Assembly (NCBI RefSeq): GCF_020731355.1
Contig: NZ_JAJFZK010000010.1
Span: forward strand, 62,001 to 126,000
Origin: Bacillus sp. REN16
GTDB taxonomy: Bacteria; Bacillota; Bacilli; Bacillales; Bacillaceae_L
Direction: 5' to 3'
Length of the DNA: 64,000 nt
Position 1 is the stretch's first letter, and each line of letters begins with the position of its first letter. The translations under genes and the position numbers were made by a program. A model generated the notes under the pieces. That model was not told the origin of the DNA, did not search any database, and saw only the letters and a list, made by a program, of their open reading frames with translations. This document shows, piece after piece, positions 1-64,000 of the stretch.

Positions 1-663
1 GTCGCAGCCGGTAAAATGTTTGCAAAACTAAAAGACTGGAAGGACCGTATGGATTTTGTACCAAAAGTTTTAAATCTAGGCGGTGGGTTTGGAATTCGTT
101 ACACCGAAGAAGATAAACCACTTCCAGTGTCAGAATATGTTGAAGCCATTATTGGGGAAGTAAAAAAGCATGCGGATGATCTATCGATCGACATCCCTGA
201 AATTTGGATTGAGCCAGGTCGATCAATAGTAGGTGATGCGGGAACAACGATTTATTCCGTTGGTTCTCGAAAAGAAGTACCTGATATTCGCCAATATTTA
301 GCAATTGATGGGGGTATGACAGATAATATTAGACCCGCCCTCTATCAAGCAAAATATGAGGCTGTTTTAGCAAATCGTGCCCTTGATCCTACGGAGGAAA
401 CAGTTTCAATTGCGGGTAAATGCTGTGAATCTGGGGATATGCTTATTTGGGATTTACCATTACCAAAAGCAAATTCAGATGATCTATTAGCCGTTTTCTG
501 TACGGGAGCATACGGATATGCTATGGCTAATAATTATAACCGCATACCAAGACCAGCTGTGGTATTCGTAGAAAATGGTGAGGCGCAGCTAGTTGTTCAA
601 CGCGAAAGCTATGAAGATCTAGTAAGGTTAGACATTCCATTCAAAACAAAAGTAGTTGAATAA
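1..663 (+). CDS. lysA: Diaminopimelate decarboxylase, C-terminal half (cut by window edge)
   Basis: PLP-dependent enzyme that decarboxylates meso-diaminopimelate to lysine, the last step of lysine synthesis, in the cytosol. The frame is open from base 1, so the start and the PLP-lysine barrel lie upstream. Visible are the glycine-rich GGGFGIRY phosphate-binding loop, the EPGRSIVGDAG motif, CCESGD (active-site Cys of the partner subunit) and GAYGYAMANNYN near the C-terminus, all typical of LysA. It ends at TAA and is followed at once by a hairpin terminator shared with the convergent ypuA. Downstream ypuA-ppiB-rib order matches the Bacillus lysA neighbourhood. Identity is very secure; only the length is unknown. 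Confidence 0.96.
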   Translation, partial: VAAGKMFAKLKDWKDRMDFVPKVLNLGGGFGIRYTEEDKPLPVSEYVEAIIGEVKKHADDLSIDIPEIWIEPGRSIVGDAGTTIYSVGSRKEVPDIRQYLAIDGGMTDNIRPALYQAKYEAVLANRALDPTEETVSIAGKCCESGDMLIWDLPLPKANSDDLLAVFCTGAYGYAMANNYNRIPRPAVVFVENGEAQLVVQRESYEDLVRLDIPFKTKVVE

Positions 664-670
664 ACAGACG

Positions 671-703
671 AAAACCCACGAAAATTCGTGGGTTTTGTTT
701 TGT
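671..703. terminator. Bidirectional terminator between lysA and ypuA
   Basis: Perfect stem AAAACCCACGAA / TTCGTGGGTTTT with a 2-base loop and T-rich flank on the plus side. It lies between two convergent stop codons and is A-rich on the left, so it can serve both strands. Confidence 0.85.
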
Positions 704-1570
704 CTATTTGAAAAAGTTCTTAATGGCGTCAATCAGGTTGACAAAGAATTCTTTTAGTTTATCTAAAAAACTTTGACCCTCTTCTGATTCAAGAAAATTG
801 GTTAGCTTTTCCTTTGCTAAATTTAATTGTTCCCCAACCTGGTTCCAGTCGATATTAAGTTCCATTAGCTTATTAAAAAGCTCCATTAGTCGATTAATAT
901 CGGCATCTGATAATGTAATCCCCAAGTCTTTCGCAGCATTTATGATAATGGTACGAAGCTCTTCGTCGTTTTTTGGTGCATTTTTAGCTATTTCATCCTT
1001 AATCTTTGCCATTAAGGCAGCAGCTTCTTCTGCACCAATTTTCTCACTTAATTTTGTAGTTTCGACCATTTCTTCATTGGCAATTTGCTTAACATCTTCA
1101 GGAATTACCTTGTCTGAAGAAATCTCGTATGCTTTAATAATTCCAGTTAATGCTGCTGTTCCAGAAACGTCAAAAGGTCCTGTTACATAAATTGTTGCAT
1201 CCTTTACACCAGCTGTAATTAGCGCATTGGCATACATTTCCTCTGTAATTAAAGTAATATGTTTTGAAATAGTTACATCTAACCCAGATCCTTTTTCACC
1301 AATCGTGATTGAGGCCGAAGATAGGGCTTTATTTCCAATTCTTGCCTTCGGAATATAGCTTCCAAGGTATTGATGTTCTTCGGCGTTTGTGACGACGACT
1401 GTTTGCGGGTTCTCAGGTGCATTCATTTCTTTTAGGATTGCGTCTTTTTGAGCAGCGGTCAGATCCTCGCCGAGTGTAATAATCACATCTCCGGGTGCAG
1501 CGTCAGCGAAGCTAAGTGATGGAAAAATGAGTGAAAACACGAGTAAAAATGAGAGAAATTTATATTTCAA
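704..1570 (-). CDS. ypuA: DUF1002 secreted protein, YpuA family
   Basis: 288-residue exported protein of the DUF1002 family; biochemical function is unknown. The N-terminus has a lysine, a hydrophobic stretch (FLSFLLVFSLIFPSLSFA) and a likely signal peptidase site near residues 22-25, then a conserved body beginning GDVIITLGEDLTAAQ with the segment ITVGxxGSGLDVT-like around residue 90. The last third is predicted helical and charged. In B. subtilis the homologue lies between lysA and ppiB, as here. Transcription is opposite to the neighbours and ends in the shared hairpin with lysA. ATG start with TTTCCTCC (reverse of GGAGGAAA) 6-8 bases upstream. Confidence 0.85.
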   Translation of the reverse strand: MKYKFLSFLLVFSLIFPSLSFADAAPGDVIITLGEDLTAAQKDAILKEMNAPENPQTVVVTNAEEHQYLGSYIPKARIGNKALSSASITIGEKGSGLDVTISKHITLITEEMYANALITAGVKDATIYVTGPFDVSGTAALTGIIKAYEISSDKVIPEDVKQIANEEMVETTKLSEKIGAEEAAALMAKIKDEIAKNAPKNDEELRTIIINAAKDLGITLSDADINRLMELFNKLMELNIDWNQVGEQLNLAKEKLTNFLESEEGQSFLDKLKEFFVNLIDAIKNFFK

Positions 1571-1764
1571 ATTTGTTTCCTCCTTTATTTTTTCAAAAAA
1601 CAGAGATATCCATCGTTCATATTATACAATATTCGTTACCAAAAACATCTATTTGACTTTGAATTAGGAAAAACACTCCTTTCTGATTGGATTATTCGAA
1701 CCATTTATAGTAAAATGAACTCGTTCAATACATATGGACGAAAGATTAGGAGCGGAGGTTTCAA

Positions 1765-2199
1765 ATGAAAAAAGCTAGCATTGAATTTGAAAACGGAGAA
1801 AAAATTGTAATTGAGTTATATTCTAACGAAGCACCTGGAACTGTAGCAAACTTTGAAAAGCTTGCGAATGAAGGGTTTTATAATGGCCTAACTTTCCACC
1901 GTGTAATCCCAGGATTTGTTGCCCAAGGAGGCGACCCTAACGGGAACGGGACAGGTGGACCTGGGTACACTATTAAGTGTGAAACAGAAGGAAATCCACA
2001 TAAACATGTACCTGGAGCATTATCTATGGCACATGCAGGCAGAGACACTGGTGGAAGCCAATTTTTTATTGTACATGAATCACAACCACATTTAGATGGA
2101 GTACACACTGTATTCGGTCAAGTTATTGAAGGATTGGATTCTGTATACCGTATCAAACAAGGCGATGTAATGAAAGAAGTTAAAGTTTGGGAAGAATAA
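1765..2199 (+). CDS. ppiB: Cyclophilin-type peptidyl-prolyl cis-trans isomerase B
   Basis: 144-residue cytosolic prolyl isomerase. The single cyclophilin domain fills the protein: [33 protein letters not shown] contains the catalytic Arg (FHRV), followed by GGSQFFI and [15 protein letters not shown]. No signal peptide. The ATG follows GGAGCGGAGG with good spacing. It is monocistronic between ypuA (divergent) and the riboflavin operon and is followed by its own terminator. Length and motif order match PpiB of Bacillus closely. Confidence 0.96.
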
Positions 2200-2206
2200 G
2201 ATATGA

Positions 2207-2244
2207 GGCACAACAGGTATTTCTTGTTGTGTCTTTTTCTTTGT
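2207..2244 (+). terminator. ppiB terminator
   Basis: Stem GGCACAACA / TTGTTGTGTC around a short loop, followed by CTTTTTCTTT; starts just after the ppiB stop codon. Confidence 0.8.
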
Positions 2245-2301
2245 CCTATAATGATTCATGTGAACAATAATATACATAGTCCGTATCGTAAAGTATTAAA
2301 A

Positions 2302-2332
2302 TCGACAAAATAAGAGTAGTTTATGTTATACT
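2302..2332 (+). promoter_or_regulatory. Candidate sigma-A promoter of the rib operon
   Basis: TATACT at 2327-2332 carries an extended TG motif (TGTTATACT). A TCGACA -35-like hexamer at 2302-2307 gives a 19-base spacer, a little long. It sits 30 bases before the FMN aptamer, where the rib leader should start. Confidence 0.5.
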
Positions 2333-2361
2333 AATTTACATCGCTAAAAGAATTAAATAGT

Positions 2362-2543
2362 TTCCTTCGGGGTTAGGTGAAATTCCTTACCGGCGGTGAT
2401 GAACAATTGTTCTAAGCCCGTGACCCATTTTAATGTTAACTTTATTGTTAATAGGCTTTCGAGCCATGAATATTTCATTTAAAATGGTGGACTTTGGTGA
2501 GAATCCAAGGCCGACAGTTAAAGTCTGGATGGGAGAAGGATGT
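2362..2543 (+). ncRNA. FMN riboswitch (RFN element)
   Basis: Conserved RFN segments appear in order: TTCGGGGTTAGGTGAAATTC, the CCGGCGGTGATG core, AGCCCGTGACC, then GGTGAGAATCC, GGCCGACAGTTAAAGTC and GATGGGAGAAGGATG closing the aptamer. A long variable arm lies near 2430-2480. FMN binding is expected to favour the terminator at 2631-2662 and stop ribD transcription. Confidence 0.97.
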
Positions 2544-2630
2544 TAGTACGGTATGTGAAGAAAATTTGTCCATAATACCTTTTATTTGTGTTGGGCAAAA
2601 TACATATTCTGTTGTTAATAACATCGTCCA

Positions 2631-2662
2631 AGACCCCGGTTTGTTTTCCGAGGTCTTTTTTG
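2631..2662 (+). terminator. FMN riboswitch intrinsic terminator
   Basis: AGACCCCGG / CCGAGGTCT with an 8-base T/G loop followed by TTTTTGTTTT. This is the expression platform between the aptamer and ribD. Confidence 0.88.
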
Positions 2663-2725
2663 TTTTGAACCAAAGATAGAACCCCTGATTTACGTACATG
2701 ATAAATAGAAAGGAGTGTAGATAAC

Positions 2726-3820
2726 GTGAGAGACCAGGATTATATGAATTTAGCGATAAATGTTGCAAAGGCAGGTGTTGGTCAAACAACACCCAATCCT
2801 GTAGTCGGGGCCGTTGTAGTGAACGAAGGCCGAGTAGTTGGTATTGGTGCGCACTTAAAGGCCGGGGAACCTCACGCCGAGGTTCATGCGATCCGGATGG
2901 CCGGTGATAAAGCCCGAAATGCAACCGCTTATGTAACATTAGAGCCTTGCAGTCACCATGGGAAAACTCCTCCTTGCGCTGATCTTTTGGTAAATAGTCA
3001 TGTGAAAAGAGTTGTCATTGCAACGACAGATCCAAATCCGCTTGTAGCCGGAAAGGGTATTGCCAAATTAGAGGCTGCCGGGATTGAGGTTGAGGTCGGG
3101 GTATGCAAAGAACAAGCAGATGAATTAAATGCAGTCTTTTATCATTATTTAGATAAAAAGATTCCATACGTAACCTTGAAATCCGCCACCACTCTTGATG
3201 GAAAAATAGCAACAGTAACAGGAGAAAGTAAATGGATAACAGGTGAGGAAGCAAGGAATGACGTCCATTTATATAGGAGTATCCACGATGCCATTCTTGT
3301 TGGAGTTAATACAGTTCTTGCAGATAATCCAAGTTTAACAACAAGGCTTCCAAATGGAACAGGAAAAAATCCGATTCGAATCATCTTGGATTCAAAACTA
3401 AGAACGCCTTTAGATTCAAAAGTCATTAATGACGGCGAAACCGAGACTTGGATTATAGTTTCCGATCAGGTAGGCGAAGGGGAAATAAACGAATTCTCCG
3501 GCAAAAATGGTGTTAAAGTTATTCAATTACAGGAGTCAAGAATTTCAATAAACACCCTGCTAACACGCTTAGGTGAAGAGGGTATTTCTTCCGTTTTTGT
3601 TGAAGGAGGAGCCGAAGTGAATGGCAGCTTTTTAAAGGAAAATGCGATTAACCAAGTCATCGTCTATCTTGCTCCAAAACTAATAGGTGGAAAGTCAGCA
3701 CCGACATCTATTGGCGGTACTGGAATTGAATCCATCGATGAAGCTTTACAATTAACAATTAAATCTGTTGAACTGCTCGGAGAAGACGTGAAAATCGTAG
3801 CGGAACCGAGATTGAGGTGA
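2726..3820 (+). CDS. ribD: Bifunctional riboflavin deaminase/reductase RibD
   Basis: 364-residue enzyme carrying out deamination and then side-chain reduction of the pyrimidine intermediate of riboflavin synthesis. The N-terminal CMP/dCMP-deaminase-type zinc domain (about 1-145) shows HAEVHAI and EPCSHHGKTPPC. The C-terminal RibD reductase domain (about 147-360) starts VTLKSATTLDGKIA and ends with SVFVEGGAEVNGSF and LAPKLIGG. GTG start with AAAGGAGTG upstream; first gene of the operon after the FMN riboswitch; 4 bases before ribE. Full length for Bacillus RibD. Confidence 0.97.
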   Translation: MRDQDYMNLAINVAKAGVGQTTPNPVVGAVVVNEGRVVGIGAHLKAGEPHAEVHAIRMAGDKARNATAYVTLEPCSHHGKTPPCADLLVNSHVKRVVIATTDPNPLVAGKGIAKLEAAGIEVEVGVCKEQADELNAVFYHYLDKKIPYVTLKSATTLDGKIATVTGESKWITGEEARNDVHLYRSIHDAILVGVNTVLADNPSLTTRLPNGTGKNPIRIILDSKLRTPLDSKVINDGETETWIIVSDQVGEGEINEFSGKNGVKVIQLQESRISINTLLTRLGEEGISSVFVEGGAEVNGSFLKENAINQVIVYLAPKLIGGKSAPTSIGGTGIESIDEALQLTIKSVELLGEDVKIVAEPRLR

Positions 3821-3824
3821 AAAA

Positions 3825-4481
3825 ATGTTTACAGGGATTGTAGAAGAAATCGGGAAAATTAAAGCGATAAATGGATCGAAGGACTCGGTTGAAATGGTGA
3901 TCCAGGCTAAAAAGATTCTCGAGGATGTGAATTTGGGTGATAGTATTTCTGTTAATGGGGTGTGTTTAACCGTAACGGAATTTACTTCCGATGGTTTTAC
4001 CGTTGATGTGATGCCAGAAACAGTTAAATCTACTTCATTACGTGAATTGCAACGAAATCATGCTGTCAATTTAGAAAGAGCAATGTCAGCGAATGGCCGC
4101 TTTGGAGGGCATATTGTTTCTGGCCATGTGGATGGTACCGGAAAAATTGTTCGCAAAGACCCAAAAGGGAATGCCGTGTATTATGAAATTGAAATTCCTG
4201 AAGAGCTTGTTCAGTTTATGATTTATAAAGGATCGGTTGCAGTAGATGGGACAAGCTTGACCATTTTCGGACTTACGGATAAAACATTTACTCTTTCTTT
4301 GATTCCTCATACGTTGTCAGAAACGATTTTACGTAACAAAGGGGTAGGAGACATCGTGAACATCGAGTGTGACATGCTTGGAAAGTATATCAGTCAGTTT
4401 ATGCAAAGGTCTTTTTCAAACGAAAAAACGACAAAAACAAAGATTACAGCAAGCTTTTTAGAAGAAAACGGCTTTAAATAA
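3825..4481 (+). CDS. ribE: Riboflavin synthase alpha subunit
   Basis: 218-residue trimeric enzyme that dismutates two 6,7-dimethyl-8-ribityllumazines into riboflavin. It starts with the diagnostic [10 protein letters not shown] and has two lumazine-binding barrel repeats (about 1-97 and 98-200), each with a [11 protein letters not shown]- or [11 protein letters not shown]-type motif. ATG start after GAGGTGAAAA. It follows ribD by 4 bases and precedes ribB by 16, so it is translated as part of the rib operon. Confidence 0.97.
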
Positions 4482-4497
4482 AAAAGGGGGGATAACA

Positions 4498-5124
4498 ATG
4501 TTTGATCCAATCGAAGATGCACTTGCCGACTTAAAACAAGGAAAAGTAGTGATTGTTTGTGATGCTGAAGATCGTGAAAATGAAGGTGATTTTATAGCAA
4601 TCGCTGATAAAGCAACTCCTGAGGTCATTAATTTTATGATTACCCATGGGCGTGGACTCGTATGTACTCCGATTACAAAATCGTTGGCGAACAAGCTAAA
4701 ACTTGAGCCAATGGTAAAACATAGTACAGACCCGCATGGGACTGCTTTTACAGTAAGTATCGACCATAAAACGAGCACCACAGGGATTAGTGCAATTGAA
4801 CGTTCAACAACGATATTGGAATTACTTAATTCAGAATCAAAGCCATCAGATTTCAAAAGACCTGGTCACGTCTTTCCTTTAATTGCGAAGGATGGAGGGG
4901 TTCTCAGCAGGGCTGGTCATACTGAAGCAGCAGTGGATTTAGCTGCCCTTTGCGGCTCAGAGCCAGCTGGTGTAATCTGTGAAATTGTTAAAGAAGACGG
5001 AACAATGGCGAGAGTTCATGATTTGCGAAAGATTGCAGATGAATTTAACTTGAAAATGATTACCATTGAAGAATTAATTCGATATCGCAACAAACAAGAA
5101 CAACAACGTACGGCAATTGAATAG
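4498..5124 (+). CDS. ribB: 3,4-dihydroxy-2-butanone 4-phosphate synthase, RibB domain only
   Basis: 208-residue enzyme converting ribulose 5-phosphate to the four-carbon riboflavin precursor and formate. Visible are [12 protein letters not shown] (metal-binding acidic loop), [23 protein letters not shown] and [12 protein letters not shown]. It starts like the usual Bacillus RibBA protein (about 400 residues) but stops at [16 protein letters not shown], exactly where the GTP cyclohydrolase II half would begin. No CHRCDCG-type zinc motif exists in the 54-base gap before ribH. The operon here therefore does not encode RibA; a copy elsewhere in the genome is inferred. GGGGGG ribosome binding site before ATG. 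Confidence 0.95.
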
Positions 5125-5181
5125 GTAATCAAACCATTTTTAAAAAAATAGAACAATTATCGATAACATAGGAGGATCATG

Positions 5182-5649
5182 ATGAATAAAATTTATGAAG
5201 GACATTTAGTTGGCACTGGTTTACGAGTAGGAATTGTAGTTGCACGTTTTAATGAATTTATAACAGCGAAATTATTAACTGGTGCCCTTGATGGACTTAA
5301 AAGACATGGGGTTGCAGACGAGGACGTGGAAATTGCTTGGGTTCCAGGTGCATTCGAAATCCCTTTGATTGCAAAAAAAATGGCTGAATCAAGCAAATAT
5401 GATGCTGTGATTGCGTTAGGTACTGTCATCAGAGGCTCAACTTCCCATTATGATTTTGTATGTAATGAAGTAGCGAAAGGTTTGGCTTCAACCTCACTCG
5501 CGACTGGAAAACCAGTCATGTTTGGTGTATTAACAACCGATACGATTGAACAAGCAATCGAAAGAGCAGGAACAAAAGCAGGAAATAAGGGATGGGATTC
5601 TGCTGTATCTGCAATTGAAATGGCGAATTTAGCACGCTCATTCGACTAA
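5182..5649 (+). CDS. ribH: 6,7-dimethyl-8-ribityllumazine synthase
   Basis: 155-residue capsid-forming lumazine synthase that condenses the RibD product with the RibB product. Conserved segments are [39 protein letters not shown] (substrate-binding loop with the catalytic His) and [20 protein letters not shown]. Two tandem ATGs occur at 5179 and 5182; the second lies 6 bases from GGAGG and gives the family-typical [11 protein letters not shown] start, so it is preferred. Last biosynthetic gene of the operon, followed by a weak hairpin and ribT. Confidence 0.96.
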
Positions 5650-5771
5650 TTCACACATGCTTGTTTAGATATAGAAATTTTTGGATATAATTTAAATTTA
5701 AGGGTATTACGAAAAGACTATGGAAAATTTGCATTGTTAATGGTAACCTTAATAAATGTATGAAGGTTAGT

Positions 5772-5810
5772 CCAAAAGTAGTAATAGCTTTACTATTTGG
5801 AAAGTTTTTC
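5772..5810 (+). terminator. Possible weak terminator between ribH and ribT
   Basis: Imperfect stem CCAAA-AGTA / TACT-TTTGG (one bulged A) followed by AAAGTTTTT. It could reduce rather than stop read-through into ribT. Confidence 0.4.
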
Positions 5811-5818
5811 GATAATGA

Positions 5819-6214
<396 letters not shown>

Positions 6215-6251
6215 TTATATATTATCTAGCTTTAGAAGTCTTGTTCAATTC

Positions 6252-6779
6252 TTACTTGCTTCGTCTTTCCTGTTTTAAAAGAAATTGTTTTTGCCGTTCG
6301 GCAATAACTTCGCTTCGATCACGTAATGTATGTTTATGAATTAATTCCTTATTTGCTATGTCGCTTGCTTTTCCCCATGAATGACCGGATTGAATAGCTT
6401 GGGAAAGACAGGTTGCAAGGAGACCTTCATCTGCTATTGGTAAATTTATACTTTTGTAAGGTGCGCCATTTTCAATATCATGAAATTTCTTTTGAAGCAC
6501 TTCAATTAGTTCGTCAACCTGCAAGCCTAAATATGCTAATTCGGATTTCTGATCCTTACATATCCTAATTGCACTTTTCATCATTTTGAGTGCCCCAGCT
6601 GTATTTCCGCGGCGGTGGTGGTAAAGTGATACGGCAATCTGTATTAAACCTACCCAATATGGCTTTCTTTCAGGAACAGGGTCCTCTTTCCAATATTCCT
6701 CCAATATTTCATGGCATTCAAAATAGTCGCGGTCACAGTGAAAATGAATTAAATAGTTTACAAATGCTTGTGGGTACAA
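6252..6779 (-). CDS. ypuF: DUF309 protein, YpuF family
   Basis: 175-residue soluble protein of the DUF309 family; molecular function unknown. The family signature is clear: FHCDRDYFECHEILEEYW near residues 13-30, then WVGLIQIAVSLYHHRRGN near 43-60, forming an all-helical bundle with conserved His/Glu. The C-terminal 50 residues are Lys/Arg/Gln-rich. The start is TTG; an in-frame stop lies just upstream, so no longer start is possible, and AAAGGTG lies about 13 bases before it. It is transcribed opposite to the rib operon, in the same place as in B. subtilis. Confidence 0.82.
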   Translation of the reverse strand: MYPQAFVNYLIHFHCDRDYFECHEILEEYWKEDPVPERKPYWVGLIQIAVSLYHHRRGNTAGALKMMKSAIRICKDQKSELAYLGLQVDELIEVLQKKFHDIENGAPYKSINLPIADEGLLATCLSQAIQSGHSWGKASDIANKELIHKHTLRDRSEVIAERQKQFLLKQERRSK

Positions 6780-6848
6780 GTAAGATCACACACCTTTTAA
6801 CATGTATATGTATGTGTAGTTTAACATAATAACTATACCCATAACATG

Positions 6849-6882
6849 GAAAAAATAAAGTGTTCAGCAATTGCCGAACACC
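6849..6882 (-). terminator. Terminator of the YjcZ-type peptide gene
   Basis: On the minus strand GTGTTCGGCA / TTGCTGAACAC, near-perfect, followed by TTTATTTTTT. It lies 23 bases past the stop codon of the small gene at 6905-6997. Confidence 0.8.
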
Positions 6883-6904
6883 TTATCGTCGTTTTTAGTG
6901 GAGC

Positions 6905-6997
6905 TTAAAACCAAGAAGCACCAACAATAATTAAAAGAATAAACAATACTACGATTAAGGCAAATCCGCCTCCGAAGCCTCCGCATCCGTCACCCAT
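6905..6997 (-). CDS. YjcZ-family tiny sporulation membrane protein
   Basis: 30-residue peptide that begins MGDGCGGFGGGFALIVV and ends LLIIVGASWF: a glycine-rich N-terminus with one Cys, a single hydrophobic transmembrane segment (about 13-26) and a Trp-Phe end. This is the pattern of the small YjcZ/SscA-like spore proteins of Bacillus, often present in many copies per genome and made during sporulation. A strong AAGGAGG sits 7 bases before the ATG, and a clean terminator follows, which makes it a real gene despite its size. The exact role is unknown. Confidence 0.88.
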   Translation of the reverse strand: MGDGCGGFGGGFALIVVLFILLIIVGASWF

Positions 6998-7221
6998 TTA
7001 AAATACCTCCTTAAATTTCTTGATTACACAGTTATAGTATGACTTTTACCACTTCTTGTGTGGGCGGGTGTCCATACTAACATCATTTTTTAAAATAATT
7101 TTGTGGGACAAATATCCAAAATCCAGATATGGCTTGAATCCAAATTATGTTCTATACTATTTATTGTGCTAATATTAAAGAATAAGAAACTGTCATGAAG
7201 GGTATTTTTGGTGAGATGAGC

Positions 7222-7977
7222 GTGGATTTACATTACAGCGTAAAGATTGACTCTTTTGAAGGTCCATTAGACCTTCTTTTACATTTAATCAATCGATTAG
7301 AAATTGATATTTATGATATACCGGTTGCAGATATAACAGAACAATACTTAGTGTATATACATGCAATGAAAGAACTGCAATTAGACATTGCAAGTGAATA
7401 CCTAGTTATGGCCGCGACGCTTTTAGCCATTAAAAGCAAAATGCTGCTTCCAAAACAAGAGGAAGAGCTGATCGACGGTGACTCCGAATTTGAATTTGAA
7501 GAGGACCCGCGTGAAGACCTTATGAATCGCCTGATTGAATACCGCAAATATAAGGAAGCTGCCGAAGATCTGAAACATCTGGAAGAAGAACGTTCCCAAT
7601 TGTTCACAAAACCTCCAAGTGATTTAAGCGAATTTACTAAGGATGTCACAATTGATCATTCATTAGAAGTGAATCTTTATGACATGCTTGGCGCCTTTCA
7701 AAAGCTAATGCGCCGCAAAAAATTGCAGAGGCCGTTGTCAACGAGAATTGCAAGACAAGAAATTCCAATCGAAAAAAGAATGGAAGAAATTATTAATGAA
7801 TTGAAGGGGTTCCGTGGAAAGAAGAAATTCACTGAGCTTTTTCCATACCATGATAAAAATCATATTGTTGTCACATTCCTTGCGCTTCTTGAATTAATGA
7901 AAAAAAATGCTGTGTTAATTGAACAGCAGAACAATTTTTCAGAAATTTATATATCGAGTATGGAAAGGGATTATTAG
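7222..7977 (+). CDS. scpA: Segregation and condensation protein A
   Basis: About 251-residue kleisin that bridges the SMC heads in the SMC-ScpAB complex and is needed for chromosome compaction and origin separation. The N-terminal signature [17 protein letters not shown] starts near residue 7, followed by KSKMLLPKQ, an acidic stretch, and the C-terminal winged-helix region ([23 protein letters not shown]). In-frame starts exist at 7195 (ATG), 7216 (ATG) and 7222 (GTG); only the last has a GGTGAG at 6-base spacing and gives the usual short N-terminus, so it is preferred. scpB follows after 2 bases. Confidence 0.93.
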
Positions 7978-7979
7978 TA

Positions 7980-8570
7980 ATGAAATTAATGGATTGGAAA
8001 GCCATTGTCGAAGGGCTTCTTTTTGCCGCCGGGGATGAAGGGTTGACATTGAAGCAAATGGCAATGGTTTTAGAAATAAGTGATCGTACTGTTCTGGACA
8101 TCGTTAATGAGTTAAAGGCTGATTACGGACAAGTTGGCCGAGGAATAAACCTAGTGGAAGTTGCTGGAACATATCAACTAACGACTAAAAAAGACCATGC
8201 AGTTTATTTGAAGAAACTAGTAGAATCACCAACTTCGACCTCATTATCACAGGCTGCATTGGAAACACTTGCGATAATTGCTTATCGACAGCCGATTACT
8301 CGTGCAGAAGTAGAAGAAATTCGTGGGGTAAAAACGGAAAGGCCGATTCATACTTTAATGGCAAAAGTATTGATTAAAGAAGTTGGTCGTGCCCATGGCA
8401 CAGGAAGAGCTATTTTATATGGAACTACAAAGGAATTCTTAGAGTATTTTGGGTTAAAGACATTGAAGGAATTGCCTCCACTGCCTGAAAAAGTGGATGA
8501 AGACTATGTCCAAGAGGAAGCAGACCTCTTTTTTGAGAGATTCCAGGAAACGATTGAAGATTCAAATTAA
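7980..8570 (+). CDS. scpB: Segregation and condensation protein B
   Basis: 196-residue winged-helix dimer partner of the kleisin ScpA in the SMC complex. Motifs include [18 protein letters not shown] at the N-terminus, [29 protein letters not shown] in the middle and [28 protein letters not shown] near the end, all standard for ScpB. It starts 2 bases after scpA stops, so the two are translationally coupled. The acidic tail ([16 protein letters not shown]) is also usual in Bacillus. Confidence 0.96.
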
Positions 8571-8639
8571 TTAACCTTAAATTGGCTAACTATGGTAATA
8601 TAAATCTATATGGAAAATGGTAGCGAATGAGGTGGAACT

Positions 8640-9056
8640 GTGTTAATTAAGCAATGTAGTGGATTTGAACTTGAAAAAACGTTAAAAAATACGTTTGAGG
8701 ACTTTTTTAACCAATCTGAAGTCACATTTGTGGAAGATGGGGAAGAAAGAACGTTACAAGTACTTTATTTACGTTATTTTGATGAACAATTTACAACATT
8801 TACTCCTTTTACCGAAGACCCGGTTTTTAAAATTGATTCAAATGAAATTTATTTCAAAGATCTTGTAGCTCTTGTATGCCTGTTAAAGAATCCCAAGTAC
8901 CGTAATCGGAAACGGGTATATCTAAATGAGCAAAAACAATTTGAAGAACATTTTAAAGGAATTCAATTTGATAGACTAAAAGAAATTATGACACATCTCC
9001 ATCATAAAAACAGCTACGAAGTAAAATCGCCGATAGAATTTATTGAACAAACCTAA
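8640..9056 (+). CDS. Hypothetical protein downstream of scpB
   Basis: 138-residue soluble protein that I do not recognise. It has no signal peptide or membrane segment. It is rich in Phe, Lys and Glu, with a possible beta region (EVTFVEDGEERTLQVLYLRYF, about 28-48) and helical segments later (KNPKYRNRKRVYLNEQKQFEEHF). GTG start preceded by GAGGTGGAA; 69 bases after scpB; followed by a terminator, so probably a genuine gene either cotranscribed with scpAB or separate. B. subtilis has DUF3907 (ypuI) in this neighbourhood, but I see no convincing resemblance. Confidence 0.7.
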   Translation: MLIKQCSGFELEKTLKNTFEDFFNQSEVTFVEDGEERTLQVLYLRYFDEQFTTFTPFTEDPVFKIDSNEIYFKDLVALVCLLKNPKYRNRKRVYLNEQKQFEEHFKGIQFDRLKEIMTHLHHKNSYEVKSPIEFIEQT

Positions 9057-9117
9057 TAAACAAACCCCAACTTAAACGGGTTCACCTTAGAGATGCAAAT
9101 AGTATAAAACACCTAGC

Positions 9118-9160
9118 AAAACGCACATGAATTCACAATGTAATTCACAGTGCGTTTTTT
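9118..9160 (+). terminator. Terminator after the 8640-9056 gene
   Basis: AAAACGCAC / GTGCGTTTT arms followed by TTTTT, with a 23-base loop that holds a nested TGAAT / ATTCA stem. Confidence 0.75.
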
Positions 9161-9330
9161 GATTTATCAACATTTTGGCGAATTATAACTGATTACTGTT
9201 TCTCTCATTCACATAGTAAATCACAATGTATTGTTCTGTTTGATATGAATTTGAATATTATTAAAGAAATGTTATTACATTCTTTCTAGCGATCATATCA
9301 AGCGATTAAATAACGGGGGAGGAAATTTAG

Positions 9331-9603
9331 TTGGATAATGTATTAAAAGTTTCATCAAAATCAAATCCGAATTCAGTTGCAGGTGCAATTGCAGGCGTAT
9401 TAAGTGAAAGAGGAAATACAGAAATTCAAGTGATTGGAGCTGGTGCTTTAAATCAAGCGATTAAAGCCATTGCGATTGCAAGAGGATTTGTAGCTCCTAG
9501 CGGTGTTAATCTGGTTTTTGTTCCTGCATTTACTGATGTTTTAATCAATAATGAAAATAGAACAGCAATCAAATTAATTGTAGGCCCTAGAAAAAAAAGA
9601 TAG
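9331..9603 (+). CDS. SpoVS-family protein (paralog)
   Basis: 90-residue Alba-like SpoVS fold. The body is almost invariant: LKVSSKSNPNSVAGAIAG, IQVIGAGALNQAIKAIAIARG, GFVAPSGVNLVFVPAFTD and RTAIKLIVGPRKKR. SpoVS affects septation and spore coat or core development in Bacillus. The classical spoVS gene is 86 residues and lies in another chromosomal neighbourhood (near ymdB), so this monocistronic gene between scpB and sodF is probably a paralog. It uses a TTG start behind GGGGGAGG, ends in a basic tail that SpoVS lacks, and has its own terminator. Confidence 0.85.
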   Translation: MDNVLKVSSKSNPNSVAGAIAGVLSERGNTEIQVIGAGALNQAIKAIAIARGFVAPSGVNLVFVPAFTDVLINNENRTAIKLIVGPRKKR

Positions 9604-9925
9604 ATTTTCGTTGAGAGTACCAATAATAAAAGAATCATTTAACAAACAGTCCCCTAACGCTATATTAGCTTGTTGTGCTACCGGGTAGCTTTATTGAAAT
9701 AGGATAATACAGAAAGGCTTAGAGTTGAAGATAACTCTAAGCCTTTTTTGACTTTGAAATATACTGTGATTTGTGTTGAGAAATTTATGATATCTGCATT
9801 GTCATTAGGTCTGTGATTCAACGTGTTTGGCACCTAACAAGCAACCCCCTCAGTAATATACAAAGTTTAATAGTTCATAATGTTTGAGACACGAAAAGAG
9901 GGAAAACGCATACGATAATGACGAT
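9604..9925 (+). other. Intergenic stretch with terminator and small palindromes
   Basis: No ORF of note. It holds two small hairpins (GCTA-TAT-TAGC at 9659-9669 and GCTAC-CGG-GTAGC at 9677-9689), then the terminator at 9713-9748, then about 180 bases with no recognisable signal before repeat copy A. Confidence 0.5.
9713..9748 (+). terminator. Terminator downstream of the SpoVS-like gene
   Basis: Perfect 14-base stem AAAGGCTTAGAGTT / AACTCTAAGCCTTT with a 6-base loop and a T6 tail. Confidence 0.9.
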
Positions 9926-10060
9926 TTAACTTTATTCAGTCGAAGTTCTGACCCGACTGAATAAAGTCAAAGCCTCCGGCGGATGCCACGATTTTTCAAA
10001 GGAAGTTTTTCGAGCACGCTCGAAAAAATCGGGCGCAAATACGCCAAGGCGCATTTGATT
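9926..10060 (+). repeat. Structured intergenic repeat, copy A (short form)
   Basis: Hairpin 1 is ACTTTATTCAGTCG (9929-9942) with its perfect complement at 9954-9967. The shared core GCCTCCGGCGGATGCCAC follows. Then come an outer stem CGATTTTT / AAAAATCG holding TTTTTCGAGC / GCTCGAAAAA, and a last hairpin AAATACGCC-AA-GGCGCATTT. Its end lies 5 bases before the sodF Shine-Dalgarno. Other copies: 20830-21000, 37861-38054, 58165-58236 (reversed, truncated), 63756-63884. Confidence 0.9.
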
Positions 10061-10076
10061 ATAAGGGAGGATAATG

Positions 10077-10955
10077 ATGAGCAGCCCTGAAAAGTATGTG
10101 GAAGACGTTAGAAAATGGTTTTTGGAGATGAATAAGCAATTTGAAAATGAACGAGATGAAGAACTTCAATTGGAACTATCGAATTTTTCGAATTACCTTA
10201 ATTCCGTAGAAGAAAAGCTAACTCCAACTAGTCTGCTTGAATTACAGGAAGAGGTAAAGAACCTTTATCATGCTGGTTTAAGATTTGCTGAACAACCTGG
10301 GGAAAATGAGGGATTTCAAGATACAAGAAGGGTGGGAATTGGACAGCATACATTGCCGCCATTACCTTATGCCTATGATGCATTAGAGCCATATATTTCA
10401 GAAGAAATCATGAGACTCCACCATGATAAGCACCATAAGAGCTATGTTGACGGTCTAAACAAAGCTGAGAAAATGATGGAAAAGGCCCGTAATACAGGTG
10501 ACTATTACCTAATAAAGCATTGGGAAAGAGAAGCTGCCTTTAATGGTTCAGGTCATTATTTGCATACGATTTTTTGGAATGTCATGAAGCCAAAGGGCGG
10601 AGGTATGCCTGGACGTGAATTGCTTCGCCAAATTAATAGGGATTTTGGCAGCTTTGATGTCTTTAAAAGACATTTTAGTGAAGCAGCAAATAAGGTGGAG
10701 GGTGTTGGTTGGGCCATTTTGGTATGGTCACCAAGAGCAGGTCGCTTAGAAATCCTTCAAGCAGAACGTCATCAGTTCATGACCCAATGGGATACGATTC
10801 CTTTGCTTGTGCTTGATGTCTGGGAACATGCCTATTATCTTCAATATAAAAATGTACGTGCAGACTATGTGGAAAATTGGTGGAATATCGTTAATTGGGA
10901 TGAAGTCGAACACCGATTCAATGAAGCTTCGAAACTTCTATGGAAGCAATACTAA
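10077..10955 (+). CDS. sodF: Fe/Mn superoxide dismutase with N-terminal extension
   Basis: About 292-residue SOD of the iron/manganese family, converting superoxide to peroxide and oxygen in the cytosol. An N-terminal helical extension of about 88 residues precedes the SOD N-domain (HTLPPLPYAYDALEPYIS, LHHDKHHKSYVDGLN with the first metal His) and the C-domain (GSGHYLHTIFW second His, VLDVWEHAYYLQY third Asp and fourth His). The extension is typical of Bacillus SodF and sets it apart from the about 200-residue SodA. Tandem ATGs at 10074/10077; the second has better spacing from GGGAGG. Repeat copy A ends just before the ribosome binding site. Confidence 0.93.
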   Translation: MSSPEKYVEDVRKWFLEMNKQFENERDEELQLELSNFSNYLNSVEEKLTPTSLLELQEEVKNLYHAGLRFAEQPGENEGFQDTRRVGIGQHTLPPLPYAYDALEPYISEEIMRLHHDKHHKSYVDGLNKAEKMMEKARNTGDYYLIKHWEREAAFNGSGHYLHTIFWNVMKPKGGGMPGRELLRQINRDFGSFDVFKRHFSEAANKVEGVGWAILVWSPRAGRLEILQAERHQFMTQWDTIPLLVLDVWEHAYYLQYKNVRADYVENWWNIVNWDEVEHRFNEASKLLWKQY

Positions 10956-10971
10956 GCAATATATTCATCTG

Positions 10972-10997
10972 CTGACCAAGTGTTGGTCAGTTTTTTT
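10972..10997 (+). terminator. sodF terminator
   Basis: CTGACCAA / TTGGTCAG stem with 3-base loop and T7 tail, 17 bases after the sodF stop. Confidence 0.9.
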
Positions 10998-10999
10998 GT

Positions 11000-11029
11000 G
11001 TTATTTGTTGGACATGTTATGCATACACT
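11000..11029 (+). promoter_or_regulatory. Candidate sigma-E promoter of dacB-spmA-spmB
   Basis: CATACACT at 11022-11029 fits the sigma-E -10 consensus fully; the upstream GTTATTT region at 11000-11006 is a weak -35 match at about 15 bases. It sits directly after the sodF terminator and before the dacB ATG; the operon is sigma-E controlled in B. subtilis. Confidence 0.55.
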
Positions 11030-11060
11030 TTTACAAAACGGCAAAAGGGACGGGGATCGA

Positions 11061-12206
11061 ATGACATTATTTCGCAAAAGAGTTGTTACACTGATCATCA
11101 TTGTTATGGTTCTCATAGGCTTCCTTCCTCAAAAAGCGAGCGCATTTACTGTTAGTGCAAAGGGTGCGATCTTAATAGAGCAAGAGTCTGGTAGAATTTT
11201 ATTTGAAAAAAATGCCCATCAACGAATGAGAATTGCTAGTATTACTAAAATTATGACGGCTATTCTTGCTATTGAATCGGGAAAGATGAACGAGATGGTA
11301 AAGGTAAGTAATAAGGCTGTGCGTGCGGAAGGGTCTTCTTTATACCTAAAACCGAATGAGCAAATCAAGCTGGAGGATTTAGTTTATGGTTTGATGCTGC
11401 GTTCAGGCAATGATTCTGCAGTTGCTATTGCCGAGCATGTAGGCGGTAGTTTAGAAGGCTTCGTGTTTATGATGAATCAAAAAGCTGCGGAAATTGGTAT
11501 GCAAAATACTGAGTTTGCAAATCCGCATGGATTAGATGATCACGAAAACCATTTTTCATCAGCCTATGACATGGCGATTCTAACGCGATATGCGATGGAG
11601 AATGAAAAATATAGGGAAATAGCCGGTACAAAGGTTCACCGTGCTCCGAATCCGACTGAAAAATGGGATCGTGTTTGGAGAAATAAAAATAAGCTGCTTA
11701 CGAAGCTTTATCCGTATAGCACTGGTGGGAAAACAGGATATACAAAGCGTGCAAAACGCACCCTGGTTTCTACTGCATCAAAGGATGGAATCGATTTAAT
11801 CGCTGTCACGATAAATGCTTCTGATGATTGGAATGATCATATGAATATGTTTAACCATGCTTTCGAAACGTATGATTTAGTGAAGCTTGTCAAAGAGGGC
11901 GATTTAAAAACTGACAGCAGTTTTTACAAAGGGAAAGTGTTTGTCGATCATGATTTTATGTATCCGCTGACTTCAGACGAGAAAAAAAATATAAAACTCA
12001 ATGTTCATTTACTTGAACCTGAACATAAAGAGTGGCGGAAACCAGAAAATGTTCCTGATATTGTAGGTACACTTACCGTTAATCTTGGTGATGAGACAAT
12101 AGAAGAAATGCCGATCTATTTTGATAATGGTCGTGTTGACCGTCCAAAGGAAACATTCTGGGAAACATTGAAAAGTATGTTTCTAGTAATTTTAGGGGTT
12201 AGATAA
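11061..12206 (+). CDS. dacB: Sporulation D-alanyl-D-alanine carboxypeptidase (PBP5*)
   Basis: 381-residue penicillin-binding protein that trims cortex peptidoglycan side chains in the developing spore. A signal peptide (VVTLIIIVMVLIGFLPQKASA) is followed by the DD-peptidase domain with SITK (catalytic Ser-x-x-Lys), SGN and KTG triad motifs, then the PBP5 C-terminal beta domain and a C-terminal amphipathic helix (TFWETLKSMFLVILG) for membrane attachment. The frame is open upstream to 10980, but the ATG at 11061 is preferred because the candidate sigma-E -10 lies upstream of it and the signal peptide starts there. spmA begins 2 bases after the stop. Confidence 0.94.
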   Translation: MTLFRKRVVTLIIIVMVLIGFLPQKASAFTVSAKGAILIEQESGRILFEKNAHQRMRIASITKIMTAILAIESGKMNEMVKVSNKAVRAEGSSLYLKPNEQIKLEDLVYGLMLRSGNDSAVAIAEHVGGSLEGFVFMMNQKAAEIGMQNTEFANPHGLDDHENHFSSAYDMAILTRYAMENEKYREIAGTKVHRAPNPTEKWDRVWRNKNKLLTKLYPYSTGGKTGYTKRAKRTLVSTASKDGIDLIAVTINASDDWNDHMNMFNHAFETYDLVKLVKEGDLKTDSSFYKGKVFVDHDFMYPLTSDEKKNIKLNVHLLEPEHKEWRKPENVPDIVGTLTVNLGDETIEEMPIYFDNGRVDRPKETFWETLKSMFLVILGVR

Positions 12207-12208
12207 CG

Positions 12209-12808
12209 ATGGTAAATATCATATGGGTAGCAATGACAATTATCGGGATTATCTTTGCAATTGTAAATGGAACGATTAGTGAGGTTAATGAAGCAATCTT
12301 TAAGGGAGCTTCAGAGGCTGTCACCATCTGTATTGGGTTAATAAGTGTGCTTGTTTTCTGGTTAGGACTGATGAGAATTGCACAAGAGGCAGGTTTGTTA
12401 GAAAAATTGTCTAAATTGTTTCGTCCATTGGTGAGTCGTTTATTTCCGGAGGTGCCGGTGGACCACCCTGCAATGGGATATATGCTTTCAAACATGATTG
12501 CAAATATGTTTGGGCTTGGAAATGCAGCGACACCAATGGGAATAAAAGCGATGGAGCAGTTAAGGGTCCTAAATGACGGAAAAACATCTGCAAGCCGTTC
12601 GATGGTAACATTTTTAGCAATCAATACTGCAAGTGTGACGCTTGTCCCTACCACAGTAATTGCAATCAGGATGACCTATGAATCTGCAAATCCGACTGAA
12701 ATTGTTGGTCCAACACTAATTGTAACCCTTATTTCGGCTTTTGGTGCAGTATTGATCGACCGGTATTTTTATTACCGAAGAATGAAGAAGGGTGGCGCAG
12801 ATAAATGA
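12209..12808 (+). CDS. spmA: Spore maturation protein A
   Basis: 199-residue polytopic membrane protein of the nucleoside-recognition (Gate) domain family, needed for normal spore core dehydration in B. subtilis. About five hydrophobic segments are visible, with the conserved VFWLGLMRIAQEAGLLEKLSKL and GNAATPMGIKAMEQL (gate motif) regions, and ITLVPTTVIAIR-like sequence in the second half. Second gene of the dacB-spmA-spmB operon; it overlaps spmB by 4 bases (ATGA), showing translational coupling. Confidence 0.95.
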   Translation: MVNIIWVAMTIIGIIFAIVNGTISEVNEAIFKGASEAVTICIGLISVLVFWLGLMRIAQEAGLLEKLSKLFRPLVSRLFPEVPVDHPAMGYMLSNMIANMFGLGNAATPMGIKAMEQLRVLNDGKTSASRSMVTFLAINTASVTLVPTTVIAIRMTYESANPTEIVGPTLIVTLISAFGAVLIDRYFYYRRMKKGGADK

Positions 12809-13338
12809 ACATCATTAGCAACTTGTCACTCTGGCTAATACCCGGAATCATTGGATTTATCCTTTTATATGGAACAATAAAAAGAATTCCCACGTATGAA
12901 ACATTTGTAGAAGGTGGAAAGGAAGGAATTAAAATTGCCTTTTCAATTATGCCCTTTTTAATTGGAATGTTAGTTTCAATTTCTATATTTAGGGCATCTG
13001 GTGCAATGGATTTTTTCATTAATTTAATCCGCCCAGCTCTGGAGTTCGTAGGATTCCCAGCAGAAATTGCTCCATTAGCTTTAATAAGGACGATGTCTGG
13101 TACAGCTGCATTAGGAATGACAACTGATATCATTGCTACATATGGTCCTGATTCCTTTCTGGGGAGACTGGCATCAATCATGCAAGGAAGCACTGACACA
13201 ACCCTTTATGTATTGACAGTCTATTTCGGGGCAGTTGGAATCAAGAAAATGGGTGATGCCCTCAAGGTCGGCCTTTTAGCTGATTTACTTGGAATAGTCG
13301 TAAGTATAGTTGTCGTTACGTTTATATTTGGATCTTAA
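12805..13338 (+). CDS. spmB: Spore maturation protein B
   Basis: 177-residue membrane partner of SpmA, also with the Gate domain. Hydrophobic segments run from WLIPGIIGFILLYG to the C-terminal LGIVVSIVVVTFIFG, and the conserved LIRTMSGTAALGM and MQGSTDTTLYVLTVYFGAVG segments are present. ATG overlaps the spmA stop. Together with dacB it lowers spore core water in B. subtilis. Followed by a hairpin terminator, so it ends the operon. Confidence 0.95.
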   Translation: MNIISNLSLWLIPGIIGFILLYGTIKRIPTYETFVEGGKEGIKIAFSIMPFLIGMLVSISIFRASGAMDFFINLIRPALEFVGFPAEIAPLALIRTMSGTAALGMTTDIIATYGPDSFLGRLASIMQGSTDTTLYVLTVYFGAVGIKKMGDALKVGLLADLLGIVVSIVVVTFIFGS

Positions 13339-13368
13339 AACACGCAAAGTAGCGTGTTTTTCTTTTTT
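13337..13368 (+). terminator. spmB terminator
   Basis: AAAACACGC / GCGTGTTTT stem overlapping the stop codon, followed by TCTTTTTT. Confidence 0.85.
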
Positions 13369-13464
13369 GGGTTTATTAGGAAACTATTGGGATGGGCATA
13401 CTAAAGAATGTTTTTATTGTACAAATACACAGAAACAAGTAAGATGTTTAAGGGGTGAGCATAG

Positions 13465-14199
13465 ATGGAACGACTACAGAAAATAATTGCACATGCAGGT
13501 GTAGCTTCAAGGAGAAAGGCAGAGGAGCTAATTGTTGCAGGGCATGTTAAAGTAAATGGAAAAGTTGTGAAGGAGCTTGGAATTAAGGTAGGCTCAAATG
13601 ATAAAATTGAAGTAAGCGGTATTCCACTAGAAAGAGAAGAACCCGTTTATTTTTTATTTTATAAACCACGGTCTGTCATTTCAAGTGTAAGTGATGATAA
13701 AGGGAGAAAGGTTGTAACTGACTTTTTTCCAGAGATTAAAGAACGGATTTATCCAGTTGGAAGACTGGATTATGATACGTCTGGATTGCTTTTATTAACA
13801 AATGATGGTGAGTTTGCTAACTTATTAACGCATCCAAAGTATGAGATTGAGAAGGTTTATGTGGCAAAAATTAAGGGCATTCCACCTAAGGAAAAGCTTC
13901 GTCAATTAGAAAGAGGCGTTAAGCTGGAGGATGGAAAGACAGCTCCTGCTAAAGTGAAGCTTATATCCATGGACAAGCGCAAACAAACGTCTATTATTGA
14001 GATTAGCATTCATGAAGGAAGAAACCGTCAGGTAAAAAGAATGTTTGAGGCGATTGGGCATGAAGTAACGAAGCTTAAGAGAGAAAGATTTGGCTTTTTA
14101 ACCCTTCAAGGATTGCATACCAGCGAGTATAGAGAACTGCTTCCGCATGAGGTTAAACAATTAAGAGCTTTAGCGAGTACGAAGGATAATCGTTTATAG
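13465..14199 (+). CDS. rluB: 23S rRNA pseudouridine synthase B
   Basis: 244-residue RsuA/RluB-family enzyme that makes pseudouridine in helix 93 of 23S rRNA. An N-terminal S4 RNA-binding domain (MERLQKIIAHAGVASRRKAEELI to about residue 60) precedes the catalytic domain with VGRLDYDTSGLLLLTNDG, whose Asp is the catalytic residue, and HEGRNRQVKRMFEAIGHEV. GTGAGC/AGGGG signal before ATG. Same position as ypuL in B. subtilis, between spmB and resA. I see no clear terminator behind it. Confidence 0.95.
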   Translation: MERLQKIIAHAGVASRRKAEELIVAGHVKVNGKVVKELGIKVGSNDKIEVSGIPLEREEPVYFLFYKPRSVISSVSDDKGRKVVTDFFPEIKERIYPVGRLDYDTSGLLLLTNDGEFANLLTHPKYEIEKVYVAKIKGIPPKEKLRQLERGVKLEDGKTAPAKVKLISMDKRKQTSIIEISIHEGRNRQVKRMFEAIGHEVTKLKRERFGFLTLQGLHTSEYRELLPHEVKQLRALASTKDNRL

Positions 14200-14362
14200 A
14201 TTGCAGACTCATTTAGAGCAGCAGGTCCTTCAATAATGATTCTCAATTGTCACATAACCTTCAAAATGTTTGCAATGTCAATATATTATTAAGTGCTATA
14301 ATGGCAAAGAAAGTACACAATTATAGGAAAGTACACATTATATCTAATAAAGGGAGATTCAA

Positions 14363-14893
14363 ATGGATAAGAAAAAGCGACGATTAGTTCTTCGGACCGT
14401 TATTTTGTTACTTCTCGCCGCTGCGCTCGTTTATACATTGTATATCAATTTCTTTACAAGTAAGGAAAAGGTGGCAGTGGGGGATAAGGCACCAGACTTT
14501 GTCGTGACAGACTTAAATGGGAAGGAACACCATCTATCAGAGTTTAAAGGAGAAAAAGGTGTGTTCTTAAACTTTTGGGGAACATGGTGTGAACCATGTC
14601 AACGTGAATTCCCATATATTGATACATACTATCAGGAATACAAGGATCAGGGTGTTGAGATAATCGCGATTAACGTTGGAGAACCGAAATTCAGTGTGAA
14701 TAATTTTATCGAAAAATACGATTTATCATTTCCTGTTGCAATTGATAAGGGGAACCAGTTGCTGAATGCCTATGGAATTGATCCATTGCCAACTACTTTG
14801 TTAATTGATAAAGATGGAAAAGTTGTAAAGATCATTACTGGTGAGATGACAAGCAAGATGGTCCAAGACTATATGGAGCTAATAAAACCATAG
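14363..14893 (+). CDS. resA: Membrane-anchored thiol-disulfide oxidoreductase ResA
   Basis: 176-residue extracytoplasmic thioredoxin-fold protein that keeps apocytochrome c heme-binding cysteines reduced. One N-terminal membrane anchor (VILLLLAAALVYTLYINFF, about 10-29) follows a basic cytosolic tail; the thioredoxin domain carries WGTWCEPCQ with the ResA-type CEPC active site and a cis-Pro region DPLPTTLLID. First gene of resABC; 13 bases before resB. In B. subtilis the operon is activated by ResD; a Fur-like box is noted upstream. Confidence 0.96.
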   Translation: MDKKKRRLVLRTVILLLLAAALVYTLYINFFTSKEKVAVGDKAPDFVVTDLNGKEHHLSEFKGEKGVFLNFWGTWCEPCQREFPYIDTYYQEYKDQGVEIIAINVGEPKFSVNNFIEKYDLSFPVAIDKGNQLLNAYGIDPLPTTLLIDKDGKVVKIITGEMTSKMVQDYMELIKP

Positions 14894-14906
14894 GGAGTTA
14901 TTTTTT

Positions 14907-16568
14907 ATGGAAAATGTAAAATGCGAATGTGGGCATGTGAACCCGCACGGTACAATTTTTTGTGAGGCTTGTGGAAAACCTGTCCAAAGCGAAGAAACAA
15001 CTCAGACAGATAAAGAGAAAAAGAAATTGCTTGATATGAGGTATGAAGGAAGTGCTAGACGATCTCAAACCTATAATAAAACAATTGTAGATAAAATTTG
15101 GAACTTCTTCTCATCTGTAAAAGTAGGGGTTTGGATCATTATTGTGCTTTTAATTGCTTCAGCACTTGGGACGGTTTATCCCCAAGAATTATACATACCA
15201 CCAAGCATGAGCCCAGCTGATTTCTATGAACAAGAATATGGAATAACCGGAAGATTATATTATCAACTAGGCTTCCACAACCTATATGGTTCATGGTGGT
15301 ATATGATACTTATCGCGATGCTTGGAATTTCGTTGATTATTTGTAGTATTGACCGAGTCGTACCGCTGTATAAGGCATTGAAAAAACAAGGTGTTACCCG
15401 TCACGAAAGTTTTTTGAAAAGACAACGTGTCTATGGAAAAGAAACAGTTGAAAATGTTGAAAAAGACTTTGAAATAGTTAAGGCAAAATTAAAAAAGAAA
15501 CATTATTCAGTCCGTGAAGAGAATGGGAATATATTAGCGGAAAAAGGCCGATTCTCAAGATGGGGCCCTTATGTAAACCACTGTGGACTCATTCTATTTC
15601 TAATAGGTGCAATGCTTCGGTTTGTACCTGGAATGTATGTAGATGAGGTTCTTTGGATTCGTGAAGGTGAAACTGCAAGTGTTCCGGGAACACATGGAAA
15701 ATACTATTTAGAGAGCGAACGTTTCCTAGTAGAAGTTTATGAGAAGGGCAAAGAAAAAGAAGTCTTTGATGAAGCGCTTGATATTGCTGGAAATGGGATG
15801 GTTGTTAAAAACTATCAAACTGACGTTAAGTTGTATGAACGTACAGATGAGATTATCCCTGGAGTTGAACCAGAATTAAAAGAAATTAAATCTCATGAAA
15901 TCCGCGTAAATGAGCCGTTAAAGCATGACCATTATGCATTTTATCAAGTAGATTATAAACTTAACGAATTTAGTACAATGTCCTTTAATATGATTGACAA
16001 AGATACCGATGAGGACTTTGGAAAAATCACGATTAATTTAAGGGATCCCCAGGAAAAATATGATCTGGGAAATGGATACCAGGTCGAGTTAGCAAGTTAT
16101 TTTCCTGATTTCTTTTTTAATGATAAAGGTGAACCGGCTACTAAATCAAAGGTTCCGAATAACCCAGCATTTGTATTTAAAATGAAAGCTCCTGATAAAC
16201 CTGATGGAGAAATTAGTTTTGTTGCCATTCAGCAAAATATTGAACCAATGGGCGATAATAAATACAAGATGGCTTTTGCTGGAATTGAAATGAAGAACGT
16301 CTCCGGGTTAACAGTCAGAAGGGACTTCACATTATGGTTACTAGCTTTGGGTGGAGCAATCTTCATGATTGGGGTTATTCAAGGTTCATACTGGCATCAT
16401 CGTCGGATCTGGGTTCAACGAAAAAATAACGAGGTTATTGTTGCCGCACATACGAATAAAAACTGGTTTGGTCTAAAAAATGAAATTCGTTATGTTCTGG
16501 CGGAGACAGGTATCCCGGAACCAATAGATCAAGTTGATGCGAAAAATACGGAAAATAAGGAGGGATAA
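14907..16568 (+). CDS. resB: Cytochrome c biogenesis protein ResB
   Basis: 553-residue membrane protein of the system II heme-export/ligation complex. A small N-terminal zinc-ribbon-like segment ([17 protein letters not shown]) precedes the first transmembrane helix near 70; further helices lie near 130-150, 222-240 and 465-485, with a large extracytoplasmic loop between the last two. The [27 protein letters not shown] segment is the classic ResB start. It works with ResC (2 bases downstream) to deliver and attach heme to cytochrome c. Confidence 0.95.
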
Positions 16569-16570
16569 AA

Positions 16571-17743
16571 ATGGCTGAATTAAGCTCAAATCTTCTTTAT
16601 GCTGCTTTTATTCTTTATCTTGTGGCTACCTTCATCTTTGGAGGCGCAATTAGAGATAAGAAAAGCTCAAATGGGTATAACCGCTGGTCTCATATTGGAA
16701 TAGCTATTACCATCATTGGATTTGCAGCACAGGTAGGCTATTTTATTACTAGGTGGATTGCATCGGGACACGCGCCAGTTAGTAATTTGTTTGAATTTAT
16801 TACATTCTTTGGAATGATGTTAGTCCTTGCATTCATCATCATTTATTTTATTTATAAAACAAGCATATTAGGGCTTTTCACTCTGCCTATTGCCTTATTG
16901 GTTATTGCGTATGGCAGTATGTTCTCAAAAGAAATTTCACCACTAATTCCAGCATTACAGAGTGACTGGTTGCATATCCATGTGACGACAGCTGCATTAG
17001 GCCAAGCTATTCTATCCATTAGCTTTGTTGCAGGGATCTTATATCTTTTGAAATCCGTTGATCAGTCTGTCAAAAGCAAGAAAACATTTTGGCTGGAATT
17101 TATTATGTATATTCTTGTTGTTGTTGTAGGCTTCGTAGCTATTACAACTGCCTTTGGGGCAATGAAATATGAATCAGTCTTTTCATGGGTTGATAAAGAA
17201 GGCGTAAGCTCCGAAATGGTGTATAAATTACCTGCTTTAGTTATACCTAACGAAGGTGAATTATTGACAGACGGCAAATTTTCTAGTGGAATTGAATTAC
17301 CAGCGTTATTAAGTGCAAGAAAAGTAAACTCAGTTCTTTGGTCAATTATTTCGGGTTCTATTTTATTTGGACTAATTCGTTTAATTCTGCGTAAACGTAT
17401 TGGTGCGGCATTACAGCCATTAACCAGACGATTAAATTTAGATTTAGTTGATGAAATTGGGTATCGATCAGTTGCAATTGGATTTCCAGTTTTCACATTA
17501 GGAGCGTTAATTTTTGCAATGATTTGGGCACAAATAGCCTGGACGCGTTTCTGGGGTTGGGATCCAAAAGAAGTATGGGCGCTTATCACATGGCTCTTCT
17601 ATGCAGCCTTCTTACATTTAAGACTTTCAAAAGGCTGGCATGGTGAAAAATCAGCTTGGCTGGCAGTCGTCGGATTTTTCATTATTATGTTCAATACGAT
17701 TTTCGTAAATCTAGTTATTGCTGGATTGCACTCATATGCATAA
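16571..17743 (+). CDS. resC: Cytochrome c biogenesis protein ResC (CcsA family)
   Basis: 390-residue polytopic membrane protein of the heme-handling family. Eight or so hydrophobic segments; the tryptophan-rich heme-binding motif is visible as [22 protein letters not shown] (about 322-343), and conserved histidines occur at LHIHVTT (about 140) and the C-terminal HSYA region. It forms the cytochrome c synthase with ResB. TAA is followed at 6 bases by a strong terminator, which separates resABC from resDE here. Confidence 0.95.
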
Positions 17744-17748
17744 GTGAG

Positions 17749-17778
17749 AAAGCCTTCATCGTCATGATGAAGGCTTTT
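17749..17778 (+). terminator. resC terminator
   Basis: AAAGCCTTCATC / GATGAAGGCTTT perfect 12-base stem with 5-base loop and T-rich end. In some bacilli resDE is partly read from the resA promoter; this stem would limit that. Confidence 0.88.
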
Positions 17779-17923
17779 CTATCAATTGTTTGTGTCGGAA
17801 TTTCGACTTTTCCGCCGTTTTGGATAGGTAGTGTGATATATGTTATAGCAAATTATGAAATTTTTATGTACGATAGAGATGTATAGAAATATTCTTTCGG
17901 AAAGAAAATGGAGGAATAAGAAA

Positions 17924-18640
17924 ATGGAAAACGAAGCTAGAATTTTGATTGTTGATGATGAAGAAAGAATTCGTCGTTTACTTAAAATGTATTTAGAGAG
18001 AGAAAATTATGCAATAGAAGAAGCTGATAATGGAAATGATGCCGTAGAAAAGGCATTAAAAAATGAATATGATCTTATTCTATTAGATCTCATGATGCCA
18101 GGAAAAGATGGCATTGAGGTATGCCGTGAGTTGCGTGAAAAGAAATCAACTCCGATCATTATGCTAACCGCTAAAGGCGAAGAAGTAAACCGCGTTCAAG
18201 GCTTTGAAGTTGGAACAGATGACTATATTGTAAAACCATTTAGTCCAAGAGAGGTTGTTTTGCGTGTAAAAGCATTATTGAGAAGAGCATCACTTACAAC
18301 CTACCTTCAAACAGAAACAACAGCGAAGGATATTATCGTATTCCCACATCTAACAATCGATAATGATGCACACCGTGTGACTGCTGACGGAAAAGAAGTG
18401 GGCCTAACTCCTAAGGAATACGAATTGTTGTGCTACCTAGCAAAAGCACCAGATAAGGTATTTGACCGTGAGCAATTGTTAAAAGAGGTATGGCACTATG
18501 AGTTCTTTGGTGACCTGCGTACGGTTGACACACATGTTAAACGCTTGCGTGAAAAGTTAAACAAAGTATCTCAAGATGCGGCCAAAATGATTGTCACTGT
18601 CTGGGGTGTCGGTTATAAATTTGAGGTCGGCCAAGAATGA
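17924..18640 (+). CDS. resD: Respiratory response regulator ResD
   Basis: 238-residue OmpR/PhoB-type regulator of aerobic and anaerobic respiration genes. Receiver domain (about 5-120): acidic pair DDEE, phospho-acceptor Asp in [10 protein letters not shown], switch Thr in MLTAKG, Lys in YIVKPF. C-terminal winged helix (about 140-235) with [13 protein letters not shown] and [13 protein letters not shown]. The frame stays open from 17855, but the ATG at 17924 follows GGAGG and gives the family start [14 protein letters not shown]. Overlaps resE by 4 bases. Confidence 0.96.
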
Positions 18641-20418
18641 AATTTTGGCGAAGTGTAGTAGGAAAACTATGGGCAACCATTCTTTTACTGTTTTCCTTTG
18701 TATTATTTGTTTTATCTATTTTATTTATGGAGTATTTTGAGAATTATCATATTCAAGAAGCAGAGAGAAATTTAACCCAACTAGCAGCAAATATCGCTGT
18801 CGTAATGGAACAACATGAGGATAAAGATGTTGCTCGTAATCTTGCTTGGGAGCTCGTGAATGACGAAACAAAGGTCATTATAGTAGCAGATAAAAACACA
18901 TATTGGGTGTCGCCTGATCGTAAATTAGTTGCAAACATTCCTGTCAGTCTGTTAACTGATGATCCAGACTTAAAAAATGTGATCACGAAGGATCAAAACA
19001 AAAGCAAGAAGATCATCGTGCCAGAAAACGATACAGGAAACAACCAAAGCCAAGAGCTATTTGTAGTTGGAGCACCACTTCATATTGAAAATAATCAAAA
19101 GGGTGCGGTATATCTTTATCAATCATTAGATGTTGTTCAGCAAACAACCCAACATACAACCCAATTTATCATTTTAGCAGCTGGTATCGGGATCGTTCTG
19201 ACGACTGTTTTTGCTTTTTTCTTATTGACCCGAATTACGGCTCCTTTACGAAAAATGCGGGAAGCTGCTACCGAAGTCGCTAAAGGTAAATTTGATACGA
19301 AAGTTCCCATTCTAACACATGACGAAATTGGTGCTTTGGGATTGGCTCTTAATCAAATGGGCAGGCAATTAAAATATAATATGAACGCTCTAAATCAAGA
19401 GAAAGAGCAGCTTGCAAGTATATTAAATAGTATGGCGGATGGTGTTATCACGTTAAATCGTGATGGAACAATCTTAATTACAAATCCTCCTGCTGAACGC
19501 TTTCTTCAAGCTTGGTACTATCAACAGGGTATGTATCAAGGAGTTGGTCAAGAGCTTCCGCCAGAAGTAAAAGAATTATTTCAACGAGCTGTTTCCTTTG
19601 AAAAGGAGCAATTTATCGAAATAAGCCTCCAGGGAAGAACATGGGTTATTTTAATGAGCCCACTCTATAATCAGACGTATATTAGAGGGGCAGTTGCGGT
19701 ACTTCGTGATATGACTGAAGAGAGAAGGCTGGATAAGCTACGGGAGGATTTTATTGCAAATGTTTCACACGAATTGAGAACACCGATTGCAATGCTTCAG
19801 GGATATAGTGAAGCGATTATGGATGATATTGCAAGCTCTGAAGAAGAGCGAAAAGAAATTACGAAGGTCATTTATGATGAGTCACTACGTATGGGGCGTC
19901 TTGTCAATGAATTATTAGACATAGCGAGAATGCAATCTGGTCATATTACATTGAATAAAGAAGATGTTGATTTCGATACATTTATCAGCCGTGTAATTCG
20001 AAAATTCCAGGGGCTGGCCAAGGACAATTTAATTACTTTAACTGCAAATAAAGAAGATATCGGTGAAATTTTCATGGATCCTGATCGTATTGAGCAGGTA
20101 TTTACAAATTTAATTGATAATGCGATTAGGCATACTGATGAGGGCGGCACGGTTGAGGTTCTTGTAACAGGACAAGAAACATCCATAAAAGTGGATATCA
20201 GAGACACCGGATCAGGAATACCGGAAGATGATCTTCCTTTTGTATTTGAACGCTTTTATAAGGCCGATAAAGCTAGAACAAGAGGAAAATCTGGTACTGG
20301 ATTAGGACTTGCCATTGCAAAAAATATAATCAGTGCTCACAATGGAAATATTTCTGTCCACAGTAATCTTGGCGAAGGAACGACTTTTACATTCATAATC
20401 CCTCGAAAAAGTGAGTAA
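18637..20418 (+). CDS. resE: Sensor histidine kinase ResE
   Basis: 593-residue membrane kinase for ResD. Transmembrane segments near 10-30 and 177-199 flank an extracytoplasmic domain; then HAMP (about 200-252), a PAS-like domain (about 260-365, [16 protein letters not shown]), HisKA with the phospho-His in [15 protein letters not shown], and HATPase_c with [26 protein letters not shown] and [14 protein letters not shown] overlaps the resD stop (ATGA). The pair responds to oxygen limitation and nitric oxide in B. subtilis. Confidence 0.95.
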
Positions 20419-20529
20419 TTTGAAAGAATGTGGCGAAGATTCTTGTTTCATAAGAAACATTTTCATTGTAAAAGAAAAAATCTTCTTGTAATATAAGGAT
20501 GTTAATTAAAAACAGAATAATAAATCAGA
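20419..20529 (+). other. Short region between resE and the cobalamin riboswitch
   Basis: A/T-rich; TATAAG-like boxes near 20490 could be the riboswitch promoter, but no convincing -35 was found and no terminator for resE is evident. Confidence 0.4.
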
Positions 20530-20725
20530 ATTAAGGTGTCAAAGAATGATCTAATCATTCTTTTAGACTTAATAGGGAATCTGGTGTGATACCAGAACTG
20601 CCCCCGCAACTGTAATAGTGGACGAAATGAGAAGAACCACTGTATGAATGGATGGCAAATGTTGTTCATCATATGGGAAGGGCTCAAAGTAGGAAGAAGC
20701 TTAAGTCAGTAGACCTGCCTATTTC
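20530..20725 (+). ncRNA. Cobalamin (B12) riboswitch
   Basis: The B12 box GAACTGCCCCCGCAACTGTA lies at about 20597-20616, preceded by AATAGGGAATCTGGTGTGATACC (the GGGAA-GGTG segment) and followed by the 3' end GTCAGTAGACCTGCC near 20705. The paired terminator lies at 20804-20830. It should lower expression of the downstream DUF4430/ECF genes when cobalamin is plentiful. Confidence 0.95.
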
Positions 20726-20803
20726 AATCGTCTTTTAATTCTTCGGGGTGGGGGATTAACAATCAAGCTATTTGCTTTTTTGTTGTTTTTCCTAATCATT
20801 AAC

Positions 20804-20830
20804 AAAGCCCACCCGAAACGGTGGGCTTTT
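20804..20830 (+). terminator. Cobalamin riboswitch terminator
   Basis: AAAGCCCACC / GGTGGGCTTT perfect stem, GAAAC loop, T tail. The T tract runs straight into hairpin 1 of repeat copy B. Confidence 0.88.
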
Positions 20831-21000
20831 AATTTTATATATAAAATTAAAGCCTCCGGCGGATGCCACGATTTTTCAAAGGAAATTTTTCGAGCAGTAA
20901 GATCGAAGACTAACAACGCCACATCCTGATGTCTTCGTCTTCATGACCCACTTCATGTGGGCCTAAAAATCGGGTGCAAATACGCCTTGGCGTATTTGAT
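20830..21000 (+). repeat. Structured intergenic repeat, copy B (long form)
   Basis: Hairpin 1 AATTTTATA / TATAAAATT (20831-20848), core GCCTCCGGCGGATGCCAC, outer stem CGATTTTT / AAAAATCG, and a long insertion (about 20896-20965) holding GAAGAC / GTCTTC and CCCAC-TTCAT-GTGGG stems; final hairpin AAATACGCC-TT-GGCGTATTT. It lies between the B12 riboswitch terminator and the first gene of that operon. Confidence 0.88.
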
Positions 21001-21072
21001 CTTTTTTTGGTATTTGGTGCTTAAGGCACTTATACATACACATACTATTAAACACAAAGGGGATTTCGAAAC

Positions 21073-21486
21073 ATGAAAAAATTATTATTTGCATTACTAT
21101 CATTAGGTTTATTATTTGGTTGTAGCAACGACCAATCGACAAACGATAAGTCTAATACGAAAGCTTCTGAAACAGCTAACCAAGAGGAAAGCACAGAAAT
21201 CGTAACAGTTGTGACATCAAAAAATAATGGAGAAGAAATTATCGAAGAAAAAGAAATCGAAATTGATGCAGGTAAAGAAGTTTCTTTGATGGACATCATG
21301 CAGGAGAATTTTGAAATTGTAGAGAAAGACGGTTTTATTTCCGGAATTGACGGGGTGGAAGGCAGTGACACAGATAAAACATTTTGGCATATTGCTGTAA
21401 ATGGTGAAGATTTAATGGTTGGGGCAGCTGATTATAAATTAGAGCCCGGTGACAAGATTGAATTTGACCTGCAATCCTGGGAATAA
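21073..21486 (+). CDS. DUF4430 lipoprotein, putative cobalamin-binding
   Basis: 137-residue exported lipoprotein. Signal peptide with lipobox LLFGC (Cys at residue 17), a Ser/Thr/Asn/Gln-rich linker (about 18-45), then the DUF4430 domain (about 45-135: EVSLMDIMQENFEIVEKDGFISGIDGV, WHIAVNGEDLMVGAADYKLEPGDKIEFDLQSW). DUF4430 resembles the C-terminal domain of animal transcobalamin and intrinsic factor, which contacts B12. Together with the upstream B12 riboswitch and the overlapping ECF S gene (TAATG), this points to a surface B12-capture lipoprotein. The ligand is inferred. Confidence 0.85.
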   Translation: MKKLLFALLSLGLLFGCSNDQSTNDKSNTKASETANQEESTEIVTVVTSKNNGEEIIEEKEIEIDAGKEVSLMDIMQENFEIVEKDGFISGIDGVEGSDTDKTFWHIAVNGEDLMVGAADYKLEPGDKIEFDLQSWE

Positions 21487-21989
21487 TGAATTTATCAGTT
21501 AAAAACTTAACGCTTTTATCGATGCTAATCGCCTTATCAGTTGTGGGGCGAATTATGTTTACGTTCCTTCCGAATGTTCAGCCCACAACGGCGATTATCA
21601 TCATAACAAGTTTATTTTTAGGACCAATCTATGGTGTGATTGTTGCTGTTTTAAGTTCAGTATTATCCAATCTGGTTATGGGTATGGGCATATGGACACT
21701 TGGCCAAATCTTTGCATGGGGATTTATTGGTTTAATAAGTGGTCTATTGCGAAAATATCGCGAGCGAATTCCAGTCGTGGTTCTAGCCATCTATGCCGTA
21801 TTCTGCGGTTTTCTTTATGGCTTTGTGATCTCAATCCCACTTTATTTATTCTCGGGTAAGTTTTTTGCTTATTATCTAGCTGGACTGCCTTTTGACATGA
21901 GTCATGCAATTGGAAATGGTGTGTTCTTTCTTATCCTTTATCCAATTTTAAGACTACTATTCTTAAAAAATGTAACAATCGCAAAGTAA
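21486..21989 (+). CDS. ECF transporter S component, putative cobalamin specificity
   Basis: 167-residue integral membrane substrate-binding subunit of an energy-coupling-factor transporter. Five to six hydrophobic segments: LTLLSMLIALSVVGRIMF, TTAIIIITSLFLGPIYG, IVAVLSSVLSNLVMGMG, FAWGFIGLISGLL, VLAIYAVFCGFLYGFVI and a C-terminal helix. The GRI and Ala/Gly-rich helix 1 motif and the small size fit S components that dock on a shared EcfAA'T module, which is not encoded here. The start overlaps the DUF4430 stop codon. B12 specificity is inferred from the riboswitch; folate or other vitamins are less likely. Confidence 0.85.
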   Translation: MNLSVKNLTLLSMLIALSVVGRIMFTFLPNVQPTTAIIIITSLFLGPIYGVIVAVLSSVLSNLVMGMGIWTLGQIFAWGFIGLISGLLRKYRERIPVVVLAIYAVFCGFLYGFVISIPLYLFSGKFFAYYLAGLPFDMSHAIGNGVFFLILYPILRLLFLKNVTIAK

Positions 21990-22024
21990 GGAAGAATATT
22001 GCCAAAATATTCTTCCTTTTTTTA
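21988..22024 (+). terminator. Terminator of the B12 uptake operon
   Basis: AAGGAAGAATATT / AATATTCTTCCTT 13-base perfect stem overlapping the stop codon, followed by T7. Confidence 0.92.
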
Positions 22025-22046
22025 TGAAAACATACTATATTGGGAA

Positions 22047-22073
22047 TGTAACTTTTTTTAATAAACACTCGAC
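22047..22073 (+). promoter_or_regulatory. Sigma-X autoregulatory promoter
   Basis: TGTAAC at 22047-22052 and CGAC at 22070-22073 with a 17-base spacer match the sigma-X consensus (TGTAAC, CGAC) seen at the B. subtilis sigX gene. It lies 29 bases upstream of the sigX start codon. Confidence 0.8.
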
Positions 22074-22101
22074 TAATGAAATGAACGGGAGGATTTGCAA
22101 A

Positions 22102-22653
22102 ATGGATTCCTTATTTGAGGAACTATATGAAAAGTATCATCACGATGTGTTTTCCTTCTTATTTTATATGGTAAAAAATCGTGAACTGGCTGAAGATCTC
22201 GTTCAGGAAGTTTATATAAGAGTTTTAAAATCATATGATAGATTCGAAGGAAAGAGCAGTGAAAAAACATGGCTTTTTTCAATTGCCAGACATGTTGCAA
22301 TTGATTCATTTCGAAAACAAAAGGGATGGAAACAACGAATTATGGATTCATTTGATTGGAGCCGACAAGAGGTAAAGGATTTTGCTCCACTGCCAGAAGA
22401 AATCGCATTGCAAAATGAGCAAGTTCAGATGATGTATCATTGCTTGGACCGCTGTACGACCGACCAGCGTATGGTGCTAATATTACGTTATATCCAATCT
22501 CTTTCGATTGCAGAGACGGCAGCTAGCCTAGGCTGGACAGAAAGTAAGGTAAAAACAACACAGCATAGAGCCCTTAAGGTGTTAAAGACATACATGGAAG
22601 AATCCGGTGTAAAGGAGGGGGTAGATGATGAAAAAATCAGAGTGGAGCGATGA
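22102..22653 (+). CDS. sigX: ECF sigma factor SigX
   Basis: 183-residue extracytoplasmic-function sigma factor controlling cell-envelope charge and cationic peptide resistance genes. Sigma region 2 (about 8-75: YHHDVFSFLFYMVKNRELAEDLVQEVYIRVL, SSEKTWLFSIARHVAID) and region 4 (about 115-170: DQRMVLILRYIQSLSIAETAASLGWTESKVKTTQHRALKVL). An upstream ATG at 22024 exists, but it lies before the sigma-X promoter; the ATG at 22102 follows GGGAGG. The anti-sigma gene rsiX overlaps the end by 29 bases in another frame. Confidence 0.95.
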   Translation: MDSLFEELYEKYHHDVFSFLFYMVKNRELAEDLVQEVYIRVLKSYDRFEGKSSEKTWLFSIARHVAIDSFRKQKGWKQRIMDSFDWSRQEVKDFAPLPEEIALQNEQVQMMYHCLDRCTTDQRMVLILRYIQSLSIAETAASLGWTESKVKTTQHRALKVLKTYMEESGVKEGVDDEKIRVER

Positions 22654-23860
22654 ACAACTAGAGCAGATGCTAGCGCAAATGCCGGGAATAAAAGATAACC
22701 GTAAGCCACAAGAAATTTATCAAAATATAACCCTTAAAATGAATAAGCGAAAGAAAAAGGTTTGGCTAGTTCCTACCATTGCATCTGTGGCAGCAGCGCT
22801 TCTGTTATTCATCTTAGCTCCTTCTTTCATAAATAATATGAATAGTTCAAGTTTCGACTCTGCCGAAATGGCCAGAGAAAATTCGAAAATGGCAATGGAT
22901 TCAGACAATAAAGAAGCAGCTTCACAAGAAGAATCATTCAGCACTTTACAAAAAGCGGAAGAACCTAAACAGGATGAAGAGGCTGGTATTTCTTCATTTG
23001 AGGAGCAACCTAGCCAAAGCTACACTGTAAATGATGTGGGGGAAAATGAAGTTCTCTTAACATATGGTGTTTATTTGGGAGGGGTTATGTTTCCTTCCAT
23101 TGTATCGATTGTTGTAGAATCAGATGGTGAAGATATAATAGAACAATGGCAAAAAAATATTTCACAGGTAAATGAATTTATTCGCCAAAACATAGGGTGG
23201 GGTATTGATGAAATCCCCGTGTCCTATTTTGCGGATTTTTCAGAAATTGAAACGAAGGACCAGGCTAAAGCTGTAAGGGTCGATGTAAATAATACGATTC
23301 AAACAGAGTCCTTTGCAACGGGTCAATCAGCTGAATTTACACAAACAATCAATTCATTCCGATATTTGGCAGAGGATTTTCAGCATGTCGAACTTTTTCA
23401 AAATAATCAACAAGGTATTATGATCGGACAGTCAGGTATTACTGAGAATCATATTGATGTTGAAAAGGATACAAAAAAGGCCTATTTTTATTTTATGAAC
23501 GGGGAGTCCGGTCAAAAACTTTTAGCCCTCTCTTATGAGGATTACCAAACAGTTGAGCAAGCTCTGGAAGCAATGAAAACGGACATGAATCAAGGTGATT
23601 ATGCCCTTCATCCAACGATAAACAGTGAAATAAAGGAAATTAAAAAAGACGGTCCTAATTTAGAAGTTCATTTCAGTGATGATGCTGTATTAGAGAATAC
23701 GGATCCGTATATCTTAATGTTGGATGCGATTATGCTAACGGCTAAGGAATTTAATTTTGACTCCGTTACGTTTTACGGAAATATCGATCAAATCGGAAGT
23801 GTTCGATTTGGAGAGCAAACACCTGTACCACTAGCACCAAATCTACTACCAATTCACTAA
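22625..23860 (+). CDS. rsiX: Anti-sigma-X factor RsiX
   Basis: 411-residue single-pass membrane protein that holds SigX inactive. Cytosolic N-terminus (SEWSDEQLEQMLAQMPGIKDNRKPQEIYQNI) resembles RsiX, followed by one transmembrane helix (LVPTIASVAAALLLFILAPSF, about 43-63), an acidic low-complexity linker (about 75-130) and an extracytoplasmic domain ending PVPLAPNLLPIH, similar to the end of B. subtilis RsiX. Start at ATG 22625 or 22628 behind AAGGAGGGGG. About 40 residues longer than the B. subtilis protein, mostly in the linker. Confidence 0.9.
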   Translation: MMKKSEWSDEQLEQMLAQMPGIKDNRKPQEIYQNITLKMNKRKKKVWLVPTIASVAAALLLFILAPSFINNMNSSSFDSAEMARENSKMAMDSDNKEAASQEESFSTLQKAEEPKQDEEAGISSFEEQPSQSYTVNDVGENEVLLTYGVYLGGVMFPSIVSIVVESDGEDIIEQWQKNISQVNEFIRQNIGWGIDEIPVSYFADFSEIETKDQAKAVRVDVNNTIQTESFATGQSAEFTQTINSFRYLAEDFQHVELFQNNQQGIMIGQSGITENHIDVEKDTKKAYFYFMNGESGQKLLALSYEDYQTVEQALEAMKTDMNQGDYALHPTINSEIKEIKKDGPNLEVHFSDDAVLENTDPYILMLDAIMLTAKEFNFDSVTFYGNIDQIGSVRFGEQTPVPLAPNLLPIH

Positions 23861-23889
23861 AGAGGCAATTTGTTGTCTCTTTTTTTTAT
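23861..23889 (+). terminator. rsiX terminator
   Basis: AGAGGCAA / TTGTCTCT stem with one G-T pair and T8 tail, immediately after the stop codon. Confidence 0.85.
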
Positions 23890-24001
23890 CGTTCCAGAAA
23901 ATATGCATGCATTTATTTACATAATTTAAGAAAATTTTTCAAATAATGAAAGGGTGTTTATTTTTATAACACGAATTGTTAAAATCTTGAGGAGGATACT
24001 A

Positions 24002-24700
24002 ATGCTTTTGTTTGGAAGACGGATTTCTATTGTTGCTGCGATGGCAGCTTGTACAGGTTTATTCATTATCAATGTTCACAGTGCTAGCGCACAGGAATTA
24101 GCAGCTAATACACCGGAAGAGTGGGCATGGCCAGTCGTAGGAAGAATCACTGATACGTTTGGTACGAGGCAAGGGAATCATAAAGGTTTAGATATCGCTG
24201 CTCCGATTGGAGATCACATATATGCAGTTGAGGAAGGGATTGTTAAAAGTTCAAGTTTCAGAGGCTCCTATGGACATGTCATTTTTATTGAACATCCCAA
24301 TGGTTATGAAACGGTTTATGCACATCTAAGTAAACGTAGTGTTCAAGAAGGAGAAACTGTTGAAAAAGGCCAATTGATTGGACATATTGGAAGTACAGGA
24401 AATTCAACTGGGCCACATTTACATTTTGAAGTGCATAATGGGGAATGGAATTCTTCCCGAAATAATGCAATAGATCCTCTTTATATGCTGACAGACGAAC
24501 AAATTCTTGTTCCTGTGATTATGCAGAAGGAGGGAATTGAGGTTTCAAAGAAGCTTGAAACGTATACAGTGAAAGAGGGAGAATCTCTTTCTGTCATTGC
24601 AGATAAGGTAGGGATCTCAGTTGAAGCGATTAAAGCATTAAATCAGTTATCAGGTGATTTAATTTTCCCGAATCAGGTTTTAATAATTGAAAAAACCTAA
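24002..24700 (+). CDS. M23-family peptidoglycan endopeptidase with LysM
   Basis: 232-residue exported murein hydrolase. Signal peptide (ISIVAAMAACTGLFIINVHSASA), then a LytM/M23 zinc peptidase domain (about 40-155) with the ligand motifs NHKGLDIAAP (His and Asp) and GPHLHFEVH (H-x-H), then a C-terminal LysM module (about 185-230: YTVKEGESLSVIADKVGIS). The frame is open from 23954, but the ATG at 24002 follows GAGGAGG with 6-base spacing and places the signal peptide correctly. Monocistronic between rsiX and the PHP gene; no named orthologue recognised. Confidence 0.9.
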   Translation: MLLFGRRISIVAAMAACTGLFIINVHSASAQELAANTPEEWAWPVVGRITDTFGTRQGNHKGLDIAAPIGDHIYAVEEGIVKSSSFRGSYGHVIFIEHPNGYETVYAHLSKRSVQEGETVEKGQLIGHIGSTGNSTGPHLHFEVHNGEWNSSRNNAIDPLYMLTDEQILVPVIMQKEGIEVSKKLETYTVKEGESLSVIADKVGISVEAIKALNQLSGDLIFPNQVLIIEKT

Positions 24701-24775
24701 ATAATTTCACTTTTTTTCATTCCCAATAGAAGCTTGTTCATGTATAATGATAAAAACTTCTAGGGGGGAAATCAT

Positions 24776-25588
24776 ATGCGTACTGATTATCATAATCATT
24801 TAGAGCTTGGTACACTTGAATTAGGTTATTTAATGAAGTTTATTGACGAAGCAAAGCGTAAGAAGATTGACCGTTTTGGGATATCTGAGCACGCCTATCA
24901 TTTCTATCAGACAAAAGATATTCTTAGTAATCCTTGGGTTGATGCGAGAAGATATTACGACATGAAGGATTATGTAGATTTATTTAAGCTTGCCTGGAAA
25001 AATAATATCGATGTCAAAATGTCGATTGAAATGGACTATACACCTGGAAAACATGCCGAAATGGAAAAATTTATTTCATCCTATGATTTCGATTATGTGA
25101 TTGGATCGATTCACTGGGTCGGGGATTTTGGAATTGACCTTGCTGAGTTCCGTGAAGAATGGGATAAACGGGATTTACATGATACATATACGAAATATTA
25201 TGATCAAGTGATCACCTTAGCGGAATCAAACTTATTTGATATTATTGGTCATATTGATCTTGTCAAAATTTTCAAATATATACCTGAGGATGAAGAATTT
25301 CTGTTACACCAATTTGATCGTGCAACAACTGCCTTAGCAAATTCAAAAACATGTGTTGAAATTAGTACCGCTGGATTGCGAAAGCCAATCGGTAAGCTTT
25401 ATCCAGATCCACGATTACTGCAAATGTGCTTTGATAAAAATATTCCGATTGTGTTATCATCTGATGCACATCGTCCACAAGACGTAGGTGCTGATTTTGA
25501 TCAAGCGATTGAGTTAGCAAAAAGTGTTGGTTACAAAACTCTGATGACATTTGAAAAAGGGGAACGAAAAGAAGTTCCGCTTGGATAA
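24776..25588 (+). CDS. PHP-domain phosphoesterase (histidinol-phosphatase family)
   Basis: 270-residue PHP-fold metal-dependent phosphatase. Metal ligands visible: DYHNHLE (His-x-His, residues 6 and 8), ISEHAYH, MSIEMDY, GSIHWVG, GHIDLVK and VLSSDAHRP. The HisJ-type order suggests histidinol-phosphatase, but no histidine genes are near, so the substrate is uncertain. AGGGGGG before ATG. Located between an M23 peptidase and a repeat of the second family (25589-25715). Confidence 0.85.
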   Translation: MRTDYHNHLELGTLELGYLMKFIDEAKRKKIDRFGISEHAYHFYQTKDILSNPWVDARRYYDMKDYVDLFKLAWKNNIDVKMSIEMDYTPGKHAEMEKFISSYDFDYVIGSIHWVGDFGIDLAEFREEWDKRDLHDTYTKYYDQVITLAESNLFDIIGHIDLVKIFKYIPEDEEFLLHQFDRATTALANSKTCVEISTAGLRKPIGKLYPDPRLLQMCFDKNIPIVLSSDAHRPQDVGADFDQAIELAKSVGYKTLMTFEKGERKEVPLG

Positions 25589-25715
25589 GAACAAAAGCGC
25601 AAGCGCCTTGAACAGCCCCGACAAGCACAAGAAAAGACAGCCAGAAGGTTGCCCTTTGACCTTCTTGATGGATTGGCTTGTGACCTCGAGGGGCTAGGCG
25701 CTGGAGCTGGATGTA
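25589..25715 (-). repeat. Second repeat family: GCGCAAGCGCC / CTAGGCGCTGGAGC element
   Basis: Imperfect inverted-repeat element with AAAGCGCAAGCGCCTTG near the left and GGGGCTAGGCGCTGGAGCTGGA near the right, and an internal stem AAGGTTGCCCTTTGACCTT. A diverged copy lies at about 44565-44665 in reverse sense. It resembles the widespread intergenic Bacillus repeat carrying TCTAGCTCCAGCGCC. Confidence 0.7.
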
Positions 25716-25767
25716 GATAGACTATGTTTAATTTATCCACATGGTCGGATTTTATAGTTTTCTAAAT

Positions 25768-25805
25768 AAAAAAAACAGGCTTTCGCAGCCTGTTTTTTAT
25801 TTTTT
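25768..25805. terminator. Terminator of fer, possibly bidirectional
   Basis: AAACAGGCT / AGCCTGTTT with 5-base loop, A-rich on the left and T-rich on the right, so it can act on the minus-strand fer transcript and on plus-strand read-through. Confidence 0.85.
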
Positions 25806-25812
25806 GAATGAT

Positions 25813-26357
<545 letters not shown>

Positions 26358-27428
26358 GTGAATATTACGTACCGTTCAATTTTGATTTTAAAATGCATCG
26401 CTAAACTGAATGGGGAACGAACTGTTTATGGAATTTATCACCTATTGAATGGTAAAAAATCCTCTCAAACGATTGGGGATGCAAATCTGTTTGATCTTAC
26501 AAACCTTTTCGGAATTCTGAAACCGTTGGATAGAGAACAATTTAATAAAGAGATAATAACACTGCAACAGTTTTCTTTGATAAATGAAATTGCTCCTTCA
26601 AGTAATAAATTTATCATTAACACAAATGGATATTCCGTATTAAATCGTAAACTTGAAAGAAAACCGATTCCTAACCATTTAAACGGCTGGAAATACAATG
26701 ATTCATCTCAGTTACTTTGGCGAAGAATTTCACTTCTTACCCAGGTTTTATCCAATTTAATTGATGAAAAGAAGCGATATACCCCTATCCAACACGAGGA
26801 TACGGTTATTGATTGGGTAAAGGAATTCCTTATGAAAAGCGTGCAAAACCGATATATTGCAGCAGAAACTCTATATAATGAAGTATTGCAATCCCTCGAA
26901 ATGGTTTCAGAGCTTGAAGCGACCATTTTCGTCATGAGGCTGACAAGTTCAACAAGAATTGGCTATACAATTGAGCAAATTAGTTCCCTCTTAAATGAGG
27001 ATGAAACATGGTGTCAGATTCTCTTTTTACATACGTTGCATACGATTGTGAAACAACTTGAAACAAATGGTAAGAAGTTTCCAATCCTTGTTTCTATGAT
27101 TGCAAAAGAACATCACCACAATGTGTTGCTTACTGCTTCAACGAAGACAACTTATCATATGCTGATACAAGGGAAAACAATTGATGAAATTGCCGACGTT
27201 CGGAATTTGAAACGAAATACAATTGAAGACCATGTCGTAGAAGTTACCCACCAAAACTCAGAATTTTTAATTGACCCATTCGTGTCTCCCGAGCATCAAC
27301 AAATGATTTTATCAACTTATCAAACATTGCAAACAAAACAATTACGACCTTTAAAGGAAAAACTGTCAAATGACATTTCGTATTTTGAAATTCGACTGGT
27401 CCTCGCAAGAATTGGTGATATAACATGA
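26358..27428 (+). CDS. ypbB: YpbB protein with C-terminal helix-turn-helix (RecS partner)
   Basis: 356-residue cytosolic protein always found before recS in bacilli. The last 90 residues carry the HTH_40/RQC-like region ([35 protein letters not shown]). The N-terminus [37 protein letters not shown] is conserved in YpbB. TTG at 26340 is also in frame, but GTG at 26358 has AGGGGAG at 6-base spacing. It overlaps recS by 4 bases, so both products are made together, probably acting in the same DNA-repair step. That role is inferred. Confidence 0.85.
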
Positions 27429-28936
27429 ATCTTCAAGTCATTTTAAAGGAAAAATTTAATCACTCTTCTTTTCGAGAAGGGCAACAGAATATCATCGAAG
27501 ATATTCTTAAAGGGCATGATGTCATTGCACTATTGCCTACTGGAGGCGGGAAATCACTTTGCTATCAGTTACCTGCTCAAATTCTTGATGGCAGTGTTCT
27601 TATCGTTTCTCCGCTTGTTGCATTAATGGAGGACCAAGTGCTCCAATTAAAGAAAATGGGTGAAAAAAGGGTTATCGCTCTTAACAGTTTCTTATCAAAC
27701 GAAAGAAAACGGAGGATCATGCCTAATCTGCACAAATATAAATATATCTTTGCATCGCCCGAAATTCTGCAATCTCAATATTTTATGAATCGATTGCAGA
27801 GGATTCACTTTTCACTTTTTGTGGTCGATGAAGCGCATTGTATTTCACAATGGGGACATGATTTTCGTCCTGATTATTCCAGGTTAGGCATGATTCGCTC
27901 GAAATTAGGATCACCACCATGCCTTGCTTTAACAGCAACGGCAACAAAAGAGGTTTTTGAGGATATAAAAGGAACATTACAATTAATAAATCCAAACATG
28001 CATATTCACTCTATCGATCGACCAAATATCGCAATTGCAGTTAAAAAGGTTCATTCTGCCGAAGATAAAAAAGCAGTACTTTTGCAATACGTAAAAGAAT
28101 TAAATGGACCGGGAATTATCTATTTTTCAAGTCGGCTCATGGCTGAGAATATTGCGCGATATTTAAAGGATCAAGGCATTGACAGGGTTGCCTTCTATCA
28201 CGGTGGGATGGAGCAGGAAAAGAGAATGCTGATTCAGCAACAATTTATCAATAATCAACTATCCATTATATGCTGTACAAATGCATTTGGGATGGGTGTG
28301 AATAAGCCTGATATACGATTTGTCATTCATTTTCATTTTCCCTCACAGATGGAGGCATATTTACAGGAGATAGGACGTGCTGGCAGAGATGGAAATCCAA
28401 GTGTTGCCATTCTGCTTTATCATGAAACAGATCATGAAATTCCGCAAAGTTTAATAAAATATGAGCTGCCGACGAATGAACAAACTCAATTTGTAATTCA
28501 ATATATTAATCAAGATATTAAAGAAAAGGGTCAATTCTCATATACAAAAACAGTAGAGGATTATTTTCTCAATGTGTTTAGTGTTTCTGAAGTTCAATGG
28601 AGATTTATTCAATTTTATCTAACATTGGACGAGGTTATTCAAACTGAAATCAACATAGAGAACGCCATTCACATTGTTGATGAAGCTGCAAGGAAAAGAT
28701 ATGTTTATAAGCTTAATAAACTTAAGAATATGGAGAACTGGATAAAAACACAAGGGTGTCGTCGTGAAGAAATTTTGGCTTATTTTGATGAGAATTTAGA
28801 AACAAGGCCTTCATCCTGTTGTGATTTATGTGAAATAGATTGGAGTCAGTATAATTACAAACTAAGTGAGGGGAATGAGTGGGAGCTACCTTCTTGGAGA
28901 CAAGAATTACATCGCATCTTCCATAGAAATGAGTGA
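27425..28936 (+). CDS. recS: RecQ-family ATP-dependent DNA helicase RecS
   Basis: 503-residue 3'-5' helicase. Motif [17 protein letters not shown], motif [21 protein letters not shown] (DEAH), motif III TATATKE, motif [12 protein letters not shown], followed by a short zinc-binding-like tail CxxEExxxYF... CCDLCE (about 440-475). No HRDC domain, which with the length separates RecS from RecQ (about 590 residues). ATG overlaps the ypbB stop; the next gene ypbD overlaps its stop codon. Confidence 0.93.
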
Positions 28937-29526
28937 AAAATATGAGGAGAAGCCAAGCTGATATTATTAAACATTTACCGGATAAAGAAATTGTTTTTCA
29001 CCTTTATATAACGCAAGGAATTTTATTAATTGTGTCGTTAGTCCTTGGATTCTTCCTGTTTGATAATTGGTCTGACTTTTTTGAACTGTGGACTTTGAAG
29101 GACAAGAATATTTTCGTTATTGGTTCTGCTTTTGCCTTAGCAGTAGTCTTTGTTGATTTTTTATTAATAAAATGGCTTCCTGAAGCAATGTATGATGATG
29201 GAGGAATTAATGAACGGATTTTTCAAAAAAGAAGTATTCCGCATATTTTTATTTTGAGTTTATTGATTTCCTTTGCAGAGGAAATTTTATTTAGAGGTGT
29301 CATCCAAACCCATTTTGGACTACTCATTGCAAGTTCTATTTTTGCGATATTACATGTCCGCTATTTATATAAGTGGGTATTATTGACATCTGTTGTTCTT
29401 TTGAGTTTTTTATTAGGCTATATTTATGAACTATATCAAAACCTTTGGATTACAGTTTATGCACATTTTTGGATTGATTTTATTTTTGCCGTAAAGCTTA
29501 GAATGGATTATTTGCGCAGTCGTTAA
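28933..29526 (+). CDS. ypbD: CPBP-family intramembrane protease YpbD
   Basis: 197-residue membrane protein of the CAAX protease/bacteriocin-processing (Abi) family. Glutamate pair and Arg in [16 protein letters not shown] (motif 1), then [12 protein letters not shown] (motif 2 His) and a late His in YAHFWIDF (motif 3) form the putative metal site inside the membrane; about five helices. GTG start overlaps the recS stop (GTGA), giving translational coupling. Substrate unknown. Confidence 0.88.
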
Positions 29527-29545
29527 AAAAGGAGGTCGAAAAGTC

Positions 29546-30202
29546 TTGAAGCAGCCTGAAGGGGAAGAAAAGTCAGTTGAGATTGAAAAAAGCACTTCAG
29601 GATTACCCCCTAGAAGTGAATTTCATAAAACGAAGAAAAAGAAAACGAAAGTTAAAATAAAATACCCAATCATTCGTTTGTTGGCTCTTTTATTTGTGTT
29701 ACTTCCAGTTGCCATTCTTAGCTACAAGTTTAATCCGAACCCAAGCCAGCTGGAATCAGCACCTGTTAAAAAGAGCGCAAATTTTGAAAGTATTAGCTAT
29801 GAAGACGAAGATGACAAGATAAAGGCTCCTGAAACCGTAAAGCAGGAAGAACCTAATAACGTTGAACAGGAAGCGAATGTGGTACAAGAAGAACCAGATC
29901 AGTCGCAAACTGAAAAACAAGAGGAAGTATTAACTAGTAACCAGTCCGATCAGAACGTTGCAGAAAATAATTCTCCACCTGCAACTGAAGCAGCAAAACA
30001 ACCCGTTCAAAAGCAAGAAAAACCGAAGGATCAATATGATGTAAAGTATCACAAAGTGCAAGCGGAAGAAAATCTATATCGAATTTCCATGAAATATTAC
30101 AATAGCCGTTCTGGTGAAGAATTAATTAGAAGATGGAATAATTTAAATGGGGATACCGTAATCGAAGGACAGGTATTACAGATTCCAATTAAAATAAACT
30201 AA
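29546..30202 (+). CDS. ypbE: LysM-domain membrane protein YpbE
   Basis: 218-residue protein with a charged N-terminal cytosolic part (about 1-45, KTKKKKTKVKIK), one transmembrane helix (IIRLLALLFVLLPVAILSY, about 46-65), a long Gln/Glu-rich flexible linker (about 80-165) and a C-terminal LysM (about 168-216, YHKVQAEENLYRISMKYYN) that should bind peptidoglycan. TTG start behind AAGGAGGTC. Last gene of the ypbB-recS-ypbD-ypbE run, with its own terminator. Confidence 0.88.
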   Translation: MKQPEGEEKSVEIEKSTSGLPPRSEFHKTKKKKTKVKIKYPIIRLLALLFVLLPVAILSYKFNPNPSQLESAPVKKSANFESISYEDEDDKIKAPETVKQEEPNNVEQEANVVQEEPDQSQTEKQEEVLTSNQSDQNVAENNSPPATEAAKQPVQKQEKPKDQYDVKYHKVQAEENLYRISMKYYNSRSGEELIRRWNNLNGDTVIEGQVLQIPIKIN

Positions 30203-30229
30203 CGCGATATTTCTCGCGTTATTTTTTTT
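30200..30229 (+). terminator. ypbE terminator
   Basis: AACGCGA / TCGCGTT stem, T8 tail, overlapping the ypbE stop codon. Confidence 0.85.
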
Positions 30230-30292
30230 GATTAGACATATAAAAATGTACAAGTTCATATTTTGATAATAAAGGATGTTGTTAGGGGGGGA

Positions 30293-30757
30293 TTGGAGAT
30301 CGAACAGAAAATTAGGGAATTAAATGAATTAACAGACAACGTGACAAAGCAAATGCTTCAGCATTCTGTTGATAAAAAGAGAAAATTTGAAAAGTTAAAG
30401 GCAAGAGCCTACTATATGAAGCTCGCTGCGCTTTTTTTATTATCCATTTTTTTAGTGTATGTTTATAAAACAATTGTCCTTCCTTATAGTCATTCCACTG
30501 AACTGATGATTGGGATTTTTCTGGATGGGTCGATTTATTTTATGTTTGTCTTCATAATTGGGGGACTTTACGGAGGCATTCGTTACGTAGATAAAAAGAA
30601 AGATGAAGCTGAAGATAAATATCATGCGATCAGACGTGAAATTGTCGATAAAAGTAAGGATTTATGGAAAGAACCTACTCAATGGCGTGAGCGACAACAG
30701 GTTTTTGAAATGATGAAAAAGGAATTTGACGTAAATTTATACCATGAAAGTAAATAG
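30293..30757 (+). CDS. ypbF: YpbF family membrane protein
   Basis: 154-residue protein with two transmembrane helices (about 44-62 and 76-98) between a charged N-terminal coiled region (EIEQKIRELNELTDNVTKQML) and a charged C-terminal helical tail (KKKDEAEDKYHAIRREIVDKSKDLWKEPTQW). Function unknown; homologues sit in the same place in B. subtilis. The frame opens at 30263, but TTG 30293 behind AGGGGGGG gives the family N-terminus and is preferred; this choice is moderate. Confidence 0.75.
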   Translation: MEIEQKIRELNELTDNVTKQMLQHSVDKKRKFEKLKARAYYMKLAALFLLSIFLVYVYKTIVLPYSHSTELMIGIFLDGSIYFMFVFIIGGLYGGIRYVDKKKDEAEDKYHAIRREIVDKSKDLWKEPTQWRERQQVFEMMKKEFDVNLYHESK

Positions 30758-30787
30758 CAGGATTCGACCTATAAATGACAGAGGATT

Positions 30788-30838
30788 GAAAAAGAGGGTA
30801 TCTCAAACGCCATGGAAATGTTGCATTTGAGGATACCC
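30788..30838 (-). terminator. Terminator of the amidase operon
   Basis: On the minus strand GGGTATCCTCAAATGC pairs with GCGTTTGAGATACCC (one bulged base and wobble), followed by TCTTTTTC. The strong arm could also end ypbF read-through. Confidence 0.75.
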
Positions 30839-30874
30839 CTATTTATAGAGTAAGTAAACAATAACAAGCTCATT

Positions 30875-32269
30875 TTAATCAATGCGTAATTTATACTGAA
30901 ACGGGTTAACATGTTCCCATGCAAATCCTGCTTGTAGCAATAATTTCTCTCTTAGATGATTACCAAAGAATTGCATCCCGATTGGAAGCCCGCTTCGATC
31001 CAGTCCCATCGGCACTGATAAGGTTGGTACCCCTGTTAGAGTTGCAGGAACAGTAAAAGGTAAACTACGCCTAATGACCGCTAAATTTTGCTCGACCCAA
31101 TTCTGGGTGAACGCAGGAGTTGTGAAAGGGATAGTTGGGCCGAGTAGAAGATCGACTCTATTAAAGCTGTTGTGGAAAGCTTCGACCATTTTTCTTCGAC
31201 TTTGTTGAGCTTTGACGTACTTTGGAGCATTTGTTAATGTCCCAGAGAGAAGGAAAATTCGGTTATCTGCTGCATAATTAGTTGGTCGGGTTTTAAGCCA
31301 CTCATAATGAAAAGCTGATGCCTCACTGCCCACAATACTATATCCGGCAAATGTAGACATTGTTAATTCAGGAATGTTGATTTCTATAATTTCCGCTCCT
31401 AACCTGTTCAATACCGATAAAGCGTTTGTAAAGAGCTTTTCGACGTCTGAATCTAATCCCCTGAGATAGTACATAGGTATGCCAATCTTTATCCCTCTCA
31501 TACCTTTAGTAAGATCCGTCGTGTAATTAGGAATAGGGGTGTTGAGGCTAGTTGGATCATTCGGATCATAGCCAGCCATTCCATTTAACATGAATGCCAA
31601 ATCTGAAACAGATCTAGCCATTGGACCAGCATGATCTAAAGACCAAGCGGACGGGAAGACCCCATATGTGCTAACAAGACCATATGTAGGTTTTAAGCCA
31701 TAAACTCCGCACATGGCAGCCGGTAGACGGATAGAGCCAAATGTATCAGTACCAGTTGCAAGTGTTGCCAGGCCTGCTGCTAAAGCCGCGCTACTACCAC
31801 CACTCGAACCACCTGGCATATAGCGAAGATCCCATGGGTTTCGTGTTGTGCCAAAGGTAAGGTTCGTTCCAGAGGAACCAAGAGCGAGTTCATGCATATT
31901 TAGTTTTCCTAACATGATTACGCCTGCTGCAAGAAGTTTATCAACGGCAGTAGCCGATTTATTGGGGACAAAATCTTTAAATAGAGTAGAGCCAGCTGTC
32001 GTTCGGATGCCTTTTGTATAGAAATTATCCTTAATACCAATTGGGATTCCGTGAAGAGGTCCTTTGTAATGGCCCTGCATAATATCCTTTTCAGCTTTTT
32101 TTGCTTGTGCAAGAGCAAGGTCGTGAAGAGGGGTAATATATGATCTAATGGTTGGGTCGATTTTATCAATGCGGTTTAATAGTTTTTTTGTCAATTCTAC
32201 AGGGGATAGTTGCTTTGACTTTAGTAAGGGAGCGAGTTCGGTAGCTGATAAGTATGCTAGATTTGTCAT
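30875..32269 (-). CDS. Amidase signature-family hydrolase
   Basis: 464-residue amidase with a Ser-Ser-Lys triad. Catalytic Lys80 in GIPIGIKDNF, cis-Ser in GGSSGGSS (about 155-156) and nucleophile Ser179 in GTDTFGSIRLPAAMCG. The usual Gly before Gly-Ser in this motif is Phe here, which may narrow the active site. No signal peptide. GatB/GatC are absent, so it is not the tRNA amidotransferase; the overlapping small gene upstream looks like an AtzG-type partner, suggesting an AtzE-like or other small-molecule amidase. Minus-strand block with the catalase, unlike its neighbours. Confidence 0.88.
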   Translation of the reverse strand: MTNLAYLSATELAPLLKSKQLSPVELTKKLLNRIDKIDPTIRSYITPLHDLALAQAKKAEKDIMQGHYKGPLHGIPIGIKDNFYTKGIRTTAGSTLFKDFVPNKSATAVDKLLAAGVIMLGKLNMHELALGSSGTNLTFGTTRNPWDLRYMPGGSSGGSSAALAAGLATLATGTDTFGSIRLPAAMCGVYGLKPTYGLVSTYGVFPSAWSLDHAGPMARSVSDLAFMLNGMAGYDPNDPTSLNTPIPNYTTDLTKGMRGIKIGIPMYYLRGLDSDVEKLFTNALSVLNRLGAEIIEINIPELTMSTFAGYSIVGSEASAFHYEWLKTRPTNYAADNRIFLLSGTLTNAPKYVKAQQSRRKMVEAFHNSFNRVDLLLGPTIPFTTPAFTQNWVEQNLAVIRRSLPFTVPATLTGVPTLSVPMGLDRSGLPIGMQFFGNHLREKLLLQAGFAWEHVNPFQYKLRID

Positions 32270-32451
32270 CGCAATAATCTCTTATCAACAATCGTAATCG
32301 GCACTTTTGCGTTTAAATTAGGAAATGTATTTAGGCTTCTTTGTGCTTGATTGACTGTAAAAAGAATCATCTGTATATGTGAAATATCAGTATCGTAAAT
32401 AGGTAAACCTTGAAAGTATAAGCTCTGTTTAATAAAATTTGAAGTATTCAT
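32266..32451 (-). CDS. Small AtzG/DUF4089-like amidase partner
   Basis: 61-residue protein whose stop overlaps the amidase start (ATGA), with GGGAGGT 9 bases before its ATG. The pattern F-x7-QGLPI-x17-Q-x4-L-x2-FP-x6-P resembles the DUF4089 proteins (AtzG) that form a GatC-like belt around the amidase AtzE. It would stabilise or specify the downstream amidase. Similarity is by eye and partial, so the assignment is tentative; the coupling to the amidase gene is clear. Confidence 0.6.
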   Translation of the reverse strand: MNTSNFIKQSLYFQGLPIYDTDISHIQMILFTVNQAQRSLNTFPNLNAKVPITIVDKRLLR

Positions 32452-32521
32452 TTTGCTTACCTCCCTATAGTTGATACATAAAATGGGAGTGCATATCCTG
32501 CCAAGAAAGCAACCCTAAATG

Positions 32522-32554
32522 AATCAAGGGAAATAAATTATACTATTTCCCTTG
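32522..32554 (-). terminator. Possible catalase terminator
   Basis: CAAGGGAAATA / TATTTCCCTTG perfect 11-base stem just past the catalase stop; downstream T content on the minus strand is only moderate. Confidence 0.5.
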
Positions 32555-32568
32555 GGTCTTGAAAGTTA

Positions 32569-34623
32569 TTACACTCTATTCCAAAATCTTTGTTGTGCAA
32601 CGGAATTAATCAAATCAGGTCCGAAGTTAGGGTTGTTAGCAGCAAAAACAACACCAGCTAAATTATTGTGTTCCGAGGTTGAAATAAAGGACTGGCCAGT
32701 TGTAGCTACTCCTATTGGTTTGTATTGTTCATAAGCTCTAACAAAGAATTTATTCATATTTTTAAAGAAATGCGGGTTATTCTCGCGCCCTCCTACAACA
32801 TAAAGAGCGTCTACTAAATAAGGACTGGAAGTAATAAATGTTTGATCAACTTTTAGTTGTGTACCATCTGAACCTACGACAATACCGAGCTTATCACTTA
32901 TAATAACGAAGAAAATCCCATTTTGCTTAAATAAGTTAAGTACATTTGTTACCTCTTGACCATTAAAACCATTACCTATTATAATACCTACTTTTTGTGT
33001 AGCAGCATATTTAGGAGTACTGTACTGGCTTAAAGAAGGGTAAGCAGTATTAACAGGTACATGAGTTCCAGTTGGACGCTCTACGCCAATATTATCAGCA
33101 ACGATTGAAGCTAATTCCTTATCTACGTTAACTAACAAATTTACATTTTGCTGGCGGACAGATACGCTTTTTACCTTTCCAAGCTGATAGCTAAATGCTT
33201 CAATTGTGTGTTGTTTTTCAACAGGAGTTAAGCTATTCCAAAAGATCCTCGTTTGCGAAAAGAAGTCATTAAATGATTCGCTACGACCGCGAACGACGTG
33301 CCCTTCCACCCTTTTCGGATAATGCTCATAGCCTCCCTGTTCAGGGGGAGTCTCATATGGTGTATTATTTGCAAGTGAATTTAAATGATAGCTTACCTGA
33401 TCCACATCGATTCGATATCTCATCGGACCCCGTCTTTGATTATTATGGAATGGGCAAACAGGTTTATTTATAGGAAGTTCTTGAAAATTCGGTCCGATAC
33501 GATGTACTTGTGCCATATGATAAGCGATTAAGCGTCCCTGTAACACAGGATCATTTGAAAAATCAATACCTGGCACAACATTTGCAGGATTAAAAGCTAC
33601 CTGTTCTGATTCGGTATGATAATTATCAATGTTTCTATTTAATGTCATCTTCCCGATCAATTGAACAGGAATAAGTTCTTCTGGCCAAAACTTAGCGGGA
33701 TCTAGGATGTCAAAGTCGTATTTGAATTCATCCTCCAGTGGAATAAGCTGCACACCTAGTTCATACTCAGGGTAAAATCCTTTGTCGATTGCTTCACGTA
33801 AATCTTTCCGATGGAAATCTGGATCAATCCCACCAAGTTTAATTGCCTCATCCTGAAGAAGGGAATGAACACCAAGGACAGGTTTCCAGACAAAACGAAC
33901 GAAGGTTGCAACATTATTTTCGTTCACAAATAAATACGTATTAATGGACCAGGATTCCATCATACGGTAACTTCTAAGAATGCCTCGATCGGACATTATC
34001 CAAGTCGTCATATGAATTGATTCAGGGTTATTGGCTACATAATCCCAGAAGTAGTCGTGTGCACCTGTGGCTGTTGGAATATCGTCATCATCTTTAGCTT
34101 GGTATGCATGTATAACATCTGGAAATTTCATTGGGTCTTGGTTAATTAGTACAGGCATTGCGATCATTGTCAAATCATAATTGCCTGCTTCAGTATAAAA
34201 CTTAACACCTTTACAACGTAAATCTCTTGCCGTATCATATGAACCTCTTGGTCCTTGCACAGTTGAAAAACGAACTGTTAAAGGAGTCTTTTTTCCTGGT
34301 TCCTGTAAAAAACATGCTTTTGTCACGTGCTTCATTGACTGATAACATACAAATTCGCCATGAGCACTGTATCCTCTAGCGTGAACCACTCTTTCAGGTT
34401 CTTCTTCTTGTACAAAATGTGACATCTTCTCAAAGTAATGCCAATCTTCGTGTAACGATGGACCACGTTCGCCGGCTTTTAATGTCTCCGTATCGTTTGA
34501 TATTCTTCTTCCTTGATTTGTAGTTAGGGGTTTTCCGGTGTTTTGTATACGATACTTATTTAATTGTTCTTGTTTTGGGTCATTAGCTGAGGGCTTTTTG
34601 TTTCTTGATGTTTCTTCATCCAT
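32569..34623 (-). CDS. katE: Large-subunit catalase (hydroperoxidase II type)
   Basis: 684-residue heme catalase that removes hydrogen peroxide. Catalytic His in VHARGYSAHGEF, Asn in the FxxNENNVATFVRF region, proximal heme Tyr in GRLIAYHMAQVHRIGPNFQELPIN; C-terminal 150 residues form the DJ-1/PfpI-like domain of large-subunit catalases (VGIIIGNGFNG to ATTGQSFIST). Start: GTG 34635 and ATG 34623 both have nearby GG-rich signals; ATG gives a family-like N-terminus. In B. subtilis katE is a sigma-B stress gene; I found no clear sigma-B box here. Transcribed against the neighbouring genes. Confidence 0.93.
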   Translation of the reverse strand: MDEETSRNKKPSANDPKQEQLNKYRIQNTGKPLTTNQGRRISNDTETLKAGERGPSLHEDWHYFEKMSHFVQEEEPERVVHARGYSAHGEFVCYQSMKHVTKACFLQEPGKKTPLTVRFSTVQGPRGSYDTARDLRCKGVKFYTEAGNYDLTMIAMPVLINQDPMKFPDVIHAYQAKDDDDIPTATGAHDYFWDYVANNPESIHMTTWIMSDRGILRSYRMMESWSINTYLFVNENNVATFVRFVWKPVLGVHSLLQDEAIKLGGIDPDFHRKDLREAIDKGFYPEYELGVQLIPLEDEFKYDFDILDPAKFWPEELIPVQLIGKMTLNRNIDNYHTESEQVAFNPANVVPGIDFSNDPVLQGRLIAYHMAQVHRIGPNFQELPINKPVCPFHNNQRRGPMRYRIDVDQVSYHLNSLANNTPYETPPEQGGYEHYPKRVEGHVVRGRSESFNDFFSQTRIFWNSLTPVEKQHTIEAFSYQLGKVKSVSVRQQNVNLLVNVDKELASIVADNIGVERPTGTHVPVNTAYPSLSQYSTPKYAATQKVGIIIGNGFNGQEVTNVLNLFKQNGIFFVIISDKLGIVVGSDGTQLKVDQTFITSSPYLVDALYVVGGRENNPHFFKNMNKFFVRAYEQYKPIGVATTGQSFISTSEHNNLAGVVFAANNPNFGPDLINSVAQQRFWNRV

Positions 34624-34863
34624 GTTATCACCCAACCTTATGTTAAAATATTTAGCCCTTATAATATATGAGCAGTTATCCTGAATATGCTGAAATTGTA
34701 AGACGGTCCATTTAGGTAACTGTTGTGGGTAGTTAGTGGCTATCTATATTAATTTAGTTGGCTAAGCATCTAGTTAATTGTTAGCCTATTCAAACATTTG
34801 TGGTATTATAGCGGTATATCTAATTAAAAATTGATGCTCAATGTAGAGAGGTAGGCTATAACT

Positions 34864-35637
34864 ATGGTGCTTTTTTTCATTATTATAATAGTTGGATTGC
34901 TTCTCCTACTTTATATGTGGCAAGAAGCAAGACGAGATCGTGTGGTTACGAATACAGTCACATTTTCAGATTTTCCTAGGAGCTTTGGAAAAATCACCAT
35001 TTTCTTTATTTCAGATATACACAGAAGAGAAGTATCTGAAAAAATAATCAATGAAGTGAAAGAGAAAGCAGATATTGTCATAATTGGGGGGGATTTAACC
35101 GAAAAAGGTGTACCTTTTGAGCGCGTTAAGAAAAACCTCCAATTAATTAAAACGGTTGGACCGACCTATTTTGTATGGGGAAATAATGATTATGAAGTGG
35201 AGTACCATGAACTTGATTCTTTACTATTAAGTATGGGAATTAAAATTCTTGATAACACAGCGGTGTTTTTTGAATCAGGGGAAGGGGAGAGGCTTGCTCT
35301 TCTTGGGATTGATGATCTGAAAGCAGGAAGAAGCAGATTGGACCTTGCTCTTTTGGATGCAGGAGATGAAGCAAATTTTAAAATTTTGGTTAGCCATAAT
35401 CCAGAAATTACAAGTGAGATACGACAGGAGTATAAAATCAATCTCTTATTATCTGGACATACCCATGGTGGTCAAATTCGATTTTGGAAATTTGGGTTAT
35501 ATCCGAAAGGTGGTATCGCGTATAAAAATGGATTAACTGTTTTTGTTAGTAATGGATATGGTACATCTGGTATACCTTTAAGATTTGGTGCACCACCTGA
35601 GACTCATTTGATTACTCTCCAATCGCAGAAAAGCTAA
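34864..35637 (+). CDS. ypbG: Membrane-anchored metallophosphoesterase YpbG
   Basis: 257-residue protein with an N-terminal membrane helix (FFIIIIVGLLLLLYMW) and a calcineurin-like phosphoesterase domain: ISDIHRREV (D-x-H), GGDLTEKG, WGNNDYEV (GNxD variant), LVSHNPE and SGHTHGGQ metal-binding motifs in order. Substrate unknown. Starts at ATG 34864 behind GAGAGGTAGG, 12 bases away; GTG 34867 is an alternative. In B. subtilis it lies directly after ypbF; here the catalase/amidase block intervenes. Confidence 0.88.
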   Translation: MVLFFIIIIVGLLLLLYMWQEARRDRVVTNTVTFSDFPRSFGKITIFFISDIHRREVSEKIINEVKEKADIVIIGGDLTEKGVPFERVKKNLQLIKTVGPTYFVWGNNDYEVEYHELDSLLLSMGIKILDNTAVFFESGEGERLALLGIDDLKAGRSRLDLALLDAGDEANFKILVSHNPEITSEIRQEYKINLLLSGHTHGGQIRFWKFGLYPKGGIAYKNGLTVFVSNGYGTSGIPLRFGAPPETHLITLQSQKS

Positions 35638-35749
35638 CCCGATTTGCAAAAAATGTCTTAACAACGCTAAATCCAAGAACATAATTTGTATTCCTTCATA
35701 AAATAAAGTAACGGTTGTGCGTAGGTGTGATGGTGAGGGAGGGTTTTTA

Positions 35750-36340
35750 ATGCGTCTTGAGCGCTTAACTTATAATAAAATCAAAATTTTTTTAACGTTC
35801 GATGATTTGTTTGATCGTGGCCTCACTAAAGATGATCTTTTGTCGGATTCGCTTAAGGTCCACCAATTATTTCGAGATATGATTGAAGAAGCGAGTATCG
35901 AATTAGGCTTTGAAGCGGATGGCCCCATTGCTGTTGAGGTATATTCTTTACAGGCACAAGGTATGGTAATCATTGTAACGAATTCAGCAGGGGACCTCGA
36001 AGACGAAGAATTTATGGATGAAGATTATATTGAAATGCAGGTTACTTTAGATGAAAGTAAGGATATATTTTATGAGTTTCATACTTTTGAAGATGTTATT
36101 CAACTTTCAACCAGATTAAAAAGTTTATCAATAGATGGCGGCAGACTCTATTCATATAAAGATTATTTTTATTTATTACTTGAAGACAATTCAGAATTTC
36201 ATACTGAAAACGTCATTGCGGTTTTAGCCGAATTCGGAAGTTCTGCGACCATTACAAAATATCGAGTTCATGAATATGGAAAAATCCTTTTTAATGAAAA
36301 TGCAATGAAAGATATTTACCATTATTTTATAAAAAAATAA
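35750..36340 (+). CDS. mecB: MecA-type adaptor MecB (YpbH)
   Basis: 196-residue paralog of the ClpC adaptor MecA. N-terminal substrate-binding region starts MRLERLTYNKIKIFLTFDDLFDRGLTKDDL; acidic linker EDEEFMDEDY (about 80-90); C-terminal ClpC-binding domain ends ALAEFGSSATITKYRVHEYGKIL. The upstream in-frame extension from 35717 is not needed: ATG 35750 follows GAGGGAGGG. MecB affects sporulation and ClpC targeting in B. subtilis. Followed by a terminator. Confidence 0.9.
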   Translation: MRLERLTYNKIKIFLTFDDLFDRGLTKDDLLSDSLKVHQLFRDMIEEASIELGFEADGPIAVEVYSLQAQGMVIIVTNSAGDLEDEEFMDEDYIEMQVTLDESKDIFYEFHTFEDVIQLSTRLKSLSIDGGRLYSYKDYFYLLLEDNSEFHTENVIAVLAEFGSSATITKYRVHEYGKILFNENAMKDIYHYFIKK

Positions 36341-36342
36341 GG

Positions 36343-36372
36343 AAAACCTCTAAGTTTGTTTAGGGGTTTTTC
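36343..36372 (+). terminator. mecB terminator
   Basis: AAAACCTCTAA / TTTAGGGGTTTT with G-T pairs and T5 tail, just past the stop. Confidence 0.82.
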
Positions 36373-36454
36373 TCTGCTTTAATAGATTTTACATAATAAG
36401 TTAGAACAGCGATTTATTTTTATTTATAAAAATGAAAATTCTACATTTTTCATC

Positions 36455-36482
36455 TTGCATAAACAGATGGAAGGTGTATACT
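36455..36482 (+). promoter_or_regulatory. gudB: Sigma-A promoter of gudB
   Basis: TTGCAT at 36455-36460 and TATACT at 36477-36482 with a 16-base spacer; 100 bases upstream of the gudB start. Confidence 0.65.
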
Positions 36483-36581
36483 AGTGACTGGTAAGGTGGA
36501 CAATATTAGAAAATTGACACTTTCACCGCACTTTTTGAACATCCTCTAATGGAACTGCGAGAAATCTTGGGAGGTTTACAA

Positions 36582-37865
36582 ATGGTAGCCGAAAATAATC
36601 AGGACATTTCAAATCAAAATAATGAAGAGAAGATGGATGTCCTCAAATCTACACAAACAGTTATACATAAGGCATTAGAAAAATTAGGGTACCCTGAGGA
36701 AGTATACGAGCTTTTAAAAGAACCGATTCGAATGATGACTGTTAAAATTCCTGTAAGAATGGATGATGGATCTGTAAAAATCTTTACAGGCTATCGCGCA
36801 CAGCATAACGATGCGGTTGGTCCAACAAAAGGCGGAATTCGATTTCATCCCAATGTTACAGAGAAGGAAGTTAAAGCGCTTTCGATTTGGATGAGCTTAA
36901 AATGTGGTATCGTTGATTTACCATATGGTGGAGGCAAAGGCGGAATCATTTGCGACCCTAGAGATATGTCATTCCGTGAACTTGAACGACTAAGTCGTGG
37001 CTATGTTCGTGCAATTAGTCAAATCGTAGGTCCTACAAAGGATATCCCGGCTCCAGATGTATTTACAAATTCTCAAATTATGGCATGGATGATGGATGAG
37101 TATAGTCGAATTGACGAATTTAACTCACCTGGTTTCATTACTGGAAAGCCGCTTGTATTAGGTGGTTCACATGGCCGTGAGTCTGCAACAGCAAAGGGTG
37201 TAACCCTTTGTATTCGTGAAGCAGCAAAGAAACGCGGTATCAGTCTAGAAGGTGCACGTGTCGTTGTACAAGGCTTTGGAAATGCAGGTAGCTTTTTATC
37301 AAAATTTATGCATGACGCAGGTGCGAAAGTAATTGGTATTTCTGATGCATATGGCGGTTTATATGATCCAAATGGATTGGATATTGATTACTTATTAGAT
37401 CGTCGTGACAGCTTTGGAACAGTAACAAAGTTATTTAACGATACGATTACAAACAAGGAATTGCTTGAGCTCGATTGTGATATTCTTGTTCCCGCTGCAA
37501 TAGAAAACCAAATTACTGAAGAAAATGCCCATAATATACGTGCAGGTATTGTAGTGGAAGCCGCAAACGGTCCGACAACACTTGAAGCTACACAAATCCT
37601 GACTGAAAGAGAAGTACTCCTCGTTCCAGACGTTTTAGCAAGTGCTGGAGGGGTGACTGTTTCCTATTTTGAATGGGTTCAAAATAACCAGGGCTATTAC
37701 TGGTCAGAGGAAGAAGTAGAAGAAAAGCTAGAAAAAGTAATGGTCAAGTCATTTGAAAATATTTATTCAACTGCTCAAAATAGACGTGTTGACATGAGAC
37801 TTGCAGCCTACATGGTTGGAGTAAGAAAAATGGCCGAAGCTTCTCGCTTTAGAGGCTGGATTTAA
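36582..37865 (+). CDS. gudB: NAD-specific glutamate dehydrogenase
   Basis: 427-residue hexameric catabolic glutamate dehydrogenase, converting glutamate to 2-oxoglutarate and ammonia. Dimerisation/substrate domain with [25 protein letters not shown] (catalytic Lys), then the NAD Rossmann domain [12 protein letters not shown]-terminus [14 protein letters not shown]. It carries a single EVKALSIW, without the 9-base duplication that makes the laboratory B. subtilis gudB cryptic, so it should be active. ATG 36582 follows GGGAGG; the 11-codon upstream extension is not needed. The stop codon lies inside hairpin 1 of repeat copy C. Confidence 0.96.
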
Positions 37866-38054
37866 CTTTATTTTCGGGGAAGGGCCCCCGAAATAAAGTT
37901 AAAAGCCTCCGGCGGATGCCACAGATTTTCAAAGAAAATTTTTCGTTTAGGTAGGATTAAAGACTAAGTACGCCACTTCTTGTGGCAACGTCTTTATTAC
38001 CCACTTCCTGTGGGCCTAAAAATCTGGGCAACAAATACGCATTCGCGTATTTGA
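37861..38054 (+). repeat. Structured intergenic repeat, copy C (long form)
   Basis: Hairpin 1 TTTAACTTTATTTTCGGGG (37861-37879) pairs with 37886-37903 with one bulge, and contains the gudB stop codon. Core GCCTCCGGCGGATGCCAC, outer stem CAGATTTT / AAAATCTG, inserted module with GCCAC-TTCTT-GTGGC inside AAGAC / GTCTT, plus CCCAC-TTCCT-GTGGG; final AAATACGC / GCGTATTT hairpin. Confidence 0.9.
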
Positions 38055-38077
38055 TTCATTTTATTTGCAAATACCAC

Positions 38078-38112
38078 AAAAATCTCCTATCATTTCGGTA
38101 GGAGTTTTTTCT
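38078..38112 (+). terminator. gudB terminator, displaced by repeat C
   Basis: AAATCTCCTA / TAGGAGTTTTTT arms around a 9-base loop; it now lies about 210 bases past the gudB stop because of the repeat. Confidence 0.8.
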
Positions 38113-38135
38113 GCTTTAGAATTGGAGTGACAAAC

Positions 38136-39101
38136 ATGCAATATGAAGAAGTCATCATTATTGGGGGAGGACCCTGTGGATTAGCAGCTGCCATTGCACT
38201 GCAGAATATCGGGATTGAACCACTGGTCATTGAAAAAGGGAATATTGTGAATGCCATTTACCACTATCCCACACATCAAACATTTTTTAGTACAAGTGAA
38301 AAATTAGAAATCGGGAATGTCCCATTTATTATTGAAGGTCGTAAGCCAAAAAGAAATCAGGCTTTAGCTTATTATCGCGAAGTCGCGAAACGCGAAAAAA
38401 TAAGAGTACATGCGTTTGAAAAAGTTACGGGTGTAACGAAGCATGCCAATAATGAATTTACAATCACAAGCTCAAAGGGTGAGTATCACGCGAAATATGT
38501 TATTGTAGCGACCGGCTATTATGACAATCCAAACTATATGGATGTTCCAGGTGAAGATCTACCTAAAGTTTTTCATTATTTCAAAGAGCCACACCCTTAT
38601 TTCGACAAAGATGTAGTCGTAATTGGAGGAAAGAACTCCAGTATCGATGCAGCTTTGGAGCTAGTTAATGCTGATGCTAGAGTAACTGTTCTATATCGTG
38701 GATCCGAATATTCTTCAAGCATTAAACCATGGATTTTACCTGAGTTTGAATCATTGGTTCGTAATGGCATTATTAACATGGAATTTCATGCAAATGTTAT
38801 TGAAATTACAGAGGATGCTGTGATCTACCAGGTTGGGGATGAACAAAAGAAATTAAAAAATGATTACGTATTTGCGATGACGGGATATCATCCGGATCAT
38901 AGCTTTTTACAAAAAATGAATGTTCAGATTGAACAAGATACCGGTAGACCTTCATTTAATCCTGAAACAATGGAGACGAATGAAGAGGGGATTTTTATTT
39001 CTGGGGTTATAGCAGCGGGGAATAATGCCAATGAAATTTTCATTGAAAATGGACGTTTCCACGGGGATTTAATTGCAAAAGCAATTTTAGAAAGAAAATA
39101 G
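38136..39101 (+). CDS. ypdA: Bacillithiol disulfide reductase YpdA
   Basis: 321-residue FAD/NADPH-dependent oxidoreductase that reduces bacillithiol disulfide. FAD motif IIIGGGPCGLAAAIAL with the YpdA-specific Cys next to Gly (GGPCG), VIATGYYDNPNYM, NADPH motif VVVIGGKNSSIDAAL, and the C-terminal ISGVIAAGNNANEIFIENGRFHG FAD region. The GTG at 38127 overlaps the ribosome binding site; the ATG at 38136 has TTGGAG at proper spacing. It stands between repeat C plus the gudB terminator and convergent ansA. Confidence 0.94.
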   Translation: MQYEEVIIIGGGPCGLAAAIALQNIGIEPLVIEKGNIVNAIYHYPTHQTFFSTSEKLEIGNVPFIIEGRKPKRNQALAYYREVAKREKIRVHAFEKVTGVTKHANNEFTITSSKGEYHAKYVIVATGYYDNPNYMDVPGEDLPKVFHYFKEPHPYFDKDVVVIGGKNSSIDAALELVNADARVTVLYRGSEYSSSIKPWILPEFESLVRNGIINMEFHANVIEITEDAVIYQVGDEQKKLKNDYVFAMTGYHPDHSFLQKMNVQIEQDTGRPSFNPETMETNEEGIFISGVIAAGNNANEIFIENGRFHGDLIAKAILERK

Positions 39102-39135
39102 GGCGACCCATTAGGTCGTCCTTCTTGTTTATTTA
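39101..39135 (+). terminator. ypdA terminator
   Basis: GGGCGACC / GGTCGTCC stem with a 5-base loop, then CTTCTTGTTTATTT. It separates convergent ypdA and ansA. Confidence 0.7.
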
Positions 39136-40100
39136 TTAAACATTTCTTGTAGTTCATCATGATCATTTGTCAATTCTAATGTGACCAATAGCTTGAGTCT
39201 TGCTTTTTGACCATTTAAACCATTTGAAAAAATAACCCCAAGCCTCTTCAACTGGCGACCACCGCCTTCATAATTATACACATCCTGCACATAACCGTTA
39301 AAGCAACGTGAAACCAATACGATAGGAATACCGCTATCCATGAGTAATTTTAATTCAGTAACCATGGTTGGAGGCAAATTACCTTGTCCAAGTGCTTCGA
39401 TAACTAAACCGTCTGGCTGAATTGTTCGAACTGCTCGAAGGATCTGATCGTCCATTCCTGCATAGGCCTTCAGGAGGACAACATTTTTCGTTACATCTTT
39501 TATGTCGTATGTTTCCCTGATAGTTGGTATATGGTGGAATGTAATTTCCCGTTTGCTTACAATACCTAGAGGCCCATACTGGGGACTTTGGAAAGTTGCG
39601 ATATTGCTGGTGTGGGTTTTAGTTACGTTTTTAGCCGTATGAATTTCATCATTTAAGACAACTAAAACTCCTTTTCCAATGGCATTGTCAGAAGCTGCAA
39701 CACGAACGGCTGAAATCAGATTATAAGGGCCATCCGCACCAAGCTCATTGCTCGACCTCATCGCTCCCGTCACGACTATTGGAATATCGGATTGTACGGT
39801 AATGTCTAAAAAGTAAGCCGTTTCTTCAAGGGTATCAGTTCCATGGGTAATAACTACACCTTCGATTTTATCTTCAATTATACTGGTTTCGATTTTACGC
39901 TTAAGCTTAAGCATTTCCTTTTCCGTAATATGTGGTGAAGGCAATTGGAATAATTCCACAATTGTGACATCTGCGATTGCAGATAAAGCATCCGTGTGAA
40001 GTAATAGTGGATTTTGTTGGTTTTGATCTACTGCTCCAGTTTCCTTATCTTCCATCATCGCGATCGTTCCGCCAGTATGTATAATGAGTATTTTTTTCAT
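39129..40100 (-). CDS. ansA: L-asparaginase, type I
   Basis: 323-residue cytosolic asparaginase that hydrolyses asparagine to aspartate and ammonia. Catalytic motifs TGGTIAM near residue 10 (nucleophile Thr) and THGTDTLEETA near 84 (second Thr plus Asp/Lys set) and the dimer-interface NGYVQDVY region are visible; no signal peptide, consistent with type I. Start ATG with GAGGCAGA upstream. No aspartase gene or AnsR regulator is adjacent. Placement next to gudB puts two amino-acid catabolic genes together. Confidence 0.93.
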   Translation of the reverse strand: MKKILIIHTGGTIAMMEDKETGAVDQNQQNPLLLHTDALSAIADVTIVELFQLPSPHITEKEMLKLKRKIETSIIEDKIEGVVITHGTDTLEETAYFLDITVQSDIPIVVTGAMRSSNELGADGPYNLISAVRVAASDNAIGKGVLVVLNDEIHTAKNVTKTHTSNIATFQSPQYGPLGIVSKREITFHHIPTIRETYDIKDVTKNVVLLKAYAGMDDQILRAVRTIQPDGLVIEALGQGNLPPTMVTELKLLMDSGIPIVLVSRCFNGYVQDVYNYEGGGRQLKRLGVIFSNGLNGQKARLKLLVTLELTNDHDELQEMFNK

Positions 40101-40235
40101 CAGATCTGCCTCATTTCAATATAGAAAAATTATCCATTTCATTGATCTTCATATTTCCATTTACCACATTACATGTTACGATAAAAGTGTTTGTTACTCA
40201 AATAATTTTATTTTAGGGGAAGAAGAGGTTTTCTT

Positions 40236-40871
40236 ATGCTGGCGGTCATAACCGCAGGACTTGCACCAGGACTTGCGTTATTAAGTTATTTTTATTTAAA
40301 AGATAAATATGAAGCAGAACCAATCGTAATGGTGTTTCGAATCTTCATTTTTGGGGCCATTTTGGTGTTTCCGATTATGTTTATTCAATATGTGTTGGGG
40401 GTTGAAGAGGTTTTTTCGAATAACCTTTTACAGGCCTTTTTATCCGTAGGGTTATTAGAGGAGTTTTTTAAATGGTTCATCCTTTTTTATACGGTTTATC
40501 AACATATTGAATTTGATGAACAATATGATGGAATTGTGTATGGTGCTGCTCTGTCGTTAGGATTTGCAACATTGGAAAATATTCTTTATTTATTAGCAAA
40601 TGGGGTCCAGTTTGCAGTTGGCCGCGCTCTTTTACCAGTCTCCAGTCATGCACTGTTTGGTGTCATTATGGGGTATTATCTTGGTAAAGCAAAATTTTCT
40701 TCTAAGGAAAAAGAAAAGTGGATATTTATCTCCTTTTTATTCCCGTTCCTTTTACATGGTATTTATGACTACATACTACTTTCAATGAAAAAATGGATTT
40801 ATATCATGATACCATTTATGCTGTTTTTATGGTGGTTTGGATTACGAAAAGTTAAAATTACAAAACCTTAA
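40236..40871 (+). CDS. prsW: Intramembrane site-1 protease PrsW
   Basis: 211-residue polytopic membrane protease that starts the cascade releasing sigma-W by cutting anti-sigma RsiW. About seven helices; the double-Glu motif LEEFFKWF (about 79-86), the [11 protein letters not shown] segment with a further Glu and [15 protein letters not shown] plus LHGIYDYIL carry the conserved metal-site residues. ATG start, 136 bases after divergent ansA; AGGGGAAGAAGAGG upstream. Length fits PrsW. Confidence 0.94.
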
Positions 40872-40897
40872 CCTGTCATTTGGCAGGTTATTTTTAT
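40870..40897 (+). terminator. prsW terminator
   Basis: AACCTG / CAGGTT stem with an 8-base loop, TTTTTATT tail, overlapping the stop codon. Confidence 0.78.
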
Positions 40898-41010
40898 TGG
40901 ATTTATGATGAAAGATTGTATGTAACTTGAAATACTTCTGAATAAAATACCAATCTCTACGGAAAATATATGTAAGTATATATAGAAAATGGTTAGGGAG
41001 GTAATTGATC

Positions 41011-42084
41011 ATGAGCTTTAAAAAGTATCTGATGTTCCCCATCGTTCTTATCATGTTCGTTAGTATGTTCATTGGTGGAACTGCCAATAATGTTCAAGCA
41101 TTTTCAGAGCAGATTATCCAACGTGGTGCAACAGGTGACGATGTTATTGAGTTGCAATCAAGACTACAATATAACGGATATTATCATGGCACGATTGATG
41201 GGGTATACGGCTGGGGGACATATTGGGCAGTACGTAATTTTCAGAAGGCATTTGGACTTGAAGAGGTAGATGGTTTAGTCGGTGACAATACGAAGGCGAT
41301 GATTAACCGTTATACAAAGTATAATAAGCAATTTGTATATGACAATTTGCGTAAAGGGAATCATTTCACCCATTATGGCGGTGTTCCATGGAGTATTCAA
41401 TCCGCTCCTACTGAAAAGAATATCCAAAAAGCAAAAACTACAGCTGAATCTAGACGAGCTGAAATAGAAAAACAATTTACAGCCGAGCAAAAGCAGCCGC
41501 AGGCGGGTCAGGGAAAGGCGCCCGCACAACAGCAACCCAAGGCGCCTGCGCAGCAACAGCCTAAGGCTCCTGCTCAACAGCAACCAAAGGCACCAGCAAA
41601 GCAACAACCCAAAGCACCTGCACAACAGCAACCGAAGGCACCTGCTAAACAGCAGCCAAAAGCTAAGGTTGAACAACAAGAAGAGGCTCAGTCCCTTGGA
41701 CCTGCCGCTGTAAATATGCCAGGCGGGTTTTCACAAAATGATATTCAACTTCTTGCAAATGCTGTTTATGGAGAAGCACGTGGTGAGCCATACATTGGAC
41801 AGGTCGCAATTGCTGCGGTTATTTTAAACCGCCTTGATAGCCCGACTTTTCCAGATACAGTATCGGGTGTAATTTTTGAACCGCTAGCATTTACAGCAGT
41901 TGCAGATGGGCAAATTTGGTTGACACCAAATGAACAGGCGAAAAAAGCCGTTATTGATGCAATAAATGGTTGGGATCCTACAGGTGGAGCGACCTATTAC
42001 TTTAATCCAGTAACAGCAACAAGTAAATGGATCTGGGGTAGACCCCAAATTAAGAGAATTGGTAAGCACATATTCTGTCGATAG
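41011..42084 (+). CDS. sleB: Spore cortex-lytic enzyme SleB with a repeat-rich linker
   Basis: 357-residue lytic transglycosylase that depolymerises cortex during germination. Signal peptide (MFPIVLIMFVSMFIGGTANNVQA), PG_binding_1 domain (about 35-95: GATGDDVIELQSRLQYNGYY), then a long Ala/Pro/Gln/Lys linker with six tandem KAPA(Q/K)QQP units (about 169-216), then the Hydrolase_2 catalytic domain (about 238-357: NAVYGEARGEPYIGQVAIAAVILNR, with the catalytic Glu). The linker is longer than in B. subtilis SleB. A TTG at 41005 is in frame, but ATG 41011 has AGGGAGG at 9 bases. ypeB follows at 18 bases. Confidence 0.95.
   Translation: MSFKKYLMFPIVLIMFVSMFIGGTANNVQAFSEQIIQRGATGDDVIELQSRLQYNGYYHGTIDGVYGWGTYWAVRNFQKAFGLEEVDGLVGDNTKAMINRYTKYNKQFVYDNLRKGNHFTHYGGVPWSIQSAPTEKNIQKAKTTAESRRAEIEKQFTAEQKQPQAGQGKAPAQQQPKAPAQQQPKAPAQQQPKAPAKQQPKAPAQQQPKAPAKQQPKAKVEQQEEAQSLGPAAVNMPGGFSQNDIQLLANAVYGEARGEPYIGQVAIAAVILNRLDSPTFPDTVSGVIFEPLAFTAVADGQIWLTPNEQAKKAVIDAINGWDPTGGATYYFNPVTATSKWIWGRPQIKRIGKHIFCR
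41515..41658 (+). repeat. sleB: In-frame tandem repeat, six 24-base units in sleB
   Basis: Six consecutive 24-base units encode KAPAQQQP or KAPAKQQP. Codon use differs among units (GCG/GCT/GCA, CAA/CAG), so they are not recent identical copies. Confidence 0.9.
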
Positions 42085-42102
42085 AATGGAAGGTGAAACA
42101 AA

Positions 42103-43458
42103 TTGTTAAGAGGAATATTAATTACAGTACTTACGATAGGCATTATCGGAACAGGGTATTGGGGCTATAAAGAGCACCAAGAGAAAAATGCCATTCTAAT
42201 ACAGGCGGAAAATAATTATCAACGAGCATTTCATAATTTGACGTATCATATTGACCTCTTACACGATAAAATTGGAACAACACTTGCGATGAATTCAAGA
42301 AATTCACTTTCTCCAACACTTGCAGATGTATGGAGAATCACATCTGAGGCACATTCAGATGTAGGTCAATTACCATTGGCTCTTATGCCGTTTAACAAAA
42401 CAGAAGAGTTTCTAAGTAATATCGGGGATTTTAGTTATCGCACAGCAGTCCGTGACCTATCTAAAGAACCATTGTCAGAAGAAGAGTATAAAACGCTTCA
42501 GCAGCTTTATAAAAATGCAGAAGATATCCAAAAGGAACTTCGAACCGTCCAACATCTTGCAATGGAAAACAATCTGCGATGGATGGATGTTGAATTAGCA
42601 CTCGCTTCAGGGGAAAAGCAGGCGGATAACACGATTATTGATGGCTTAAAAACTGTTGAAAAAAATGTAGCTGCTTATTCTGAGAGTGACTTTGGCGTGA
42701 CCCTTACAACCACTAAGAAAGATGGTGGAAAATTTCCTAATTTAGAGGGGCCGCAAATTAATGAGGAACAAGCGAAGGAAATTGCGAAAAAGTTCCTTGG
42801 ATTAGAAGGTAATATTGAAATGAAGGTTACCGAAAATGGTGATGGATCACCAAATGGTTTTTATAGCCTGGAAATAAATGACCCTAAATCAAAAGTGAAT
42901 ACATTTATGGATATTACGAAAAAAGGTGGTATTCCGATTTGGGTTATTCGCAATCGTGAAGTAGCAAAAAGTAAAATAAGCCTTAATGATGCATATAATC
43001 GAGCTCAAAAATTCTTAAAAGATAACAAATTTGAAAACCTCGAGCTTTTTGAAAGCGCGCAATACGATAATATTGGTGTATTTAACCTCGTTTCTTCGGT
43101 TGATGGAGTAAGGGTGTATTCTGATTCCATTAAGATGAAAGTAGCACTGGACGACGGAAATATTATTGGGTTTACAGCACGAGACTATTTAATGGCTGGC
43201 AAAATTAAAACAGCTGGTAAACCAAAAATTACAAAAGAGGAAGCTAGGAAAGAAATTAATCCTAATCTTGAAATCATGGAGGATCGTCTCGCTGTCATAA
43301 CAAATGATCTTGATCAAGATGTCCTTTGTTATGAATTTTTAGGAACGATTAATAATGATACGTATCGAATCTTCATCAATGCAGAGAATGGGTTTGAAGA
43401 AAAAGTCGAGAAGCTCAAAAATGCTGAACCAGTTTATAAGGGAATGAACAAATCTTAA
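42103..43458 (+). CDS. ypeB: Germination protein YpeB
   Basis: 451-residue partner needed for SleB stability and location in the spore. N-terminal membrane helix (ILITVLTIGIIGTGYWGY), helical domain (about 25-200: AFHNLTYHIDLLHDKIGTTLAMNSRNSLSPTLADVWR) and tandem PepSY domains (about 215-445). TTG start behind GAAGGTGA. Located 18 bases after sleB in a bicistron, sigma-G controlled in B. subtilis; a TGAATA at 40939 upstream of sleB could be its -35 but no good -10 was found. Terminator follows. Confidence 0.95.
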   Translation: MLRGILITVLTIGIIGTGYWGYKEHQEKNAILIQAENNYQRAFHNLTYHIDLLHDKIGTTLAMNSRNSLSPTLADVWRITSEAHSDVGQLPLALMPFNKTEEFLSNIGDFSYRTAVRDLSKEPLSEEEYKTLQQLYKNAEDIQKELRTVQHLAMENNLRWMDVELALASGEKQADNTIIDGLKTVEKNVAAYSESDFGVTLTTTKKDGGKFPNLEGPQINEEQAKEIAKKFLGLEGNIEMKVTENGDGSPNGFYSLEINDPKSKVNTFMDITKKGGIPIWVIRNREVAKSKISLNDAYNRAQKFLKDNKFENLELFESAQYDNIGVFNLVSSVDGVRVYSDSIKMKVALDDGNIIGFTARDYLMAGKIKTAGKPKITKEEARKEINPNLEIMEDRLAVITNDLDQDVLCYEFLGTINNDTYRIFINAENGFEEKVEKLKNAEPVYKGMNKS

Positions 43459-43464
43459 TAATTC

Positions 43465-43498
43465 AAAAAGGAAAGCAATTTTGCTTTCCTTTTTTTGT
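43465..43498 (+). terminator. ypeB terminator
   Basis: AAAAAGGAAAGC / GCTTTCCTTTTT 12-base stem, 6-base loop, T7. Confidence 0.9.
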
Positions 43499-43549
43499 TT
43501 ATTCATGTTTTAATTAAGGTACAGAATGTTTTGGAAAGAGTGAAGTACT

Positions 43550-44221
43550 GTGTTGAATATTGGGGATATGATTACCCTTGAACCGAGCATTAATCCAAAT
43601 GGTGAAAAATATAAATGCAGAGTTGTTGAAATAATGGAAAACAAGCTATACATTGACTATCCATTAAACAACAAAACTGGGAAAACGGTTTTTTTATTAA
43701 ATGGGACGCAACTTAAGGCTTTTGTTACAGCTGATAGCACATCCGCTTATTTTTTTGATACTGCTGTATTGGGAAGGGTAAAACAAAACATTCCAATGAT
43801 TGTTCTATCCTTTCCAAGTATGGACAGTATGTATAAGATTCAGCGTCGTGAATATGTCCGCGTCGAAACACCAGTTGATGTAGCAATACATAGCTTAAAC
43901 GGGGAATTTCAACCCTTCGTTTCGATCACTCGTGATATAAGTGCAGGTGGTGCTGCAATCATTCTTCCGTCTTCAAAAACACTTATACAGGGAGTAGACA
44001 TCCTAACACATTTCGTCCTCCCAACCCTAACTGAAGATTACCTATATGTTACGTTTAAAAGTAATGTAATCCGGATCGTGGAGGGTAAAAATGGTGAAAA
44101 AAATAGAGCTTCTATTAGATTTGTGGATATTAGCGAATCTGATCGCCAGCTTCTAATAAAATTCTGTTTTGAAAGACAATTATTATTGAAGAAAAAAGGA
44201 ATCCGTGAGGTTGAAATTTAG
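43550..44221 (+). CDS. ypfA: PilZ-domain c-di-GMP receptor YpfA
   Basis: 223-residue protein with an N-terminal YcgR-like domain (about 1-95) and a C-terminal PilZ domain (about 98-215). The c-di-GMP motif is present as QRREYVRVETP (RxxxR) and SITRDISAGGAAI (D-x-S-x-x-G). In B. subtilis the homologue brakes the flagellar motor through MotA. GTG 43550 or TTG 43553 start behind GGAAAGAGTGAAG. In the standard position after sleB/ypeB. Confidence 0.9.
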   Translation: MLNIGDMITLEPSINPNGEKYKCRVVEIMENKLYIDYPLNNKTGKTVFLLNGTQLKAFVTADSTSAYFFDTAVLGRVKQNIPMIVLSFPSMDSMYKIQRREYVRVETPVDVAIHSLNGEFQPFVSITRDISAGGAAIILPSSKTLIQGVDILTHFVLPTLTEDYLYVTFKSNVIRIVEGKNGEKNRASIRFVDISESDRQLLIKFCFERQLLLKKKGIREVEI

Positions 44222-44300
44222 AAATAGATATTCAATGGAATAAAATTCACGAAATATTTGCATACTAGAATTAAAAACTCTCTTTAGGGTAGGTATGCAA

Positions 44301-44483
44301 ATGAAAAACTTCGAACGAATTTTAATCAAGTTAGCCATTATTCAATTTGTCTTTTTACTTGTGGCACAAGCTATTATATTATATAGCCCACTCACTCCAT
44401 ATATCACGAGAATGATTGAATATGAAGGTGTCGATAAATCGGACACGACCAAAACCATTGAAACATTATTAAATAACAATTAA
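44301..44483 (+). CDS. ypfB: Small membrane protein YpfB (DUF5359)
   Basis: 60-residue protein with one transmembrane helix (LIKLAIIQFVFLLVAQAIILY, about 7-27) and an acidic, hydrophilic tail. The MKNFERILIKL start matches the YpfB family of unknown function. An ATG at 44295 is in frame, but GGTAGG fits the ATG at 44301. Present between ypfA and cmk as in B. subtilis. Terminator follows at once. Confidence 0.82.
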   Translation: MKNFERILIKLAIIQFVFLLVAQAIILYSPLTPYITRMIEYEGVDKSDTTKTIETLLNNN

Positions 44484-44488
44484 AATGA

Positions 44489-44513
44489 ATTGCAGGGATT
44501 CCCTGCATTTTTT
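44489..44513 (+). terminator. ypfB terminator
   Basis: TGCAGGG / CCCTGCA stem with a short loop and T6 tail. Confidence 0.85.
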
Positions 44514-44564
44514 CGTAGGCAAGAATACTGTTTAAAAGAATCAAGATAATAAAGTTTAGATAGA

Positions 44565-44665
44565 CAAGCTTACTTGTTTACAACAGTATTCCTTGTCTAG
44601 CTCAAAAAGCCATCGCCTCTTTGGTCATAAGCCGATAGGCGGGCGCCTTGTGCTTTTCGAATCAG
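44565..44665 (+). repeat. Diverged copy of the second repeat family
   Basis: Contains TTGTCTAGCTC, CGCCTCTTTGGTCATAAGCC and GGCGGGCGCCTTGTGCTTTTC, the same segment order as the reverse complement of 25589-25715. It fills the gap between the ypfB terminator and cmk. Confidence 0.6.
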
Positions 44666-44693
44666 CGTTACTTACAGGAGGCTTACATAGTTT

Positions 44694-45365
44694 ATGAACA
44701 ATAAGATTTCAATAGCAATTGACGGACCGGCTGCTGCTGGGAAGAGTACAGTAGCAAAAATTATCGCGAAGGATCTTTCCTATATTTATGTTGATACAGG
44801 TGCGATGTACCGTGCGTTAACGTATAAAGCACTTCAATTAGATTTAGATCTAGAAAATGAAGACCAGCTTCTCGATGCACTAAAAAATGCGAAACTTGAA
44901 TTAAAACCTAGCGAAAACGGACAGCTTGTTTTTATCGATGGCAAAGATGTAACCGAAAAAATTCGAGAGCATGATGTGACAAATTCGGTTTCGATTGTTT
45001 CTAAGCATCGCAAGGTTCGAGAAAATATGGTCGAGCGTCAGCAGAGCGTGGCTTCACTTGGTGGGGTTGTAATGGATGGAAGGGACATTGGTACTCATGT
45101 GCTTCCGAATGCGGAAGTGAAAATCTTTTTACTTGCTTCTGTTGAAGAAAGAGCCGTACGCCGCCATGAAGAAAACCTATTAAAAGGTTATGAGTCCGAT
45201 TTAGAACGATTAAAAACTGAAATTGCAACTAGGGATAAATTGGACTCCGAACGTGAGGTGGCTCCATTGCGAAAAGCAGAGGATGCGATAGAGATTGATA
45301 CGACATCATTAAGCATCGAAGAGGTAGTTGCGAAAATTATGGATGTTATAAGGGAAAGGATTTGA
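44694..45365 (+). CDS. cmk: Cytidylate kinase
   Basis: 223-residue nucleotide kinase phosphorylating CMP and dCMP. P-loop [24 protein letters not shown], the CMP-binding insert and [21 protein letters not shown] region [10 protein letters not shown] and [12 protein letters not shown] 44694 has AGGAGG 12 bases upstream, somewhat far. plsC overlaps its stop region, so the two are coupled. Repeat of family 2 lies upstream. Confidence 0.96.
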
Positions 45366-45370
45366 ATGGA

Positions 45371-45952
45371 ATGAACCTATACCCTTTTGGAAGAGGATTA
45401 ATTGGAGCAATCATTAAACCTCTTTATCGTATTGAGGTCCTAGGTAGGGAAAATATTCCAAAGGAAGGTGGAGTCTTGATATGTTCAAATCATATTGATA
45501 ATCTGGATCCCCCTGTTGTTGGAGTGACATCACCAAGACCGATTCATTTTATGGCAAAGGCTGAATTGTTTAAGGTACCAGTATTAGGTTGGATTTTACC
45601 AAATGTTAATGCATTCCCGGTAAAGCGCGGGGTAAGTGATCGAGATTCACTTAGAACAGCACTTAAGATATTGAAAGAGGGGAAAGTGCTAGGTATCTTT
45701 CCTGAAGGCACCAGAAGTAAGGATGGACAGCTAGGGAAAGGATTATCCGGAGTTGGCTTTTTTGCACTAAGAACTGACTGTGTTGTCGTTCCGTGTGCAA
45801 TTATAGGGCCATATAAAGCGTTTGGTAAATTAAGGGTCGTTTACGGAAAGCCCGTTCCAATGGAAACATTCCGAAACGAAAAGGCTTCAGCGGATGTCGT
45901 AACTGAAAAAATTATGGATTCAATAAGAGAAATACTGGAAAAATATCAATAG
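45371..45952 (+). CDS. plsC: 1-acyl-sn-glycerol-3-phosphate acyltransferase
   Basis: 193-residue membrane-associated acyltransferase that makes phosphatidic acid. Catalytic NHIDNLDPP (H-x4-D) near residue 36, FPEGTRSKDG (substrate-binding) near 112 and VVPCAIIGPY. An in-frame TTG at 45362 overlaps the cmk stop, but ATG 45371 has AAAGGA at workable spacing and gives the usual MNLYPFGR start. It follows cmk; next is the leader of the S1-repeat gene. Confidence 0.92.
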   Translation: MNLYPFGRGLIGAIIKPLYRIEVLGRENIPKEGGVLICSNHIDNLDPPVVGVTSPRPIHFMAKAELFKVPVLGWILPNVNAFPVKRGVSDRDSLRTALKILKEGKVLGIFPEGTRSKDGQLGKGLSGVGFFALRTDCVVVPCAIIGPYKAFGKLRVVYGKPVPMETFRNEKASADVVTEKIMDSIREILEKYQ

Positions 45953-46043
45953 ATTAAGAGTTTATACTTGACAAATAACGCTATTTATTAGAAGTTAATT
46001 AAAAGAATATTTTTATAATTAGTGTTATAATAATTTATTATTA

Positions 46044-46149
46044 GTGTATCGTATGACTTTTTCGATTACAATTAGTAGATAGATCCTAATCCCGGCAAAG
46101 TGGGGGAAACTATTTATATAGTAAATAACAAGTCTGGACCGCGATACAT
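46044..46149 (+). ncRNA. Possible structured leader of the S1-repeat protein gene
   Basis: GTGTATCG (46044-46051) pairs with CGATACAT (46142-46149) as an 8-base closing stem; inside lie TATTTA / TAAATA around 46121-46138 and a C/G-rich CCCGGCAAAGTGGGGG segment. TATAAT-like boxes occur upstream at 46014 and 46026. No known riboswitch class was recognised. Tentative. Confidence 0.4.
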
Positions 46150-46193
46150 ACATAAAAAGTTTTAGTGTTGGATGCACGAAGGAGGTAATTGGA

Positions 46194-47333
46194 ATGGCGG
46201 AGGATATGAATCAAGTTGAGTACAAAGAATTACAAGTTGGTGATGTTATCACTGGCAAGGTTACAAAGGTAGAAGAAAAACAAGTATTTGTTTCAGTTGA
46301 AAACAGTAAGCTAGATGGCATTATCCCAATTAGTGAGCTGTCCAGCCTGCATGTTGATAAAGCAAGTGATGTTGTATCAGAAGGAGAAGAACTGGAGCTT
46401 TCTGTTACAAAAGTAGAAGAAGAAGCTTTAATTCTATCTAAAAAAGCTGTACTAGCTTCCAAAGCTTGGGATGACTTAGAGCAAAAATTTAACACTGGTG
46501 AAGTGTTCGAAGCAGTTGTAAAAGATGTAGTTAAAGGTGGATTAGTTGTTGACCTTGGCGTAAGAGGATTTATTCCAGCATCTTTAGTTGAAAACTATTA
46601 TGTCGAGGATTTCTCCGATTATAAAGACAAATCATTAACTGTAAAAGTAGTTGAACTTGATCGTGAGAAAAACAGAGTTATCTTATCCCACCGTGCCGTT
46701 GTTGAAGAAGATCAAAAGAATCAAAAGCAACGTGTTCTTGATTCATTAAAGGTTGGGGCTGTGCTCGAAGGTACTGTTCAACGCTTAACTGATTTCGGTG
46801 CATTCGTTGATATCGGTGGCATTGATGGATTAGTGCATATTTCACAGCTTTCACATGAGCATGTATCAAAACCATCTGATGTTGTTGAAGAAGGTCAAGT
46901 AATTAAGGTTAAGGTTTTATCTGTCGACCGTGATAATGAACGAATTTCATTGTCAGTTAAAGAAACATTACCTGGGCCATGGGAAAATATCACCGAGAAG
47001 TTAGCAGTTGGTGATGTAGTCGATGGAACAGTAAGAAGACTTGTTTCTTTCGGTGCATTTGTTGAAGTATTACCAGGGGTTGAAGGCCTGGTTCATATTT
47101 CACAAATTTCTTCAAAGCATATCGGTACTCCACATGAAGTATTAAAAGAGGGTCAGGTTGTACAAGTTAAGGTTCTTGAACTAAACGAGTCTGACAAACG
47201 TATTTCTTTAAGTATGAAAGAACTTGAAGAGAATGTGGAAGAAGACTATTCTAAATACCAGCAGCAAGAAGAATCATCTGGCTTCCAGCTTGGTGAAGTA
47301 ATTGGTGACCAACTGAATAAACTAAAAAATTAA
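46194..47333 (+). CDS. rpsA: Ribosomal protein S1 homologue with four S1 repeats
   Basis: 379-residue RNA-binding protein (YpfD in B. subtilis). Four S1 domains at about 12-80, 100-165, 185-255 and 270-340; domains 3 and 4 contain RLTDFGAFVDIGGIDGLVHISQ and RLVSFGAFVEVLPGVEGLVHISQ. Firmicute S1 homologues are shorter than the six-domain E. coli S1 and are not essential ribosome parts in Bacillus. Strong GAAGGAGG before ATG. Preceded by a 240-base leader with possible structure and followed by a terminator. Confidence 0.93.
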   Translation: MAEDMNQVEYKELQVGDVITGKVTKVEEKQVFVSVENSKLDGIIPISELSSLHVDKASDVVSEGEELELSVTKVEEEALILSKKAVLASKAWDDLEQKFNTGEVFEAVVKDVVKGGLVVDLGVRGFIPASLVENYYVEDFSDYKDKSLTVKVVELDREKNRVILSHRAVVEEDQKNQKQRVLDSLKVGAVLEGTVQRLTDFGAFVDIGGIDGLVHISQLSHEHVSKPSDVVEEGQVIKVKVLSVDRDNERISLSVKETLPGPWENITEKLAVGDVVDGTVRRLVSFGAFVEVLPGVEGLVHISQISSKHIGTPHEVLKEGQVVQVKVLELNESDKRISLSMKELEENVEEDYSKYQQQEESSGFQLGEVIGDQLNKLKN

Positions 47334-47345
47334 ATGAAAATTGAG

Positions 47346-47377
47346 AGACTCTCACCCAATTAGGGTGAGAGTTTTTT
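47346..47377. terminator. Terminator between rpsA and ypzI
   Basis: ACTCTCACCC / GGGTGAGAGT perfect 10-base stem with T7 on the plus side; lies between convergent genes and touches the ypzI stop. Confidence 0.88.
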
Positions 47378-47517
47378 TATGGATTCATTTCATTCATTTC
47401 TCTTGCTTCTTCAGGTGTATCTAATCTTGTTGCACCCTTATAATCAAGGGATTGGTCTCGATCGGACTCAGTTCTGCGTTCTTTTTTAAGCTTTCTTTCT
47501 TGTCTATCTCTGCCCAT
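47377..47517 (-). CDS. ypzI: Small hydrophilic protein YpzI family
   Basis: 46-residue highly charged peptide, MGRDRQERKLKKERRTESDR then DQSLDYKGATRLDTPEEA. The GRDRQE-K-L...ESDRDQS-YGAT pattern matches the YpzI family of unknown function. A longer frame to 47586 exists, but AAGGAGG lies 6-8 bases before the ATG at 47517. It sits opposite to its neighbours between rpsA and yphA. Confidence 0.82.
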   Translation of the reverse strand: MGRDRQERKLKKERRTESDRDQSLDYKGATRLDTPEEAREMNEMNP

Positions 47518-47682
47518 TTTTATTCCTCCTTTTTCATCCCTACATAAGTTTCCGTGAACAGGGGATTTTATGTAAGGGTTATCCATTTATTCATTTTAGT
47601 GTTTCTTAAAAGGATTTTTGGTATGCAAATGGGTTAAATTTCATAATTTTGAGCCATAATGGGAATAATAGGAGGTGGAGAA

Positions 47683-48282
47683 GTGGACGGTGCAATCTTT
47701 TATTGGATTTGTTGGATGGCTTGGGTATGCAGTACTTTTCTAATGAAAAAAAATAAGGAAAGACTACTCTTATCCATTTTGTTTTTAGTAACAGTCATAC
47801 TATCACCTTATTCCGTTGGAGTGGGCAGTATCAAAATAAATTGCAGTATTTTTCTTCTATTACTTTTTTGTATGAAAGAAATCTCAAAAAGACCCAAAAA
47901 ACAAGTACTTTATATGCTAATTTGTATTTTAACCATTTCTTTAGCCTATTGCAGTTTCCTAATGTTTGAATTGTACGATCCCGTATGGCTTTTTTTTAAT
48001 CGGAATTTGATGCTTGGAGCCGCCTTAATATATGTAACCTTAATGCTAATAAAGGATTTACGGCTGCGCATGGCGGGGCTATTAATAGGTGCCATACAAG
48101 GCGATATTCTTTATGGAATCATTGTGAATAATGTCAATTTTCCATATGAAATTGGATCATTTGTCTTTTTGGATGTTATTGCAATAAGTTTTTGTTTTAT
48201 TTTTGTTTGGTCATCATTAGAAATATTGTTACATCATGTTGATGTAATGGTTCAAAAAAACACGAAGGAGAAACACGGCTAG
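47683..48282 (+). CDS. yphA: YphA family membrane protein
   Basis: 199-residue protein of unknown function, with about six hydrophobic helices (IFYWICWMAWVCSTFLM through FVFLDVIAISFCFIFVW). Length matches B. subtilis YphA. The frame extends to 47659, but GTG 47683 has GGAGG at 7 bases. The next gene, yphB, begins 1 base after its stop. Part of a yphA-yphB-cap cluster linked to sporulation. Confidence 0.82.
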   Translation: MDGAIFYWICWMAWVCSTFLMKKNKERLLLSILFLVTVILSPYSVGVGSIKINCSIFLLLLFCMKEISKRPKKQVLYMLICILTISLAYCSFLMFELYDPVWLFFNRNLMLGAALIYVTLMLIKDLRLRMAGLLIGAIQGDILYGIIVNNVNFPYEIGSFVFLDVIAISFCFIFVWSSLEILLHHVDVMVQKNTKEKHG

Positions 48283-48283
48283 T

Positions 48284-49180
48284 ATGAATGAATATACTTA
48301 CCCGATATTGTTCGGGCTCATATTTGGTGTTGCCGTACGGCTGTATATGCTGCGTACAGATTATCGTCAATATCCGACTTATCTGCACGGAAAAATCATA
48401 CATATTGCATTGGGGTTTATTGCGGCTGGCTTGGGGACGGTTGCTGTTCCTTCGATTATGGAGGAAGACTTCACTGCAATCACATTTTTAACCATTGCCG
48501 CCTCACAATTTCGTGATGTACGAAATATGGAACGCAATACCCTTACTGAATTGGATTCTTATGAGCTTGTACCCAGAGGCAGGACATATATTGAGGGAAT
48601 TGCCGTTGCCTTTGAAAGTCGAAATTACTTAGTTATTTTTACTTCTTTTTTTTCCACCTTTGCTTACCTTGCCATAAATATGTGGGCGGGAATTATCGTA
48701 GGTATCATTTGTCTCCTCATTTGTAAAAGGTTAATGGCGGGGAGCAGTCTAAAAGATATCGTGGATATTGTGTTTGTAAAGCCGCAATTTAAGGATGCAG
48801 GTTTACATGTTGATAATATTTATATTATGAATATTGGTCTTCCAGCAAGACAGGAAGAGATTTTAAAATATGGGATGGGATTTATTTTAAAGCCCAAAAC
48901 ATTTAATGCCAGGGCCACCATTGCAAACCTGGGTCAAAGGCAAGCCATTTTACATGATGTATCTACTGCCTTGGGGATATTTAGAGATTCGGGAACCCCT
49001 GCGCTCACTCCGCTGGCGAAGAGAGATTTAAATGATGGGCGTGTAGGAGTTTTTGTACTTCCACAGGAAGTGAATATTGAAAAAGCGATTGAGATTATCG
49101 GAAATGTGCCTACCTTGGAAAATGCCATCCGCATGCCAACGGAGAGAGAAGGAAATGAAAAGGGGCAGCCACATAAATGA
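48284..49180 (+). CDS. yphB: YIEGIA-domain membrane protein YphB
   Basis: 298-residue protein with membrane helices near 10-25, 45-70, 110-150 (FTSFFSTFAYLAINMWAGIIVGIICLLIC) and a C-terminal soluble part. The name-giving YIEGIA motif occurs at about residue 104 (RGRTYIEGIAVAFE). Conserved across spore formers; exact role unknown, probably in sporulation. It overlaps the small cap gene by 4 bases. Confidence 0.85.
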   Translation: MNEYTYPILFGLIFGVAVRLYMLRTDYRQYPTYLHGKIIHIALGFIAAGLGTVAVPSIMEEDFTAITFLTIAASQFRDVRNMERNTLTELDSYELVPRGRTYIEGIAVAFESRNYLVIFTSFFSTFAYLAINMWAGIIVGIICLLICKRLMAGSSLKDIVDIVFVKPQFKDAGLHVDNIYIMNIGLPARQEEILKYGMGFILKPKTFNARATIANLGQRQAILHDVSTALGIFRDSGTPALTPLAKRDLNDGRVGVFVLPQEVNIEKAIEIIGNVPTLENAIRMPTEREGNEKGQPHK

Positions 49181-49368
49181 ATATCGAAAAATTTATTTTA
49201 GCAGCAATCACATTGGATTCGGCAAATGTAAAGGTTTCAGGGGGTACGCCATTGTTTGCATGTTCAACAAAGGAAGAAATGGACTCAGTTGCCGCAAATT
49301 TAGAAGCAATTCTAGATGGAATAGCTCATGAAATCAGTGCAAATTTGTACATTATTGTTAAACATTAA
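49177..49368 (+). CDS. Capping complex subunit for YIEGIA
   Basis: 63-residue soluble protein, MNIEKFILAAITLDSANVKV, then SGGTPLFACSTKEEMDSVAA and IAHEISANLYIIVKH at the end. It matches the small protein found next to YIEGIA genes in spore formers. ATG overlaps the yphB stop (ATGA), so a stoichiometric complex with YphB is likely. Terminator follows 50 bases later. Confidence 0.83.
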   Translation: MNIEKFILAAITLDSANVKVSGGTPLFACSTKEEMDSVAANLEAILDGIAHEISANLYIIVKH

Positions 49369-49414
49369 ACATTTGATTGTTGTAAAGACGTATTTTTGAT
49401 AGAATGTAAAAGCA

Positions 49415-49447
49415 TGACCCTTCTGACGTAGAAGGGTTTATTTTTTA
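49415..49447 (+). terminator. Terminator upstream of der
   Basis: ACCCTTCT / AGAAGGGT with a 5-base loop and TTATTTTTT tail. Confidence 0.85.
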
Positions 49448-49518
49448 CATAACATTGATTTAATCATTTTTTATGTGATATATGTAAGTATGAGTTCGTT
49501 TAGAAGGGAAGAACGCAT

Positions 49519-50829
49519 GTGGTAAAACCAGTTGTGGCAATTGTTGGTCGACCAAACGTAGGTAAGTCAACAATTTTTAATCGGATAGTAGGAGAAAGAA
49601 TATCAATTGTAGAAGATATACCTGGAGTAACTAGAGATCGCATTTATAGTTCTGGCGAGTGGCTAAATCAAGAATTTAATATTATTGATACAGGGGGTAT
49701 TGATATTGGCGACGAGCCATTTCTTGCTCAAATTAGACACCAAGCAGAAATTGCAATCGATGAGGCAGATGTCATTATTTTTATGACAAGCGGCCGTGAG
49801 GGTGTGACAAGTGCGGACGAAGAGGTTGCGAAAATTTTATATCGTTCGAAAACACCTGTCGTATTAGCTGTAAATAAGGTAGACAACCCTGAAATGAGGG
49901 CAGATACTTTTGACTTTTATGCTTTAGGATTCGGAGAACCAATTCCGATTTCGGGCTCACATGGGATTGGGCTAGGAGATTTATTGGATGAAGTCATCAA
50001 ACATTTTCCAAAGGGTGGAAACGAAGATTATGATGACGAAATTATTAAATTTTCTTTGATTGGTCGACCAAATGTAGGTAAGTCATCACTTGTCAATTCC
50101 TTATTAGGTGAGGAAAGAGTCATTGTAAGTGATATTGCTGGAACAACGCGGGACGCGGTCGATACAAAATACACAGTGGATGGCAAAGAGTATGTCATCA
50201 TTGATACTGCTGGTATGAGGAAAAAAGGAAAAGTCTATGAAAGCACGGAGAAATATAGTGTGCTTAGGGCTTTAAAGGCAATTGAACGCTCTGACGTTGT
50301 CCTTGTAGTGTTAAACGCAGAGGAAGGGATTATCGAACAGGATAAAAAAATTGCAGGTTATGCTCATGAAGCGGGCAGAGCGGTCGTAATCGTTGTCAAC
50401 AAGTGGGATGCAATCGAAAAAGATGAGAAAACGATGAAGGAATTCGAGCAGAAGGTTCGTGATCATTTCCTATTTCTTGATTATGCACCCATTGTGTTCT
50501 TATCTGCAAAAACAAAACGCCGGATTCATACTTTGATTCCAATGATTGATATGGCTAGTGAAAATCATACAAGACGTGTTCAAACAAATGTGTTAAATGA
50601 TGTCGTTATGGATGCTGTTGCAATGAACCCAACACCTACGGATAAAGGGAAACGTCTAAGAATTTACTATGTGACACAAGTCGCAGTTAAGCCGCCAACC
50701 TTTGTTGTATTTGTAAATGAGCCCGAGTTAATGCATTTTTCATATGAACGCTTCTTAGAAAATCGGATTAGGGATGCTTTTGGATTTGAAGGTACACCAA
50801 TTAAGGTTATCGCAAGGGCAAGAAAATAG
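49519..50829 (+). CDS. der: Ribosome biogenesis GTPase Der (EngA)
   Basis: 436-residue essential GTPase for 50S subunit assembly. Tandem G domains: [15 protein letters not shown] and NKVD in the first (about 4-165); [18 protein letters not shown] and NKWD in the second (about 175-345); C-terminal KH-like domain (350-436). GTG 49519 start with AGAAGGGAAG; gpsA follows 15 bases after the stop. Confidence 0.97.
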
Positions 50830-50844
50830 GAAGGGGAAGATGTA

Positions 50845-51885
50845 ATGGAGAGAGTAACGGTTATTGGAGCGGGTAGCTGGGGTACGGCACTTGCACTTGT
50901 TCTTGCTGACAATGATCATGAGGTTCGGATCTGGTCACATCGACAAGAGCAGGTTGACGAAATCAACATTAAGCATACCAATTCGAAGTATGTTCCATCA
51001 ATTGATTTGCCAGAAACGATCATTGGATATTCGGATTTAGGAAAGGCGCTGGAGGACGTGAAGACCATTGTTCTTTCCGTTCCAACAAAAGCAATCCGGG
51101 AGGTTCTTCAGAAAATAAGTCAGGTCATCTCAGCACCATTAACGATCGTTCATGTGAGTAAAGGGATTGAACCGGACACATTAAAGCGGATTTCTGAAAT
51201 GATTGAGGAAGAAATGCCTTCAAATCTGTTAAAAGATGTTGTGGTTCTTTCTGGTCCAAGTCATGCTGAAGAAGTAGTACTTCGTCATCCCACAACTGTA
51301 ACTGTTTCTTCTAAAAATATGGAATCTGCTGAATATGTTCAGGATCTATTCATTAATCAGCATTTTCGCGTATATACTAACCCCGATATTATTGGCGTCG
51401 AAATCGGTGGGGCGCTTAAGAATATTATCGCCTTGGCTGCTGGAATTACAGATGGTCTTGGATATGGAGATAATGCAAAAGCTGCTCTAATTACCCGTGG
51501 TTTAGCCGAGATCTCGCGTTTGGGCAGCAAAATGGGTGCAAACCCGCTAACCTTCGCCGGATTAACCGGAATTGGTGATTTAATTGTAACGTGTACTAGT
51601 GTGCACTCACGGAACTGGCGTGCAGGAAATTTACTTGGAAAAGGGCAAAGCCTTGAGGAAGTCCTCGAAAATATGGGAATGGTTGTTGAAGGTGTAAGAA
51701 CAACAAAAGCAGCGTATCAGCTTGCTAAAAAAATGGACGTGTCTATGCCGATCACATTTGCTTTATATGACGTTCTTTTCAATAATCAATCACCTAAAGA
51801 TGCTGTTGATCAATTAATGGCCAGAGGAAGAACAAATGAAATGTCCGATATTTTCAATTATTTTGAAGAAAAAGGGTTGAACTAA
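50845..51885 (+). CDS. gpsA: NAD(P)H-dependent glycerol-3-phosphate dehydrogenase
   Basis: 346-residue enzyme reducing dihydroxyacetone phosphate for phospholipid synthesis. Rossmann motif [12 protein letters not shown], then [18 protein letters not shown], the catalytic Lys in [14 protein letters not shown], and [17 protein letters not shown] start with GGAAGGGGAAG. Forms an operon with der. No terminator lies directly behind; the next stem is at 52112. Confidence 0.97.
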
Positions 51886-52111
51886 AACACAGACTGCCTT
51901 TTTCGTGCATATGATGGCAAGGAGAATAGTAAAATAGCGGGATCGACAACATTTCGCACAGCAAGAATATTCTAATGAGTAAAAAAGTTTGCACTTTCTT
52001 GTGAAAAATAGGCATAAGACGATACATTTCATGCCGTTTTCGCATAAAATGCAACGTAGTATACTGTGGGTCTGAGCCATTGGATTAAAGGGAATATTTA
52101 GTTTTACGGTT
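51886..52111 (+). other. Gap between gpsA and DUF2768 gene
   Basis: No ORF with support. TATACT at 52060-52065 could be a -10; a TTTTCG lies 17 bases upstream. Transcripts from there would be about 80 nt and end at 52150, so a small RNA is possible. Confidence 0.35.
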
Positions 52112-52150
52112 GCTGAAGTAAAGGTGCCCCTCTTTACTTCAGTTTTTTTA
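52112..52150 (+). terminator. Strong terminator before the DUF2768 gene
   Basis: CTGAAGTAAAG / CTTTACTTCAG perfect 11-base stem with 9-base loop and T7. Confidence 0.9.
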
Positions 52151-52235
52151 TTTAACAATTTATGCTTAGGTTAATAATGCTTATTATGATATAATATTTG
52201 ACGGAATGTTAGAGTTGGACAAGGGAGTGAGTAAG

Positions 52236-52436
52236 ATGACACCAGGATTACTAAAAATGTGGATATCGTTTGCAGGGATGGCGTCGATGGCTATTGCTAT
52301 CATATCCATTTACTTTAGTCGATATAAACTAAAGGGCTTCCTAAAAGGAATCGTAGCCGCGTTGGCTTATCTTTTTATGATTCTAGCTGGCATTATTATG
52401 GTCATAGTTGTGTTTAGCGGGCCAGTTATTGAGTAG
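52236..52436 (+). CDS. yphE: DUF2768 membrane protein (YphE-type)
   Basis: 66-residue protein of two hydrophobic helices (ISFAGMASMAIAIISIYF and IVAALAYLFMILAGIIMVIVV) with SRYKLKG between them; unknown function. ATG 52236 after AAGGGAGTGA; an upstream ATG at 52206 lacks a good signal. It overlaps nothing but lies 22 bases before yphF, probably cotranscribed. Confidence 0.83.
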   Translation: MTPGLLKMWISFAGMASMAIAIISIYFSRYKLKGFLKGIVAALAYLFMILAGIIMVIVVFSGPVIE

Positions 52437-52458
52437 AGAACATAAGGATGGTATTAAT

Positions 52459-53178
52459 ATGAAAGTTACGTTACAACTGTTGGTTATTGCTTTTTCATTA
52501 TCAATACTTACAGGGTGCCTTTACCCGAATGATAAGCTTGCTCAAAACCAAATCCCTTATGAGGATCAAATTGCAGCTGTTCAGAGAGCTGTTGATCAAT
52601 TCAAAGAGGATTCTGGTGGTCTTTTACCGATTAAAACAAGAGAGATGGAGACCCCAATTTATCAAAAATATCCGATTGATTTTATTAAGCTTTCACCAAA
52701 ATACATAGCCGAACCACCCGGTAATGCTTATGAAACGGGCGGGGTTTATTTATATGTTTTAGTAAATGCAGAAACAAACCCAACGGTTAAACTTTTAGAT
52801 GTTCGTATTTCAGAAGAACTTAGTGAACTAAATTTGCGGGTTGAAATGTATCGTTCTTCAAATGGATATGCGCCGTTTAAAGAACAGCTTCACACTAATG
52901 TATTTACATTGGATTACAGTAAGCTCGGCTTGAAGGAAGCGCCATATGTTGTGAGTCCGTTCACAGGAAAAAACTTGCCACTCTTGATTACGAGCTCCAA
53001 TGAAATTGTTGTAGATTATCGTATGGATTTATTTGATTATTTATCAAAATATGAACATACCTATAAAACAGGTGACGATATTCGAGATATTTTAGTCGAT
53101 AACTCGATGTTCGTACCAACCAATTCTTTGCCATACACGATCGATGAAGAAAATGAACCAATTTTTTTAGATAAATAA
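52459..53178 (+). CDS. yphF: YphF lipoprotein
   Basis: 240-residue exported lipoprotein of unknown function. Lipobox LTGC with Cys at about residue 19; the body has the motif DGGLLPI-like SGGLLPIKTRE, IDFIKLSPKYIAEPPGNAYE and a C-terminal PSFVNSL-like NSMFVPTNSLPY end. The frame is open from 52408, but ATG 52459 has AAGGATGG upstream and starts the signal peptide. It precedes spoIVA with its own terminator. Confidence 0.85.
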   Translation: MKVTLQLLVIAFSLSILTGCLYPNDKLAQNQIPYEDQIAAVQRAVDQFKEDSGGLLPIKTREMETPIYQKYPIDFIKLSPKYIAEPPGNAYETGGVYLYVLVNAETNPTVKLLDVRISEELSELNLRVEMYRSSNGYAPFKEQLHTNVFTLDYSKLGLKEAPYVVSPFTGKNLPLLITSSNEIVVDYRMDLFDYLSKYEHTYKTGDDIRDILVDNSMFVPTNSLPYTIDEENEPIFLDK

Positions 53179-53183
53179 GTCAT

Positions 53184-53230
53184 GAACCCTTCTTTTAGAC
53201 ATAAACTCTAAGAGAAGGGTTTTTATTTTT
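53184..53230 (+). terminator. yphF terminator
   Basis: AACCCTTCT / AGAAGGGTT arms with an inner TAGA / TCTA stem, then TTTTATTTTT. Confidence 0.88.
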
Positions 53231-53343
53231 GTTTATTCGTTCAAAAAGTGTAAGAAAAATAGCTTGCTAGAGTAATTTAGATTGGCTTTTTGAACTCAAC
53301 TTTGCTGCTACATATTATGGGGGGCAATTTTTTTCTAGAAATA

Positions 53344-53375
53344 GTCATATTTAATTAGGACAACGTCATACAAAT
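53344..53375 (+). promoter_or_regulatory. spoIVA: Sigma-E promoter of spoIVA
   Basis: GTCATATT at 53344-53351 and CATACAAAT at 53367-53375 with a 15-base spacer fit the sigma-E consensus almost perfectly. It lies about 70 bases before the spoIVA start, and spoIVA is a sigma-E gene in B. subtilis. Confidence 0.85.
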
Positions 53376-53445
53376 ATAATGTCCTAGAATATGTAGTAAA
53401 CGGATAAAATTATCCCAAGAACTGTAAAATCGGGAGGGATCACAC

Positions 53446-54924
53446 TTGGAAAAGGTAGATATTTTCAAAGATATCGCTGAACGCACCGGTGGCGATATAT
53501 ATTTAGGAGTCGTTGGTGCAGTTAGAACAGGCAAATCTACTTTCATAAAGAAATTCATGGAATTAGTAGTCTTACCGAATATCGGTAGTGAAGCTGATAA
53601 GGCTCGCGCACAGGATGAACTGCCACAAAGTGCTGCTGGAAGAACAATCATGACAACCGAACCAAAGTTTGTTCCAAATCAAGCTGTTTCAGTACATGTT
53701 GAAGAAGGGCTTGATGTAAACATTCGCCTAGTCGATTGTGTTGGATACACAGTTCCAGGTGCAAAGGGTTATGAGGATGAAAATGGCCCACGTATGATTA
53801 ATACTCCGTGGTATGAAGAGCCAATCCCGTTCCACGAAGCAGCAGAGATTGGCACAAGAAAGGTAATCCAGGAGCATTCTACAATTGGTGTCCTTGTTAC
53901 AACGGATGGTTCAATTGGAGAAATTCCAAGAAGAGATTATATTGAAGCGGAAGAACGGGTAATCGCTGAGTTAAAAGAGGTAGGGAAACCATTTATCATG
54001 GTTATTAACACAGTCCATCCTCATCATCCAGAAACGGATGCTCTTCGTCAGGAATTAAGTGAAAAATACGATATTCCTGTATTGGCAATGAGTGTTGAAA
54101 GTATGCGTGAAGCAGATGTATTTAATGTTTTGCGTGAAGCGCTATATGAGTTCCCAGTCTTAGAGGTAAATGTAAACCTGCCAAGCTGGGTAATGGTCTT
54201 AAGAGAGGATCATTGGTTAAGAGAAAGCTATCAGGATGCTGTGAAGGATACAGTCCAAGATATCAAGCGTTTACGCGATGTTGACCGTGTCGTTGGTCAA
54301 TTTAGTGAATATGACTTTATAGACCAAGCAAGCTTAGCAGGGATTGAAATGGGGCAGGGTGTAGCAGAAATTGATTTATATGCTCCGGATGATTTATATG
54401 ATCAAATCCTTAAGGAAGTTGTGGGCGTTGAAATCCGCGGAAAAGATCATCTTTTACAGCTTATGCAAGACTTTGCTCATGCAAAAGCAGAGTATGATCA
54501 AGTAGCGGACGCGTTAAAAATGGTGAAGCAAACAGGATATGGAATTGCAGCACCAGCGTTATCTGATATGAGCCTGGATGAGCCTGAGATCATCCGTCAG
54601 GGATCAAGATTTGGGGTTCGCTTAAAGGCTGTTGCACCATCTATCCACATGATTAAGGTTGATGTTGAGTCCGAATTTGCTCCGATCATTGGAACTGAAA
54701 AGCAAAGCGAAGAATTAGTTCGTTACTTGATGCAAGACTTTGAGGATGATCCGCTTTCTATTTGGAACTCAGATATCTTCGGACGTTCATTAAGCTCCAT
54801 CGTTCGCGAGGGGATTCAGGCAAAATTATCATTAATGCCTGAAAATGCACGCTACAAGTTAAAAGAAACCCTTGAAAGAATCATTAACGAAGGATCAGGT
54901 GGATTGATTGCCATCATATTATAA
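53446..54924 (+). CDS. spoIVA: Spore coat morphogenetic ATPase SpoIVA
   Basis: 492-residue ATPase that polymerises on the forespore as the coat basement layer. TRAFAC-class P-loop GAVRTGKSTF near residue 24, sequence IMTTEPKFVPNQA and DCVGYTVPGAKGYEDENGPRM, and a near-invariant C-terminus ending LIAIIL. TTG start with GGGAGGG 8 bases upstream, as in several bacilli. Preceded by the sigma-E promoter; monocistronic. Confidence 0.98.
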   Translation: MEKVDIFKDIAERTGGDIYLGVVGAVRTGKSTFIKKFMELVVLPNIGSEADKARAQDELPQSAAGRTIMTTEPKFVPNQAVSVHVEEGLDVNIRLVDCVGYTVPGAKGYEDENGPRMINTPWYEEPIPFHEAAEIGTRKVIQEHSTIGVLVTTDGSIGEIPRRDYIEAEERVIAELKEVGKPFIMVINTVHPHHPETDALRQELSEKYDIPVLAMSVESMREADVFNVLREALYEFPVLEVNVNLPSWVMVLREDHWLRESYQDAVKDTVQDIKRLRDVDRVVGQFSEYDFIDQASLAGIEMGQGVAEIDLYAPDDLYDQILKEVVGVEIRGKDHLLQLMQDFAHAKAEYDQVADALKMVKQTGYGIAAPALSDMSLDEPEIIRQGSRFGVRLKAVAPSIHMIKVDVESEFAPIIGTEKQSEELVRYLMQDFEDDPLSIWNSDIFGRSLSSIVREGIQAKLSLMPENARYKLKETLERIINEGSGGLIAIIL

Positions 54925-54930
54925 GATTTG

Positions 54931-54957
54931 GGCTCCTCACAAGGGAGTCTTTTTTTG
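54931..54957 (+). terminator. spoIVA terminator
   Basis: GGCTCC / GGAGTC stem with a G-T pair and T7 tail. Confidence 0.75.
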
Positions 54958-55070
54958 TGGAAATTTTGCCTTATTTGCTTTCCTAAATACGTATATGATA
55001 AGCTTTTTACAAAAAATAAGTGCTTTTTGGTGAAATATACATAAAAAGGTAATATTTCTGTTGAAATATA

Positions 55071-55099
55071 TTGAATTATGTCTAAGAATCGTTTATTAT
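55071..55099 (+). promoter_or_regulatory. hbs: Sigma-A promoter of hbs
   Basis: TTGAAT at 55071-55076 and TATTAT at 55094-55099 with a 17-base spacer, 114 bases before the hbs start codon. Confidence 0.6.
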
Positions 55100-55212
55100 A
55101 AGGCATGTTAGCATCAAGCTAATGTAAGAGATACTTGATGACATAAGGCTTAAAGAGCAATGAATGATTATTCATATGATTTGGAATTTTTATTTGGGAG
55201 GAGGTGAATGTC

Positions 55213-55485
55213 ATGAACAAAACAGAATTAGTTAACGCTGTCGCTGAAAGTGCTGAACTTTCTAAGAAGGATGCTACAAAAGCTGTTGATGCAGTTTTTG
55301 ATTCTATCCTTGAAGCTCTTAAAGGTGGAGACAAAGTTCAGTTAATCGGGTTTGGAAACTTTGAGGTACGTGAGCGTGCAGCTCGTAAAGGGCGTAACCC
55401 TCAAACTGGTGAAGAAATCGAAATCGCTGCAAGCAAGGTTCCTGCATTTAAACCAGGAAAGGTGCTTAAAGACGCAGTAAAATAA
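55213..55485 (+). CDS. hbs: Nucleoid protein HBsu (HU)
   Basis: 90-residue HU-type histone-like protein that bends and compacts [47 protein letters not shown] beta-arm with the RNPQTG tip and the basic end. GTG 55204 is in frame but ATG 55213 follows GGGAGGAGG. Monocistronic; terminator follows. Confidence 0.97.
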
Positions 55486-55516
55486 TTTTACATAGAACCT
55501 ATGTGTAAGTTACAAG

Positions 55517-55547
55517 AAGAGTCGTTTATTTTTCGCGACTCTTTTTT
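55517..55547 (+). terminator. hbs terminator
   Basis: AGAGTCG / CGACTCT perfect stem with T6G tail. Confidence 0.88.
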
Positions 55548-55613
55548 GTTTTATATTCATAAATATGCTAGAATCAATGAACCGACAGTTGTGAATAGAG
55601 GAGAGGTTGGCAA

Positions 55614-56180
55614 ATGACTTCGATAGATTATAAAAAAATAGAGCAAGCAGTTACAATGATCTTAGAAGCAATCGGGGAAGATCCGCAGCGAGAAGGGTTA
55701 GTGGACACACCAAAACGTGTAGCAAAAATGTATGCCGAAGTTTTCTCTGGCTTACAAGATGATCCGAAAGAATATTTTCAAACCGTTTTTGGAGAAGAAC
55801 ACGAGGAATTGGTATTAGTAAAAGACATTCCATTTTACTCTATGTGTGAACACCATCTCGTCCCATTTTATGGACATGCCCATGTTGCCTATATTCCTAA
55901 GGGTGGAAAAGTAACGGGATTGAGCAAACTGGCACGAGCGGTAGAGGCAGTAGCAAAAAGACCCCAATTACAAGAAAGAATTACTTCAACAATTGCTGAT
56001 GCAATAGTTGAAACACTTCAGCCTCACGGAGTAATGGTGGTCATCGAAGCAGAGCATATGTGTATGACAATGCGGGGTGTTAAAAAGCCAGGGGCGAAAA
56101 CTGTTACTTCAGCTGTCCGAGGAATATTACAAAAGGACCCTGCTGCTCGAAGTGAAGTCTTATCATTAATTAAGAATTGA
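55614..56180 (+). CDS. folE: GTP cyclohydrolase I (MtrA)
   Basis: 188-residue enzyme producing dihydroneopterin triphosphate, first step of folate synthesis. Zinc ligands in [14 protein letters not shown] and [26 protein letters not shown]-type start ([17 protein letters not shown]). Known in Bacillus as mtrA, the first gene of the mtrAB operon with TRAP. Gap of 71 bases to mtrB. ATG after GAGGAGAGG. Confidence 0.97.
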
Positions 56181-56251
56181 CATCCATAAAAAATTACGAG
56201 ATAGTAAAGAAAAGCTAATGAACTTAGTTCTGTACCATAGGAGTGAAAAGG

Positions 56252-56482
56252 ATGAGTAATAATTCAAACTCAGAATTTATTGTTATCAAAGCAGTAGAAG
56301 ATGGAGTAAATGTAATCGGATTAACGAGAGGATCTGATACACGCTTTCATCATTCGGAGAAATTGGATAAAGGCGAGGTCATGATTGCGCAATTCACTGA
56401 ACATACTTCAGCTATCAAGATACGAGGTCATGCAATCATCCAAACAAGTCATGGAGAAACTGAATCAGATTCAAAAAAATAA
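56252..56482 (+). CDS. mtrB: trp RNA-binding attenuation protein (TRAP)
   Basis: 76-residue protein that forms an 11-mer ring; with bound tryptophan it wraps (G/U)AG repeats in the trp leader and lowers expression. The sequence [40 protein letters not shown] and [10 protein letters not shown] matches the B. subtilis protein closely, including the RNA-binding Lys/Arg residues. ATG 56252 after AGGAGTGA; GTG 56243 is an alternative. Its target leader lies at 63552-63696 in this same window. Confidence 0.97.
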
Positions 56483-56508
56483 GCAGGTAAATCCTGCTTT
56501 TTCTTTTG
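56481..56508 (+). terminator. mtrB terminator
   Basis: AGCAGG / CCTGCT stem, 5-base loop, TTTTTCTTTT tail. Confidence 0.82.
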
Positions 56509-56632
56509 GTTTAAATAAAACTAAGGGAAAAACTAAGTGATGTATGTTATAATTAACGTTGTTTTATAAAGACTAATGATAAAGAACTTGAACATAGATA
56601 AAAAACGGATTTTTTAAATTGGGGAAACAAGG

Positions 56633-57445
56633 GTGATTGATTTGCATGACATCAAGGAAATAGTTGCCAATCTTAAGGAGCGTATTGAGGATAAAACAAG
56701 ACACTCATACCTTCAAAGATATATGGAGACACCAAGTATAGATGAGGATAAACTATTATTGTTATACTCCATTTGCGAGGATTTGCTTTTACCGAAAGAG
56801 CAATTAACGAATTATATAGTGACCACTATGCTTGTTCAACAGGCATTAGATACCCATGAAACAGTCCCCAATCGACTTTCCTTTTCAGATGAACGTGTAC
56901 GTGGTCAACAATTAGCCATATTGGCAGGAGACTATTTTAGCGGGCTGTATTATTATCTTCTTGCGCAAGCTTCCGATATAACCTTTATACGAATCCTTGC
57001 AGAAGGTATTAAAGATGTGAATGAGGCCAAAATTTATTTGTATCAAATGGATCATGATCAAGTAGACCAGCTTTTATCATATGTAACATCGGTTGAATCT
57101 GCTATTTTCCGAAAAATCGTAAATAGTTTTCAAATTAAAAAGTGGGAAGAAATTGTTCAAAACTTTTTATTGCTAAAATGGCTCCTACATGAAAGAGACC
57201 ATTACGCAGAAGATGGAGATTCAATTCTTTTTAAGACCCTTAAGAAAATAGCTTCGAGGGAAAAGGGAGAACAAGAAACGGATGTAATGTTTGAATTTAA
57301 CAAGCATCTTTCTCTTGTTTGCAAAAAACTAGAAGAGTCATTAAAGACAAACCCTAAAATAAACAAATCACTACTAAATCGAATCAATGAACTACTTCTT
57401 AAAAGTACCTCGTTTACATTGAAAAAGATTGTGGAAGAAGGGTAA
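56633..57445 (+). CDS. hepS: Heptaprenyl diphosphate synthase component I
   Basis: 270-residue small subunit of the heteromeric prenyl synthase that makes the menaquinone-7 side chain. All-helical; [31 protein letters not shown] region is diagnostic for HepS. GTG start at 56633 with TGGGG 8 bases upstream, TTG 56642 an alternative. First gene of hepS-menG-hepT; menG starts 2 bases after. Confidence 0.9.
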
Positions 57446-57447
57446 TT

Positions 57448-58152
57448 ATGGAACAATCTAAAGAACAACGTGTGCATCATGTATTTGAAAAAATATATAA
57501 AAACTATGACCAAATGAATTCCGTTATCAGCTTCCAACAACATAAAGCTTGGCGTAAGGATACTATGAAACGTATGGATGTCAAAGTGGGATCGGCTGCA
57601 CTTGACTTATGCTGCGGTACCGCCGACTGGACTATTGCCCTTGCAGAAAAGGTCGGTCCTTCGGGAAAGGTAACCGGTCTCGATTTTAGTAAAAATATGC
57701 TTAAAATCGGTCAAGAAAAAGTGGACAAGCTAAAATTAAATCAGATTGAATTAATTCATGGTAATGCGATGGAGCTTCCGTTTGAGGATAATTCTTTCGA
57801 CTATGTAACGATTGGTTTTGGCCTTCGAAATGTACCGGATTACATGACCGTTTTAAAAGAAATGCAAAGGGTGGTAAAGCCAGGTGGGAAGGTTGTCTGC
57901 TTGGAAACCTCACAGCCGACTATGATTGGATTTAGGCAATTATATTTTTTCTATTTTCGTTTTATTATGCCGGTTTTCGGAAAGCTTTTTGCGAAAAGTT
58001 ATCAGGAATATTCATGGCTTCAGGAATCAGCACGTGATTTTCCAGGAATGAAAGAACTTGCACTTATGTTCCGGGAAGCAGGCTTGACCGAAATTGAAGT
58101 GAAACCATATACTTTAGGTGTAGCTGCGATGCATATGGGCATTAAGAAGTAG
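57448..58152 (+). CDS. menG: Demethylmenaquinone methyltransferase
   Basis: 234-residue SAM-dependent methyltransferase (UbiE/MenG), last step of menaquinone synthesis. [17 protein letters not shown] start, [18 protein letters not shown] motif [28 protein letters not shown] and [19 protein letters not shown] 57448 follows GAAGAAGGG. Located 2 bases after hepS; repeat D lies between it and hepT. Confidence 0.96.
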
Positions 58153-58164
58153 TAATCGTTCATT

Positions 58165-58236
58165 AAAAAATCGTGGCATCCGCCGGAGGCTTAACTTTAT
58201 TAAATCGGGGTTTGACCTTCGACTTAATAAAGTTAT
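58165..58236 (-). repeat. Structured intergenic repeat, copy D (truncated, reversed)
   Basis: In reverse sense it holds hairpin 1 AACTTTATTAAGTCG / CGATTTAATAAAGTT (one G-T pair) and the core GCCTCCGGCGGATGCCAC, then stops after CGATTTTTT. The rest of the element is missing. It separates menG from hepT. Confidence 0.85.
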
Positions 58237-58264
58237 GTCATATTTTGAGACTAAGGTGAAACTG

Positions 58265-59227
58265 ATGAAATTATCTTTGATGTATTCGTATTTGAATACA
58301 GATTTAGCAATTATAGAAAAAGAATTGGAGGCTTCTATCAAAGGGAAGCATCCGGTTCTTCAACAAGCCGGATTACATTTACTGCAATCCGGCGGTAAGC
58401 GACTGCGACCCGTTTTTGTCCTTTTAGGTGGGAAATTTGGGAAATATGATATTGATGTCATTAAAAATGTTGCCGTAACACTTGAACTTATTCATACGGC
58501 CTCTCTTGTGCATGACGATGTAATTGATGACGCGGATATTCGGCGCGGCAGGCCCACTATTAAGGCAAAATGGGATAATAAGATCGCGATGTACGCTGGA
58601 GATTATATTTTAGGCAGCTCACTGGAAATTATCACAAAGCTTCCTAATCCCTTACTACATAAACTACTTGCACATACGATTGTTGAGGTTTGTTTAGGTG
58701 AAATCGAACAAATCAAAGATAAATATCGTTTTGATCAGAACTTGCGCTGTTATTTACGCAGAATCAAGCGGAAGACGGCTCTGTTAATTGCAAGCAGCTG
58801 TCAACTTGGAGCAGTAGCGGCAGAAGTGCCCGCAGATGTCCATAAAAAGCTGTTTTTATATGGTTATTATGTGGGGATGGCATTCCAAATAACAGATGAT
58901 ATTTTAGACTTCACTAGTTCCGATGAGCAATTGGGTAAACCCGCAGGTAGTGATTTGCTTCAGGGTAATATTACCTTGCCGGTTCTATATGCGATGAAGG
59001 ATCAAAATCTTAAGCAACAAATTATCCAAGTATCTGAACGTACAACAGCTTCTGAAATAAAACCTTTAATTAAAGCCATTAAACAATCTGATGCAATCAT
59101 TCAAGCCGAGGCATTAAGTAATCGTTATTTAGAAAAAGCATACAAGATTTTAGAGGAATTGCCTTCGAGTCGTGCCAGAAATACGTTGTACAATGTTGCA
59201 AAATATATCGGAAAAAGAAAATTTTAG
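58265..59227 (+). CDS. hepT: Heptaprenyl diphosphate synthase component II
   Basis: 320-residue catalytic trans-prenyltransferase subunit working with HepS. First aspartate motif HDDVIDDADIRRG, second DDILDF, FQGLxx-like GGKRLRPVFVLL. In-frame ATG 58235 exists inside the repeat, but ATG 58265 has AAGGTGA at 5 bases and matches the family start. Operon with hepS and menG, though repeat D (112-base gap) could alter coupling. C-terminus AKYIGKRKF is typical. Confidence 0.95.
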   Translation: MKLSLMYSYLNTDLAIIEKELEASIKGKHPVLQQAGLHLLQSGGKRLRPVFVLLGGKFGKYDIDVIKNVAVTLELIHTASLVHDDVIDDADIRRGRPTIKAKWDNKIAMYAGDYILGSSLEIITKLPNPLLHKLLAHTIVEVCLGEIEQIKDKYRFDQNLRCYLRRIKRKTALLIASSCQLGAVAAEVPADVHKKLFLYGYYVGMAFQITDDILDFTSSDEQLGKPAGSDLLQGNITLPVLYAMKDQNLKQQIIQVSERTTASEIKPLIKAIKQSDAIIQAEALSNRYLEKAYKILEELPSSRARNTLYNVAKYIGKRKF

Positions 59228-59241
59228 GGATACCGTTGATT

Positions 59242-59274
59242 ACCAATCAAAATAGTGTTACTATTTTGATTGGT
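59242..59274 (+). repeat. Perfect 15-base inverted repeat between hepT and ndk
   Basis: ACCAATCAAAATAGT / ACTATTTTGATTGGT with 3-base loop, directly before ndk and not followed by a T-run, so it is not a standard terminator. It could end hepT weakly or be a protein site. Confidence 0.7.
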
Positions 59275-59322
59275 CGCTAAACAATGACTATTATACATAA
59301 TTTTGGTGGGGTGGAGATCGCT

Positions 59323-59769
59323 ATGGAAAAAACATTTTTAATGGTTAAACCTGATGGTGTACAGCGTGAACTAGTTGGAGAAATTGTTTCACGCTTTGAA
59401 AGAAAAGGCTTTCAATTAGTGGGAGCTAAATTGATGGCGGTTTCAGAAGAGCTTGCTGGCGAACATTATGGCGAGCACAAAGAGCGTCCGTTTTACGGAG
59501 AACTAGTTGATTTCATCACTTCTGGACCAGTTTTTGCAATGGTTTGGCAAGGTGAGAATGTAATTGCAACTGCTCGTCAAATGATGGGTTCAACAAATCC
59601 AAAGGATGCTGCACCTGCAACAATTCGTGGAGATTTTGGGTTAACAGTTGGAAAGAATGTTATTCATGGTTCTGATTCACCAGCAAGTGCTGAACGTGAA
59701 ATTTCATTATTCTTCAAAGAAGAAGAATTAGTATCCTACGATAAGCTAATTAATAACTGGATTTACTAA
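59323..59769 (+). CDS. ndk: Nucleoside diphosphate kinase
   Basis: 148-residue kinase that equilibrates NTPs and dNTPs. [17 protein letters not shown] start, [30 protein letters not shown] with the phospho-His (GSD motif). In-frame ATG 59284 lies upstream, but ATG 59323 follows GGGGTGGAG. Standard hepT-ndk-cheR order of Bacillus. Confidence 0.97.
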
Positions 59770-59776
59770 TCTAACC

Positions 59777-59806
59777 AAAACCAGCCCTAAGAAGGGCTGG
59801 TTTTTC
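59777..59806 (+). terminator. ndk terminator
   Basis: AAAACCAGCCCT / AGGGCTGGTTTT stem, T-rich end. Confidence 0.9.
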
Positions 59807-59844
59807 TAAAGGAACTTTCACCCCGTAAGATCAAGTATTTTTGA

Positions 59845-60627
<783 letters not shown>

Positions 60628-60677
60628 AAATTTTGAAAAATGACAAATCTAATAATATTTGTTAAGATAAAGAAATC

Positions 60678-60708
60678 GAATTTGCCATTTGGTAAATTCT
60701 TTTTCTTT
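60678..60708 (+). terminator. cheR terminator
   Basis: GAATTTGCCA / TGGTAAATTC stem with one G-T pair, followed by TTTTTCTTT. Confidence 0.7.
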
Positions 60709-60846
60709 ATATTGTGGATGTAAACCGTATAAAATTTTGAAAAAATCTATCCGGATTTACGAAGATTATGATATATTGATACATAATCGCTTTAAATTAC
60801 GAAAGTGAAATTTATTTTCACTCTATCATATAAGGGGGTAACATAA

Positions 60847-62019
60847 ATGAGATATTTAACAGCCGGAGAATCACATGGACCACAGCTTACAACAATCATT
60901 GAAGGTGTACCTGCTGGTCTGGAATTAACTTCAGAGGATATTAACCTTGAACTTGCTAGACGCCAAAAAGGTCATGGCAGAGGAAGAAGAATGCAAATTG
61001 AAAAAGACCAAGCAAAAATTGCAAGTGGTGTTAGACACGGTAAAACACTTGGTTCTCCAATTGCATTAGTTGTTGAAAACAATGACTGGAAGCACTGGAC
61101 TAAAATCATGGGTATTGAACCGATAACGGACGAAGAGGCGGAAGATATCAAACGTAAAATTACTCGTCCGCGCCCTGGACATGCAGACCTTAATGGAGCC
61201 ATTAAATATGGGCATCGCGATATGCGAAATGTTCTAGAAAGATCTTCTGCGCGTGAAACAACAGTGCGAGTTGCAGCTGGAGCTGTAGCTAAAAAATTCT
61301 TAGCTTCCTTAGGAATCCAGATAGCTGGTCATGTCCTTGAAATTGGTGGCATTCGCGCTAAGGATGCTGCATATTCAAGCATAGAAGAATTAAAAACAAA
61401 AACGGAAGAATCACCAGTAAGATGTCTCGATGAAGAAGCTGGCTTACAAATGATGAACGCAATTGATGAAGCAAAGAAAAATGGTGACTCAATTGGTGGA
61501 ATCGTGGAAGTCATTGTAGAAGGTGTGCCTGTTGGACTTGGAAGCTATGTTCATTATGACCGAAAGCTTGATTCTAAAATTGCAGGGGCAATGATGAGTA
61601 TTAATGCCTTTAAAGGTGTTGAATTTGGTATTGGTTTTGATGCAGCAAGAATCCCTGGAAGTCAAGTTCATGATGAAATCATTTGGGATAAAGAAAATGG
61701 ATATCAGAGACGAACAAATAACTTGGGCGGATTTGAAGGTGGAATGACAAACGGTATGCCAATCGTTGTTAGAGGTGTCATGAAGCCAATTCCAACTTTA
61801 TATAAGCCGCTTAAAAGTGTCGATATCGATACAAAGGAAGTATTTGAAGCAAGTATTGAAAGATCTGATAGCTGTGCAGTACCTGCCGCTTCAGTCGTTG
61901 CAGAAGCTGTTGTAGCATGGGAAGTTGCAAATGCGATTATTGAACAATTTGGACAAGATAGATTTGATTTAATTCAAGAGAATGTAGAGAAAATGCGTGA
62001 GTATTCGAGGGATTTTTAA
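60847..62019 (+). CDS. aroC: Chorismate synthase
   Basis: 390-residue FMN-dependent enzyme forming chorismate (aroF in B. subtilis naming). [18 protein letters not shown] start, [31 protein letters not shown] and [22 protein letters not shown] after AAGGGGG; the TAA stop overlaps the aroB ATG (TAATG). The 220-base leader upstream holds the cheR terminator but I found no convincing promoter or T-box there. Confidence 0.97.
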
Positions 62020-63098
62020 TGGACAAGTTTACTATTGCTACAAAATCGAAAACATATCCAATGTACATTGGGGCTGAAATTATTGATCAACTTCCCCAGG
62101 TGATGCAGGATACATGTAAATCGGTGTCAAAGGTGCTCGTCATAAGTGATGAGTCTGTTGCAGCACTTTATTTAGATAAAGTGACGGGCATCCTTAAGCA
62201 ACAGTATGCTGAGCCATTATCATTTATCATTCCTTCTGGAGAAAGGGCAAAATCTTTTGATATGTATTATCAATGTCAGACTTATGCCTTAGAAAAAGGA
62301 TTAGATCGTTCCTCAGTGATCCTTGCACTAGGTGGCGGTGTGGTTGGGGATTTGGCTGGTTTCGTTGCAGCAACATTCATGCGTGGCATCCCGTTTATCC
62401 AAATTCCTACTACATTACTTGCCCATGATAGTGCCGTAGGTGGCAAGGTTGCAATAAATCATGAACTTGGTAAGAACATGATTGGCGCATTTCATCAACC
62501 GAATGCGGTTCTATATGATATTGATTTAATGAATACATTACCTAAGGAAGAGCTTCGCTCAGGTTTTGCCGAAGTCATTAAACATGGTCTCATCTGGGAT
62601 CCAGAATTTTATCAATGGCTTACAGAGGAAATTTCATCATTGGATGACCTAAAAGGTGAAAAACTCCAATATGCTGTATTAAAGGGTGTTGCTGTAAAAG
62701 CAAAGGTAGTTTCAGAGGATGAGCAGGAAAAAGGACTTCGCGCCATCTTGAACTTTGGCCACACTCTAGGTCATGCTATTGAAGCAGAGTCAGGCTATGG
62801 GAAGATAACACATGGTGATGGCGTTGCAATTGGGATGATTTTTGCATTGAAGGTAAGTGAAGAAATCTTTCAGGTAAATCTAGCTTCTGAAAAGATAAGA
62901 GAATGGTTTCGTTTATTTGATTTTCCGACTGCCATACCTGACGGATTAGATCGTGTAAAGCTTCTTGAACGTATGAAGCATGATAAAAAAGCGACTTCTG
63001 GAAAAGTGAAAATGGTCTTGTTAAAAAACATCGGAGAAACTGTTAGTCAAGATATTGAAGACGAGCAATTACTTCGTTTCTTGAGGGATTTTAAATAA
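62019..63098 (+). CDS. aroB: 3-dehydroquinate synthase
   Basis: 359-residue NAD-dependent, zinc-containing enzyme of the shikimate path. ALGGGVVGDLAGFVAATFMRG, PTTLLAHDSAVGGKVAINH, RSGFAEVIKHGL and NFGHTLGHAIEAESGYG carry the NAD- and metal-binding residues. ATG overlaps the aroC stop. aroH follows 29 bases on. Confidence 0.97.
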   Translation: MDKFTIATKSKTYPMYIGAEIIDQLPQVMQDTCKSVSKVLVISDESVAALYLDKVTGILKQQYAEPLSFIIPSGERAKSFDMYYQCQTYALEKGLDRSSVILALGGGVVGDLAGFVAATFMRGIPFIQIPTTLLAHDSAVGGKVAINHELGKNMIGAFHQPNAVLYDIDLMNTLPKEELRSGFAEVIKHGLIWDPEFYQWLTEEISSLDDLKGEKLQYAVLKGVAVKAKVVSEDEQEKGLRAILNFGHTLGHAIEAESGYGKITHGDGVAIGMIFALKVSEEIFQVNLASEKIREWFRLFDFPTAIPDGLDRVKLLERMKHDKKATSGKVKMVLLKNIGETVSQDIEDEQLLRFLRDFK

Positions 63099-63127
63099 GA
63101 GCAGCCAGGCAAGAAGGAGGGGCGAAG

Positions 63128-63505
63128 ATGATAAGGGGAATACGTGGTGCTACAACAATTGAAAATAATAATAAACAAGAGATATTAGCTGCAACTGAAA
63201 GGCTTTTACGTGACATGATTTTGGAAAATAAGATTGAAGCAGATGATGTTGCACAAATTGTATTTTCTGTAACAGATGATATTGACGCAGCTTTTCCTGC
63301 TGCCGCTGCAAGACAAATTGATGGTTGGGCATTTGTTCCAGTAATCAGTATGAGAGAGATTCCGGTTCCAGGATCATTGCCAATGTGCATTCGTGTAATG
63401 ATGACAGTGAACACATCCACCAAACAAGAGGAGATCCAACACATCTACCAAGGTGGAGCCGTTGTACTTAGACCAGACCTTTCAACCGTCAAAGGTAATA
63501 ATTAA
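63128..63505 (+). CDS. aroH: Chorismate mutase AroH
   Basis: 125-residue trimeric monofunctional chorismate mutase making prephenate. RGIRGATTIENN start with the active-site Arg, FSVTDDIDAAFPAAAARQIDGW, the ISMREIPVPGSLPMCIRVMM core. ATG after AAGGAGGGGCG. Ends the aroC-aroB-aroH run before the trp leader, as in the Bacillus supraoperon. Confidence 0.96.
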   Translation: MIRGIRGATTIENNNKQEILAATERLLRDMILENKIEADDVAQIVFSVTDDIDAAFPAAAARQIDGWAFVPVISMREIPVPGSLPMCIRVMMTVNTSTKQEEIQHIYQGGAVVLRPDLSTVKGNN

Positions 63506-63514
63506 AAAGACTCA

Positions 63515-63544
63515 TTGACAAAAGTGCAATGCATACGATAAGAT
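63515..63544 (+). promoter_or_regulatory. trp operon promoter
   Basis: TTGACA at 63515-63520 and TAAGAT at 63539-63544 with an 18-base spacer; it starts 10 bases after aroH and precedes the TRAP repeats directly. Confidence 0.75.
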
Positions 63545-63551
63545 AATGAAA

Positions 63552-63645
63552 ATAGTTAGAGTTTAGTAAGTTTTCAGTTTAGTTAAGAGATTAGTTTAGG
63601 GTAGATGAGAATGAGAGAGTTTAGCCGAGGTTAGCAGAGTTTATA
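63552..63645 (+). promoter_or_regulatory. TRAP-binding site array of the trp leader
   Basis: Run of eleven or more TAG/GAG triplets separated by mostly two or three bases from TAG at 63553 to GAG near 63637. GGGTAGA (63599-63605) can pair with TCTACCC (63655-63661) as the antiterminator. TRAP (mtrB, same window) binding would prevent this and let the terminator form. Confidence 0.93.
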
Positions 63646-63657
63646 AGGTTTACTTCT

Positions 63658-63696
63658 ACCCAAGGATGCGTATGTGTCTTTGGGTTGTTTATTTTT
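63658..63696 (+). terminator. trp attenuator terminator
   Basis: ACCCAAGGA / TCTTTGGGT stem (one G-T pair), 10-base loop, then TGTTTATTTTT. Shares ACCC with the antiterminator, so the two structures exclude each other. Confidence 0.92.
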
Positions 63697-63755
63697 ATCA
63701 CTTTTTAAAAAAGTGATTCCAATTTTTACATACCTCCTAAACCTCATTCTCCATA

Positions 63756-63884
63756 TTAACTTTATTTAGTTGGGTTTACCCAACTAAATAAAATTAAAGC
63801 CTCCGGCGGATGCCACAGATTTTTAAAGGAAATTTTTCGAGCATACTCGAAAAAATCTGGGCGCAAATACGCCAAGGCGCATTT
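63756..63884 (+). repeat. Structured intergenic repeat, copy E (short form)
   Basis: Hairpin 1 TTAACTTTATTTAGTTGGG (63756-63774) pairs with 63779-63797 with one mismatch; core GCCTCCGGCGGATGCCAC; outer stem CAGATTTTT / AAAAATCTG with TTTTTCGAG / CTCGAAAAA inside; final AAATACGCC-AA-GGCGCATTT. Ends 6 bases before the trpE Shine-Dalgarno. Confidence 0.9.
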
Positions 63885-63905
63885 AATTATGGAGGAGTGA
63901 GCCGA

Positions 63906-64000
63906 TTGAATACGTATAATTTTTCCTCGTTTGCGTCCGATGCTAAGCAATACCGGACAATTCCGATCGTCAAGCGTTTCTTAGTTGATACGTTGACACC
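63906..64000 (+). CDS. trpE: Anthranilate synthase component I, N-terminal fragment
   Basis: First 31 codons before the window ends, beginning [20 protein letters not shown] and then [11 protein letters not shown], consistent with the start of TrpE. TTG start with GGAGGAG at 8 bases (a GTG 9 bases earlier overlaps the binding site). First gene of the trp operon after the TRAP leader. TrpE converts chorismate plus glutamine or ammonia to anthranilate. Catalytic regions are not in the window. Confidence 0.9.

Follow-up and report, generated by a model that had tools for sequence, protein, structure and literature searches.

Short gene-free mobile elements in Bacillus sp. REN16 whose hairpin foot matches the DNA of the insertion site

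Copies in the window and layout of the element

The window, i.e. the whole stretch of 64,000 nucleotides that was analysed, contains two riboswitches over their gathering scores, one for FMN (2359-2544) and one for cobalamin (20520-20736), and a series of 24-nt tandem repeats within a reading frame (41491-41687). It also holds five copies of a structured repeat, which an earlier note, made from the letters alone, had placed at 9926-10060, 20830-21000, 37861-38054, 58165-58236, and 63756-63884. All five were found at these places. The 18-base core of the repeat, GCCTCCGGCGGATGCCAC, which the note had called fixed, is present five times in the window. Allowing up to three mismatches, this compares with a chance expectation of 0.01, and none of 100 shuffles of the window reached five cores. 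The copies are as follows.

9925..10060, + strand: copy 1, short form; 5' hairpin 9925-9971, core 9972-9989, central stem, 3' hairpin with terminal AT 10036-10059
20831..21000, + strand: copy 2, long form; A/T hairpin, core 20852-20869, Bacillaceae-1 module 20894-20961, 3' hairpin with AT 20977-21000
37861..38055, + strand: copy 3, long form; 5' hairpin 37861-37904, core 37905-37922, Bacillaceae-1 module 37948-38014, 3' hairpin with AT 38032-38055
58165..58236, - strand: copy 4, reversed and truncated some 8 bases past its core; core 58173-58190, 5' hairpin 58191-58236
63756..63887, + strand: copy 5, short form; 5' hairpin 63756-63798, core 63799-63816, 3' hairpin with AT 63864-63887

Copy 1 lies 14 nt upstream of a sense start at 10074, and the left end of copy 3 overlaps the stop codon of the open reading frame 36549-37865. 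Copy 2 is sited after a terminator, about 100 nt downstream of the cobalamin riboswitch.

Read in the direction of the core, the element consists of a 5' hairpin, the core, a central stem, GGGCG, a 3' hairpin, and a final AT. The central stem, which is either CGATTTTT/AAAAATCG or CAGATTTT/AAAATCTG, encloses a Bacillaceae-1 RNA module in some copies and a short TTTTTCGAGC hairpin in others, and the 3' hairpin is CAAATACGCC/GGCGCATTTG. The whole element measures about 130 or 190 bp. Among the 89 copies in the REN16 genome (see below), 55 are complete and short, with 86-91 nt from core start to 3' end, 30 are complete and long (147-152 nt), and in the remaining four, of which one sits at a contig end, no 3' end was recognised. 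A third form, with 235 nt from core to 3' end and a C-type repeat module in the central hairpin, was seen at L186, L273, and L293 (L and G numbers denote loci and genomes). In the REN16 copies L001, L016, L017, L019, L032, L054, L077, L084, and others, the 5' part is extended (ATGAATGCAAAAAGAG... ahead of ATTCAG) and another left arm lies farther upstream.

The earlier note had described a 5' hairpin whose outer arms are conserved in all copies, while its inner arms (CAGTCG, TTCGGGG, AAGTCG, TAGTTGGG) differ and remain paired. The pairing of the inner arms is borne out. The conservation of the outer arms has two exceptions, namely copy 2, which has its own short A/T hairpin and lacks ACTTTATT/AATAAAGT, and copy 5, whose right arm is AATAAAAT. 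Copy 4 is indeed reversed and truncated, its cut lying about 8 bases past the core. The switch between CGAT/ATCG and CAGAT/ATCTG in the central stem is real, but it amounts to one linked three-pair dimorphism (117-118 versus 48-51 among 173 distinct short copies) and not to many separate compensations, so that independent compensation in this stem was rejected.

Copy number and spread

To speak of a five-copy repeat, as the note did, is correct for the window and understates the genome. A pattern search of the whole genome revealed 89 copies of the core in REN16 with up to two mismatches, whereas the reversed control pattern gave none. All eight other genomes of the genus that we examined carry the element, with 15-53 copies each (up to one mismatch). 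Beyond the genus, the core was found in 3 of the 91 other relatives examined, with 1, 1, and 5 copies. Among the matches listed, exact cores occur in Siminovitchia, Fredinandcohnia, Psychrobacillus, Lysinibacillus, Ureibacillus, and Sporosarcina, and the longest nucleotide matches to the REN16 sequence (about 80-90%) come from Fredinandcohnia onubensis and Bacillus sp. HNG. Loci L088-L193 were taken from the matches listed in an exact core search and hence favour occupied sites.

Also among the matches listed, a Lachnospiraceae metagenome bin (L107, minus strand, about 3245-3430) has an exact core and the whole layout of the element, adjoining a tmRNA gene. Its hairpins are all rewritten and still paired (AACTTCGTCGCG/CGCGACGAAGTT, GAGCGCGC/GCGCGCTC, and CAATTCCGCC/GGCGGAATTG), and the core and GGGCGC are retained. 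By this core and layout, the family may reach beyond the Bacillaceae. Among the 14 loci that we read, the layout is absent from five other non-Bacillaceae loci (L117, L133, L135, L163, and L189), which look like chance matches in GC-rich DNA. One locus filed as Arthrobacter (L169) carries the element on a stretch of 43% GC, which we suspect to be foreign to the Arthrobacter genome, possibly through assembly contamination. An origin in phages or plasmids was dropped, since exact patterns gave no match among viral contigs, nor did one window copy among plasmids and another among phages.

The Bacillaceae-1 module

A comparison with Rfam families, which the earlier note had also called for, gave a partial answer: the family Bacillaceae-1 (RF01690) covers only the optional inner module of the long copies. 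It exceeds its gathering score of 35 in copies 2 (43.5 bits) and 3 (69.6 bits) only, within that module, and the short copies 1 and 5 have no convincing match to any Rfam family. In the REN16 genome we identified 66 matches to Bacillaceae-1, 64 of them over the cut-off, and 31 of the 66 lie by position inside the element. Of the other 35 matches we examined the loci of 32, and these belong largely, as judged by eye, to at least three other repeat families with different ends. These families are found at L194-L224 of the same genome, and one of them (L195, L196, L211) also has variable paired hairpins at both ends. Since the matches are spread over the element and other repeat families, Bacillaceae-1 is here a shared cassette, and it forms the exchangeable inner module of the long copies. 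The 'sRNA' of Rfam would thus be recast, at least in this genus, as a cassette inside several repeat families. A table in Weinberg et al. 2010 lists Bacillaceae-1 RNA as probably not cis-regulatory (PMC2864571), and neither the Rfam entry nor the part of that paper available to us describes the element, whose short copies are devoid of Bacillaceae-1.

Empty and occupied sites in related genomes

The earlier note had called the element mobile and transposase-free, and both terms hold. Congeners have empty sites, and the search for an autonomous version bearing a gene gave none in the 2.49 Mb examined (2,492,762 bases). These are short mobile elements without a gene. Orthologous sites were present among the retrieved loci for 38 of the 89 REN16 copies (window copy 1 is outside these), which allowed 108 comparisons. 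No recognisable element was present in 87 of them. 'Empty' is used here for any site without a recognised core, so that the class also takes in some decayed remnants, such as those of copy 3 in G004 and G007, and sites with other inserted sequence. The element was present in 19 comparisons, one record (L252/L129, the same stretch) being counted twice, and was inverted in two. The genomes are not all independent, because some of them are represented both by named loci and by a G number.

For the copies of the window, the site of copy 1 has no element in the two congeners shown (G006 and G008). That of copy 2 is empty in five congeners and has a short-form copy in G007, and G008 has no usable sequence there. 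The element is absent from the site of copy 3 in five congeners, with the remnants mentioned above in two more. The site of copy 4 is empty in all eight congeners, and that of copy 5 has no recognisable element in any of the eight, G003 having about 130 nt of other sequence. Several gaps are exact or nearly so, e.g. TTTAAC^GCCACAGG in the comparison of L068 with L180, and the flanks of L053 and L069 agree across four genomes. At one site the relative has the element inverted (L029/L183), and short and long forms replace each other at the same site in L076/L175, L064/L138, and L007/L129.

Where it can be read, the left junction falls in most cases within the left arm of the 5' hairpin, 3-6 bases in, and the right end corresponds to the 3' hairpin plus TTGAT, or slightly further. 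At the junctions examined, some of which have short microhomologies leaving an ambiguity of 1-4 bases, we found neither terminal inverted repeats nor a constant-length duplication of the target. The targets are T/A-rich and often end in TTA or TTTA, without being one fixed tetranucleotide. Of the 286 cores, 248 are followed by a 3' end within 220 nt and nine by a distant one, and for 29 none lies within 4 kb. In four of these nine there is no intervening core: three are the 235-nt copies with the C-type module (L186, L273, L293) and the fourth is L111.

The hairpin foot and the pre-insertion target

The outermost left-arm bases of the 5' hairpin are already present in the empty alleles of relatives and hence predate insertion; in window copy 1 too they were read as target. 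We therefore compared these pre-insertion target bases with the foot, i.e. the right-arm bases that connect the hairpin to the core. Over 18 cases from 17 places, foot and target are complementary at 73 of 82 bases (0.89). Shuffling the feet between elements gives 0.465 (sd 0.053), and none of 20,000 shuffles reached the observed value. Since the junction was placed by the longest left match, which may enter the element by chance, the count was repeated without the first junction base (59/72, 0.819) and without the first two (45/59, 0.763), again with none of 20,000 shuffles reaching these values. In the controls, the foot is complementary to the other side of the junction at 10 of 68 bases and to bases lying five positions further upstream at 28 of 69. 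In an earlier count, which retained related rows, 93 of 102 bases in 22 rows were complementary. There are also poor single rows, such as L005 (1/3) and L304 (2/4).

These cases come from 45 elements with an empty allele, of which 24 were used. In three the hairpin stops short of the target (3 of the 27 alleles with a usable junction), and 18 were set aside because the junction was not resolved (9), the hairpin was weak (6), the junction was deep in the hairpin (2), or the left match was short (1). The 24 were reduced to 18 by dropping L182, a second copy of L175, then L247, L251, and L254, where the empty allele may be a remnant, and finally L129 and L245, where the foot has fewer than three bases. 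L053 and L293 represent one site in two species, hence the 17 places. This complementarity suggests that a short built-in DNA guide helps pick the landing site.

The same match between foot and target is also predicted if the arms are rewritten later. Insertion would then be unguided, near T/A-rich sites, and template switching in the palindrome during replication (quasi-palindrome correction) would copy the left flank into the right arm, which would make the foot match the target and keep the arms complementary without selection. This would fit the near-perfect arms with no preference for wobble pairs, the arms that are wholly different at occupied orthologous sites with flanks about 84% identical (L005/L106 and L059/L116), and the foot (columns -6 to -1) being far more variable than the adjacent core. 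Two single cases speak against it. One insertion has an 8-base match (AAATAAAA / TTTTATTT, by eye) already in place at flanks about 96% identical, and the foot of L291 is a better fit to TATCAAC of the empty allele than to TATTAAC of its present left arm, the present mismatch having been left unmended. From these two cases we lean towards pairing at insertion over later rewriting, which we regard as less likely and as the main alternative.

DNA or RNA cause of the coordinated arm changes

The earlier note had attributed the coordinated arm changes to selection on the folding of RNA or of single-stranded DNA. The changes themselves are found throughout the genome: in the 63 good hairpins of REN16, the complement stands opposite 314 of the 352 non-consensus left-arm bases, and arms of the same copy pair at 0.939, versus 0.457 when partners are shuffled. 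Under selection as RNA, a hairpin should accept G.U more readily than A.C. The 5' hairpins of all 89 copies, weak ones included, contain 1328 Watson-Crick pairs, 22 G.T, 26 A.C, and 49 others, under a scoring that treats G.T and A.C alike. Since G.T and A.C are about equally frequent, the 5' hairpin has no RNA wobble signature. For the inner helices, the totals are 286 G.U versus 74 A.C in 173 distinct short sequences and 95 versus 60 in 68 distinct long ones. One constant U.G pair supplies 151 (short) and 56 (long) of these G.U, and a weakly supported three-pair hairpin supplies another 52. With both set aside, the short sequences have 83 G.U versus 72 A.C, and the long ones 39 versus 60.

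We thus rejected selection at the RNA level, given the similar G.T and A.C counts in the 5' hairpin and the near-equal ones elsewhere, bar the constant U.G pair and the weak small hairpin. The single-strand-DNA half of the attribution is favoured: the outer-arm matches involve target DNA that was there before the element, which indicates a DNA-level cause. The coordination of the arms points to an inverted repeat at the DNA level, not to RNA folding. Coordinated arm changes in bacterial repeats need not mean RNA function, as captured target DNA looks identical.

Gene context and orientation

Under a crude gene calling (open reading frames of at least 90 codons, or at least 60 if open at the end of a locus), a sense start accompanied by a Shine-Dalgarno match lies no more than 40 nt from the 3' end in 50 of the 85 complete REN16 copies, compared with 0.077 of random intergenic points of the window. 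An antisense start lies within 40 nt of the 5' end in 2 of the 85. Such closeness to starts speaks for a transcribed leader or a processing structure whose folding is selected as RNA. The folding z-scores of the sense strand in two copies (-3.95 and -8.08) and the presence of an Rfam RNA inside the long copies also agree with an RNA function. Set against this are the wobble counts given above, the antisense strands of the same two copies, which fold about equally well (z-scores of -5.56 and -7.57), the lineage-specificity of most sites, and the exchange of short, long, and inverted forms at the same site. On balance we find an RNA function improbable.

If a transcript were inserted, or reverse-transcribed, at transcribed sites, the sense orientation would follow directly. 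Consistent with this, a sense start lies within 250 nt downstream in 70 of the 85 copies and an antisense start within 250 nt upstream in 11. However, purifying selection can give the same bias: in both full short copies of the window the antisense strand has a terminator-like site, GGCGTATTTGCGCC followed by a run of T, and the sense strand has none. Reversed copies also exist (window copy 4 and L183). We consider an RNA-copied element very improbable. The strand difference in terminator-like sites is not uniform, as the 3' hairpin of the long copy 3 is itself flagged as terminator-like on the sense strand. Because of the terminator-like hairpin on the antisense strand of the short copies, the sense orientation beside genes was probably left by selection. 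The selective loss of antisense insertions may be enough to explain the orientation, but not the closeness to ribosome binding sites, which guided single-strand transposition does not predict either.

Least probable of all is a classical MITE moved by a DDE transposase, which the short, intergenic, modular, and numerous copies would suit, but not the absence of terminal inverted repeats and of a constant-length duplication at the junctions. Two further candidates were dropped. Sites resembling attC have RYYYAAC/GTTRRRY motifs, and here only the left side is a junction. A bridge RNA as in IS110 would need guides specific to each copy, for which the nearly constant part after the core has no room.

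Proposed mechanism and relation to known systems

The reading that we prefer, with a probability of about 0.5, is that of a non-autonomous transposon of the single-strand type whose hairpin foot is a DNA guide. The hairpin of the excised single strand would pair its foot with a T/A-rich target, and the foot would thereby set the point of joining. A transposase supplied in trans, at best guess of the HUH/Y1 type, would bind the near-invariant core and the hairpins. The coordination of the arms would then reflect the guide-target pair of each copy plus the need for a hairpin, and the inner hairpin would be the site where modules such as the Bacillaceae-1 RNA are exchanged. We also propose, tentatively, a natural family of gene-free transposons in which the foot is a variable guide of about 3-8 bases, changes of the foot redirect insertion, and copies keep the guide-target pair as a record of their jump. 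If this were true, the family would be the natural counterpart of the longer hairpin-target pairing that has so far been engineered in IS608. A foot acting as guide would make it a natural DNA-guided insertion system short enough to be synthesised as an oligonucleotide, and each genome would offer dozens of natural guide-target pairs from which its rules could be learned.

The comparisons that follow draw on the parts of the cited papers available to us. In IS608, a tetranucleotide guide base-pairs with the target TTAC (PMC5934647), and this natural guide lies 5' of the hairpin foot (PMC5934647, PMC6006769). IS608 has also been engineered to favour longer sites, by letting the bases that follow its left hairpin on the 3' side pair with sequence upstream of the target (PMC5934647). 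Our element resembles IS608 and the IS200/IS605 family in having a hairpin near the left end, a duplication-free insertion 3' of a short T/A-containing target that is kept as the left flank, and, as we propose, a target chosen by DNA-DNA pairing with the element. Its guide would have the geometry of the engineered IS608, with a foot 3' of the left hairpin pairing with upstream target bases, and by this analogy it looks like a natural version of the engineered arrangement (PMC5934647). In contrast to the natural IS608, its matching bases lie 3' of the hairpin. It further differs from IS200/IS605 in having no tnpA, a right-end hairpin that abuts the end, and a variable target instead of one tetranucleotide, and in that two congeners with many copies have no Y1 gene.

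Like REP and REPIN sequences and their RAYT genes, the element is an intergenic palindromic repeat of high copy number, and RAYT-like genes are present in 7 of the 9 genomes of the genus. Two REN16 proteins match REP_Tyr_transpos (NCBIfam) just under its cut-off, with 71.8 and 76.4 versus 80. However, REP tags are GTAG or CGTC (PMC3733652), and the aligned copies of the element have neither; the element is also larger, with three hairpins. The BOX repeats of Streptococcus pneumoniae are likewise modular, transcribed, and structured intergenic repeats with an optional inner module, but their terminal inverted repeats resemble those of ISSpn2 and the element has none (PMC3049150). Judged by their description, the bcr1-bcr18 repeats of the Bacillus cereus group are also intergenic repeats of related bacteria, often within mRNA, and bcr1-3 are MITE-like (PMC3446304). 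A search for 17 letters of the core gave no match in the papers covered, and nothing similar was found under the name of the Bacillaceae-1 RNA or for such a repeat, in a literature coverage that largely leaves aside subscription journals.

We found no candidate enzyme common to all hosts. Y1 (PF01797) is present in 7 of the 9 genomes of the genus and is missing in G003 (53 copies) and G008 (30 copies); it was also found in 10 of 12 further genomes, one of the 12 being again a genome of the genus. An IS91-type enzyme (PF04986) was dropped, as it is present in only 3 of the 9. Unlike what is seen with REP and RAYT, only one of the six Y1 loci of REN16 has a Bacillaceae-1 repeat close to its start, some 50 nt away, and the element lies about 120 nt from a broken one. 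As a link to the enzyme, the proximity between Y1 genes and these repeats is suggestive and no more: among 20 Y1 loci in nine genomes, one is near an element and one near a Bacillaceae-1 repeat.
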